64,000 nucleotides of DNA from Bacteroidota bacterium (GTDB lineage Bacteria > Bacteroidota > Bacteroidia > Chitinophagales > Saprospiraceae): positions 1 to 64,000 of the forward strand of contig CAUJDW010000158.1 in assembly GCA_963169455.1 (NCBI GenBank), given 5' to 3'. The first letter of the stretch is position 1. Each line of letters opens with the position of its first letter. The position numbers and the translations under genes are program-made. Below are positions 1 through 64,000 of the stretch, in pieces. The notes below the pieces were generated by a model. That model ran no database searches and was not told the DNA's origin. It worked only from the letters and a program-made list of their open reading frames with translations.

Positions 1-98
1 TCCTGAGGGGTTCTCATCATATTTTTTTAATACTAAGGACGCCAAGGCAGCCTCGAAACCAGGCAGCCTCTGGCCCACAGCAAAATGCTAAAGTCCAG

Positions 99-2117
99 CT
101 AAGTGAAATTCCGCAGGTAATGATGCCCTGTCCCGTATGATTCGTTCAGGAATTCGGCAATGCGCCGCCCGTCGAATTCATTGTCTTCCGTGTACTTGAT
201 GATGTTGGTGGTGAGCGTCGCCTCTGAGGTGCGGCCCGACAGCCCGAGCGGGTAGTACATGGTGCGCAGGGCCTCTTCGGAAACGTTTTGCAAAAGCAGG
301 TTTTCAAGGCTCGCCTGGTCTTCATAACCCAGTTTCCAGGCCAGGAACAGGTCGGTGAGCATCGCTTTGGGCACGCCGCCGCTTTGCAGAAGCTGTAGCG
401 CAAGTTTGCGGTTGGGCGCGCCGGGGCTGAACAACATGTGGCGGAGCTTTTCCAGTTGGGCCGGCCGCGCCTCCTGCCCCAGTTTCCGGCCTAGGCGCCT
501 GTTGAGAAAAGCGGTAAATGCCGGACGGGAAACAAAGCGCCCGGCCGCCGTGGGTATCGGCGCCTGCAGGGCGTGCAATACGCGCCCGAGCACCAGGTAG
601 TCGGCCGGCTCGTCGGGGCGCTCCACCAGCCGGAGCCCGAGCTGGGAGAGCTGGGCTTTCAGCTCCGGAAGTTTGTAGCCCGTTTCCCCCAACACATATA
701 CCGAGGCATTCTGCCCGTCGCCCTCGATTTCCGGCTGCAGGCCGCGTTCGTACAACAGGTTCCGGCGGATGGGATAAGCCACGTCGCTCATGCCGATACG
801 GAGGGCCTCCAGCAGTAGCGGAACAGGAAAGGTGCTCAGCCTCCGGCCATCTTCTTCCAGGATGTCGTAGATCACCAGCCGGAGGCGGGCGGGCACCTCG
901 CGGGCCCTGCAAAGCCTGAGAAACCGCAGCAGTTTTTTTCTCGCCCCGGCATCGGCAGGGCCATCGAGGCTTTCGAGCTGGGGCAGAAAGAAAAGGGGCT
1001 GGGGCAGGCTGGGCATGGGGTTGCCGCCAAGATCCAGTTTTTCGAGCTTGTGCAGCCGCCCGAATTCCTCCGGCAGGCTCTCCATCCCGTTTTTGGTGGC
1101 TTCCAGTACTTTCAGATGGTGCAGCTGCTGTATCCGATCCGGCAACAGGCTGATGGCGTTTCCGGAGATGTTGAGCTTTTCCAGCCGCAGCGGCAAAAGG
1201 GGCAATTCGCTGAAAGCGTTATTGCTGATGTCCAGCCACTCCAGGTTTTCCAGCCGCGCCAGCGAAGCGGGAAGTGCAGCCAGCTGATTGCGCGCCAGCG
1301 AAAGATGCTGCAGGCGGGCGCACTGGCTGAGCTGTTCGGGCAGCAAGCGCAGCTTATTGCCCTCCAGCGAGAGGCTGGCCAGCCACTGCAGGCGGCCAAT
1401 GGATTCGGGCAGTTGCGCCAGCTTGTTGTTGCCCAGCAGCAGCCGGCGCAGGATGAACAAGCCGCCAATCGACTCCGGCAGGGCTTCCAGCTTGTTGGAG
1501 CGCAGATTGAGTTCGGTGAGCTGCTGCAGCCGCCCTAGCTGTTCCGGCAACCTGCCGATGCGGTTGTGGCTCAGGTCGAGCAAATCGAGGGTGGATATGC
1601 CGAAAAGGCTGCCGGACAAACGGCTGAGCTGATTATTGCCGGCGCGCAGTTGCCGCAGGGCGGGCAAACGGCCCAGTTGTGGCGGCAGGCGGCGCAGGCG
1701 GTTGTGCTGCACGTCCAGATAACGCAATTCCTCCAGTTGCCCAAGTTCTACGGGCAGTTCGGCCAGCTCGTTGTCGTTGAGCCGCAATTGCTGGAGCCGC
1801 CGGAGCATGCCAATAGCAGGCGGCAGGGTTTGTAGCCGGTTGTGGCCCAGGTTGAGCTCTGCGAGTTGCTCCAGCCGGAACAAGCCGGGCGGCAGAGCCT
1901 GCAATTGATTGAAGTGCAGGGCAAGGCTGCGCAATTGCCGCAACTCCCCTACCTGAGGTGGGATCTCCCGGATCTGGTTGGCGCTCAGGTCCAGCTTCTG
2001 GAGCCTGGGCATGCCAAAAACGACGGGCGGAATGTGCTCCAACCCCATGTTGTGCAGGTAGAGTTCCGTGACTTCCTCCCTGTTGGCAATGGCCACGCCA
2101 AGGTTGTAAACCCTCAT
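99..2117 (-). CDS. Leucine-rich-repeat protein with non-LRR C-terminal domain
   Basis: About 15 consecutive LxxLxLxxNxLxxLPxxL repeats; start codon overlaps the stop of the upstream MutS-like gene (ATGA). Confidence 0.9.
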   Translation of the reverse strand: MRVYNLGVAIANREEVTELYLHNMGLEHIPPVVFGMPRLQKLDLSANQIREIPPQVGELRQLRSLALHFNQLQALPPGLFRLEQLAELNLGHNRLQTLPPAIGMLRRLQQLRLNDNELAELPVELGQLEELRYLDVQHNRLRRLPPQLGRLPALRQLRAGNNQLSRLSGSLFGISTLDLLDLSHNRIGRLPEQLGRLQQLTELNLRSNKLEALPESIGGLFILRRLLLGNNKLAQLPESIGRLQWLASLSLEGNKLRLLPEQLSQCARLQHLSLARNQLAALPASLARLENLEWLDISNNAFSELPLLPLRLEKLNISGNAISLLPDRIQQLHHLKVLEATKNGMESLPEEFGRLHKLEKLDLGGNPMPSLPQPLFFLPQLESLDGPADAGARKKLLRFLRLCRAREVPARLRLVIYDILEEDGRRLSTFPVPLLLEALRIGMSDVAYPIRRNLLYERGLQPEIEGDGQNASVYVLGETGYKLPELKAQLSQLGLRLVERPDEPADYLVLGRVLHALQAPIPTAAGRFVSRPAFTAFLNRRLGRKLGQEARPAQLEKLRHMLFSPGAPNRKLALQLLQSGGVPKAMLTDLFLAWKLGYEDQASLENLLLQNVSEEALRTMYYPLGLSGRTSEATLTTNIIKYTEDNEFDGRRIAEFLNESYGTGHHYLRNFT

Positions 2118-3925
2118 GTCACTGCGTCTATCTTGATGCCCATCTGCTGCATCAGCAGGGTGGCGTTGAAACTCCTGCTGACGCCTTTTTTCAATTTGTA
2201 ATCAAAATACAACGCGCCGTCCTGAATTTCCACTTCGATGCAAAGGTTTTCGACAGCGCCTCCGGCAGTGGCTTCCAACTGGCCAAGTTCGAGGTCATGA
2301 GTGGCGATGAGCCCCGAGCCCCGGCTTCGTATCAGTTGCCGGATGAGGGCCCTGGAGCCGGTGTGGCGGTCTTTGGAATTGGTGCCCTTCAGAATTTCAT
2401 CCAGCAGAAAAAATGCCTGGCGTTCAGGCGGAGCCTTGCCTGCTGCCGCTTCCACCGCTTCAATGATAAACTTCAGCCGTTTCAGTTCGGCGTAAAAGGA
2501 AGAGGTGCTTTCGTGCAGCGCATCCTGAGTGCGCATGCTGGTGTAAACCTGCAGCGGGGGCAGCGCAAGCCGCCGGGCGCAGGCGGGAGCGCCGGCCATG
2601 GCCAAAACCAGATTGAGGCCCAGCGTGCGCAGGAAGGTGCTCTTGCCCGCCATATTGGAGCCGGTGATCAGCTTGATATGCCCGTCGGTAGGTATCGTTA
2701 TATCGTTGCAAACGCGTTTGTCACGGTGGATGAGCGGGTGGCCCAAAGCCCCGGCCTCGATCAAAGGCTTGTCGTGAAGCACGGGAAATGCCCAGTCCGG
2801 GTTGTTGTAGTACATGTTGGCAAAACTGCTGAGCGCTTCAAACCCGGCCATGGCCTCGAACCAGGCTGGCAGGCGCCCCTCCATTTTTTCCTTCCACAAC
2901 TCCAGGCGATACACCCATTGCAGGTCCCACAGGCCGCCCAGGTTGAGGAAAATGGCAAAGAAATTATACCGGACGTTGAGCTGGCTGATGATGTACGACA
3001 GCCGGCCCATAGCTCCGGACGCGGAGGGCCTCTCCTGGCCAAAAGCGGCATACAATTGGCGAAGCAGGGGGCTTTCAAAAGCCTGCCCCTCGATATGACG
3101 GATGAGCCTGGCGTAATGGGCCAGGGTTTCCTCGGCCGCCGTGGTTTGCAGGTGCGCCTTGTCAACCTGCTCTTTGTATCGCTTAAGCAGCCAGGCAGGG
3201 GGCAGGAAAAACAGGACGGCCCAGTACCAGGGCAGGTAAAAAATCCATAGCACCAGCGCGGCCAGCGCCCAGAAGGGCGACAGGAAGAGCAGGGCGGCCA
3301 TCCACCGCTTGTTGCGGAGGAAGGGTGGGGCGCCCAGCCATTGCCTCAGGAGCCCGATGTGCTCCAGGCTGTCATGCGCATCCAAGCCGTAGGCCTGGAA
3401 GTGCTGCCGCCAGTCCAGCATCCCGGCCAGCTCGGCCACCGATTCCTGCCGGTGCAGGATGCCGTCGGGCTCGGCCGGCGCCTGCAGATAGGCGGCCAAC
3501 TGCTGCCGCCCCAGAGCAGTGCCGGCCCGGTTGGCGAACTGGAAAAAAGACCAGGGCCCGAAGAGGTCAAGGTCCACAGCGTTGGGATGTTGGGGATCTA
3601 CAAATTCCTCGCCCGGTTTATAGGCCGAATAATCGTTGTCGAAACAGGCTGCCTCCCAACGGTTCACCTGGGCCAGCCGGCGATGGTGGTTCTCCCCTTC
3701 CTGAATGGCCTGGTGCCAGAGGATGAAACGGTAAAAAATGTACAGAAAGGCCAGCGTAAAAACGGTCCCGGCAAGCTCGTGTACCGCCGTCCAGAAATAA
3801 ATCGCCAGGCCAATAGCTATGACAAAAAGTATGAGGCGCACCAGGCTGTATCGGTTGTATTTCTTCTGGAGCGCTTCAGCTTTGGCTTCGAATGCCGTAG
3901 CACGTTGGAGGTATTGTTCTTTCAT
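2114..3925 (-). CDS. MutS-family DNA mismatch repair-like ATPase with N-terminal transmembrane helices
   Basis: Walker A GSNMAGKST, Walker B FFLLDEILKGTNS, ATHDLELG; two hydrophobic helices near the N-terminus. Start set to MKEQYLQRA (3925), not the ORF maximum of 4120, which would overlap the divergent gene. Confidence 0.88.
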   Translation of the reverse strand: MKEQYLQRATAFEAKAEALQKKYNRYSLVRLILFVIAIGLAIYFWTAVHELAGTVFTLAFLYIFYRFILWHQAIQEGENHHRRLAQVNRWEAACFDNDYSAYKPGEEFVDPQHPNAVDLDLFGPWSFFQFANRAGTALGRQQLAAYLQAPAEPDGILHRQESVAELAGMLDWRQHFQAYGLDAHDSLEHIGLLRQWLGAPPFLRNKRWMAALLFLSPFWALAALVLWIFYLPWYWAVLFFLPPAWLLKRYKEQVDKAHLQTTAAEETLAHYARLIRHIEGQAFESPLLRQLYAAFGQERPSASGAMGRLSYIISQLNVRYNFFAIFLNLGGLWDLQWVYRLELWKEKMEGRLPAWFEAMAGFEALSSFANMYYNNPDWAFPVLHDKPLIEAGALGHPLIHRDKRVCNDITIPTDGHIKLITGSNMAGKSTFLRTLGLNLVLAMAGAPACARRLALPPLQVYTSMRTQDALHESTSSFYAELKRLKFIIEAVEAAAGKAPPERQAFFLLDEILKGTNSKDRHTGSRALIRQLIRSRGSGLIATHDLELGQLEATAGGAVENLCIEVEIQDGALYFDYKLKKGVSRSFNATLLMQQMGIKIDAVT

Positions 3926-4066
3926 GTTTCCGCTTACAATTGGGGTGGAAAATAAGAAGATCAGAGGAATCGGCATACCTGTGCGTGCACTCAGGGAAGC
4001 AGATTGAATTCTCCCATCCTTTAAAACAAAGTTAGGTTTTCGCGAAAATTCGCTAAATTTCGCCCA

Positions 4067-5554
4067 ATGAGCGCAAAATCCCAATACGAAAGAATACTTT
4101 TCGGCCTGAAAGTGAAGCAACTGCGCCAGGCGAAAGGGCTTTCCTTTGCCGGGTTGTCAAAGGAATCCAAGTTGTCGGTATCCTATCTCAACGAGATCGA
4201 AAAGGGCAAGAAATATCCCAAGGAGGATAAAATACCAGGCCTGGCCGCGGCCCTGGGCGCCAGCCGCGAGGAACTCGTGTCGCTCAGCCTCAGCAAAAGC
4301 ATGGCGCCAGTGGGGGAACTGCTGCAGTCCAATTTCCTCAATGAATTGCCGCTCGACCTCTTCGGCATCGAACTGTCGAAGGTTGTGGAAATCATCGCCA
4401 ATGCGCCGGTGCGGGTGGGGGCTTTTATCTCCACCCTGCTGGAATTGTCGCGCAACTATGCCTTGAAGGAGGAGAATTTCTACTTCGGGGCCCTGCGCTC
4501 CTATCTGGAACTTCACAATAATTATTTTGAAGAACTGGAGGAAGCCGTAGGCCGGTTCGCTATTTCATTTAACCTGCCCGCCACCCGCCCGCTCTCCGCC
4601 GACCTGCTGAAGCAGATACTGGAGTCCCGCTTTGGCTATCAGGTCGTGGAAGACGGGCTCAGCGACTACCCCGAACTGATGAAGCTTCGGTCGGTTTTCG
4701 TGCCGGGGGAGAAAAAACTCTTGCTCAACAGCAGGCTGTCCCACATCCAGCGGAGCTTCCAGTTCGGCAAAGAGCTGGGATTCCAGTTCCTCCGGCTCGG
4801 TGAACGGGCCAATACATCTTCCCTGCTTCGGGGGCGCATCTTCGAGGAAGTGCTTAACCACTCCAAAGCCATCTATTTCTCCGTGGCCCTGCACATTCCC
4901 CGCGATCCGTTCATCGAGGACTTAAAAGCCTTTTTCGAAAAGCCCCGCTGGGAAGGGGAGGCCTTCCTGGGCATCATGAAAAAGTACGAAGCCACTCCGG
5001 AAATGTTCTATCATCGGCTGACCAATATCCTGCCGCGCTTTTTCGGCATGGACAAACTGTTCTTTCTTCGCTTCCTCCACGACCCCGGCGCCGATACCTT
5101 CGAGATCGACAAGGAGCTGCACCTCAGCCGGCGGCACCACCCCCACGGCAATGCGCTGTCCGAACACTACTGCCGCCGCTGGGTCGCCCTGTCCCTGCTC
5201 CGGGACCTGAACCAACTCCAGCAGGAAGGGAAGTTCGTCGATACCATTGTGCGCGCCCAGCGGTCCCACTACATCGGCACCGAAGATGAATACCTCTGCC
5301 TCACCATCGCCCGCCCGGCTTACCCCACTCCAAACCGCAACGTAAGCGTGACCATCGGACTGCTGGCCAATGAAGAAACCCGCAACAGGATCGCCTTCTT
5401 CGAAGACCCCGCTATCCAGTTCCGGGAAGTCAACAAAACCTGCGAGCGCTGCGCTGTGGAGCATTGCGCCGAACGCGCCGCTCCCCCCACCGTCGTGCAA
5501 AGGCGGGAAGAATGGAAAAGGATACTGGCCAGCCTCGAAGAGCTCGGGGCCTGA
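4067..5554 (+). CDS. XRE-family transcriptional regulator with ImmA/IrrE-like and short-chain fatty-acyl regulator (RamB/PrpC-like) domains
   Basis: N-terminal HTH (VKQLRQAKGLSFAGLSKESKLSVSYLNEIEKGKKYP); C-terminal CERCAVEHCAERAAPP typical of RamB-type regulators. Confidence 0.87.
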   Translation: MSAKSQYERILFGLKVKQLRQAKGLSFAGLSKESKLSVSYLNEIEKGKKYPKEDKIPGLAAALGASREELVSLSLSKSMAPVGELLQSNFLNELPLDLFGIELSKVVEIIANAPVRVGAFISTLLELSRNYALKEENFYFGALRSYLELHNNYFEELEEAVGRFAISFNLPATRPLSADLLKQILESRFGYQVVEDGLSDYPELMKLRSVFVPGEKKLLLNSRLSHIQRSFQFGKELGFQFLRLGERANTSSLLRGRIFEEVLNHSKAIYFSVALHIPRDPFIEDLKAFFEKPRWEGEAFLGIMKKYEATPEMFYHRLTNILPRFFGMDKLFFLRFLHDPGADTFEIDKELHLSRRHHPHGNALSEHYCRRWVALSLLRDLNQLQQEGKFVDTIVRAQRSHYIGTEDEYLCLTIARPAYPTPNRNVSVTIGLLANEETRNRIAFFEDPAIQFREVNKTCERCAVEHCAERAAPPTVVQRREEWKRILASLEELGA

Positions 5555-5685
5555 GGGAGGGCGTTTTACAGTACGCCAGTGGGCAGTGCTGAGTTTTAGC
5601 CTCAATCCGCTATGCCTGCCCGATTTCGGCCCACAACCTGACTTCGTCGGTATGAAAAGCTACGGCACACCTTACTCATATACCC

Positions 5686-6045
5686 TCAGGCCAACTCCTG
5701 GAACGTATCCGACTTATCCTCCATCGGCTGGTGTTTACAGGGGAAGTCTTTTTCGATGAGGATGTGCAGTTCCTGCCCCTTGCCGGCATCCTGCAGGCCT
5801 TCCAGCCCGACCAGGCCGGTATCGATCCATTGCCGGCCTGCCGCCCGGGGAATACGCACACTGGCCAGGCTGCCCTGAACCATAGCGCTGAGGGCCGGCA
5901 CATCCGCCAGGGCCAATTCGAAGATCAGGGATTGGCCCGGCGCGAACATGATTTCCTCCTGCACGGCTCCCGTCTTATTCAGGGCTTCGATATCCGATTT
6001 TCGCAACCGCAGGCGTATGCTGCCGGCCTGGCATCTTATTTTCAT
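5686..6045 (-). CDS. Small conserved protein (DUF7009-like)
   Basis: ORF with coherent composition (MKIRCQAGSIRLRLRKSDIEALNKTG...); family assignment from memory. Confidence 0.6.
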   Translation of the reverse strand: MKIRCQAGSIRLRLRKSDIEALNKTGAVQEEIMFAPGQSLIFELALADVPALSAMVQGSLASVRIPRAAGRQWIDTGLVGLEGLQDAGKGQELHILIEKDFPCKHQPMEDKSDTFQELA

Positions 6046-6274
6046 AGAGGTCATTTTTACCCGGAAAATAAAAAGAAAACGCGTAAAAGGCTATTCCGGA
6101 TGGCCCCATTGCGGGGCTATTGTGTTAGATTTCGGGAAAAGGCATGGAAAAAACCACAGGATTCCCTACTTTTAGGAGCTTACTGGGGGCAAACCGATGG
6201 TTCCCTCCTCAGAATAACAAGGCCGGCCCGCGCCGGAAAGCCGGGCATATAGACATAACCAATACCCCTGCCCT

Positions 6275-7225
6275 ATGCGGTTAGCTGCTTTTCTGGTTTT
6301 TCTCCTCTTCTGCGTTTACATGCTGTTTGCGCGCTGGTATTTCGTTTGCGAGGTGCGCCAGCTCTGCGGAAAAGAAGCGGCCGTGGTGGAAGATGTCCGG
6401 CTGAAAACCCTGAAGCTCACCGAAGGGGATTCCGTCCTGCTACAAGGGTACGACCAGTTCGCCTTCGATTCCGCGAGCGCCGCCCCCAGGCTGAACGCCG
6501 ACAACCAGGCCTTCCTCGACACCCTGGCCGCCATACTGAAGCAACGCCCCGACAGGAACCTGACCATCACCGGCTTTTACAGGGAAAGTGAAAAAAGCAT
6601 CGCGCCGGGTTACTTTGAAAATATCGGCCTGGCGCGCGCTGACCAGGCCAGGAAACTCCTCATGAAACGGGGCATCCCCCAGAGCCGCTTCTCCCTCGAC
6701 CACGGCCTGAGCCAGGACAACCAATTGCAGGAGCCCCTGCTGTTCAGCCTGTACGACCCCAATGCGGTTCCCCAGGGCTTCGAGAAAGTCGTCTTCACCT
6801 TTAAAAACATGACCTTCTCAGACGCCAATTTCGAATACAACTCGGATGTCTTCCTGCCGGGCGCACCCCTGAAACTCTATGCCGATTCGGTGAAAACCTA
6901 CCTGGGGCTCAACCCGGCCGCCACCCTGACGATCGTGGGGCATACCGACAGCATCGGCTCCGATGCCTACAACCTCAGCCTCGGCCTGCGCCGCGCGCAA
7001 AACGCCAGGAAATACTTCACCGATTCCCTTGGCGTAAAGGCGGAGATCAAAGTGGAATCGATGGGCAAAAAACGGCCGGTGGCGCCCAATTCCAAACCCA
7101 ATGGCTCCGACAACCCCGAAGGCCGCCAGAAAAACCGCCGCGTCAACTTCATCCTCGAAAACAAGGATGAGGCCGGACAACCACAGGATGAAAAAATACT
7201 GGAAGACGCCAGTGACCTGAACTAA
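6275..7225 (+). CDS. OmpA-family outer membrane protein
   Basis: C-terminal OmpA motif (TIVGHTDSIGSDAYNLSLGLRRAQNARKYF...KNRRVNFIL); N-terminal hydrophobic segment. Confidence 0.88.
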   Translation: MRLAAFLVFLLFCVYMLFARWYFVCEVRQLCGKEAAVVEDVRLKTLKLTEGDSVLLQGYDQFAFDSASAAPRLNADNQAFLDTLAAILKQRPDRNLTITGFYRESEKSIAPGYFENIGLARADQARKLLMKRGIPQSRFSLDHGLSQDNQLQEPLLFSLYDPNAVPQGFEKVVFTFKNMTFSDANFEYNSDVFLPGAPLKLYADSVKTYLGLNPAATLTIVGHTDSIGSDAYNLSLGLRRAQNARKYFTDSLGVKAEIKVESMGKKRPVAPNSKPNGSDNPEGRQKNRRVNFILENKDEAGQPQDEKILEDASDLN

Positions 7226-7251
7226 TTTCTTTTACCCTAGCATACCAAACT

Positions 7252-8616
7252 ATGGATTTCAGCCAACTCTTCGCCCAGTTCAACACCCAGGACAGCTACG
7301 CCATCCTGTTTATCATGCTCATCGCATTCCTCTTCGGGCTGCTGGTGGGCTACCTGCTCAGAAGCCGCCGCGTGGCATTGCTCCGGCGGGAACTGAAGGA
7401 AAAGGAAAAGGAACTGGCGGAAGTACGCGTTGAACTCGAGGCGCTGCAGGAACAGTTCGCACTGAAAGAAGCCGACCTGAAAAAGGCAGGCTTCGCCGTG
7501 GAAGAAGCGGAGGCCAGGGTAAGCCGGATCGAAGAGGAAAAGGGCAGCCTGCATCGCGACATTTTCCAGCTCAACCGCAGGATCGAGGAACTGGAAGCCG
7601 GCGCGAAATCATATACCGCCACCATCGAAGACCTCAATAACCAGCTCGCCGGCCACAATCACCAGGAAGAAAGCCTGAAGGAACACATCACCGCCCTCAA
7701 CGAACAGCTCCTCTCCCTCCAGTCCCACAACCTGGAACTCTCCAGTTCCCTGGAACAGGAAGGCCAGTCGCTCAACGACCTGGCTCAGATGCAGAGCATC
7801 TACAACGCCACCCGCAACCGGCTGGAAGCCCTCGAAAACCGCCTGGAACGCCTCAGCGAGGAGAACCAGGAACTGCGCCTGGGGCTGAGGAAACTTCAGG
7901 AAAGCAGCCAGCCGGCCGAACGCAGCATCCCGCACGAACCGCCCCTGAGCGCCGGCGAACCGCTGGAAATCTCCGCCCTGCACCCTCACCCCGGGCTCCC
8001 CGACGCCAGCCTGATCGAAAATGAGCCGGAAGTCGTCATCGGCGCAGATAAACAGATACTAGCCGAAAAGATCATCCTGCCGGATGAAGCGCCCGAACAG
8101 GACGACCTGACCCGCATCGACGGCATCGGCCCCTTCCTGGAAAAGAAACTTCACGAAATCGGCGTATTCACCTACGACGAGATCGCAGCCTGGGACTCCG
8201 AGCGCATCCGCGAAGTAACCGCCGCTATCCAGTATTTCGAGGGCCGCATCGAACGCGACAACTGGGTAGAACAGGCTGCTCACCTGGCCATGAAAAAACT
8301 GGAAAACCCCGAAGCGTTCCGCAAAGGCTCCGTCGCCGCCCTGTCTGCTGACCCGACAGACCTGAAAGCCATCGAAGGCATCGGGCCCAGAATTGAAGAA
8401 TTGCTCAAAACAGCTGGCTTCAACACCTGGGCCGACCTGGCCGACGCCAGCGCCGAACAACTGAACGCCATCCTCGATGCCGCCGGCGCCAGCTATAACC
8501 TCCATGACCCCGCCACCTGGCCCACCCAGGCCCGCCTGGCCAATAACGGCGAATGGAACCTCCTTAGGGAATATCAGGATGAACTGAAAGGCGGCCGGGA
8601 AATTGGCCATAAATAG
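7252..8616 (+). CDS. Membrane-anchored coiled-coil protein with two C-terminal helix-hairpin-helix domains
   Basis: N-terminal TM helix, long Glu/Leu-rich coiled coil, two HhH motifs (LTRIDGIGPFLEKKLHEIGV; LKAIEGIGPRIEELLKTAGF). Confidence 0.82.
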   Translation: MDFSQLFAQFNTQDSYAILFIMLIAFLFGLLVGYLLRSRRVALLRRELKEKEKELAEVRVELEALQEQFALKEADLKKAGFAVEEAEARVSRIEEEKGSLHRDIFQLNRRIEELEAGAKSYTATIEDLNNQLAGHNHQEESLKEHITALNEQLLSLQSHNLELSSSLEQEGQSLNDLAQMQSIYNATRNRLEALENRLERLSEENQELRLGLRKLQESSQPAERSIPHEPPLSAGEPLEISALHPHPGLPDASLIENEPEVVIGADKQILAEKIILPDEAPEQDDLTRIDGIGPFLEKKLHEIGVFTYDEIAAWDSERIREVTAAIQYFEGRIERDNWVEQAAHLAMKKLENPEAFRKGSVAALSADPTDLKAIEGIGPRIEELLKTAGFNTWADLADASAEQLNAILDAAGASYNLHDPATWPTQARLANNGEWNLLREYQDELKGGREIGHK

Positions 8617-8819
8617 AGCTTCCAAAAAAAATTTCAAAAAAATTGCCGCAGCAAAAGCCGGAAAGTTGTTTTGATTTCCAAACTAAGACCGAATTTTGTT
8701 CCGAAAATTCAGGAAATCCATCCCTTTAATATTCGACACTCCCTGGGTAATTCCTCCGCCAGTCCCGTGCCAAAACAGGGGTTGTAGATTTTTTCAAATA
8801 TTTCGCTTATTATTGTACT

Positions 8820-8847
8820 ACAAGTCGAAAAGGTTCGGCTTTTTTTT
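8820..8847 (+). terminator. Intrinsic terminator (AAGTCGAA-AAGG-TTCGGCTT + T tract)
   Basis: 8-bp stem followed by a T run, about 200 bp after the 7252..8616 gene. Confidence 0.65.
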
Positions 8848-8860
8848 ATGAAATTTGTAA

Positions 8861-8891
8861 TTGTATTTTTTACACAAAGTACTTATCTTTG
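8861..8891 (+). promoter_or_regulatory. Bacteroidota-type promoter TTG-N20-TAtcTTTG
   Basis: TTG at 8861-8863, TATCTTTG at 8884-8891. Confidence 0.65.
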
Positions 8892-8896
8892 TGGCG

Positions 8897-8990
8897 TGAC
8901 CCGAAAATAGATACTTCGCTATAAAAGAATAATTTGGTTTTATTTGGTTAGGGCTGAGGTAGTGCTGCGTAAGCGCTGCCTCTTTTTTTT
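8897..8990 (+). ncRNA. Candidate small RNA between convergent genes
   Basis: Starts about 6 nt after the -7 box and ends with perfect 10-bp stem GAGGTAGTGC/GCGCTGCCTC (8956-8965/8973-8982, two G-U pairs) plus T8; no ORF. Confidence 0.55.
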
Positions 8991-9069
8991 GCCCTCAGTA
9001 GGGTTCAAAAAACAAGTTCCCCGCCCACATGGCATACAGAATTCATAAGGCTTTACTTCCCCCCTTCCC

Positions 9070-9627
9070 TCAAAGTTCCCGAAACGCCACCTCCACCCTG
9101 ATCTCTTTTTCATCAGACAAGGCCGTCGATTGCTTCGTCATCAGGCTGTAGCCTTTTCCTGCCCGGTAGTACATATCCTGGTAAACATCGGCAACCAGGC
9201 TTTCGGTGCGGTTGAGGATGTGGACGGACGTTACCGCTCCTTCATCATATTCAATCTCCATCAGGCGGGTCTTCAGCTTTTCGTCAAGAGCGGTGTAGGT
9301 GGCCTGCCGGAGCTGCCCTGCCTGGAAAGTACTGTCCACGCGGTATTTGTCGAACCAGGCGGTTTTATTGATGTCCGAACGGGAAAAAACAGCCAGTTCC
9401 TTCGAATAATCGAGGGAATCGAAAACCTGCTCTTCCGCTTTCCCGTCGATGGAAATGCGCTTCAGCACCCTGGGCTGCAAAGCGGAAAGCTGCTGCGTTT
9501 CCTGCTGCATATATTCCTTCAGGCCGAAAAAAGCCTGCGGCTGGCCTGCATTTTTTTTTCCGATACCACCGGAACAGGCGGGAATCAGTATCAGCGCCAA
9601 TGCCAGATACAGGAGCGTTTGTCTCAT
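9070..9627 (-). CDS. Hypothetical lipoprotein
   Basis: Lipobox-like signal (LILIPACSGG); coherent ORF. Confidence 0.7.
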   Translation of the reverse strand: MRQTLLYLALALILIPACSGGIGKKNAGQPQAFFGLKEYMQQETQQLSALQPRVLKRISIDGKAEEQVFDSLDYSKELAVFSRSDINKTAWFDKYRVDSTFQAGQLRQATYTALDEKLKTRLMEIEYDEGAVTSVHILNRTESLVADVYQDMYYRAGKGYSLMTKQSTALSDEKEIRVEVAFREL

Positions 9628-9691
9628 AAGGTGTTTTTTGCCTCTATAATAACCGGCAACCGGCCAAAAGGTTATCGCCCACCCTATCCCC

Positions 9692-11227
9692 CTATCCCCG
9701 GCTCACCAGCACCTCCCCGTCCATCTCTCGCGGGACAGGCATGTCCATCAGGGTCAGTATGGTCGGAGCGATGTCGCCCAGTTTGCCGCCTTTGATGCGG
9801 TAGCCCTCCGGGTGGTTGCTGATGTAGAAGATGGGCACCGGGTTCATGGTGTGGGCCGTATTGGGCGTGCCGTCCTCGTTGACCATGTAGTCGGAATTGC
9901 CATGGTCGGCAATGACGATGGCCTGGTAATCGTATTTCAGGGCCGTTTCGATGAGGCGCTTCAGGCAGGTATCCACTGTTTCGGCAGCTTTCATGGCGGC
10001 TTTGAAGACACCGGTATGCCCCACCATGTCGGCATTGGCGTAGTTGAGGCAGATGAAATCGGGCTGGTGGGCTTCGATGTCGGCCACGATGGCGCCGGTT
10101 ACTTCGTAAGCGCTCATTTCCGGCTTCAGGTCGTAGGTGGCCACTTTGGGAGAGGGGATGAGCAAACGGCGCTCGCCCTCGAATTCCGCCTCACGGCCGC
10201 CGCTGAAAAAGAAGGTCACATGGGGATATTTCTCCGTCTCGGCGATGCGAACCTGGGTTTTGCCGGCTTTTGAAAGTACTTCGCCCAGGGTGTTGCTGAC
10301 GTCGTCTTTGGTAAACAATACGTGGATGCCCTGGTACGACTCGTCGTAGCGGGTCATCGTCACGTAGTACAGATCCAGGGTTTTCATACCATGCTCGGGC
10401 ATATCCTGCTGGGTGAGCACCGTCGTGATCTGCCGGGGGCGGTCGGTGCGGAAGTTGAAGCAGATCGCGGTGTCGCCATCCTGAATGGTGGCGATGGGCT
10501 GCCCGTCATTACCGACGCAGGTGATCGGCTTGAGAAACTCATCGGTTTCCTCCTTGTCATACCGTTCCATGATGGTCCTCAGGACGTCGGCGGTGGGTTC
10601 TCCCTTGCCGTGAACGAGCAGCTCATAGGCCAGTTTGGTGCGTTCCCAGCGCTTGTCGCGGTCCATGGCGTAGTACCGGCCCACGACGGAGGCCAGGCGC
10701 ACGGGTGTGCCCTCGATGTGCTTAAGCACTTCCCGCAGGAAGCCCTTGCCGCTCTTGGGGTCGGTATCGCGCCCGTCGGTGAAGGCGTGGATGAACACTT
10801 TTTCCAGGCCATTGTCCCGGGCAATGTCGCAGAGCGCCATGAGGTGGCGGTGGTGGGAGTGCACGCCCCCATCGGACACCAGCCCGAAGAGGTGCAGGGC
10901 TTTGCCGCTTTCTTTGGCGTGGCGCAGCGCCTTGAGCAGTTCCGGGTTCTGGTGCAGCTCCCGCTCGCGGATGGCCTTGTTGATGCGGGCGAGTTCCTGA
11001 TAGACCACCCGGCCGGCGCCGATATTGAGGTGGCCCACTTCGGAGTTGCCCATCTGCCCTTCGGGCAGGCCTACGGCTTCGCCGAAGGTGGTCAGTTCCG
11101 CGTTGGGGTATTTGCCGTAAAGGCTATCTACAAAAGGGGTGTTGGCTTGCGCAATGGCGCTGACTTCCGGCTTCGGGCCGTGGCCCCAGCCGTCGAGGAT
11201 GACGAGTAAAACACGCTTTTTTTCCAT
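9692..11227 (-). CDS. gpmI: 2,3-bisphosphoglycerate-independent phosphoglycerate mutase
   Basis: VLLVILDGWG, MGNSEVGHLNIGAGRVVYQ, FTDGRDTDP, IVIADHGNSD; start at MEKKRVLL. Confidence 0.96.
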   Translation of the reverse strand: MEKKRVLLVILDGWGHGPKPEVSAIAQANTPFVDSLYGKYPNAELTTFGEAVGLPEGQMGNSEVGHLNIGAGRVVYQELARINKAIRERELHQNPELLKALRHAKESGKALHLFGLVSDGGVHSHHRHLMALCDIARDNGLEKVFIHAFTDGRDTDPKSGKGFLREVLKHIEGTPVRLASVVGRYYAMDRDKRWERTKLAYELLVHGKGEPTADVLRTIMERYDKEETDEFLKPITCVGNDGQPIATIQDGDTAICFNFRTDRPRQITTVLTQQDMPEHGMKTLDLYYVTMTRYDESYQGIHVLFTKDDVSNTLGEVLSKAGKTQVRIAETEKYPHVTFFFSGGREAEFEGERRLLIPSPKVATYDLKPEMSAYEVTGAIVADIEAHQPDFICLNYANADMVGHTGVFKAAMKAAETVDTCLKRLIETALKYDYQAIVIADHGNSDYMVNEDGTPNTAHTMNPVPIFYISNHPEGYRIKGGKLGDIAPTILTLMDMPVPREMDGEVLVSRG

Positions 11228-11512
11228 GGGGGCAAAGGTACCAAATTGGAAAATAAAAAGCATGTTTATTTAGTGTGGAATTGACACTAAGGAAGGTGTT
11301 TTGGTGTGGGAATATCAGCAGCTAAGATTGGAACGCGGGCCGAACATCCCTGTTCCGGCCTGCCCGTTGGGCAGCAGGAGGCGGTAGTGGTTCAGGGCTA
11401 CATCCGCAATTTATAAAATCTCCTCTCTTTCCTGATAACCAATCCCTTACAATTTCCTATTTTTGCCTGGCTTTTGCAACAGCCTCTTATCTCCGGCAAA
11501 AACGCAATCATC

Positions 11513-12298
11513 ATGGACTTCCGTAAACTGCTTGTACTGGGTCTCACTTTTGTGCTGGCGACGGCGTTGAATGCCGCTACGCCTCCTGCCCCGCCGGCGA
11601 AGGGCGACAGCGTGCAATCCATCCTGCGGGAGCTGTATCAGCAGCGCCCCGACCTGGTGGGCTTCATTCCGGAGACACAGCGGTTTTATCTATTCGTAGC
11701 CCGGGCAGAAGCTATTCCGGCAAAGGTTTATCCGCGCCTTCAGGCGGCGTTTCTGCACGACATCAGCGCCCAGTGCCGGGTTTACGGGCAACGGTATCTG
11801 GCCGACTGGCGGGTGCTGGCCAGCAAGGCGGCGCGGGAAACCTGCTGGGGCGCCTCCTACCTCTGCAACCGGGCTTTCAACTATTTCGGCATCCGGCACA
11901 GCGCCAAACCCTGGATCTGCGAATCCTTTTACTTTTGCCAGAGCCTGACCCGCAACGACCCCTTCCCCGCTGATTTCGCCATGTTTCCCACTTTCGAGGC
12001 TTCCCTCTGGATGTTCATCCACACCATGTACAGCAACCACTTCCTGGAACGCCTGCCCGACGGCGGCGCCCGGGTGGCCGAGGCCATCGAATTCGAACGC
12101 ATGAACCGAATACACTACTGGGAGCGAACCTCCTACGGCATCAACTACCGGGAACAACTCCGGGGAGAGCCTTATTCCGCAGAGGAACTCATCTTCACCT
12201 GGAGCGAGCACCCCATCAACAACCTCTGCGTGGACTGCAACCGGGCCACCGACCTGGACTGGGTGGCCCGCCTGGAACTGGCTATCAGGGGCAACTGA
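11513..12298 (+). CDS. Glucosaminidase-domain (peptidoglycan hydrolase-like) secreted protein
   Basis: Signal peptide; LASKAARETCWGASYLCNRAFNYFGIR resembles FlgJ/Bax-type glucosaminidase; TAttTTTG box at 11458-11465. Confidence 0.75.
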   Translation: MDFRKLLVLGLTFVLATALNAATPPAPPAKGDSVQSILRELYQQRPDLVGFIPETQRFYLFVARAEAIPAKVYPRLQAAFLHDISAQCRVYGQRYLADWRVLASKAARETCWGASYLCNRAFNYFGIRHSAKPWICESFYFCQSLTRNDPFPADFAMFPTFEASLWMFIHTMYSNHFLERLPDGGARVAEAIEFERMNRIHYWERTSYGINYREQLRGEPYSAEELIFTWSEHPINNLCVDCNRATDLDWVARLELAIRGN

Positions 12299-12516
12299 AA
12301 ACAAAAGGGGCGCCTTCTTTCAAAGGAGGCAGGCAATTTTCAACCGCCTCCCTTCGTTTCACTTGACGAACTTCCCCTTTCGTATGGCCCTCATGTGACG
12401 TTTTATTTTTGCTGCGTCCTAATAGCAACCTGATTTTAAGGAACAAATTTCAAGCCCCGTGCATTTTGAAAACGAGGCCCACTACTAAAATCCCCTGAAC
12501 TTTAAATCCATTGGTT

Positions 12517-12900
12517 ATGAAAAATTTCTTGTTCCTGATCGCGTTTTTCCCCCTGTTGGCTGCAGAGCAGGAAGCCAACCTGGCCAGTATTACCAAAGCC
12601 ATCAGCGAAGGCAACGCCGACGCCCTGGGCCAGTACTTCGACCAGTCGGTGGAAGTGGCGGTGCTGGGCCAGGAAGACGTGTACAACAAGGCCCAGGCCA
12701 TCAACGTCGTCCGCCAGTTCTTCGCCCAGAACAAGCCTTCATCCTTCAGCCAGGTGCACAAAGGGGCGTCGCCCAACAACGACTCCCAATACTGCATCGG
12801 CAACCTGGTCGCCGGCGGGAAAACCTTCCGGGTTTACATCTACATGAAAGTAGCCGGCGGGCAATTCCTGATCCAGGAACTGCGCTTCGATAAGGAATAA
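12517..12900 (+). CDS. DUF4783 (NTF2-like) secreted protein
   Basis: Signal peptide; SITKAISEGNADALGQYFDQSVEVAVLG...; TAttTTTG box at 12404-12411. Confidence 0.78.
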   Translation: MKNFLFLIAFFPLLAAEQEANLASITKAISEGNADALGQYFDQSVEVAVLGQEDVYNKAQAINVVRQFFAQNKPSSFSQVHKGASPNNDSQYCIGNLVAGGKTFRVYIYMKVAGGQFLIQELRFDKE

Positions 12901-13057
12901 AGGCAGCTTTTTTCCAGCCGGAAAATCCTGATCCCAAAATAACCAGTAGCAGGACATAACCGATGGGCATGCCTTTCAGGCCCGGCCCATCGGAAAACAG
13001 CCCCAAGCCGGCGCTGCTTACTGGCGTACTGAAAAACTGCCCACTGTACCGGCACTT

Positions 13058-13101
13058 GACAGGAGGCCCTGCCGTTCACGGCGGGCCTCCTGTCGTTTTT
13101 T
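13058..13101. terminator. Strong bidirectional terminator overlapping the 3' end of the minus-strand gene
   Basis: GACAGGAGGCCC (13058-13069) / GGGCCTCCTGTC (13083-13094), inner GCCG/CGGC, then GTTTTTT. Confidence 0.8.
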
Positions 13102-13861
13102 CCAGGACGCCGAGCCCGAACAGGGCAAAATCGTATTTCACAGGGTCGCCGGGGTCGAAGGCGCGCAGCCTCTCCGTCAGCTCCAGAGCGGCCTGCCAGT
13201 CCACCTGCCTGCGCTCCAGCAGCCCGAGCCGGCGGGCCACCCGCTCCACATGCACGTCAAGCGGCATGACCAACTGGGCCGGGCGGATGCGCCGCCACAG
13301 CCCGAAATCCACGCCCCTGGCATCGCGGCGCACCATCCAGCGCAGAAACATGTTCAGCCGCTTGCAGGCCGATTGCCGGGCGGGTGTGGCAATGTGTTTG
13401 CGGGTGCGCTCCGGCGCAAAGGGCAGGGAAAAAAATAAATCGTGAAACCCCGCCAGGGCGGGCCCCACATGCTCGTCCGAAGGCCGTAGGTGGCGCGCAA
13501 AGGCGTCTTCCAGCGAATCATGCCCGCGGTAATACTGCTGAAAAAATTCCAGGAAATACAGGGCATCCGTAGCCTGAAAGGTGCGGTGTTTGAAGTCCAG
13601 AAAACGGCTTCGGTCCCGCTCTTCGTGGTTCAGCACGAAATCGTATGGCGCGCCGTCCATCCTTTCGATGAGCCCGGCCGCACTGCTGATGATGGTTTTG
13701 CGTTGCCCCCATGCGAGCATGGCCGTCCAGAAACCGGCGATCTCGATGTCCTGCAGGCGGCTGAAGCGGTGGGGTATGCTGATGGGGTCGCCCTCAATAA
13801 AATCCGGGCGGTTGTAGCGCCCGGCATGATCCTCCAGAAACCGCCCGAGTTTTTCCGACAT
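13076..13861 (-). CDS. TIGR02757 (DUF2400) family protein
   Basis: FRWMVRRDARGVDFGLWRRIRPAQLVMPLDVHVERVARRLGLL characteristic of the family. Confidence 0.85.
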   Translation of the reverse strand: MSEKLGRFLEDHAGRYNRPDFIEGDPISIPHRFSRLQDIEIAGFWTAMLAWGQRKTIISSAAGLIERMDGAPYDFVLNHEERDRSRFLDFKHRTFQATDALYFLEFFQQYYRGHDSLEDAFARHLRPSDEHVGPALAGFHDLFFSLPFAPERTRKHIATPARQSACKRLNMFLRWMVRRDARGVDFGLWRRIRPAQLVMPLDVHVERVARRLGLLERRQVDWQAALELTERLRAFDPGDPVKYDFALFGLGVLEKTTGGPP

Positions 13862-13887
13862 GAGATCAATTGATTTTTAAGGCTTCC

Positions 13888-14676
13888 TCAGGCGCCGTTG
13901 CCGCTTTGGGCCGGTTCCCATTGTGCAGGGGCCGGTTTTTCATACATCTTAAACCTGCCCAGCCCCGTGCGCTGCAGAAAGTGGTTGAAGGACACCCGCA
14001 GCACACCCAGCCCGTAGCGCATGCTCCGCCGGAAATTGATGGAAGAGGCCTCCTCGAAGTATTTCGTCGGGCAGGTCACTTCGGCGATGTGGAAGCCGCT
14101 GTAGATGATCTGGGAGAGCATCTCGTTGTCGAAGACGAAATCGTCGGAGTTCTGGTTGTAGTTGATGCTGGTGAGCACCTCGCGGCTGAACGCCCGGTAG
14201 CCGGTGTGGTATTCCGACAGCTTGTAGTTGGCCAGCAGGTTCTGTACGAGGGTCAGTATGCGGTTGGCGATGTATTTGTACAGGGGCATGCCCCCGGCAA
14301 GCGCGCCTTTGCCCAGGATGCGGGAGGCCAGCACGACGGGATAAAGCTCCTCGCCGATAATATTGACCATAGTGGGGATCAGCTTGGGGGTGTACTGATA
14401 GTCGGGGTGCAACATGATGATGATGTCCCCACCCAGTTCCAGGGCCTTGTTGTAGAGGGATTTCTGGTTGCCGCCGTAGCCCTTGTTGTTTTCGTGGACG
14501 ATCACGTGGGGGATGCCGATCTGCCGGGCCAGCTCGCTGGTATTGTCGCTGCTGGCGTCATCGCAGAGGATGGCCTCGTCCACCAGCCCGAAAGGGATCT
14601 CTTCGTATGTCTTTTCCAGCGTGCGGGCGGCGTTGTAGGCAGGCAACACCACGATCACTTTTTTGCCTTTGTACAT
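13888..14676 (-). CDS. Family 2 glycosyltransferase
   Basis: VIVVLPAYNAARTLEKTYEEIP, CDDASSDNT, HPDYQYTPKLI; start at MYKGKKV. Confidence 0.92.
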   Translation of the reverse strand: MYKGKKVIVVLPAYNAARTLEKTYEEIPFGLVDEAILCDDASSDNTSELARQIGIPHVIVHENNKGYGGNQKSLYNKALELGGDIIIMLHPDYQYTPKLIPTMVNIIGEELYPVVLASRILGKGALAGGMPLYKYIANRILTLVQNLLANYKLSEYHTGYRAFSREVLTSINYNQNSDDFVFDNEMLSQIIYSGFHIAEVTCPTKYFEEASSINFRRSMRYGLGVLRVSFNHFLQRTGLGRFKMYEKPAPAQWEPAQSGNGA

Positions 14677-14714
14677 GGATTCTTCTTTGTGGGGGCAAAG
14701 ATACAAATCCCTGC

Positions 14715-16442
14715 CTACAACAAAGCATCCAGTTCTCCTTTCACAAAAGCCCCCAGCTGGCTGACGTAGTCGCGGGAGAAGTTGAATTCAATGCCTGCCG
14801 CTTCATAGATCTCCCGGATATTGCGGGTGTACCCGAGGCTGAGGGCATTGTAGTAATTGCGGATGGCGCGGCGGGGATTTTCGCGGTACTGCTTCCAGAT
14901 AGCGATGGCGCCGAGCTGGGCCAGGCCGTATTCGATGTAGTAGAAAGGCACCTCGAAGATGTGCAGCTGTTTATGCCACAAATGTGCGGCGTATTTTTCA
15001 AGGTTGGAGTGGTCGATGAGGGTGGAGTTGAACTCCTGCATGATGCCCATCCAGTTTTCCTGGCGCTCCTCCCGGCTGTGGTCGGGCTTGGAGTAAAGCC
15101 AGTGCTGGAACTTGTCGATGGTGGCGATCCAGGGGAGCACTTTGAGCACGTATTCCAGCTGGGCGATCTTGGCGCGGCGCAGCTCGCCCTCGTCGGGGAA
15201 GAAAACGCTCCAGTGCTCCATGGTGAGCAGCTCCATGGTCATGGCCGCCAGCTCTGCAACTTCCGAGGGAACGCGCTTGGCAGACTTGAGCTTGAACTGC
15301 CGCGTCAGGAAGGAGTGCACGGCGTGGCCGCTCTCGTGCATGAGCGTGCGCATATCGATCAGCGAATTGGTCGCATTCATGAAGATGAAGGGAATGCCCG
15401 TCAGGTGCAGGGGCATGTTGTACCCTCCGGGGCGCTTGCCCTTGCGGGAATCCAGGTCGAGGTGGCCCATGTCCCGCATGATGGAAATGGTCTTCCCGAA
15501 ATCAGGGTGCAGCTCGTTGAGGCAGAAAATGACCTTGCCGACCAGTTCTTCTATGGTGTCGAAAGGCCTCAGGGGTGCTTCTCCGCTGGGGTCGACAAAC
15601 AGGTCCCAGGGGCGCAGGGTATCCAGGTGGAGGGCCGACTGGCGGTAGCGGTTGAGCTCGTCGGTCAGGGGCACGATCTCCGTCCGGATGGAGTTGTGGA
15701 AATCGTAGCAGTCTTCCACTTCGTAGTCGAAACGGCCGAGGGCGCGGAACTTATAATCGCGGAAATTCTGGAAACCGGCGTTGACGGCCATCTGGTGGCG
15801 CATGGCCAGCAGCTTGTCAAACAAGCTTTCCAGTTGATCGGTATCCTGAAGGATGCGTTGATGGATTTTGTGGTAAACGGCTTCGCGGTAGCTGCGGTCC
15901 GGCTCTTCCAGCAGAGAGCTGGCCTTCTGCAGGGTCATCTGCTTGCCGTCGACACCGATGGTCATTTCGGAGAATATCTTTACATATTCCTTGGATTTCA
16001 TCTGAATGTCGGTGGCCAGCGGAATGTTTTCATCCCGAAACAGGTTGACGGCGTTGTGGATGCTGCGCAGGTGAATGCCGTAAAGGGCGGGGTCCAGTTG
16101 GGCAGTGAAGGGGCAATCGACGAGTTTCTGGTTGAGGGCGTGTTCAAAAGCCGTAATCTTGGGGGAGAGTTCCTGGACGGCATATTGGTACAGCGCCTCG
16201 GCTTTCTCGTCGGCGCTGTCCACTGTGATCTTGATATACCGCCATGAGAAAGCTTCGCTGACGACGGCGTCGAGTTCGCTTTTGTCCTTGATCCATTGTT
16301 CGAGTTCCTCAACGGAGCCGATGGGCCTGTTCAGCAGTTCGTTAAAATAAGGTTTCAGCCTCGACCAGGTCGTTACTTTAAATTCTTTCGGGACAAATGC
16401 TCGCTCTTTCTCGTGCAGGGCTGTGGCCGTCTTGAGATTCAT
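14715..16442 (-). CDS. M3-family oligoendopeptidase
   Basis: HESGHAVHSFL zinc-site motif (HExGH) and overall M3/PepF-like length and architecture. Confidence 0.92.
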   Translation of the reverse strand: MNLKTATALHEKERAFVPKEFKVTTWSRLKPYFNELLNRPIGSVEELEQWIKDKSELDAVVSEAFSWRYIKITVDSADEKAEALYQYAVQELSPKITAFEHALNQKLVDCPFTAQLDPALYGIHLRSIHNAVNLFRDENIPLATDIQMKSKEYVKIFSEMTIGVDGKQMTLQKASSLLEEPDRSYREAVYHKIHQRILQDTDQLESLFDKLLAMRHQMAVNAGFQNFRDYKFRALGRFDYEVEDCYDFHNSIRTEIVPLTDELNRYRQSALHLDTLRPWDLFVDPSGEAPLRPFDTIEELVGKVIFCLNELHPDFGKTISIMRDMGHLDLDSRKGKRPGGYNMPLHLTGIPFIFMNATNSLIDMRTLMHESGHAVHSFLTRQFKLKSAKRVPSEVAELAAMTMELLTMEHWSVFFPDEGELRRAKIAQLEYVLKVLPWIATIDKFQHWLYSKPDHSREERQENWMGIMQEFNSTLIDHSNLEKYAAHLWHKQLHIFEVPFYYIEYGLAQLGAIAIWKQYRENPRRAIRNYYNALSLGYTRNIREIYEAAGIEFNFSRDYVSQLGAFVKGELDALL

Positions 16443-16614
16443 GAGATGATGACTTTTTGTTGCTTCCTATTCCTGGGGGAACAGAATATGCTCAAGCGGG
16501 ATTATAATTTTCTCAATCTTGTTTTCGTCTTTTTGGAGCAGGGCTCACTGGCCACCTTATCTTACGGCTATCCGGGCGGAAGGTTGCTTTCTTTGGCAAC
16601 TTTTCGCTCAAAAA

Positions 16615-17040
16615 CTATTCCTCCTCTTCTCCCGCTGCCTTTTCCTCTTCATCGGGATGCAGGGCGCCGCTTTCATTCAGGAAGGCGAACCACTTGACCA
16701 CCTTCTTGATATCGCCGGTGAACACGCGGTCGCGGTCGTAGTTGGGCAGAATAGCCGAAAAATAGCCGTGCAGTTCGTCAGAAGAGGCATTCTGGCTGAC
16801 CAGGGGCGTCTCCTCCAGTTTCTCGTACATATTCCGGAAGACGTTTTTCAACTCCGTTGAGTCGCCGTCATCGGTGTAAATGGCGATGGATTCGAGGGGG
16901 GTGAACTGGTGTTTTCTGGAGGATGCGAAACGGCGCTTTCCCGTTTTCAGGTCCTCGATGATCAAACCATTGCTGCGGTTTGCCGCCATTCGGTAGATGC
17001 CGGGTAACCCGCTGACTGCGATCAGATTTTCAAGATTCAT
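16615..17040 (-). CDS. DUF5606 domain protein
   Basis: LENLIAVSGLPGIYRMAANRSNGLIIEDLKTGKR... typical Bacteroidota family. Confidence 0.85.
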   Translation of the reverse strand: MNLENLIAVSGLPGIYRMAANRSNGLIIEDLKTGKRRFASSRKHQFTPLESIAIYTDDGDSTELKNVFRNMYEKLEETPLVSQNASSDELHGYFSAILPNYDRDRVFTGDIKKVVKWFAFLNESGALHPDEEEKAAGEEEE

Positions 17041-17240
17041 AAGTAATGTCACCTTTTGTTTTGGAGGGGCAAAGTTAACAACAAAACAGGGGAATAAGAT
17101 AACCGGGGGTAGGCCTTATTTCCCGCTTTCGCTGAACGGGTGACAAGGGGGGTAGCTGTTTTCGGTTCCGGGGAGGGGTAGTGTATGGAAGTGGGGTAAA
17201 ATTAAGTTTTTTCGGAATACGGCCCAACTTTTGGCCAGGA

Positions 17241-18590
17241 TTATTCTTTACCCTTCCCGTGCACGGCTTTCCGTATCTGGCTGGGCAGCAGGCTGATGGC
17301 GCCGCCCGACAATTTTTCCAGGCTGAGGGCCAGTACGATATACATTTCGGTGATGCCGGGCACCGGCATAAAGACCAGGCTGAAGAAGGGCAGGAAGCGG
17401 GGAATGTCCTTGAGTTGCTCGATGGCTTCCCGGATCTCCTCTTCGGAAGGCAGTTCGCGTTGGCCGTTGAGGCGGAGTTTGGCGGCCAGCAGCCGCCCGA
17501 AAGTGAAGGCCATATTCCTGGTCTCCACAGCTTCCATTCTGGCGGCATGGCCCAGCTTGAGCATATTTTCAAAAACGGCCTGCCCCAGCAGCAATAGCCC
17601 GGCTTTTCTGGCGTCGTAAAAGTTCAGGCTCCTGCCGTGCAGGTAGAGGAAGCTGCCCAGGTCGGCCTTGCTGCTGAGCAGGTCGCTTTCATCGAGCTGC
17701 AGGCAGAAAGCCAGCTGCCGGATAAAGGAATCTTCCTGCAGGTCGATATCCGCATCGGCATAAATGGCCAGCAGGGAAATGTCCATCAGATAACGCCTGG
17801 CGATCCAGTCCAGCGGAGGAAAACGGATATCGTCCAGTGAAAGGCCTTTGTTGAAAAGGGCTCGGGCCTGCTGCCTTTCGGCCGCATTCAACAGGCGGGC
17901 CGAGCGGCGAAACTGCCGCAGAAGCCGCTTTTCCTGGCGCTGCAGCCGCCAGTCGGCATGGACGGCCGCCACCGCCACCCTGAGGGCCAGTTCCTTCATC
18001 TCGCGCTTGCGGCCGGCCAGTTCCCGGAAATAATCCGCCCCGGCCTCCGCCTCCCTCTGGCGGAGGTAGTATTCCCGGAAAAAATAAAGATCCCAGAACA
18101 GATGGCTGTTGATGCCGGTATGGCGAAAGTCGAGGTGGTTTTTCTTGTAGCGCACCTGGTGAAAAAGGGCCTCCTCGGTGTATTCCACCGGCTGGCCCGG
18201 CCCGTATTCGTGCAGGCGCAGGTAGTAGGCGCGCAGGCAGGAGCCCACCCGGGCCACCAGCCGGGCGTAGGCCTGCCCCCCCGGTTTACCCTCTTCCAGC
18301 CAGATGGCGTAAACGATGGTGTCCAGCAGAATCAGCTTGGCCAGATAAACGGGCGCCAGGCCTTCGATGAAGGGAGCGGCGGGCCGAAAGGGGTAATACA
18401 CCGGAAAGCCGTATAACATGCCCGAGTGCTGCAGGCAAAGGTACAAGGGGTGCCGAAGGCTCTCGAAGCGCTCGGCAGCCTGAGATTCGACGATCTCGGA
18501 CAGCGGGCGCTCCTCCTTCAACTCCAGCGGATGGCCCTGCCGGAAGGCCAGATACTGCTCGAACCAGGATTTGGACTTGAAGTCGATCAT
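17241..18590 (-). CDS. Conserved hypothetical protein
   Basis: Long coherent ORF; start at MIDFKSKSWFEQYLAFRQGHPLEL; no recognised domain. Confidence 0.75.
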   Translation of the reverse strand: MIDFKSKSWFEQYLAFRQGHPLELKEERPLSEIVESQAAERFESLRHPLYLCLQHSGMLYGFPVYYPFRPAAPFIEGLAPVYLAKLILLDTIVYAIWLEEGKPGGQAYARLVARVGSCLRAYYLRLHEYGPGQPVEYTEEALFHQVRYKKNHLDFRHTGINSHLFWDLYFFREYYLRQREAEAGADYFRELAGRKREMKELALRVAVAAVHADWRLQRQEKRLLRQFRRSARLLNAAERQQARALFNKGLSLDDIRFPPLDWIARRYLMDISLLAIYADADIDLQEDSFIRQLAFCLQLDESDLLSSKADLGSFLYLHGRSLNFYDARKAGLLLLGQAVFENMLKLGHAARMEAVETRNMAFTFGRLLAAKLRLNGQRELPSEEEIREAIEQLKDIPRFLPFFSLVFMPVPGITEMYIVLALSLEKLSGGAISLLPSQIRKAVHGKGKE

Positions 18591-18753
18591 GGAGCAAAGA
18601 TAGGTGTTAAGAAGGCTTGTGTTCAAGTGAAAAATGGCCGGGCCGGTAATAGTTGCAAATGTTTGTAATTTTTGCATTTACCCCCTACATTTACCGGAAG
18701 CCGGCCAAGCCCGGCGCCCAGTTCATTCCATCCCATTTTACCGCGAATTTGCC

Positions 18754-20208
18754 ATGGCGCCAGATCTACAGATTCAGAATTACATCGGCGGGGTATTTCA
18801 GCCTGCTGTTTCAGGGGCATTTCTCGACAATATCGACCCTTCAACCGGGCAGGTGTATTCCCGGCTCCCCGATTCGGATGAACGGGATGTGCAGCTCGCG
18901 GTGGAAGCCGCCGCACGGGCTTTCCCGGCCTGGTCCCGAACCGGCCCCGATGCCCGCTTCCGGATACTGATGCGCATCGCCGATCTCATCGGGCAGAACA
19001 TGGAGGCCTTTGCCAGGGCGGAAAGCGTGGATTCCGGCAAACCCCTGTCGGTGTCGATGAGCGTCGACATCCCGCGGGCGCAGGCCAATTTCCGCTTTTT
19101 CGCGACGGCAACCCTGCAGTTCGCCTCCGAATCCCACCACATGGCGGGCGAGGCGGCCAACTTCACCCTGCGGCAGCCGCTGGGGGTGGTGGGCTGCATT
19201 TCCCCCTGGAACCTGCCGCTGTACCTCTTCACCTGGAAGATCGCCCCAGCACTGGCCGCCGGCAACTGCGTGGCCGGCAAGCCCTCCGAGCTGACTCCCA
19301 TGACGGCTTACATGCTTTCCAAAGTATGCCAGGAAGCAGGGCTGCCGCCCGGCGTGCTCAACATCGTGCACGGCCTGGGCCACAAGGCAGGGCAGGCCAT
19401 CGTGGAACACCCGCAGGTGAAAGCCGTCTCCTTTACCGGCGGAACGGAAACCGGCCGGAAAATCGCGGCAGTGGCAGCGCCCATGTTCAAAAAGCTTTCT
19501 CTGGAGCTCGGCGGCAAAAACCCCAACCTCATCTTTGCCGACTGCAACTTCGAGGCCATGATGGAGGGCGCCATCCGCTCTTCTTTTTCCAATAACGGCC
19601 AGATATGCCTGTGCGGCTCGCGCATCTACGTGGAGCGCCCACTCTACGAAAAATTCCGGGATGAATTCGTCAGGCGCACCCAACAACTCATTACCGGCCC
19701 ACCCCTCTCGCCGGAATCCGCCCTAGGGGCGCTCGTTTCCAGGCAACACCTCGAAAAAGTAGAACAATACCTGTCGCTGGCCCGGGCGGAAGGCGGGGTG
19801 ATCCTCTGCGGAGGCGAGCGGGCGGATGTGGGCGGCGATTACCGCGGCGGCTACTTCCTCAGGCCTGCCGTGATCGAAGGCCTGCCCCTGGATTGCCGGG
19901 CCAACCAGGAAGAGATCTTCGGCCCTGTCGTCACCATCGCTCCTTTTGATTCCGAAGAAGAGGCCCTCGCCCTGGCCAACGGTACCGCCTACGGCCTGTC
20001 CGCCACGCTCTGGACGCAGGATGTGTCACGCGCCAACCGGATCGCCGAACAGCTTCAGGCCGGCATCGTCTGGGTCAACTGCTGGATGGTGCGCGACCTG
20101 AGAACGCCCTTCGGAGGGGTGAAAAACTCGGGAGTGGGCCGCGAAGGCGGGAACGAAGCCCTTCGCTTCTTCACGGAGCCCAAAAATGTGTGCATCAAAT
20201 ACGGCTGA
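18754..20208 (+). CDS. Aldehyde dehydrogenase (2-hydroxymuconic semialdehyde dehydrogenase-like)
   Basis: LELGGKNPNLIF, NNGQICLCGSRIYV, EEIFGPVVTI, FGGVKNSGVGREGG; start MAPDLQIQNYIGG. Confidence 0.93.
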   Translation: MAPDLQIQNYIGGVFQPAVSGAFLDNIDPSTGQVYSRLPDSDERDVQLAVEAAARAFPAWSRTGPDARFRILMRIADLIGQNMEAFARAESVDSGKPLSVSMSVDIPRAQANFRFFATATLQFASESHHMAGEAANFTLRQPLGVVGCISPWNLPLYLFTWKIAPALAAGNCVAGKPSELTPMTAYMLSKVCQEAGLPPGVLNIVHGLGHKAGQAIVEHPQVKAVSFTGGTETGRKIAAVAAPMFKKLSLELGGKNPNLIFADCNFEAMMEGAIRSSFSNNGQICLCGSRIYVERPLYEKFRDEFVRRTQQLITGPPLSPESALGALVSRQHLEKVEQYLSLARAEGGVILCGGERADVGGDYRGGYFLRPAVIEGLPLDCRANQEEIFGPVVTIAPFDSEEEALALANGTAYGLSATLWTQDVSRANRIAEQLQAGIVWVNCWMVRDLRTPFGGVKNSGVGREGGNEALRFFTEPKNVCIKYG

Positions 20209-20844
20209 TGTGAAAAGGATATCCTCCCTAACAAGGTGTAAACAAGTTTTTTTATGTTTTCCACACAGATATCCACATCATTTGGCGCTCCGTAGGGCGA
20301 ATTCCACATTATTTTCACATCAAACCCCGCTTTTTTGTGGAAAAATAAAGGGCTTTTTGTGAAACAATTTCCACCTTTTTTTCTTGCCATTAGAGAAAAA
20401 AATTCAGACCTTTGGAGGTTAGACGGCAAAGTCAAACTCCTTTGTGAGTTTTCCAACCCAACTTTAGGCCTGATATAACGCTGAGCACTCCGAACCTGGA
20501 GTTGCAGAGTGAAAACAACTGACTATCTGCCTCATTCTGCCATTATATTCCGGCAACATAGTCAGATAGCCGTTCCAACTTGAGGATTGCGGGAAACCAG
20601 GTGGGTTAACCCATATCGAACAGGTATTAAAAGCCCGGCGGGCTGCATAGCCCCTGGTCGGGAAAGCCTTCGCGCCAGGCTTTCGCCAGCGCCCGGCGCT
20701 GAGAAAGCGGCGGCGGCATCGGGACGCACTTTCCCGGGATGCCGGGCAATTATACCCCAACCAGCCTGAAAACGAAATCCCCGGCGGCGGGAAAAAACAG
20801 CACCCTGAACACACATACAATTCAGAAAATAAAACGGCAGCAGG

Positions 20845-21867
20845 ATGACTTTCAAAATTATTTTTTCCGGCCAGTTGGAGTTCGGCACCGAACGCAGCTT
20901 CGAGCGCCTGGTGGAGTTATTCACCCACCGGGCCGAAAACTACTATCGGAATGTATTGCTCGTCAAAGCGGAGGATATCTTCAAAACAGAAACCTGCACC
21001 ATGGAGATTCCCCGCCTGATCGTGCCCTCGGCTTCCGAAAAGGAGTGGAACAACACCATCAACATCCTGGAATTCGTGGTCGACTACGCCATCGCCGGCG
21101 GCCTGAGCGCCTGGATGATCCGGGACGGCGAAGTGGTCAAATACCGGCATCTGGAGCCCAGCAGCGACAAGGCCGCCATACAGGCCTTCCTGCACGGGCG
21201 CGAACTGGTCAAGGAATCGGGGCGCGAAGAAGAGGCCAAAAAGGCTTTGAGCCGGGCCATCGAAAAGTTCGAACGCCACGCCAAAGCCTACGAACGCCGC
21301 GGTTTCGTCAACTATCAGCTGCGCAACTATAAGGACGCTCTCTACGACTATACCAAGAGCATCGATATCAACCCGCTGGCCGCCGAGCCCTACCTGGGCC
21401 GCGCGCTGGTCAAAATGGTGCTGGAAGATTACCGGGGCGCCCTCACCGACCTCGAACAGTCCATCAAGGGCTCCATGCCTCTCCAGCCTACGCACTGGCA
21501 GGCGCGCCGCATCAAAGCGGAATGCCTCCTGAAACTGGAAGAATACGAAAAGGCGGCCCAGGAACTGAAATTCGTCACCCGCCGCGATTTCGCAACCGAT
21601 GACCCCAATTTCAAATGGCGCAAAAGGGCCCTGTTCAACTACGGCCGCGCCCTGCTCGAAACCGGCAAATACGCCGAGGCCGTCACAGCTTTCGATGAAG
21701 CGCTGCAAATCACCAGCAGCCCCATCGACATCCCCGAGGCGGAACAACTGCTATACCGCGGCCTGGCCCTGATGAAAGCCGGAAAAACCGGCTTCAAAAA
21801 AGACTGGCAGGAGGCCGCCAACCGCGGCTCCAAACGGGCCGCAGAATTGCTGCAGGAAGCTGCCTGA
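20845..21867 (+). CDS. TPR-repeat protein
   Basis: Several TPR units (AYERRGFVNYQLRNYKDALYDYTKSIDINPLAAEPYLGRALVKMVLEDYRGALTDLEQSI). Confidence 0.82.
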   Translation: MTFKIIFSGQLEFGTERSFERLVELFTHRAENYYRNVLLVKAEDIFKTETCTMEIPRLIVPSASEKEWNNTINILEFVVDYAIAGGLSAWMIRDGEVVKYRHLEPSSDKAAIQAFLHGRELVKESGREEEAKKALSRAIEKFERHAKAYERRGFVNYQLRNYKDALYDYTKSIDINPLAAEPYLGRALVKMVLEDYRGALTDLEQSIKGSMPLQPTHWQARRIKAECLLKLEEYEKAAQELKFVTRRDFATDDPNFKWRKRALFNYGRALLETGKYAEAVTAFDEALQITSSPIDIPEAEQLLYRGLALMKAGKTGFKKDWQEAANRGSKRAAELLQEAA

Positions 21868-21916
21868 GCGCTTTCCTGCCATCCTGCTTGATTGGAATAA
21901 GACTATTATATTGCCC

Positions 21917-21950
21917 GCCGTTGGAGTTTCCCCTCCAACGGCTTTTTTTT
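21917..21950 (+). terminator. Intrinsic terminator after TPR gene
   Basis: GCCGTTGGAG (21917-21926) / CTCCAACGGC (21933-21942) + T8. Confidence 0.85.
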
Positions 21951-22018
21951 GCACGCCCGGAGCCCTGCGCAAAATTGCCGGCCGAAGCGGGCGTTTCAAT
22001 TACAAATCCTGATAGCTG

Positions 22019-23956
22019 ATGCCCAAAATCACTATATTATTGTTACCCCTGCTGCTGTACGGCGGTTTCGCCCGGGCCCAGGGCTATTACACGGAAAAAG
22101 ACGTGGACAAAAAGGCGCTGAAGCCCTTCGAAGAGGCTAAAGGGCACCTCAATGCCGGGCGTTTCCCGGAGGCGCAGGAGGCTCTTGAAAAAGCGCTGCA
22201 GAAAGCTCCCGCATTCATCGACGCCCGCCTGATGTACGCCGACCTCCTCCTGCAGTCGAAAGCCTACGAACAGTCGAAAGCCGAATTCGAGCAGGCCATC
22301 GCCCTGGCGCCCGGCTACGCACCTCTGGCCTATTTCTTCCTGGCCCAGGCCTGCTTCGAACTGCAGCAATATGAAGCAGCCGTTGAAGCCCTTCAGAATT
22401 ATCTCGGCTCGGGCAAAGCCCGGGGCAGCCGGAAGGAAGAAGCCGGCCGCCTGCTTGCCAACGCCAGCTTTGCCGCCGGGGCGGTCAAAAACCCCGTCCC
22501 TTTCGAAGCCCGAAACCTGGGGCCCGCCATCAATACGCCCAATCCGGAATACCTGCCTTCCCTCAGCGCCGATGGCCTGTTTCTGGCCTACACAAGCCGG
22601 GTGGACGGCAAAAACGAAGATATTTTCTACAGCCGGCGCGAAGCAGGCGAGTGGCTGCCTGGGCAGCCCCTGGAAGCGCTCAACACAGCGGGCAACGACA
22701 GCAGCCCCAGCATCTCCGCCAACGGCAAGGCAATGGTTTTTGCCCGCAGCGGCCAAAGCGGAAACTTCGACCTCTATTTCTCCGCACAGCAGAATGGCGC
22801 CTGGACGGAGCCCCAACGCCTGCCCGCCCCCATCAGCACCGGCGCCTGGGAATCACAGCCCTCCCTCTCCGCCAACGGCCGCGAACTCTACTTCGTCAGC
22901 GACCGCCCGGGCGGGCAGGGCCGGCTCGACATCTGGCTGAGCTTGCTTCAGGAAGATGGCAGCTGGGGCGCACCCCTCAACCTCGGCCCCACCATCAACA
23001 CCCCCCTCAACGAACAGGCGCCTTTCATACACCCCGATGGGCAAAGCCTGTTCTTTATGTCGAAAGGGCATCCCGGCATGGGCCAGTATGACCTCTTCCT
23101 ATCCCGCCGGCAGCCCGACGGAAGCTGGGGAACGCCACAAAACCTCGGCTACCCCATAAACACCGCCAACAACGAAGGGGCCCTCATCGTCAGCCTCGAC
23201 GGCAAAACCGCCTTCTTCGATACGGACCAGCCCGGCCCTACCGGGGCCAGGCAGGAAATGGGCAATGCCGACCTGTTCACCTTCGAACTGCACCCCGATG
23301 TAAGGCCCCGGCCGGCCACCTACCTCAAGGCCATCGTGCGCGATGCCGAAACCAAACGGCCGCTCAGGGCCGCCCTCGGCCTCACCACCCTGAAAAACGG
23401 CGCCAGCTTTGCCAGCGGCGAGTCCGATGAAAAAGGCGAATTCCTGCTCGTCCTGCCTGTCGGCGAAGATTACGCCCTGAACGTTTCCAGGGAAGGCTAC
23501 CTCTTCCACTCCGAAAATTTCGCCCTCACGGAAGCCGCCGCCTTCACCGACCCCTTTTTACTCGAAATTGAACTCAGCCCAATCCCCCCTGCCGGAGCAG
23601 CACCACCTGCAGCTTCCCGGCCGGTGGTGCTCCGGAATGTTTTCTTCGAAACCGCTTCCGCCGCGCTGCGCCCGGAATCCACCACCGAACTGAACAGGTT
23701 GAAATCACTGCTCGACGAAAACCCCGGCCTGCACATCCGGATCAACGGCCATACGGATGACGTGGGCGCCGAGGCCGACAACCAGCGATTGTCGGAAGCC
23801 CGGGCAAAAGCAGTCTATGACTTCCTCATTGCGGCAGGGATCGACGCGGCGAGGCTGAGCTATAAGGGCTTTGGAGAAAGCAGGCCCATCGCGTCCAATT
23901 CGACGGAAGCGGGGCGGCAGCAAAACAGGCGGACGGAGTTTGAGGTAGCCCGGTAA
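22019..23956 (+). CDS. TPR + PD40 propeller + carboxypeptidase-regulatory-like + OmpA protein (PorE-like)
   Basis: N-terminal TPR, repeated PSLSADGLFLAYTS / PSISANGKAMVF / PSLSANGRELYFVSDR blades, CRD (KAIVRDAETKRPLRAALGL), OmpA end (RINGHTDDVGAEADNQRLSEARAKAVYDFL). Confidence 0.88.
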   Translation: MPKITILLLPLLLYGGFARAQGYYTEKDVDKKALKPFEEAKGHLNAGRFPEAQEALEKALQKAPAFIDARLMYADLLLQSKAYEQSKAEFEQAIALAPGYAPLAYFFLAQACFELQQYEAAVEALQNYLGSGKARGSRKEEAGRLLANASFAAGAVKNPVPFEARNLGPAINTPNPEYLPSLSADGLFLAYTSRVDGKNEDIFYSRREAGEWLPGQPLEALNTAGNDSSPSISANGKAMVFARSGQSGNFDLYFSAQQNGAWTEPQRLPAPISTGAWESQPSLSANGRELYFVSDRPGGQGRLDIWLSLLQEDGSWGAPLNLGPTINTPLNEQAPFIHPDGQSLFFMSKGHPGMGQYDLFLSRRQPDGSWGTPQNLGYPINTANNEGALIVSLDGKTAFFDTDQPGPTGARQEMGNADLFTFELHPDVRPRPATYLKAIVRDAETKRPLRAALGLTTLKNGASFASGESDEKGEFLLVLPVGEDYALNVSREGYLFHSENFALTEAAAFTDPFLLEIELSPIPPAGAAPPAASRPVVLRNVFFETASAALRPESTTELNRLKSLLDENPGLHIRINGHTDDVGAEADNQRLSEARAKAVYDFLIAAGIDAARLSYKGFGESRPIASNSTEAGRQQNRRTEFEVAR

Positions 23957-24012
23957 TGCCTGAACCTGGCTCGGGGCTGATAAAAGTCCGGAAAGGCTAG
24001 AGCCGCGGCCCG

Positions 24013-25758
24013 TCATTTTTTGTTGCGCTTACCCGTTTCACTCGCCTGGTTGATGGCCAGTTGGTGCAGGTTTTCTTCCCGCAGATAGGGATGCAGCCAG
24101 TTGGCGCATTCTTCAAAGGTTTCGAAAACGAAATCTTCCGAGATCAGCCCCGGAACGAGGCAGATGCGTTCGAACATGTCCTTGGGTTGCCCGTGCAGCC
24201 CGGTGAAGGCCACCACGATGCCCTGTCCGAGCAGGTCCTGCACCGCCTCTTCCATGGCGTAAAGCCCCGACTGGTCGACATAGGGCACCCGGTCCATTCG
24301 CATCACCACGGCCTTGATGTTGGGCAGCGCTTTGACCAGTTCCTGGAAACGGGAGGCAAAACCGAAAAACAGGGGCCCGTCGAGGTGTTTGATGTAAACC
24401 TGGTCTCCCACCTGGTTGATGATGTCGCCCTCGTCGCTCCAGGGCACCTCCCGGGAATAGCTCTTCAGGGGCGCCGATTGGGCCCCGTGTTCCACCACAT
24501 CGGATATCTTTTTCATGAACAGAATGGAGGAAAGCACCATGCCGGCTGCTACGGCGACGAGCAGGTCGACGAAAACGGTGAGCAGGAATACCGCCACCAT
24601 GACGATCGCGTCGGAACGCGGCACTTCGCGGATGTGGCGGATGCCTTTGTAATCAATGATGCCGATGCCCACGGTGAGCAGGATGCCGGCCAGCACGGCG
24701 TTGGGTATGTGGCCGACAAGGCCTCCCAGCCCCAGAAGCACAACCAGGAGGAAAAGCCCGGCCAGAATGCCGGACAACCTGGTTTTCCCGCCGGCGTTGG
24801 CGTTGATGACGGTGCGCATGGTGGCGCCGGCCCCCGGCAAGCCGCCGATGAGTGCGGCGCCCATATTGCCGATGCCCTGGCCGATGAGTTCCTGGTCGCT
24901 CTTGTGTTTGGTTTTGGTGATGTTGTCCGCTACTACCGAAGTGAGCAGGGAATCGATCGCGCCGAGGAAAGCCAGCGTGAGGGCATATTCGAAAACCACG
25001 ACCAGGTGGTTGAAATCGCCGAGCACGCCAAACAGGCCCAGTTGAAGGCTGGGCAACCCGGTTGGGATCGGGCCGCCGGTGTTCAGCCGCAGCACCTCGC
25101 CGGCGGGAATCAGGAAAAATGACGCCAAAGATACCAGCACCAGGGCCAGCAGCGTGCTGGGTATGGCCTTCGTATAACGGGGCACGATGTAGATCAGCCC
25201 GATCGTGATGGCAGCAACCGCCACGGAGGAAAAATTGACGGCCTCCGGGATCTTGTGGATGGCCCGGATCGTGCCCAGGGGCCCTCCATCCGGAGCCGAC
25301 ATGCCGAAAAAGGGAAATATCTGAGTGATGATGATAATGACGCCGATGCCGCTCATGAAGCCGGACACTACGGGGTAGGGAATGTATTTAACATAGTTGC
25401 CCAGGCGTATGACGCCCAGCAGCGCCTCCATGGCGCCGGCCAGAAAAAAAGTGGCGATGATGAGCGGGTAGGCCGCCTCAAGCCCCCCGGCATAACTGAT
25501 GGCATCGGCGATGACCAGGGCTGAAACGACCGTCATCGGCGCGGTAGGGCCGCTGATCTGGATGGGCGTGCCGCCGAAAAATGCGGCCAGAACACCCAAC
25601 GCGATGGCGCCGTACAGGCCGGCGATGGCTCCAAGTTCCGTTTGTTCCCCAAAGGCGAGGGCAAGGGGCAGGGCTACGATACCTGCTGTTATTCCTCCGA
25701 AGAAATCACCCCGGAGGTTGGAGAGGTCGAATTGGAAGAGTTTCCGCATGTTTTTCAT
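24013..25758 (-). CDS. SulP-family anion transporter with STAS domain
   Basis: FFGGITAGIVALPLALAFGEQTELG..., QISGPTAPMTVV; C-terminal STAS. Confidence 0.93.
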   Translation of the reverse strand: MKNMRKLFQFDLSNLRGDFFGGITAGIVALPLALAFGEQTELGAIAGLYGAIALGVLAAFFGGTPIQISGPTAPMTVVSALVIADAISYAGGLEAAYPLIIATFFLAGAMEALLGVIRLGNYVKYIPYPVVSGFMSGIGVIIIITQIFPFFGMSAPDGGPLGTIRAIHKIPEAVNFSSVAVAAITIGLIYIVPRYTKAIPSTLLALVLVSLASFFLIPAGEVLRLNTGGPIPTGLPSLQLGLFGVLGDFNHLVVVFEYALTLAFLGAIDSLLTSVVADNITKTKHKSDQELIGQGIGNMGAALIGGLPGAGATMRTVINANAGGKTRLSGILAGLFLLVVLLGLGGLVGHIPNAVLAGILLTVGIGIIDYKGIRHIREVPRSDAIVMVAVFLLTVFVDLLVAVAAGMVLSSILFMKKISDVVEHGAQSAPLKSYSREVPWSDEGDIINQVGDQVYIKHLDGPLFFGFASRFQELVKALPNIKAVVMRMDRVPYVDQSGLYAMEEAVQDLLGQGIVVAFTGLHGQPKDMFERICLVPGLISEDFVFETFEECANWLHPYLREENLHQLAINQASETGKRNKK

Positions 25759-25880
25759 TTGTTGTGCTCAATCGGATGCAGTATGCAAATTGCAATATAC
25801 TGAAAATAGCAAGGCCCGGGGACGTTCCTTGGAACATCTCCGGGCTTTTTCACACTTTCAGGATCAGGCAAGCGCGCTGA

Positions 25881-26528
25881 TCAGATATCCTCTTCCAGGT
25901 TGTCGTATTCGAAAATCGGGTGGTCCAGGGGCGAATTCGGCTCCAGGTCCAGCAGGGGGCGTATGACCCCGTCGGCGAGGTCATACACCCAGCCGTGCAG
26001 ATGGGGGGCCTTGTGCTTTTTCCAGGATTGCTGAATAATGGACGTTTTGGCCAGGTTGTACACCTGTTCCTGGACGTTGAGTTCTATGAGCTTGTTCAGG
26101 CGCGCGTCCTCCGACTCCAGGGCGTCGATCTCCGCCTGGTGGTAGCGGTACACGTCCTTGATGTTGCGTATCCATTTGTTGATCAGCCCGTATGACTTTT
26201 TCGTCATGGCCGCCTTGACTCCCCCACAGCCGTAATGGCCGCAGACGATGATGTGTTCGATGCGAAGCACTTCCACCGCGTACTGCAGCACACTCAGCAG
26301 GTTGAGGTCCGTATGGATTACCAGGTTCGCCACGTTGCGGTGAATGAAAATCTCACCGGGCTGGGTCTGGGTAATCTCATTGGGAGGAACCCGGCTGTCG
26401 GAGCAGCCGATCCAGAGAAATTTGGGCGCCTGAATGTCGACGAGGCGTTGGAAAAAACCGGGATCCCCTGATATTTTTTCCTTGGCCCAGGCCTTGTTTT
26501 CCAGTAGCAGTTGTTCGTACGGTTTCAT
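25881..26528 (-). CDS. Beta-class carbonic anhydrase
   Basis: CSDSRVPPNEITQTQPGEIFIHRNVANLV and HIIVCGHYGCGGVKAAM zinc-ligand motifs. Confidence 0.96.
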   Translation of the reverse strand: MKPYEQLLLENKAWAKEKISGDPGFFQRLVDIQAPKFLWIGCSDSRVPPNEITQTQPGEIFIHRNVANLVIHTDLNLLSVLQYAVEVLRIEHIIVCGHYGCGGVKAAMTKKSYGLINKWIRNIKDVYRYHQAEIDALESEDARLNKLIELNVQEQVYNLAKTSIIQQSWKKHKAPHLHGWVYDLADGVIRPLLDLEPNSPLDHPIFEYDNLEEDI

Positions 26529-28099
26529 GATTTGGCAGGTTCTTTAATGAGAAAATCAGGTGCATAGGCCAGGCGTTTGAGGTTCACCTGTATGCCCTTA
26601 TCTTTTGCGGTGGCAATAAAGTCATTGAGTATCTCCGCATTGTCGAGGTCGACAAAACTCACCATGGACAAGTCGATCAGGACGTTGCTTTCTTCCGGTA
26701 TCTGGCTAAGATATCCTTTGAGTTCGAATTTGTGGATAAAAGACAGGTCCTTTTTGAACCGAAGCAGGTAATTGTTGCCGTCCTGGTACATGCTGATGGC
26801 CGAGTGGTAGTTTTGGCGCACCACGAAAAATGCGCCGACCATCAGCCCGATGCAGACCCCGACGAGCAGGTCGGTGAACAGGATAGCCAGGATCGTAACG
26901 ACGAATGGGATAAAGTGCGCCAGGCCTTTCCGGTATTTGCGCACAAATATTTCGGGCTTGGCCAGTTTGTAGCCGATGGAGATCAGGACAGCCGCCAGAG
27001 CGGAAAGCGGGATCAGGTTCAGCACGGCGGGGATGGCCACGACGCAGACCAGGAGGAGGGCGCCATGTGCGATTGCGGAGAGTTTGCTGACGGCGCCGGA
27101 ATTCACGTTGGCCGAGCTGCGCACGATCACCGAGGTAACCGGGATGCCGCCGAGCATACCCGACACTATATTGCCGGCTCCCTGCGCCATCAGTTCCCGG
27201 TTGGGCGGGGTATTGCGCCGCAGGGGGTCCAGTTTGTCGACGGCCTCGATGTTCAGCAGGGTTTCCACGCTGGCCACCAGCCCAAGCGTCAGCCCTGCCA
27301 GCCACACATCCTTGTTGGTGGCCTGGCTGAAATCCGGAAAGGAAAACTGCGCCAGGAACTCGGAGGCCGAAGCCGCGATCGGGACGCTGACCAGGTGTTC
27401 GGAACCAATGGCCAGCGCCGGCGCGAACTGCTGGAAAACAAGGTTGCCCAGGATGCCGAATGCCACCACGACGAGCGGGCCGGGCATCAGCTTCATCCAT
27501 GGGCTTTTTTTCACCCTGCCGCTTTCCCACCAGAAAAGAAATACCAGCGACAACACGGAAATAATGACTGCTCCGGGTGAAAGCGCCTCCCTGAAGAGGT
27601 GAATGAGCCCCGAAAAGGTGTTGTATCCGTCTGCCTGCCAGAAGGACTCATCGCCCTCATAATTGGCATCATAGCCCACTGCATGGGGAATTTGCTTGAG
27701 AATGAGGATGATGCCGATTGCGGAGAGCATGCCTTTTATCACCGCGGAAGGGAAATAGTTGCTTACCAGGCCGGCGCGGGCCACTCCAAGCAGGATTTGA
27801 AGCAGGCCCGCCAGCACCACTGCCAGCAGAAAGGCCTGATAGGAGGGAAGGCTCTGTATAGCGCTGAGCACCACCACCGCCAGGCCGGCCGCCGGCCCGC
27901 TCACACTGAGCGGCGACTGGCTCAGGGCGCCAACTACCAGCCCCCCCGCAATGCCTGCGATGAGGCCCGCAAACAATGGGGCGCCGGATGCCAGCGCGAT
28001 GCCCAGGCAAAGCGGCAAAGCAACCAGAAAAACTACTAAGGATGCAGGCAGGTCCTGCCTCCAATGCGCAAAAAGGCCGTTGTGTCGTCGTTGTGCCAT
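26525..28099 (-). CDS. SulP-family transporter with STAS domain (putative bicarbonate/sulfate)
   Basis: LVALPLCLGIALASGAPLFAGLIAGIAGG, SPLSVSGPAAGLAVV; overlaps CA start by ATGA; start MAQRRHNGLF. Confidence 0.92.
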   Translation of the reverse strand: MAQRRHNGLFAHWRQDLPASLVVFLVALPLCLGIALASGAPLFAGLIAGIAGGLVVGALSQSPLSVSGPAAGLAVVVLSAIQSLPSYQAFLLAVVLAGLLQILLGVARAGLVSNYFPSAVIKGMLSAIGIILILKQIPHAVGYDANYEGDESFWQADGYNTFSGLIHLFREALSPGAVIISVLSLVFLFWWESGRVKKSPWMKLMPGPLVVVAFGILGNLVFQQFAPALAIGSEHLVSVPIAASASEFLAQFSFPDFSQATNKDVWLAGLTLGLVASVETLLNIEAVDKLDPLRRNTPPNRELMAQGAGNIVSGMLGGIPVTSVIVRSSANVNSGAVSKLSAIAHGALLLVCVVAIPAVLNLIPLSALAAVLISIGYKLAKPEIFVRKYRKGLAHFIPFVVTILAILFTDLLVGVCIGLMVGAFFVVRQNYHSAISMYQDGNNYLLRFKKDLSFIHKFELKGYLSQIPEESNVLIDLSMVSFVDLDNAEILNDFIATAKDKGIQVNLKRLAYAPDFLIKEPAKS

Positions 28100-28313
28100 A
28101 GTTACAGTAGTAAAATTTTTGGATCCAAAAACAAAAAACACGAATGCATTATAAATAAATATGCTTTCCTGTTTTTTTGTTTAAAGGTATTACTATCTTT
28201 TTTCAATCCAAAAAAAAGCTCTTCCGGCGCAGATCGCTCACCGGTTCGCGCATCCTTAAAAAAAGAGAGGCTACAAAGGTAACCTCTCCTCTAAAAGCCT
28301 CAGTCACCATGCG

Positions 28314-28355
28314 GATTCTAACCATTTCCGGCGAAGCCGGAAGAATGGCAGAATC
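28314..28355. repeat. Nested inverted repeat / REP-like hairpin
   Basis: GATTCT aa CCATT TTCCGGC-GAA-GCCGGAA g AATGG c AGAATC. Confidence 0.6.
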
Positions 28356-28517
28356 GAAATAGAGAATCGCGAATGTAAAATATTGGGCTTAAACCTCGGT
28401 CCATTCAATAGAAAAGGCTTAGGGCAATAAAACAAATTAATAGTAAACCTATGCCAATCAAACATCAGCCGGAATAATTTGTTTTTGTCCCCCGGCCATT
28501 TTTTCGGAGTGAATACC

Positions 28518-30362
28518 TTATGAGTGTGCGGAAGGGAATTCCAGCTTTTTGCCCAGGTAAACGAAGGAAAAACCATCCCGGGCTTCTATTCCATCCAGCC
28601 GCGGGGGGATTGTTTCCAGCGAGCCGGTATCCGTCCTGATGAAAAGAGGCACGCTTTTGGGGCTCAGGGTTGCGAGCCGCACCAGGCGTTCCATCTCTTC
28701 GGGGGCCGCGGCCGGCGCCTCATGGATGGTGGGATAATCCCTGGCTGCTTCATTGAAGTTCAAAAAATCATCGGTGTAGGAAAACAGGCCATGGGAGGGC
28801 GCCCCATCCGGGCTGTGCTTCAATTCTTCCGGGGTGATGAGCCGGAAGGCGCCATTTTCGCCAAAAATCTTTTGGTATTTATGGACGACGTATTGGTTTA
28901 TCTCGGGGCTGCTGGTCATGGCGATCATATAACCCATGTCCAGCAGTTCGAAATACTCCTCCAGGCCTTCGGAATAAATATTGGCCACAAATGCTTCCAG
29001 CCCCATCTCGCGCGCCTTTTTCACATTGCTTTCGCTGTTGTCGACCAGCACGACATGGCGGTTGTTGTCCTGTAGGAATTTTGCGATAAGCCGGGCTGCG
29101 GCGTTGGCGCCAATGAGCAGTACGCCAGATGAACCTTCCAGGGTCACCTTGAGCACTCTGGCCACTACCCGGGCCGTGGTGGCGTTCAAAAGCACCGTGC
29201 CCAGGACAACGAGGAAGACCAGGGGCGTCAGGTACTCGGCATCCGGCACCGACTCCGTGACCAGAGTGATTCCGAATAGAGAGGCAATGCCGGCAGCCAC
29301 GATGCCGCGGGGGCCGACCCAGGAGACGAATAGCTTTTCCCGAAGCTGCAACCCGGAGCCAATAGTACTCAGGAAAACGCCGAGCGGGCGAAGCACAAGG
29401 GCGATAATGGCAAAAAGCGCCAACGGGCGCCAGTTATTCAATATGATCTCAATATCCGATTGGTCAATATTGGCCGCCAGTACGATAAACAGTATCGAGA
29501 TAAGCAACACGCTCAGCGATTCCTTGAACGAGAGGATCTCCTTCAAGCGGGGTACGTCCATGTTGCCCAGCACCATGCCCATAACGACCACCGATAAAAG
29601 GCCGGATTCGTGAGCCAGCCAGTGGGAAAACACAAAAACGCCCAACACCAGCGCCAGCGTGAATACATTGAGCAGGTAATGGGGTATATGGCCTGCTCTG
29701 ATCAACAGGTAAAGCATATAGGCCGCAACAGCGCCAATGGCCAGCCCCAGCAGCAAGGTCTCGAAAAAAGAGGCGAACACATGCGTAGTGAGTTCCACAC
29801 CCCACTGCGCAGAGCGGATAAACTCGAACACCAGCACCGCCACAAGGGCGCCGATAGGGTCGATGAGAATGCCTTCCCACTTGAGCACGGCCGACACATT
29901 CCGGTTCAGAGGCACATTCTGCAGGATAGGGGCGATAACGGTCGGCCCGGTGACGATGATCAGGCTGGCGAACAGGAATGAAATGGGCCAGGAGAGCTGT
30001 ACGACATAGTGGGCGGCCAGGCCTGCTCCGAAAAAAGTGGTAATGGAGCCGATCGTGATGAGCTTTAGTATATCGGGCCCGACCAGGGCAAGCTCCCGCC
30101 GCTTCAGAGTGAGCCCGCCCTCAAACAAAATGATGCCGATAGCCAGCGAAACAAAGGCAAATAAATACTTTTCGGGAAAAATGCCTCCATCATCCTGGAT
30201 CATGGGTTCGATGAGCTTGTGCCCGTCTTTCGTAAAAAAAGCCGAAACCGGCCCTACGCCCAGCCCGATCAGGATGAGGGGCAGAATAGCAGGTACGCGG
30301 ATGCGCCACGCTATCCACTGCGCGAGTATGCCAAGGATGATGATGCCGGCTAATTCAAACAT
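28518..30362 (-). CDS. CPA1-type Na+/H+ (cation:proton) antiporter with TrkA-N domain
   Basis: Multi-TM exchanger domain (FEGGLTLKRREL, VTGPTVIAPIL), GVLLIGANAAARLIAKFLQDNNRHVVLVDNS Rossmann motif; start MFELAGII. Confidence 0.9.
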   Translation of the reverse strand: MFELAGIIILGILAQWIAWRIRVPAILPLILIGLGVGPVSAFFTKDGHKLIEPMIQDDGGIFPEKYLFAFVSLAIGIILFEGGLTLKRRELALVGPDILKLITIGSITTFFGAGLAAHYVVQLSWPISFLFASLIIVTGPTVIAPILQNVPLNRNVSAVLKWEGILIDPIGALVAVLVFEFIRSAQWGVELTTHVFASFFETLLLGLAIGAVAAYMLYLLIRAGHIPHYLLNVFTLALVLGVFVFSHWLAHESGLLSVVVMGMVLGNMDVPRLKEILSFKESLSVLLISILFIVLAANIDQSDIEIILNNWRPLALFAIIALVLRPLGVFLSTIGSGLQLREKLFVSWVGPRGIVAAGIASLFGITLVTESVPDAEYLTPLVFLVVLGTVLLNATTARVVARVLKVTLEGSSGVLLIGANAAARLIAKFLQDNNRHVVLVDNSESNVKKAREMGLEAFVANIYSEGLEEYFELLDMGYMIAMTSSPEINQYVVHKYQKIFGENGAFRLITPEELKHSPDGAPSHGLFSYTDDFLNFNEAARDYPTIHEAPAAAPEEMERLVRLATLSPKSVPLFIRTDTGSLETIPPRLDGIEARDGFSFVYLGKKLEFPSAHS

Positions 30363-40717: not shown

Positions 40718-42859
40718 TCAGCCTTCGACCTTCGTGCTTTCAATGAGCACTTCCAGTATCTGGCTGGCCGCCCGGGCAATCCTCGTACCAGGCCCGAAAA
40801 TGCCGGCCACGCCTTCGCGGTAGAGGAATTCATAATCCTGGTGGGGAATAACCCCCCCAACAACTACCAGGATGTCATCCCTGCCCAGCCTTTTTAATTC
40901 CTGGATAGCCTGAGGAACCAAGGTCTTGTGGCCGGCGGCAAGGGAAGAGATGCCCAGGATATGCACGTCGTTCTCGGCGGCCTGCCGGGCAGCCTCGGCC
41001 GGGGTCTGGAAAAGGGGGCCGATATCCACATCGAAACCAAGGTCAGCGAAACTGGTGGCAATAACTTTTGCGCCGCGGTCGTGCCCGTCCTGACCCAGTT
41101 TGGCGACCATGATCCTGGGGCGGCGGCCTTCCAGCTCGGCAAAGCGGTCGGCAAGGGCGCGGGCTTCTTTGAATTCTGCGTCAGCGCTGATCTCGCTGGA
41201 ATACACACCGGAAACAGATTTGGTTTGAGCGACGAAGCGACCGAAGTGGCGCTCCATGGCGGCGGATATCTCGCCCAGCGTTGCCCGCAGGCGGGCAGCC
41301 TCAATAGCATGGGCCAGCAGATTGCCTTCACCGCTTCCGGCACAATTGTAGAGGGCTTCCAGAGCAGCCTGCACCGCGGCCTCGTCACGCCGGGCCTTGA
41401 CCTCCCGTAGGCGCCTGATCTGGGCCTCGCGTACAACCGTATTGTCCACTTCGAGTATTTCTATCGGCGCCTCTTCTTTCACCTGGAAGATGTTGACGCC
41501 CACAATACGGTCCTTGCCGCTGTCGATGCGGGCCTGCTTGCGGGCAGCGGCCTCTTCAATGCGCATTTTAGGCGCCCCCTGCTCAATCGCCCGGGCCATT
41601 CCTCCCAGCTCTTCTATCTCCTGGATGTGCCGCCAGGCTCGCCGGGCGAGCTGGGCGGTCAGGTGCTCGACGTAATAAGAGCCTGCCCAGGGGTCGATAG
41701 CCCGGGCAATGTCCGTTTCCCGCTGCAGGTATATCTGCGTGTCGCGGGCAATCTTCGCCGAAAAATCGGTAGGCAGGGCAATGGCCTCGTCAAGCGAGTT
41801 GGTGTGCAGCGACTGGGTTCCGCCCAGGGCGGCCGCCAGGGCCTCGATGCAGGTGCGCGCCACATTGTTAAAAGGGTCCTGTTCGGTCAGGCTCCAGCCG
41901 GAAGTCTGGCAATGGGTGCGCAATGCCATTGATTTGCTGCTCTTCGGATCGAACTGTTTGACAATTTTGGACCACAGCATCCTGCCGGCGCGCATCTTGG
42001 CAATTTCCATGAAATGGTTCATGCCGATGCCCCAGAAAAAGGAAATGCGCGGGGCAAAATCATCGATCTGCAAGCCTGCCTTCAGCCCGGCGCGCAGATA
42101 CTCCAGGCCGTCCGCCAGGGTGTAGGCCAGCTCGATGTCCGCCGGGGCGCCCGCCTCGTGCATGTGGTAGCCGCTGATGCTGATGGAGTTGAATCGCGGC
42201 ATGTGCCGGGAGGTAAATTCAAAGATATCCGCAATGATGCGCATGGAAGGCCCCGGTGGATAGATGTAGGTGTTGCGCACCATAAATTCTTTCAGGATGT
42301 CATTCTGGATCGTGCCGTCCAGTTGCTCCAGTGCTACGCCCTGCTCCTCGGCTGCAACGATGTAAAAGGCCATAACCGGAATAACCGCCCCGTTCATGGT
42401 CATGGAAACCGACATTTCACCCAGTGGGATCTGGTCGAAGAGTATCTTCATATCCTCAACCGTATCGATGGCGACGCCAGCTTTGCCCACATCGCCGAAG
42501 ACGCGCTCGTGGTCGGAATCGTAGCCCCGGTGGGTGGCCAGGTCAAAAGCAACGGACAGGCCTTTCTGGCCCTGCGCCAGGTTGCGGCGGTAAAAGGCAT
42601 TGCTTTCTTCGGCAGTAGAAAAACCAGAATACTGACGGATCGTCCAGGGGCGGACGGTGTACATGGAACTGTAGGGGCCGCGGAGGAATGGGGGAATACC
42701 CGCCGCATAAGACAGATGCCCCATGCCTTCGATGTCTTCCGGCCCGAAAACAGCTTTGACTGTTATATTCTCAGGGGTTTCCCAATCTTCTCCCTTGTGC
42801 TTGCCAGCTTCCAATGCGGTACGGTTGAGGGGGATATTACTAAAATCCGGGCGAGCCAT
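40718..42859 (-). CDS. scpA: Methylmalonyl-CoA mutase (catalytic plus B12-binding domains)
   Basis: [32 protein letters not shown]12 motif [13 protein letters not shown]; the ORF's upstream 'M' (42883) is TTG, the ATG is at [11 protein letters not shown] (42859). Confidence 0.96.
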
Positions 42860-43172
42860 ATTAATGATTTTGATCGTTTCCAATTCAGATACAAGTTAAC
42901 AAACTGTATCCAATTAGAAAAGGGCGCCTCCCGAATTCGGAAGCCCGCCCTCTCCTGTCGTCGAAAAACTACCAGTTCTTTGGCTTTTCGCCCCTGCATC
43001 CCCGTTTTCTTCCTGGGCCTGGGGGCCTTTCCCTGCATCCGGTGGCTGGGCGAATATTTGTATTACTGTAAAAGCCGGCAAAAGGGAGGCTGTTGTGGGC
43101 AGGGTGCACCATAGCCCTGTTTTGTGTTTAAAAGATGCCCCATAGCTAAAAGGGTTTGAGGGTCGAGGGTTG

Positions 43173-43234
43173 AGGTTGCAGGTTTTGTTCCAAGGTGCTT
43201 CCCGAGGGCCCCTGAAACTTTAAACCTGCAACCT
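43173..43234. repeat. 13-bp inverted repeat AGGTTGCAGGTTT ... AAACCTGCAACCT
   Basis: 43173-43185 and 43222-43234, 36-nt spacer, in the tonB-to-mutase intergenic region. Confidence 0.6.
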
Positions 43235-43356
43235 GCACGCCACTATTTAGTGAGGCGGCCCTTTCGGCCACGAGAATTCAAGTATTTGAGATCAGAAAAC
43301 CCTTTGAATCCGGCTAATCCATCCCGGCAATCGGATAAATCCCTTAAATCCAGGTA

Positions 43357-44112
43357 TTATTTCAGCTGGAAGCGCACCGGCAGTTTCATCTCCACTCTGA
43401 CCGGGCGGCCGCGCTGCAGGCCAGGTGTCCAATGGGGCATATTTCTTGCCACGCGGAGGGCCTCCTGCCCACAGTTGCCACCAATATCCTTCACCACCCG
43501 TGCATCGGTAATGGAGCCATCCTTTTCAATAATGAACTGCACGATGACCAGGCCTTCAATGTTGTTGGTGCGGGCAAAATCCGGGTATCGGATATTTTCA
43601 GCGAAGTACCGGAGTACTGCGCGGTTAGAACAAAGCTCCCGCTCGTCTCTGGTTGGCGCCGAGGCGCAGTCACCAAAACGGGGCATTTCTTCCACGATCT
43701 TGAATATCTCCGTGGTCGTTTCCTTTTTTTCGAAAACGATCAGCGGCGCCGGTTTTGCAGTGGCCGGGCCGGCAGAGGGTTCCGCGAAAACGCTGTGTGC
43801 TGCCTGGGCGTCAACCACTTCCTCAATGGCCAGCGGAAAAGGCTCAGCGGCAAACCCGGGTTCGGCTTCAGGAACGATCTCAGTGGACAGGCGGACGGGC
43901 GGCGGCGGCAAGGGCCGGGAAGGCTGCTGTACGGTGCGCACCACCTCTATTTCGGGTTCATCATTGAGGACGTCAAATGGCATATCATCCGCTTCATAAT
44001 GGATGGTAGTCCAGTTGAACGCCAATACAGCAATGGCCAAAGAAACCACCAGGCCAAGCTTGAAGTAGATCGCCCGGTTTTTGTCTAAACGGGAAATATC
44101 CTGACGTATCAT
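43357..44112 (-). CDS. TonB-family energy transducer
   Basis: Single N-terminal TM helix, Pro-rich linker, C-terminal VIQFIIEKDGSITDARVVKDIGGNCGQEALRVARNMPHWTPGLQRGRPVRVEMKLPVRF. Confidence 0.9.
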   Translation of the reverse strand: MIRQDISRLDKNRAIYFKLGLVVSLAIAVLAFNWTTIHYEADDMPFDVLNDEPEIEVVRTVQQPSRPLPPPPVRLSTEIVPEAEPGFAAEPFPLAIEEVVDAQAAHSVFAEPSAGPATAKPAPLIVFEKKETTTEIFKIVEEMPRFGDCASAPTRDERELCSNRAVLRYFAENIRYPDFARTNNIEGLVIVQFIIEKDGSITDARVVKDIGGNCGQEALRVARNMPHWTPGLQRGRPVRVEMKLPVRFQLK

Positions 44113-44204
44113 AAGATGGCTTTTGTTCTTGCCATCGGGCCCGATGCGGTTAAACGAAATTCCCGCGGAACGTATTCAACCAGATAGATGCAAAGGCGTT
44201 CTAT

Positions 44205-44239
44205 TTTGGTGCATAGCGTGCCGATTTTTGATACTTTTG
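44205..44239 (+). promoter_or_regulatory. Promoter TTTG-N23-TActTTTG
   Basis: TTTG 44205-44208, TACTTTTG 44232-44239. Confidence 0.5.
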
Positions 44240-44304
44240 CACGCAAAGGCTTTTGAAATGAGGCAGGTTTTTATTGACAGCCTTTCACTCAAAAATGCAG
44301 TACA

Positions 44305-45579
44305 GTGATACAATTTGAAAGGTTTGAACTGGACAACGGCCTCCGGGTGCTGGTCCACGAAGATTACAGCACGCCCATGGCGGCCGTAAACGTGTTGTAC
44401 AACGTAGGGGCGCGGGATGAATCGCCCGAAAAAACGGGCTTCGCCCATTTATTCGAACACCTGATGTTCGGCGGATCGGCCAACATTCCCGATTTCGATA
44501 CGCCCATCCAGATGGCGGGCGGCGAGAACAACGCTTTTACCAACAACGACATCACCAACTTTTACGACACCCTGCCGGTAGAGAACCTGGAAACGGCTTT
44601 CTGGCTGGAATCCGACCGCATGCTGGCGCTGAATTTCGATGAGAAAGTGCTGGACGTTCAACGGAAGGTCGTCGTGGAAGAATTTAAGGAAACCTGCCTC
44701 AACCAACCCTACGGTGATGTGTGGCACTACATTTCCGACATGGCCTACAAGGTGCACCCTTACCGCTGGCCGACGATCGGCAAGGCGCCCAAACACGTGG
44801 AGGACGCTACGATGGAGGATGTCAAAAGCTTTTTCTACCACTACTACCGCCCCAACAACGCCATCCTGGTGGTGGCCGGCCCGGTGAAAACGGAGGAGGT
44901 GAAGCGCCTGGCGGAGAAGTGGTTCGGCGATATTCCGCGGGGAGAGAACGTCATCCGCAAATTGCCCCAGGAACCGCCGCAAAAGCGCCTGGAAAAGCGC
45001 ATCCGGGAAGCCAATGTGCCTGTGGACGCCCTCTACCTGGCCTTCCACATGCCGGCCCGAACCGACCCCGATTACTACGTCGTCGACCTGATCTCCGACA
45101 TTCTCTGCAATGGCAATTCCTCCCGCCTGTACCACCGGCTGCTCAAAGAGCAGCAGCTCTTCACCAGTATCGACTGCTACATCTCGGGCAGCATCGACCC
45201 GGGCTTGTTTATCATTGAGGGCAAACCTTCGGAAGGCGTCAGCCTGGAACAGGCTTCGGAAGCTATCTGGAAAGAGCTGGAGTTGCTCAAGTCCGAACCT
45301 GTTCCCGATATGGAACTGCAAAAGGTGAAAAACAAGGCGGAAAGCACCCTGATCTTCTCGGAACTGAGCCCCCTCAACAAGGCGATCAACCTGGCATATT
45401 TCGAACTGCTGGGCGATGTCGAGCTCATCAACAGGGAAGCGGAACTCTACCTGCAGGTTTCAGCCGAAGACATCCAGCGCCTGGCCCGGGAAATCCTCAT
45501 CGAGGATAATTGCTCCGAGTTGTTCTATAAAGCTCAGAAAGGGGAAGTGAAAGTAATACAGCAGCCCTCCGCCTCTTAA
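44305..45579 (+). CDS. M16-family zinc metallopeptidase
   Basis: GFAHLFEHLMF (HxxEH) and downstream M16 signature. Confidence 0.93.
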   Translation: MIQFERFELDNGLRVLVHEDYSTPMAAVNVLYNVGARDESPEKTGFAHLFEHLMFGGSANIPDFDTPIQMAGGENNAFTNNDITNFYDTLPVENLETAFWLESDRMLALNFDEKVLDVQRKVVVEEFKETCLNQPYGDVWHYISDMAYKVHPYRWPTIGKAPKHVEDATMEDVKSFFYHYYRPNNAILVVAGPVKTEEVKRLAEKWFGDIPRGENVIRKLPQEPPQKRLEKRIREANVPVDALYLAFHMPARTDPDYYVVDLISDILCNGNSSRLYHRLLKEQQLFTSIDCYISGSIDPGLFIIEGKPSEGVSLEQASEAIWKELELLKSEPVPDMELQKVKNKAESTLIFSELSPLNKAINLAYFELLGDVELINREAELYLQVSAEDIQRLAREILIEDNCSELFYKAQKGEVKVIQQPSAS

Positions 45580-45860
45580 TGCCTGCCAAACCACAGCCCC
45601 CCTGTCAGCAACAGCAACAGCAGGAGGAGCAACAAACCCCACCGGATGAGCCTCCAGGTGCGGGGGTGGCGCTGGAAATAAAGGGCAAAACTCTCTACAA
45701 ACAAAACAACCGCCAGCCCCACGATCATCGTCATGGCCCAGTTCGTCGTCCAGGCTTTGAACAGGAAAGCCCCCAGGGCAATCACAATGGTGAGCAGCGT
45801 ATAAATCCGGGTCGACCAGCTCAGGCCGCGGTGAAATTCTTTCAGCGTTTTATCTGGCAT
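45576..45860 (-). CDS. Small multi-TM hypothetical protein
   Basis: 95-aa hydrophobic ORF convergent with the M16 gene, 4-bp overlap. Confidence 0.55.
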   Translation of the reverse strand: MPDKTLKEFHRGLSWSTRIYTLLTIVIALGAFLFKAWTTNWAMTMIVGLAVVLFVESFALYFQRHPRTWRLIRWGLLLLLLLLLLTGGLWFGRH

Positions 45861-45924
45861 AACGGCTCTGTTTACCCCTTAAACTATGTCATTGCCAGAA
45901 AAAAGGAAATGATAAAAGTCAGGC

Positions 45925-47163
45925 CTATTCCGCCAGGATTCCCCGCAGCACTTCCTCCCTGCCGTCGATGCCCTTCGGGATGGGCAGGCCGAGTATCCGG
46001 CATATCAATGGATAAACGTGTATATTCCGGAAAGAAGGGATGCTCAGCCCCGCTTTGAAAGCCGGGCCGTTGGCGTAAAAAATGGCGTGCATCTCCGGAA
46101 TTTCGGGGTCGAAGCCGTGCTCCCCACCCTGCCTGAACTGCCCGTTGCGGGCCTGGGCTATGCGGCGGGAATCCGACAGGTAATACCCGTATTCCGGCAG
46201 CAAAATGAAATCGCCCAGCCGGGGATTTTGCAGGCCTGAGCGATAGTAGGGGAATTCTTCTGTCCGCCAGGCCCTGAAGTGGTTTTCCCGCTCCCTGATG
46301 AATGCGTAGGCGCTGTCGGCGTCGGCGCCTTCCTTCAGATAGACGTGGGCGAGCGCGCCGTTGTTGGCGATCAGGTACCGGCCATCCTGATCCAGCGGGT
46401 CGAGGTTGATGAGCTTGTCAGGCCCGACATCCACCATGCCATGGTCGGAAACCAGGATGATATTGGCCGGCAGGCCGGTGCTTTTCACACCTTCGAACAG
46501 TTTGCCCAAAACGGCGTCGAGCTCCAGGAGCGCCTTGCTTATCTGGCTTTCATCTCCCGGCCCGTAGCGGTGCCCGGCATCATCCATCGTGGAAAAATAG
46601 AGGCTGATGAAATGCGGGCGCCGGGATTCGGGCAGGCTCAGCCACTCCAGCACCTGCTCCACCCTTTTTTCGTTGGGGATGGAGCCGTCGTAGGGGAAAT
46701 AATAGGATGGCCGCACACCCTGAATGTCTGCTTCCGAACCCACGAAAAAAAAGCTGGCAGCCACCATGCCGTTTTGCTCGGCATTTACCCAAAGCGGCGT
46801 TCCCCCGTACCAGCTGCCGTCCTCCACAGCGCTGCGTTTGCTGATCCGGTACAACTCGCCTCTGGCAGGGTCGTAAAAGGTGTTGTCAACAAGCCCGTGC
46901 TTTTCGGGATACATGCCCGTGGCTATGGTGTAATGGTTGGGAAAGGTCTTGGACGGGAAACTGGAGATCATCGAAGCGGCCTGCACGCCCTGCTCCACAA
47001 AGCGGCTGATATTCGGAGGGTGGAAGCGCGCTGTGTAGTCATAGCGGTACCCGTCACAGGACACCAGGATGACGTAGGGCTTGCCCAGCTGGCTGGCGTC
47101 GTTGGACTGGGCGGCGGCAAGGGCCGCCACGAACAAAAACAGCAGTTGAAAAAGGTGCTTCAT
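45925..47163 (-). CDS. Ectonucleotide pyrophosphatase/phosphodiesterase (alkaline phosphatase superfamily)
   Basis: VILVSCDGYRYDY, SSFPSKTFPNHYTIATGMYPEKHGL, VSDHGMVDV. Confidence 0.93.
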   Translation of the reverse strand: MKHLFQLLFLFVAALAAAQSNDASQLGKPYVILVSCDGYRYDYTARFHPPNISRFVEQGVQAASMISSFPSKTFPNHYTIATGMYPEKHGLVDNTFYDPARGELYRISKRSAVEDGSWYGGTPLWVNAEQNGMVAASFFFVGSEADIQGVRPSYYFPYDGSIPNEKRVEQVLEWLSLPESRRPHFISLYFSTMDDAGHRYGPGDESQISKALLELDAVLGKLFEGVKSTGLPANIILVSDHGMVDVGPDKLINLDPLDQDGRYLIANNGALAHVYLKEGADADSAYAFIRERENHFRAWRTEEFPYYRSGLQNPRLGDFILLPEYGYYLSDSRRIAQARNGQFRQGGEHGFDPEIPEMHAIFYANGPAFKAGLSIPSFRNIHVYPLICRILGLPIPKGIDGREEVLRGILAE

Positions 47164-47257
47164 GCCGGGTAGTTTTGCGGTTGAGCAGCAAAGATAATTT
47201 TAATGAGCGGCAATACTGCTTGCTTCCCTGCCCACCTGTACCCTTTTGTCCCGGGGC

Positions 47258-49975
47258 TCATTCCACCAAAAACTTTGTGGTTTTCCGGTAAGCGCCGGCG
47301 CCAAGCCTCAGGAAATACATCCCGTAGGGCAGGGCCAGATCGTATTGTTTCACAAAGGGCCCGCCCTGCGAGGCTACTTTTTCCACAAGCAGCCTTCTGC
47401 CTGTGATGTCCACCAACTCTATTATCAGATCGGCAGCTTCCGGAAGGCCGTCAACCACCAGCTGAAAATGGCCGCCGTTGGGGTTCGGAAGGACTTCCAT
47501 GGAGATGCCGCCGGCAGTTGGGGCGCCGGTTTTGACGGCCTCATCAAGGGTATTGCCTTCCCAGATGCCCCGCCCGAAAGTAGCTGCATATATTTTGTTC
47601 TCTTCGGGAAGGATTTCCAGCTCGCTGACGATCACGCTGGGCAGGTTGTCGCTGTAGGCTTCCCAGCCGGGCATGTCATCGTGATGCACGTACACGCCGA
47701 TGTCGGTGCCGATGTAAATGGCGTTCAGCTCGGAATCGGGGTCCTGCACGATGCAGTTCACCGGTATATTGGGCAGGTTGAAGGAAATATTTTCCCAGCT
47801 GTCCCCTCCGTCCGTGGTGCGGAAAACCTTGACCCCTTCGGCAAAGCCGCCGACGCTTACCCAGGCGAGGTTGGGGTCCTGCTCATCGGCGGCGACATAA
47901 GTGAAAAAGAGGCTGTCGGGCAGCCCGGCCGTGATGTTTTCCCAGCTTTGCCCCCCGTTTCGCGTGCGCCACATCTTACCCGGCTCGCCGGCGGAGTGGT
48001 AAATCCTGTGGGCCAGGTAGATGTGGGATGGGGCCGCCGGGGAGACGGCAAAAGAGGATGTCGGCGCCTGAAAGCCTGGAAAGTCGGAGATTTTTGTCCA
48101 GGAATTTCCACCGTTGGTTGATTTAAAGAGGTTGGTGTAGGCCACATAAAGCACGCCGGGGTTGCCCGGCTCCAGCATGAAGGGCGTCGTCCAGGCTGCC
48201 CGCTCTCCGGGTTCGGCGGGAATGTCGTTGCTGATGGAGAAAAAATTATCGCCGCCGTCGAAGGAGGCCACGATGTTGCCGAACTGGGAAGAACCATACA
48301 AAATAGCCGGATTGACGGGGTGGATCAGGCACTCCATGCCATCGCCGCCGATTGTATTGACCCAGCTGCCGGCCTGCTTGATCCAGGTCGAATTGTCCTG
48401 CGCGCCGGCGATGAGGTCGCCGGGAACGGACCGGCTGAGGCCCAGGCGGTAGAAGGAGGTGATCTGCATGCCGCCGGCCAGGTCTTCCCACTGGGTCTGA
48501 AAGGCATAGCCTTCCACATTGAAGAGAGAATCCACGGAGCCCGGCACGATCTCATCTGTGCGGCTCAGGCCGCCGTCGTTGCAGGCGTATATCTTGCCAT
48601 CGAGGGGGTTGTGGGCCAGGAAGTGCTGGTCGGCATGGATGCTTTGGCTGTTTTCCGAGCCGACCCAGTAAGAGGCGATCTTCCAGCTTAGGCCGCCATC
48701 CTCCGAGCACCAGATGTTGATGCCGCCGGTATAAATCCGCTCGGGGTCGGCGGGATCCACGAGGATAGTGAGGTCGTAGGTGCCCTGCCCGCCGCTGCCG
48801 CCGCCATCGTACCAGTGCAGGATGTTGGGGGAGGTGGAGCGCAGTTGCCAGCTCTGGCCGGCATCGGTAGAGCGGAAGAGGCCGTAAAAGCCCCGCTGCA
48901 TATCGCAAGCCAGGGCGTAAACATAGCCGGGGTCGGAAGGCGAGATGGCCAGCTCGATCCGCTGCACGGCGTTGACGGCGGGGATGCCTGCATCGAGCGG
49001 TTCCCAGCTCTGGCCGAAGTCCGTGGATTTCCAGATGCCGGCCTGGCCCTGGCCGAGAGTGGCCAGGAAGGCGGAAGAAGCAAAGAGGGTATTGGGGTCG
49101 GCCGGGCTCCTTTCGATATCGAATATCATATCGCCGAAGGCAGGCTGCCAGCTTTCGCCCCCGTCGTTTGAGGTTTCCACACCGAAAATGCCGGCAGCCA
49201 CCAGGCGCTGGCCGTCTTCATGGTGGACAAACACGCGTCGGGTGAGGCTGCCGTCCCGCTCGCTCTGCTCGAAAGTGAGGCCGGTGGGCGCCCAGTTCAG
49301 GCCGCCGTCGGAGGATTTGAAGACGCCCATGCCGTAATGGGTGTGGCGCTTCCGGTCGTCGAGGTCGAGGCCCACGGCCACGTAGGCGTAATCGCCCACG
49401 GCGGCGTACATCTCGTCGGGGTTATTGGGGTTGACGGCAATATCGCTGATGCGCAGGATGGGCAGCCCGTCCGAAAGGGGTATCCAGCTCTGGCCGCCGT
49501 TGGCCGTTTTCCAGATGCCTCCCTGGGCTACCCCCACCCAGAAGGTATTCGGGTCGGTAGGATGGAAGGTGATGCAGTTGATCCGGCCCATGCCCCTGAT
49601 GATATAGGGGCGGCCCAGGATGGGGTATTGCTCCGGGCCTGCCGGCAACCAGGATGGGTTGCGGCTGGCCACCCTGTTCTTTTCGGCGGCGGCCTTCTCC
49701 ATGGCTGCCCGGAAGAGGGGCAACTGGCTGGCGAAGCTGCCCCCTGCGCCGGCGCGGACGGCCTGTTCGTGGAGCCATCGCGCGTACCACTTCCAGCCCC
49801 TGGCCTCGTCCGGGCCGGCCTCTTTGGCCCATTGTTCAAAAGCGGCTTCCAAATGGTGGTATTGCAGGCTTTCCCCCTTTTTCAGGCTAACGGCATCGAA
49901 GGCGGGCTGTGAAAAAAGAGCGGTTGCCAGGCAAAGGAACGGAAGGCACAGGGCGAGTCGCAGCGTTGGATTCAT
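47258..49975 (-). CDS. Secreted BNR/sortilin-like repeat protein with type IX secretion C-terminal sorting domain
   Basis: Repeated STDxGxSW BNR/Asp-box motifs; C-terminal VLPNPNGGHFQLVV...VDITGRRLL...YFLRLGAGAYRKTTKFLVE; start MNPTLRLALCL. Confidence 0.9.
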   Translation of the reverse strand: MNPTLRLALCLPFLCLATALFSQPAFDAVSLKKGESLQYHHLEAAFEQWAKEAGPDEARGWKWYARWLHEQAVRAGAGGSFASQLPLFRAAMEKAAAEKNRVASRNPSWLPAGPEQYPILGRPYIIRGMGRINCITFHPTDPNTFWVGVAQGGIWKTANGGQSWIPLSDGLPILRISDIAVNPNNPDEMYAAVGDYAYVAVGLDLDDRKRHTHYGMGVFKSSDGGLNWAPTGLTFEQSERDGSLTRRVFVHHEDGQRLVAAGIFGVETSNDGGESWQPAFGDMIFDIERSPADPNTLFASSAFLATLGQGQAGIWKSTDFGQSWEPLDAGIPAVNAVQRIELAISPSDPGYVYALACDMQRGFYGLFRSTDAGQSWQLRSTSPNILHWYDGGGSGGQGTYDLTILVDPADPERIYTGGINIWCSEDGGLSWKIASYWVGSENSQSIHADQHFLAHNPLDGKIYACNDGGLSRTDEIVPGSVDSLFNVEGYAFQTQWEDLAGGMQITSFYRLGLSRSVPGDLIAGAQDNSTWIKQAGSWVNTIGGDGMECLIHPVNPAILYGSSQFGNIVASFDGGDNFFSISNDIPAEPGERAAWTTPFMLEPGNPGVLYVAYTNLFKSTNGGNSWTKISDFPGFQAPTSSFAVSPAAPSHIYLAHRIYHSAGEPGKMWRTRNGGQSWENITAGLPDSLFFTYVAADEQDPNLAWVSVGGFAEGVKVFRTTDGGDSWENISFNLPNIPVNCIVQDPDSELNAIYIGTDIGVYVHHDDMPGWEAYSDNLPSVIVSELEILPEENKIYAATFGRGIWEGNTLDEAVKTGAPTAGGISMEVLPNPNGGHFQLVVDGLPEAADLIIELVDITGRRLLVEKVASQGGPFVKQYDLALPYGMYFLRLGAGAYRKTTKFLVE

Positions 49976-50021
49976 ACTGGAGTTTTTTTGTGAAAATAAG
50001 CCATTTCGGCATTTCCCTGTC

Positions 50022-50663
50022 TTATTCTTCCACCCTGGCCGCTTCAAAAAGTTCATCTAACTCGTCGAATGACTTAAAGCCGACTTTTTCTTCCGCCCCG
50101 CCCTGCACGCTGATGCCATAAGGGCGGATGCGGCCCAGCACTTCGGCGGCATCCGAGCTCTGAAGCCCGATGCCGAGCAGTATCTGGAATTCCCGGCAGA
50201 GGGCGTGCAGTTTTTCCCTGTGGCCTGCCTCAAGATCGCTCCAGCGCAGGCCGTTTTTGTCGAAATTGAGCAGGAAGATATCAACCGAGGCCCTGTTGCG
50301 GCCCATTTGTTCGGCAACGGCATCCATGTCCTCTGCCGATTCCACAACGATTTCCTGTATGAGCGGCACGCCCAGGCCGAGGGAGTCCAGGGCGGGCAGG
50401 TCGGCGAACATGCCCACCTGTACGGCGTCCAGCCCGAGTTCGCCGATGGCTGCCTTGATTTCTTCCGGAGCTTGCAGGCCGAACTCCCCGACGATTTTCA
50501 CCCCGTCCACCCATTCCCGGATCGCCTTCATCAGCTCGGGCCGGATACAGCTATCGGCGCCCGAGTCTAAATTGAACCCCAGCCATTCCACTTCCCAGGC
50601 GGCGAAGTAGCGGGCATCGGTGAGGTTGGCCACTGAACTGGCCTTGACTTTAGTCTTCAGCAT
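50022..50663 (-). CDS. TrpF-like (phosphoribosylanthranilate isomerase-fold) protein, probably non-canonical
   Basis: KVKASSVANLTDARYFAAWEVEWLGFNLD aligns by eye with the TrpF N-terminus; C-terminal GLQSSDAAEVLGRIRPYGISVQGGAEEKVGFKS. Confidence 0.72.
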   Translation of the reverse strand: MLKTKVKASSVANLTDARYFAAWEVEWLGFNLDSGADSCIRPELMKAIREWVDGVKIVGEFGLQAPEEIKAAIGELGLDAVQVGMFADLPALDSLGLGVPLIQEIVVESAEDMDAVAEQMGRNRASVDIFLLNFDKNGLRWSDLEAGHREKLHALCREFQILLGIGLQSSDAAEVLGRIRPYGISVQGGAEEKVGFKSFDELDELFEAARVEE

Positions 50664-50771
50664 AAACCAACTGTTGGGCTGTTTTGTCTCTCTGTAAATA
50701 GAGGAAATATGGCGCCGGATTTTTTAATTTTGATGGCTCAGGCGCATTCCGGCGGCAAAAATACGCAATTA

Positions 50772-51116
50772 ATGAGGCAACCGACGTACTACGAACTGGT
50801 TTATGCCGTGGTAAAGCTGATTCCCCGGGGCAGGGTGAGCACCTACGGCGCCATTGCGGATTTTCTGGCGCTGGGTTCCGCCCGCATGGTGGGCTGGGCG
50901 CTGAACAAGAGCTATACTGCCGGCGGCGTACCCGCCCACCGCGTGGTCAACCGCAGGGGAGAGCTGAGCGGCCGCAACCACTGGCCTTCCCCTTCCATGA
51001 TGCAGGAAATGCTCGAACAGGAAGGCGTATCCGTTGAAGACAATCGCGTGAAGGACTTCGGGCGCCTGTTCTGGAGCCCTGCCGAACTGGGGGAAAACTT
51101 CGAAATTCATATTTAA
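50772..51116 (+). CDS. Alkyltransferase-like (ATL) MGMT-fold protein
   Basis: VVKLIPRGRVSTYGAIADFLALGSARMVGWALN...GVPAHRVVNRRGELSGR; Ala at the expected active-site Cys position. Confidence 0.87.
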   Translation: MRQPTYYELVYAVVKLIPRGRVSTYGAIADFLALGSARMVGWALNKSYTAGGVPAHRVVNRRGELSGRNHWPSPSMMQEMLEQEGVSVEDNRVKDFGRLFWSPAELGENFEIHI

Positions 51117-51134
51117 CCAAACCGAATAAAGCAA

Positions 51135-51581
51135 TTGGCCATGAGAAACATCTTACTTCTGCTCTTTACCGCCTTTTCAACAGCCACTGCCGCTCTGGCG
51201 CAGCCCTCACCCGTGGGGATATGGAAAACCATCGATGACAAAACCGGCGAGGCCAAGTCCCACCTCGAGGTTTACGAACAGGGCGGCCAGTACTACGGCA
51301 AGGTCGTCAAACTGCTCAAATCCAGCCCCGACAAAAAATGCACCGAGTGCCCCGGGAGCAAAAAAAACCAGCCCATACTCGGCATGGTGGTGCTCGAAGG
51401 CATGAAACCCCACGAAGATTACTGGAGGAAAGGCAAGATACTCGACCCCGAAAGCGGCAATGAATACGGCTGCACAATCTGGTTCGAAAAAGGCAAGCCC
51501 AATGAACTGAAAGTACGGGGCATCCACTGGACGGGGCTCTACCGCACCCAGACCTGGTACAGAGTGAACCAGGGCAGCTGA
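51135..51581 (+). CDS. DUF2147 domain secreted protein
   Basis: PVGIWKTIDDKTGEAKSHLEVYEQGGQYYGKVVKLL...GNEYGCTIWFEKGKPNELKVRG. Confidence 0.88.
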   Translation: MAMRNILLLLFTAFSTATAALAQPSPVGIWKTIDDKTGEAKSHLEVYEQGGQYYGKVVKLLKSSPDKKCTECPGSKKNQPILGMVVLEGMKPHEDYWRKGKILDPESGNEYGCTIWFEKGKPNELKVRGIHWTGLYRTQTWYRVNQGS

Positions 51582-51688
51582 AAAAAGTGCTGATAAAGTG
51601 CGGATAAGGAGCAATATTAACTTTTGCTATCCAGTTTTATAAGGGATTCGACGGAAGAAAATCAAATTCCTCTATCAAAATTTTCTGT

Positions 51689-51925
51689 ATGAAGCAAAAA
51701 TTTACACCGGACTTTCTTATCAAGTACCTTTACAGCGAAACAAGCGCTGCCGAAAGGCTCGGGATCGACGAAGCGCTGTTTGAGGACCTGCCCCTGAGGG
51801 AAGAGTTCGAAAACCTGCAACAGGCCTTTCATCAACTGCCGCGGGTTACTTTCTCTCCTTCCCGAAACACCATCCAGGGCATCCTGAAATACAGCGAGCG
51901 CACCGCTCTCGAAAAACAGCCCTGA
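51689..51925 (+). CDS. Small hypothetical protein
   Basis: 78-aa ORF (MKQKFTPDFLIKYLYSETSAAERLGIDEALFEDLPLREEFENL...) followed by a strong terminator. Confidence 0.65.
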   Translation: MKQKFTPDFLIKYLYSETSAAERLGIDEALFEDLPLREEFENLQQAFHQLPRVTFSPSRNTIQGILKYSERTALEKQP

Positions 51926-51948
51926 AACAAGGCTTTTTAGCTGCAAAA

Positions 51949-51979
51949 AAGCCCTTGGCGAACCTTCCGCCAAGGGCTT
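51949..51979. terminator. Intrinsic terminator
   Basis: AAGCCCTTGGCG (51949-51960) / CGCCAAGGGCTT (51968-51979) with flanking A and T runs. Confidence 0.75.
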
Positions 51980-51988
51980 TCTCTTTAA

Positions 51989-52063
51989 GAGCATGTTTGG
52001 AGGCCAGCCTATGAGCTAAAAAAGGCCACTTTTCGCTTTCAAATCCGGCCTCCAAACATGGTC
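51989..52063. mobile_element. MITE-like inverted-repeat element, internally deleted copy 2 (inverted relative to copy 1)
   Basis: GAGCATGTTTGGAGGCCAGCCTATGAGCTAAAAAAGGCC|ACTTTTCGCTTTCAAATCCGGCCTCCAAACATGGTC: both ends match copy 1 in reverse complement; flanked by direct TAA (51986-51988, 52064-52066). Confidence 0.75.
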
Positions 52064-52080
52064 TAATGCCCTAACCCCTG

Positions 52081-52130
52081 TGAGTAAATTCGGGTAATTT
52101 TCAGTAATTGTGGGTAAAATTGGGAAAATT
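52081..52130. repeat. Five degenerate 10-bp tandem units upstream of recA
   Basis: TGAGTAAATT / CGGGTAATTT / TCAGTAATTG / TGGGTAAAAT / TGGGAAAATT. Confidence 0.7.
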
Positions 52131-52142
52131 GCAGCGTTTTGC

Positions 52143-52173
52143 TTGTATGTGCCAAACAAAAGATTTATTTTTG
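52143..52173 (+). promoter_or_regulatory. recA promoter TTG-N20-TAttTTTG
   Basis: TTG 52143-52145, TATTTTTG 52166-52173. Confidence 0.65.
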
Positions 52174-52212
52174 TCAGACGCTGAAACAAAAAGTTGAACA
52201 AACATCACCTCA

Positions 52213-53307
52213 ATGTCCAATATCAACCAACAAGACCAGGACCGGGACTCAAAACTCAAAGCGCTTCAACTCACCGTTGACCGGCTTGAAAAGACTTATG
52301 GAAAGGGGATCATCATGCGCCTGGGCGACCAGAACGTCATGGAAGTCGATGTCATCCCCAGTGGCTCTCTGGGGCTCGATATCGCCCTCGGCGTAAACGG
52401 CCTTCCGCGGGGCCGGGTCATCGAGATCTACGGCCCGGAATCTTCCGGTAAAACGACGCTGGCCATCCACGCCATCGCCGAGAGCCAGAAGCAGGGGGGG
52501 ATCGCCGCTTTCATAGACGCCGAACACGCCTTCGACCGCAGCTATGCCAAAGCCCTGGGGGTAGATACGGAAAACCTGCTCATCTCTCAGCCCGACAACG
52601 GGGAACAGGCGCTGGAAATTGCCGAAAACCTCATCCGCTCAGGGGCTATCGACATTATCGTCATCGACTCCGTGGCAGCCCTGGTGCCGCGCAGTGAGAT
52701 CGAAGGGGAAATGGGCGACTCCAAGATGGGCCTGCAGGCCCGCCTCATGTCACAGGCAATGCGCAAACTGACGGCGACCATAGGGCGCACGGGCTGCTGC
52801 TGCGTCTTCATCAACCAGCTCCGGGAAAAGATCGGGGTCATGTTCGGCAACCCGGAAACGACTACCGGCGGCAACGCCCTGAAGTTCTATGCCTCCATGC
52901 GCCTGGATATCCGCCGCGCAGGCACCGCCATCAAAGACAAGGAAGGCAATGTGATCGGCAACCAGGTCAAAGTCAAAGTGGTGAAAAACAAACTGGCGCC
53001 CCCCTTCCGGGTCGCAACCTTCGATATCATGTTCGGGGAAGGCATTTCCAAAACGGGTGAGATCGTCGACCTGGGCTCCGAACACGACATCATCCAGAAA
53101 AGCGGGGCATGGTATAGCTACGACGGAGCCAAGATAGCCCAGGGGCGCGACGCAGCCAAACAGTTCCTCATGGACAACCCGGAACTGGCCGCCGAGATCG
53201 AACGCAAGGTCAAAGCCAAAATCCTGGGGCTGCCGGAAGAAAACGACGCACAGAAAAACGGCCAGAAACAGAAGAAAGCTGAAAAGCCTGAAAAGGAAGA
53301 AGCCTGA
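52213..53307 (+). CDS. recA: Recombinase RecA
   Basis: [69 protein letters not shown]. Confidence 0.99.
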
Positions 53308-53354
53308 ACGCACTCCGGCCAATAGCGCTGCTGCGTGAACAGGTAAACGATAAA

Positions 53355-53404
53355 CAAAAGTAAAGCCGGATTTTGGCTGCAGCCAAAATCCGGCTTTACT
53401 TTTG
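53355..53404. terminator. Perfect 50-bp palindrome, probable bidirectional terminator between recA and rnfB
   Basis: CAAAAGTAAAGCCGGATTTTGGCTG|CAGCCAAAATCCGGCTTTACTTTTG. Confidence 0.8.
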
Positions 53405-53417
53405 CCAGGGCCTCTGC

Positions 53418-54284
53418 TTAGGAAAAACCCATTCCCCGCTCCCCTTTCCGGATGATCTTTTTGCTTTCCCTGCCTTTTACTACTCCCTCTTCATCATCCA
53501 GCCAGACGATGGCGCCGGTGGGGCATCTCTGGATGGGGGCCTGCGTGTTGTGGTTTTTCGAATAATCGACCACCGGGAGGTTGTTGATCATGGAAATCAG
53601 GCCGCCGGGAGCGTCCATGGCGCATTTGCCGCAGGCCGTGCAACCGACCTGGCAATCTTCCAGGACTTCATCGCCGGCATCCAGATTTTTGCAGGCTACC
53701 CAGAGGCGATTGCTGATTGGCTGCAGGGAGAACAGTTCCTTGGGGCAGGCTTCCACACAGTCGCCGCAGGCGGTGCACTTGTCGACATCCACCACCGGAA
53801 GAGAGAAAGGGTTCATGGTGATGGCGTCAAAGTCGCAGGCCACTTCGCAGTCGCCGAATCCCAGGCAGCCCCAGAAACAGCCCTTGCCCCCACCGGAGAC
53901 CAGCGAAGCTGCCTGGCAGGTCTTCACGCCCTGGTACCTGGCGCGGTTGAGGGCGACGTTGATGCCGCCGGCGCAGGCCAGCCGGGCCACAATTTTCTCT
54001 TCAGCGCCCAGGGCGACGCCCAGGTAATCGGCAATTTTCTGCCGGCCTGCATCCGTACTCACCGTGCATTTGCCGGGCAACGCCCTGCCGCTCACCAGGG
54101 CCTCCGCAAAGGGCCGGCAACCCGGAAAGCCGCATGCCCCGCAGTTGGCGTGGGGCAGAAGGTCTTCAACAATGTCGATGCGCGGATCTTCATAAACGTA
54201 CAGCTTCTTGTTGGCCAGAATGAGCATCAGGGCCAGCAAAAGGGTGAGGCTACCCAGCGCGACAAGAGCAATAATGATCGTCAT
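53418..54284 (-). CDS. rnfB: Rnf electron transport complex subunit B (Fe-S)
   Basis: N-terminal TM, NCGACGFPGCRPFAEALV, ferredoxin motif CTACGDCVEACP. Confidence 0.93.
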   Translation of the reverse strand: MTIIIALVALGSLTLLLALMLILANKKLYVYEDPRIDIVEDLLPHANCGACGFPGCRPFAEALVSGRALPGKCTVSTDAGRQKIADYLGVALGAEEKIVARLACAGGINVALNRARYQGVKTCQAASLVSGGGKGCFWGCLGFGDCEVACDFDAITMNPFSLPVVDVDKCTACGDCVEACPKELFSLQPISNRLWVACKNLDAGDEVLEDCQVGCTACGKCAMDAPGGLISMINNLPVVDYSKNHNTQAPIQRCPTGAIVWLDDEEGVVKGRESKKIIRKGERGMGFS

Positions 54285-54370
54285 ATCGGATTTATGTAGT
54301 TATCGGTTGCCGGCTGCCCGAAGTTTTGATTGCAAGCCGGAACCAGAAACTTTAAACCTGAAACCAGGAA

Positions 54371-55225
54371 CTAATAAATAACTTCCGCCCATTTCTTCCC
54401 GGCGACCAGTTCCGCTTTCCGGGTTTCCCATTTCTCCTTCGACCCCAGGATGTTGGAGAAGGCCTTGTCCAGCATATCGCGGATCTTTTCATAACCCGCC
54501 ACGTAGATATGGGTATTGGCCTGCGACAGCATCTCGACGATCTCTGCGGCCCTGGCCTCTATGGCCTTGTCCAGGGCGATGGGGTCCGACCAGTGGGGGC
54601 GGGGGCTCAGGGCATGGAAAGCCTCGAAGGTTTCCTCGTCGTAGTAATTGGTCAGGTCGCCGTCCTTGTCGTTCAGGTAGAGCAGTTCCAGGCCGCTGCG
54701 GGCTCCGTAAAACAGCCTGATCCTGCCTTTCCAGTCTTTCACGTTCCTGTAGATATTTTTTACAAATGCCCGGAAGGGAGCGATGCCCGTGCCCATGCCG
54801 ATCAGGATGAGGTTCGAGTTTTTATCTTCAGGGACTACGAAGGGCAGTTCGAACGGCCCGGTGATGGTGACCTCGTCGCCGGGCTTCCGGTCGCAGAGGT
54901 AATTGGAAGCGACACCCTGATAGAGCTCCCCGCTGAAATCGTCCACATACGAGCAGCGTTTCACCAGCATGGTGATGAGCTGTTTGCCGTTCTCTTTGGC
55001 GGGCAGGTCGGCCACGCTGTAGAGGCGGTGGTGGGATGTTTTGCCGAACTCACCCGAAGTTCTGACCAGCACGCCGAAGCTCTGGTCAACCTGGCATTCG
55101 AAACCAGGCTCCACCTCCAGCTGGATTTCCCGGACTTCTTCGGTGTCCCGGGGCGTCAGGCGTTCCGTCTTCTTGACGGTTGCTTTATATTTTTTCTCCG
55201 TATTAAAGTCTGCTAAATGTGCCAT
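54371..55225 (-). CDS. FAD-dependent ferredoxin-NADP+ reductase family protein
   Basis: HRLYSVADLP, LILIGMGTGIAPFRAFVKNIY, RLFYGARS, HIYVAGYEKIRDML. Confidence 0.92.
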   Translation of the reverse strand: MAHLADFNTEKKYKATVKKTERLTPRDTEEVREIQLEVEPGFECQVDQSFGVLVRTSGEFGKTSHHRLYSVADLPAKENGKQLITMLVKRCSYVDDFSGELYQGVASNYLCDRKPGDEVTITGPFELPFVVPEDKNSNLILIGMGTGIAPFRAFVKNIYRNVKDWKGRIRLFYGARSGLELLYLNDKDGDLTNYYDEETFEAFHALSPRPHWSDPIALDKAIEARAAEIVEMLSQANTHIYVAGYEKIRDMLDKAFSNILGSKEKWETRKAELVAGKKWAEVIY

Positions 55226-55253
55226 AACTTCTATGCTTGATTTTTAGTGTATT

Positions 55254-55451
55254 TCATTTCGCCGTCGATTGGCTGCGCTTGTTTTCGCAGGCGGTGGTGC
55301 AGCCGCAGTTCCCGCAGCCCCCTCTGCCCGCCAATACATCCTCGTCAGAGATGTAATCGGCAAATGACCTTTTCCACCTGGATTGTACGATCACCCAGAT
55401 AGCCATCAGGAGAATCATGCCGCCAACTCCAATCATCAAAGATCCGATCAT
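55254..55451 (-). CDS. Small TM protein with C-terminal Cys cluster (NqrM-like candidate)
   Basis: 65 aa, one TM helix then GGCGNCGCTTAC; positioned between rnfA and the reductase. Confidence 0.7.
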   Translation of the reverse strand: MIGSLMIGVGGMILLMAIWVIVQSRWKRSFADYISDEDVLAGRGGCGNCGCTTACENKRSQSTAK

Positions 55452-55472
55452 GCCTTTCTAATTTTGTTGTGG

Positions 55473-56054
55473 TTAACTGCCCAGGCCGGCAAAGCCCATG
55501 AATGACAGGGACAGGATGCCCGCGATCAGCAGGGTCAGCGCGGCGCCTTTCACCACGCTGGGAACATCCGCAAAATCGAGTTGCTCGCGCAGGCCGGCCA
55601 TGAGCACCAGGGCAAAGGTAAAACCGGCGCCGGCGCCCAGGGCGTAAACGAAGCTTTCGACAAACCCGTAGCCCTTGTTCGTCTGGAACAGCGCCAGGCC
55701 AAGAATGGCGCAGTTGGTGGTGATCAGGGGCAGAAATATGCCCAGCGCCCGAAACAGCGCGGGGCTCATTTTCTTGATGAACATTTCCACCAGTTGAACC
55801 GTGGAAGCGATGACCACGATGTAGCTGATCAACTGCAGGAAGGGCGCATTGATGGCTATCAGCAGGCTGTGTATGCCGTAGGCGCACATCGAGCTGATGA
55901 GCATCACGAATGTCACGGCGCCCCCCATTTTGGTGGCTGTCCCCATTTTGCCGGAAACGCCCAGAAAGGGACAGATGCCCAGAAAATAGGCCAACACGAA
56001 ATTGTTGATCAGGCTCGCATTGATAAAAATGTACCAGAGTGATTCCGATTTCAT
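55473..56054 (-). CDS. rnfA: Rnf complex subunit A
   Basis: LGICPFLGVSGK and TTNCAILGLALF, multi-TM. Confidence 0.94.
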   Translation of the reverse strand: MKSESLWYIFINASLINNFVLAYFLGICPFLGVSGKMGTATKMGGAVTFVMLISSMCAYGIHSLLIAINAPFLQLISYIVVIASTVQLVEMFIKKMSPALFRALGIFLPLITTNCAILGLALFQTNKGYGFVESFVYALGAGAGFTFALVLMAGLREQLDFADVPSVVKGAALTLLIAGILSLSFMGFAGLGS

Positions 56055-56707
56055 GCTTTTGCCCTTTTTTCCTTTAACGCATTAAAAAAGAGTAACCAGG
56101 CCGCCAGGGTGAAAAACCCGCCTGCGGGAAGTATCATGATGATCCATTCCTGAAAACTGTCGGGGAAAAGTGCGAAACCGAAAATGCTTCCGTTTCCCAG
56201 CAATTCTCTGACGCCACCCAGGCAGAACAGGGCGAAGGTAAAGCCCAGCCCCATGCCCAGCCCATCCAGGAAAGACCTTCCCATGTTGTTTTTGGAGGCA
56301 AATGCCTCTGCCCGGCCGAGGATCACACAGTTCACCACGATGAGCGAAATAAAGGCGCCCAGGCTCTTGTGCAGGTCAATGCTGATGGCCTGGATCAGGT
56401 AGTCCGTCACCGTAACGAAAGAGGCGATGATCAATATGTAGGAAGCGATGCGCACCTGTTTGGGGATAAAGTTCCGCAGGGAGGAAACCAGCATGTTGGA
56501 CATCAGCAACACGAAGGTGGTCGCCAGGCCCATGGCCATGGCGTTCATGGCGGTATTGGAGACGGCCAGCGTCGGGCACATGCCCAGCACCTGGACAAAA
56601 ACGGGGTTCTCCCGCCACAGGCCCTTGATGAACTCGTCCGTAGAAGGGCTGTTCCTCAAGGTCGCCATGAAACCCGTCTCCGCCTTATCCTTAGTCAGAT
56701 TACCCAT
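56051..56707 (-). CDS. rnfE: Rnf complex subunit E
   Basis: NPVFVQVLGMCPTLAVSNTAMNAMAMG, VNCVILGRAEAFASKN. Confidence 0.94.
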   Translation of the reverse strand: MGNLTKDKAETGFMATLRNSPSTDEFIKGLWRENPVFVQVLGMCPTLAVSNTAMNAMAMGLATTFVLLMSNMLVSSLRNFIPKQVRIASYILIIASFVTVTDYLIQAISIDLHKSLGAFISLIVVNCVILGRAEAFASKNNMGRSFLDGLGMGLGFTFALFCLGGVRELLGNGSIFGFALFPDSFQEWIIMILPAGGFFTLAAWLLFFNALKEKRAKA

Positions 56708-56719
56708 TTTCCGTTTTTT

Positions 56720-57412
56720 TCACTTGTCATTTTTTTGCACGAAAACCTGCTGGTTCTTGTAGATCAGCGGAACCCAATGCTCGGTGCTGGCAGCAATGAT
56801 ATTCCCGATCGCCCTGGATGAAATGGTGGCGCCGGTGATGCCGTCAACCTCCCAGGGGTTTTCCTTGGCCCCGTTTTTTACCGTGACGGCTTTGTTCCGC
56901 ACTGCGCTGCCGTCCTCGCTCAGCGAGACGTCAAATGCGGCGAAGTTGGCCAGGAAATCGGGGTCTTTCTCGATTTTGTCGCCCAGCCCGGGCGTCTCTT
57001 TGCTCTCCAGGACGAAAAAGCCGACGATCGCTTGTTTTTCGGGGTCGTAGCCGTAAAGGATGCGCAGTATATCGGCAAAGCCCATGCCGCTGGCTTCCAC
57101 CGCTACGCCCAGCAGTTTGCCGTTTTCATCATAACCGGCGTAAATAAGCTCCGCGCCTTTTTCTTCCCCGCTGGCTGGGGCGAAGTTGCCATCCGGGCCG
57201 AGTTTGTAAGTTTGTTTGGCCACCATGCCGGGGATTACCTTGAAGATGGCTTTCTCCAAAGCTTCCGCTTTGTTTTTCTCTATGGCTGGCCCTGTTCCCT
57301 CAAACGCCAGTACGATCATCAGGGCGCAGAAAATCCCGATCCCCACCATGGCCCGAAGCATTTTCATGCTGTCGGCGGCTTCTATTGTTTGTGCCGGATT
57401 TTTTTCGTTCAT
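56720..57412 (-). CDS. rnfG: Rnf complex subunit G (covalent FMN)
   Basis: DGITGATISSRAI flavinylation motif, ESKETPGLGDKI. Confidence 0.94.
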   Translation of the reverse strand: MNEKNPAQTIEAADSMKMLRAMVGIGIFCALMIVLAFEGTGPAIEKNKAEALEKAIFKVIPGMVAKQTYKLGPDGNFAPASGEEKGAELIYAGYDENGKLLGVAVEASGMGFADILRILYGYDPEKQAIVGFFVLESKETPGLGDKIEKDPDFLANFAAFDVSLSEDGSAVRNKAVTVKNGAKENPWEVDGITGATISSRAIGNIIAASTEHWVPLIYKNQQVFVQKNDK

Positions 57413-58425
57413 GATCGTTTGCTTTTTGACGTTCCGTAAACCCTTGGCCTGATCATGTTGTCAATATGCGGCGAAATGGCGTTGGCCAGCAGGATCGCGT
57501 ACATCACCCCTTCGGGCAGGCCGCCCCAGATGCGGATCACGACGACGAGCAGCCCAATGATAAAGCCGTATATCACGACCCCCAGCGATGTGATCGGGGA
57601 GGCCACCATATCGGTTGCCATAAAGACGGCGCCGAGCATCAGCCCTCCCGAAAAGAGCATAAAAACCGGGCTCGGGTACTCCTGTTTGTCAATCAGGTAC
57701 AGGATGCCGCTCAACACATATACCGTAGCGAAGATGGCGATCGGAATGCGCCAGTTCATCATTTTCCTGGCCGCCAGATAGAGCCCGCCCAGCAGGATCA
57801 GCACGGCGCAGGTCTCACCCGTGGAGCCGCTAATCAGCCCAAGCGCCAGCTCGGAAGTGCCGGTGGTTACCTGGTCGAACTTGAAGGCGGCCAGCGGGGT
57901 GGCGCCGGTGCTGGCGTCAACCGCGGGCTCCAAAAAGGGGAGGGTGAAGGTGGAAACGGAAACCGTGGAAAAGCGGTTGGGCAGAAAGGCCGGATACCAG
58001 GTGGTTATGGCGACGGGAAATGCGGCCTGCAATACGGCCCGGCCTACCAGGGCGGGGTTGAATACATTGTAGCCCAGCCCGCCGAATATGAACTTGCCGA
58101 GGGCGATCGCAATGACGCCTCCGAAAAAGGCCATCCACAGGGGGAAGTTAGGCGGCAGGGTGAGCCCCAGCAACAAGCCGGTTATGGCCGCCGACCAATC
58201 GGATATGGTGCTTTTTTTTTTCGAAAACCTGCACAGGAAGTGCTCCGTGGCCACACTGGAGGCCAGGGTGGTAAGCAGCACCAGCAGGGCGCTCATGCCG
58301 AACGAATACACTGCGAAAAGCGCGACGGGCAACAGGGCCCACACGACGTTCTGCATGATCGCATCGGTGCTCAGGCCTTTTACGATATGAGGCGATGTGC
58401 TGATATTCAGCGTTTTGTTCAGCAT
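57409..58425 (-). CDS. rnfD: Rnf complex subunit D (covalent FMN)
   Basis: DASTGATPLAAFK flavinylation motif; GGLGYNVFNPALVGRAVLQAAFP. Confidence 0.94.
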   Translation of the reverse strand: MLNKTLNISTSPHIVKGLSTDAIMQNVVWALLPVALFAVYSFGMSALLVLLTTLASSVATEHFLCRFSKKKSTISDWSAAITGLLLGLTLPPNFPLWMAFFGGVIAIALGKFIFGGLGYNVFNPALVGRAVLQAAFPVAITTWYPAFLPNRFSTVSVSTFTLPFLEPAVDASTGATPLAAFKFDQVTTGTSELALGLISGSTGETCAVLILLGGLYLAARKMMNWRIPIAIFATVYVLSGILYLIDKQEYPSPVFMLFSGGLMLGAVFMATDMVASPITSLGVVIYGFIIGLLVVVIRIWGGLPEGVMYAILLANAISPHIDNMIRPRVYGTSKSKRS

Positions 58426-58426
58426 G

Positions 58427-59776
58427 TTATGCGTTCGGTTTTGCGGCGGTGCGTTTCCTCACCATCGATTTCGACATCCTGAAATACTGCACCAGCGGAA
58501 TGTGGGAAGGGCATACATAGGAGCACGACCCGCATTCGAAGCAGTCCATCAGGTTGTATGCTTCGGCCATCTGTTCGTAGGCTTCGAATTTTGCCAGGAT
58601 GCCCAGTTTGGATGGGTTCAGCGAAATAGGGCATGCATCGACACAGGCCCCGCATTTGATGCAGGGATAGATCTCCTGCGGGCGTTTCACGTCCTTTTCC
58701 GTAAAGGCGACGATGCCCGATGCGCCCTTGACGATGGAAATATCCAGGTTGGAAACCGCCACGCCCATCATGGGCCCGCCCATGTACACTTCGCTGATGT
58801 TTCCATCGACGCCTACCTGTTCCAGAACATAGCGGAGCGGGGTCCCGATGGGGATCAGGTAATTGCCTTTCTTCTTTACGCCCGGCCCGGTAATTGTGAT
58901 CACGCGCTCCTGAATGCCGCGCCCATGCGGCAGCAGGCGCCCGATCTCTGCAGTGGTGGCCACATTGACGACCACCGCCCCCACCTCGATCGGCAGCCCT
59001 CCGGAAGGAACCTCACGGCCGAGGATGGCCGTGATCAGCATTTTTTCTGCTCCCTGCGGGTATTTTACCGGCACGACCTGCACCTCAACCGGAATATCCG
59101 GAGGGATCATTCCGGCCAGGTGATCGGCGGCATCCTGCTTGTTGGCCTCAATGCCGATAACCGCCCTTTCCGCCCCGGTGGCCCTGAGCAGGTAGCGGAT
59201 GCCCATGAAGATATCCGCACCCTGTTCCAGCATCACCCGGTGGTCGGTGGTCAGGTAGGGCTCGCATTCGACGCCGTTGATGATCAGCACTTCGCAGTTT
59301 TTCCCTTCCGGGATCTTCAGTTTCACGTGCGTGGGGAAAGCCGCTCCGCCAAGCCCGACGATGCCGGCGTCCTGAATGCCCTGCAGGATCTCTTCCCTGC
59401 TGGCCGTTTCAACATCGACGGGCGCGCCCTCCAGCACTTCCTGGCTGGAAAAGGGGGCGGTCTCCAGGTAAATGCCCGGTGACATTTTACCCGAAATAGT
59501 AGGGACATTGGCGATTTTCCGGACGGTTCCGGAAACGGGCGCGTGCAGGGGAACCGAAACGTAGCCGCCGGCTTTGGCCAGCAGCTGGCCCCTGATCACT
59601 TCCTGCCCTTCCCGCACCGCGATCACCGACGGAGCGCCGATGTGCTGCACCATGGGCAGGATAATGAGCGGCGCGAAGGGGAACTGCCGGATGGGCAGCC
59701 CATTCGTATCGCTCTTGTGCTCCGGTGGATGCACCCCATGCCGGAAAGTGTTTTTATGGAAATTCAGCAGCCCCAT
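58427..59776 (-). CDS. rnfC: Rnf complex subunit C
   Basis: GGAAFPTHVKLKIPEGK, YPCIKCGACVDACPISLNPSKL, DCFECGSCSYVCPSHIPLVQY. Confidence 0.96.
   Translation of the reverse strand: MGLLNFHKNTFRHGVHPPEHKSDTNGLPIRQFPFAPLIILPMVQHIGAPSVIAVREGQEVIRGQLLAKAGGYVSVPLHAPVSGTVRKIANVPTISGKMSPGIYLETAPFSSQEVLEGAPVDVETASREEILQGIQDAGIVGLGGAAFPTHVKLKIPEGKNCEVLIINGVECEPYLTTDHRVMLEQGADIFMGIRYLLRATGAERAVIGIEANKQDAADHLAGMIPPDIPVEVQVVPVKYPQGAEKMLITAILGREVPSGGLPIEVGAVVVNVATTAEIGRLLPHGRGIQERVITITGPGVKKKGNYLIPIGTPLRYVLEQVGVDGNISEVYMGGPMMGVAVSNLDISIVKGASGIVAFTEKDVKRPQEIYPCIKCGACVDACPISLNPSKLGILAKFEAYEQMAEAYNLMDCFECGSCSYVCPSHIPLVQYFRMSKSMVRKRTAAKPNA

Positions 59777-64000: not shown

Follow-up and report, generated by a model that had tools for sequence, protein, structure and literature searches.

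A putative trans-acting small RNA of Saprospiraceae predicted to act at the start regions of amino-acid-catabolism mRNAs

Introduction

What is encoded in the short gap between two convergent genes of a Saprospiraceae bacterium, where an apparent promoter faces an apparent terminator and neither neighbouring gene accounts for either? The gap lies in a 64,000-nucleotide stretch of contig DNA, hereafter the window, and a sequence-only reading had proposed that it holds an independent small RNA (sRNA). Conservation, covariation and the placement of complementary sites were analysed computationally, and the interpretation favoured here, with a probability of roughly 0.82, is that the locus encodes a trans-acting sRNA that would block ribosome loading on amino-acid-catabolism mRNAs.

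Results

Architecture of the locus

The two flanking genes, 7252-8616(+), whose product is a coiled-coil/helix-hairpin-helix protein, and 9070-9627(-), a small gene with no assigned family that lies ahead of phosphoglycerate mutase, point inward as first described. The features between them are as follows.

8822..8847, plus strand: terminator-like hairpin and T run, upstream of the sRNA and outside its conserved core
8857..8879, plus strand: inverted repeat GTAATTGTA-N5-TACACAAAG that resembles an operator and covers the -33 box, conserved among homologous loci
8861..8891, plus strand: sigma-A-type Bacteroidota promoter TTG-N20-TATCTTTG, read directly from the sequence, its pattern conserved among loci
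8897..8990, plus strand: predicted non-coding sRNA transcript of about 94-95 nt, from promoter and terminator positions and the absence of an ORF
8897..8922, plus strand: variable 5′ segment of the sRNA, unconserved in both sequence and length among homologues
8931..8953, plus strand: near-invariant seed AATTTGGTTTTATTTGGTTAGGG with direct repeat ATTTGGTT, from a 26-genus alignment; it complements the start regions of mRNAs for amino-acid catabolism
8956..8990, plus strand: intrinsic terminator with a covarying stem of 11 pairs, a 5-base loop and T8

The promoter that had been read at this position is present, with the -33 TTG at 8861-8863 separated by a 20-nt spacer from TATCTTTG at 8884-8891, and these elements place the predicted transcript start near 8897. 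The terminator originally described as a perfect 10-bp stem followed by T8 was borne out in its hairpin (8956-8982) and its T8, which ends at 8990, but not in the details of its stem, which has 11 pairs and is not strictly perfect because two of them are G-U. As had been claimed, no ORF occurs within 8897-8990, and the predicted transcript shows no coding potential; the single-sequence folding z-score of the element is -2.5. The second hairpin and T run noted just upstream are likewise present (hairpin proper, 8822-8841), and this element probably ends or insulates the transcript of the upstream gene.

A conserved RNA in Saprospiraceae

The element was found by BLAST against 60 relatives in about 25 genera of the same family (E<1e-6), and a covariance model detected at least one copy of its 67-nt core (8923-8990) in 125 of the 199 family genomes, leaving about one-third of them without a detectable copy. 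An exact scan of GTDB genomes returned at least 119 contigs bearing the exact motif; those that carry names belong to Saprospirales and, among the matches listed, include Neolewinella, Lewinella, Phaeodactylibacter, Flavilitoribacter and Aureispira. In the core, the nearly invariant motif AAUUUGGUUUUAUUUGGUUAGGG precedes a terminator stem that covaries, and across homologues the segment 8923-8990 is almost fixed as AUAAUUUGGUUUUAUUUGGUUAGGGCUGAGGUAG followed by the remainder of the terminator. The covariation analysis that had been recommended for related genomes revealed compensatory changes in this stem, with 19 cells changed on both sides as compared with 4.6 after shuffling, and 97.2% of the cells are paired versus 31-65% after sliding.

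The promoter is conserved along with the core. Its pattern is found no more than 150 nt upstream of the core in 54 of 112 distinct homologous loci where 1.0 would be expected, with a maximum of 3 in 50 resamplings and none on the antisense strand. Conservation of promoter and stem in relatives had been set beforehand as one test of the proposal, and both were found. The inverted repeat over the promoter, scored as GTAATTGTA-N5-TACA with at most one mismatch, is present in 36 of the 112 loci (0.02 expected) and is a perfect palindrome in one of them (L008). This element, GTAATTGTA-N5-TACAATTAC, is an apparent operator of a transcription factor; the genome's own operator regulon comprises only the sRNA promoter, which holds the sole exact match, and one two-mismatch palindrome on contig C103, and so no transcription factor can be named.

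A divergent gene for an M28-family peptidase is the upstream neighbour of the sRNA in 72 of 101 loci (L149-L267), an adjacency that fits a role in protein or amino-acid use. The window departs from this arrangement, having the coiled-coil/helix-hairpin-helix gene in that place, and its downstream neighbours recur elsewhere, the small gene in 13 loci and phosphoglycerate mutase in 8.

Terminators are to be expected between convergent genes, and terminator-like sites arise about three times per 2 kb in shuffled sequence, so the arrangement might in principle be a chance juxtaposition of promoter and terminator, or simply the terminator of a neighbouring gene. As a whole explanation this is refuted by a conserved seed, a promoter and a covarying stem in 125 genomes with differing neighbourhoods, and virtually no weight is given to it. 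The same lines of evidence (promoter, core and terminator conservation in dozens of genera, variable gene neighbourhoods and stem covariation) support the original proposal of what appears to be an independent promoter-to-terminator sRNA.

The length and location of the element would also suit a known RNA such as 6S, tmRNA, Flavo-1 or another Rfam family, some of which had been suggested at the outset. However, neither the window nor 12 homologous loci gave a match at the Rfam gathering threshold, which makes a known identity extremely improbable, and the family was found neither in Rfam nor in the literature searched. At a permissive Rfam threshold, sbrA was rejected as a chance-level match (18 bits against a cut-off of 45), as were alpha_tmRNA and CrcZ, which gave chance matches only. 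On these comparisons, the predicted sRNA is a real, previously uncatalogued family common to most Saprospiraceae.

Several more divergent occurrences accompany the main family. Extra copies with a UUGGUUUUAUUUGGUU-type motif and unrelated terminator stems are found at L108 and L503 (genome G020) and at L414 (genome G027), the last being a tandem pair 83 nt apart, and one viral contig contains the seed motif unchanged (L538:5517-5537; IMGVR_UViG_3300032116_000675). A class-wide covariance search outside the family yielded weak matches only, in 49 of 395 genomes at E<=0.1, which is about the chance number; a few reach E of about 1e-4 (L065-L070). Two of these, L067 and L068 from other families of the class, contain AATTTGGTT..ATTTGGTTAG-like stretches between the stop codon of T9SS-cargo-like genes and a terminator, and may be 3′-UTR relatives or products of chance. 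At L074 (genome G522), around 1440-1570, two tandem GGTTAAGGGTTGAGTAGTGG..hairpin..T-run units occur in a different family that belongs to the same taxonomic order.

Complementary sites at start codons

The window's own genome was searched for sequences complementary to the invariant stretch (query CCTAACCAAATAAAACCA, an 18-mer, with up to 3 mismatches). Each of the seven non-self matches is in sense orientation and precedes an ATG by 4-7 nt, whereas 300 composition-shuffled motifs placed only 17 of 230 matches (7.4%) in this way, giving p of about 1e-8; these start-region statistics rest on 1.1 Mb, and three stretches chosen for holding matches were left out of the shuffled-motif test and of the energy ranking described below. 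By profile search, the genes concerned, which are on contigs other than that of the sRNA, encode an enzyme of the cystathionine-gamma-synthase/methionine-gamma-lyase family, tyrosine phenol-lyase, alanine dehydrogenase, an AlaDh/PNT-N protein that probably belongs to lysine catabolism, a ParA-like ATPase, a PaaY-like protein and an M49 dipeptidyl peptidase. When 611 start regions of this genome were ranked by duplex energy, the top position went to a Glu/Leu/Phe/Val-type dehydrogenase very similar to a target in genome G020; the scan serves for ranking only, its background being noisy since shuffled seeds vary widely. The window itself contains one further candidate.

51117..51143, plus strand: candidate extra target site CCAAACCGAATAAAGCA, 7 nt before the ATG of a small secreted-protein gene; a weak site with 2 mismatches and 2 G-U pairs

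The placement of sites depends on the presence of the sRNA. In six carrier relatives, 23 of 68 near-complementary sites fall in start regions, as compared with 2 of 41 in six non-carriers (Fisher p=2.6e-4). The carrier figures derive from 70 distinct sites, 24 of them in start regions, after removal of L414 (counted as start-region) and L503, both of which are sRNA paralogues read backwards; the other two-thirds of the carriers' sites are located away from start codons, as background would give. Start-region matches in carriers include three proteins of the Phe-Tyr pathway (HppD, fumarylacetoacetase and phenylalanine 4-monooxygenase), alanine dehydrogenase in two genera, a Glu/Leu/Phe/Val dehydrogenase, arginase, acyl-CoA dehydrogenases in two genera and three E1-type 2-oxoacid dehydrogenases, for which a branched-chain role might be supposed. 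The Cys/Met PLP lyase target of the window's genome is matched in a carrier relative as well. Several targets recur among genomes, namely alanine dehydrogenase (G000, G018, G027 and others), the Cys/Met PLP lyase (G000, G020), HppD (G010, G018), glutamate-type dehydrogenase (G000, G020) and acyl-CoA dehydrogenase (G001, G020, G028), with HppD being a target in some genomes only. The target functions are coherent: by manual classification, about 13-14 of the 23 are catabolic for amino acids or acyl-CoA, versus 3 of 15 shuffled-motif matches (rough p of about 0.01). In a separate observation, genome G030 contains an identical 18-mer, CCGAAGCAAAAAAAACCA, at nine contig positions, probably as part of a multicopy mobile element.

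Alanine dehydrogenase, a family matched in 60 of 61 genomes, permitted a direct comparison of leaders. The site is present in 19 of 34 carriers and in 1 of 16 non-carriers (Mann-Whitney p=6e-4), and shuffled seeds scored in the same carriers average 2.0, with a maximum of 11. In most cases its end is 5-11 nt upstream of the AUG, at a near-constant distance, within a leader that otherwise diverges.

These start-region motifs might instead act as general translational enhancers or as sites for an RNA-binding protein, comparable to the A-rich sites of Crc/Hfq in Pseudomonas, with the sRNA serving as a decoy or merely resembling their complement, and no pairing taking place. The sites resemble other start regions in being A/C-rich; in Bacteroidota, mRNAs have no Shine-Dalgarno sequences and make use of A-rich upstream positions (PMC6847099), and RRM proteins of Bacteroides are known to bind sRNAs (PMC11697453). 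Yet composition-matched shuffles reach start regions far less often than the real motif, and the sites are nearly absent from relatives that lack the sRNA, both overall and at alanine dehydrogenase. Many of the deviations at alanine dehydrogenase sites (AAUCAAAU for AACCAAAU, GAUCAAG) still pair through G-U, and a protein decoy would be expected to bear the motif itself rather than its complement. An enhancer or decoy is thus considered unlikely.

Even less likely is that the RNA is real and its conserved stretch persists chiefly because it serves protein binding, transcript stability or termination, with complementarity to mRNAs a minor by-product. That stretch does adjoin the terminator, is nearly invariant and includes the direct repeat AUUUGGUU, and the weak class-wide matches at L067 and L068 show comparable stretches in 3′ UTRs, ahead of terminators. 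Those class-wide matches are near chance in number, however, and a by-product would predict neither the pattern of targets nor its dependence on the sRNA. Pairing between sRNA and mRNA is the reading that is retained here.

Two properties of the seed bear on the strength of the pairing argument. Its predicted accessibility is about 0.45 (mean unpaired), the seed being only partly open because of weak A-U and G-U pairs. In lineages with a U-to-C change in the seed (GGUUUCAUUUGG), no compensatory A-to-G sites were found at start codons, and sites are few; it is here, in seed-target covariation, that the evolutionary argument is weakest.

Discussion

The locus has its own promoter, no ORF, an intrinsic terminator and targets encoded elsewhere, which are the defining features of such an sRNA, together with a conserved seed that is complementary to target mRNAs. 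By kind, it is most readily described as a trans-encoded sRNA predicted to bind start regions. Beyond the conserved promoter, seed and terminator, the covarying stem, the more-than-chance occurrence of complementary sites at start codons, its dependence on the sRNA and the coherent target functions, we infer transcription, pairing in cells, a repressive effect and a controlling signal.

In the proposed mechanism, RNA polymerase would start near 8897 from the sigma-A-type promoter bearing the operator-like palindrome, and stop at the 8956-8990 hairpin. The seed (8931-8953) would then pair with a C/A-rich mRNA site (consensus CCUAAYCAAAUAAAAC) whose end is about 4-11 nt upstream of the target AUG. 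Such pairing would mask the landing area of the 30S subunit and thereby block translation initiation. The predicted targets are mainly amino-acid-degrading enzymes that route carbon to central metabolism: alanine and glutamate-type dehydrogenases, PheH, HppD, fumarylacetoacetase, tyrosine phenol-lyase, a methionine-gamma-lyase-like enzyme, arginase, E1-type 2-oxoacid dehydrogenases and short-chain acyl-CoA dehydrogenases. Conceivably, an RNA-binding protein helps or competes at the partly open seed, as RbpB does with FopS. The sRNA is probably a catabolite-repression-type brake on the burning of amino acids. A broader and distinctly tentative proposal is that it acts as an Hfq-independent, lineage-wide catabolite-repression RNA, one seed coordinating amino-acid degradation across Saprospiraceae, with a dedicated factor on GTAATTGTA-N5-TACAATTAC, a link to the M28 peptidase, and paralogues that split the regulon in some species.

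In the Crc/Hfq system of Pseudomonas, the mRNA is bound by proteins and the sRNA serves as a decoy, unlike the present case, in which the sRNA itself complements the mRNA site. The resemblance to Crc/Hfq-CrcZ is that catabolic genes are repressed translationally at start-region motifs (PMC3480352).

Closer analogs are GibS and FopS of Bacteroides, which are also encoded in intergenic regions of Bacteroidota, possess a conserved seed and end in an intrinsic terminator (PMC7366714, PMC11697453). They bind metabolic mRNAs where translation starts and repress them without Hfq, a repression that would be shared by the RNA described here. GibS pairs at start codons (PMC7366714), and FopS pairing occludes the susC start region and blocks translation in vitro (PMC11697453); FopS has paralogues, just as extra copies of the present sRNA occur in some genomes. 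The two systems differ in that the GibS/FopS seed is at the 5′ end (R1, shared by the family), whereas here the 5′ part is variable and the seed abuts the terminator. Their targets are glycan-use genes (PULs) and glycogen enzymes rather than amino-acid catabolic genes, and the present sRNA was found here in Saprospiraceae only. Judged by the published descriptions, the differences thus concern seed position, lineage and regulon.

Rfp18 of Flavobacterium psychrophilum, compared here by its description, is similarly a conserved Bacteroidota sRNA tied to the physiology of protein degradation, through metalloproteases, but it is predicted to pair via its third stem-loop and its deletion lowers target mRNAs (PMC9723704). 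The sibling sRNAs NgncR_162/163 of Neisseria likewise exert global control over amino-acid uptake and catabolism and the TCA cycle by pairing at ribosome binding sites, although they are a sibling pair with a loop seed (SL2) from an unrelated lineage (PMC9973317).

Riboregulation in Bacteroidota is little known outside Bacteroides and Flavobacterium, and the literature searched contained no paper on a Saprospiraceae sRNA. What emerges is an RNA family absent from existing lists, for which a covariance model, a well-delimited seed and a coherent regulon open to testing are available. It would also illustrate clearly how an sRNA can control start regions devoid of Shine-Dalgarno sequences, and it would open to test how protein-degrading Bacteroidota rank amino acids against other sources of carbon.
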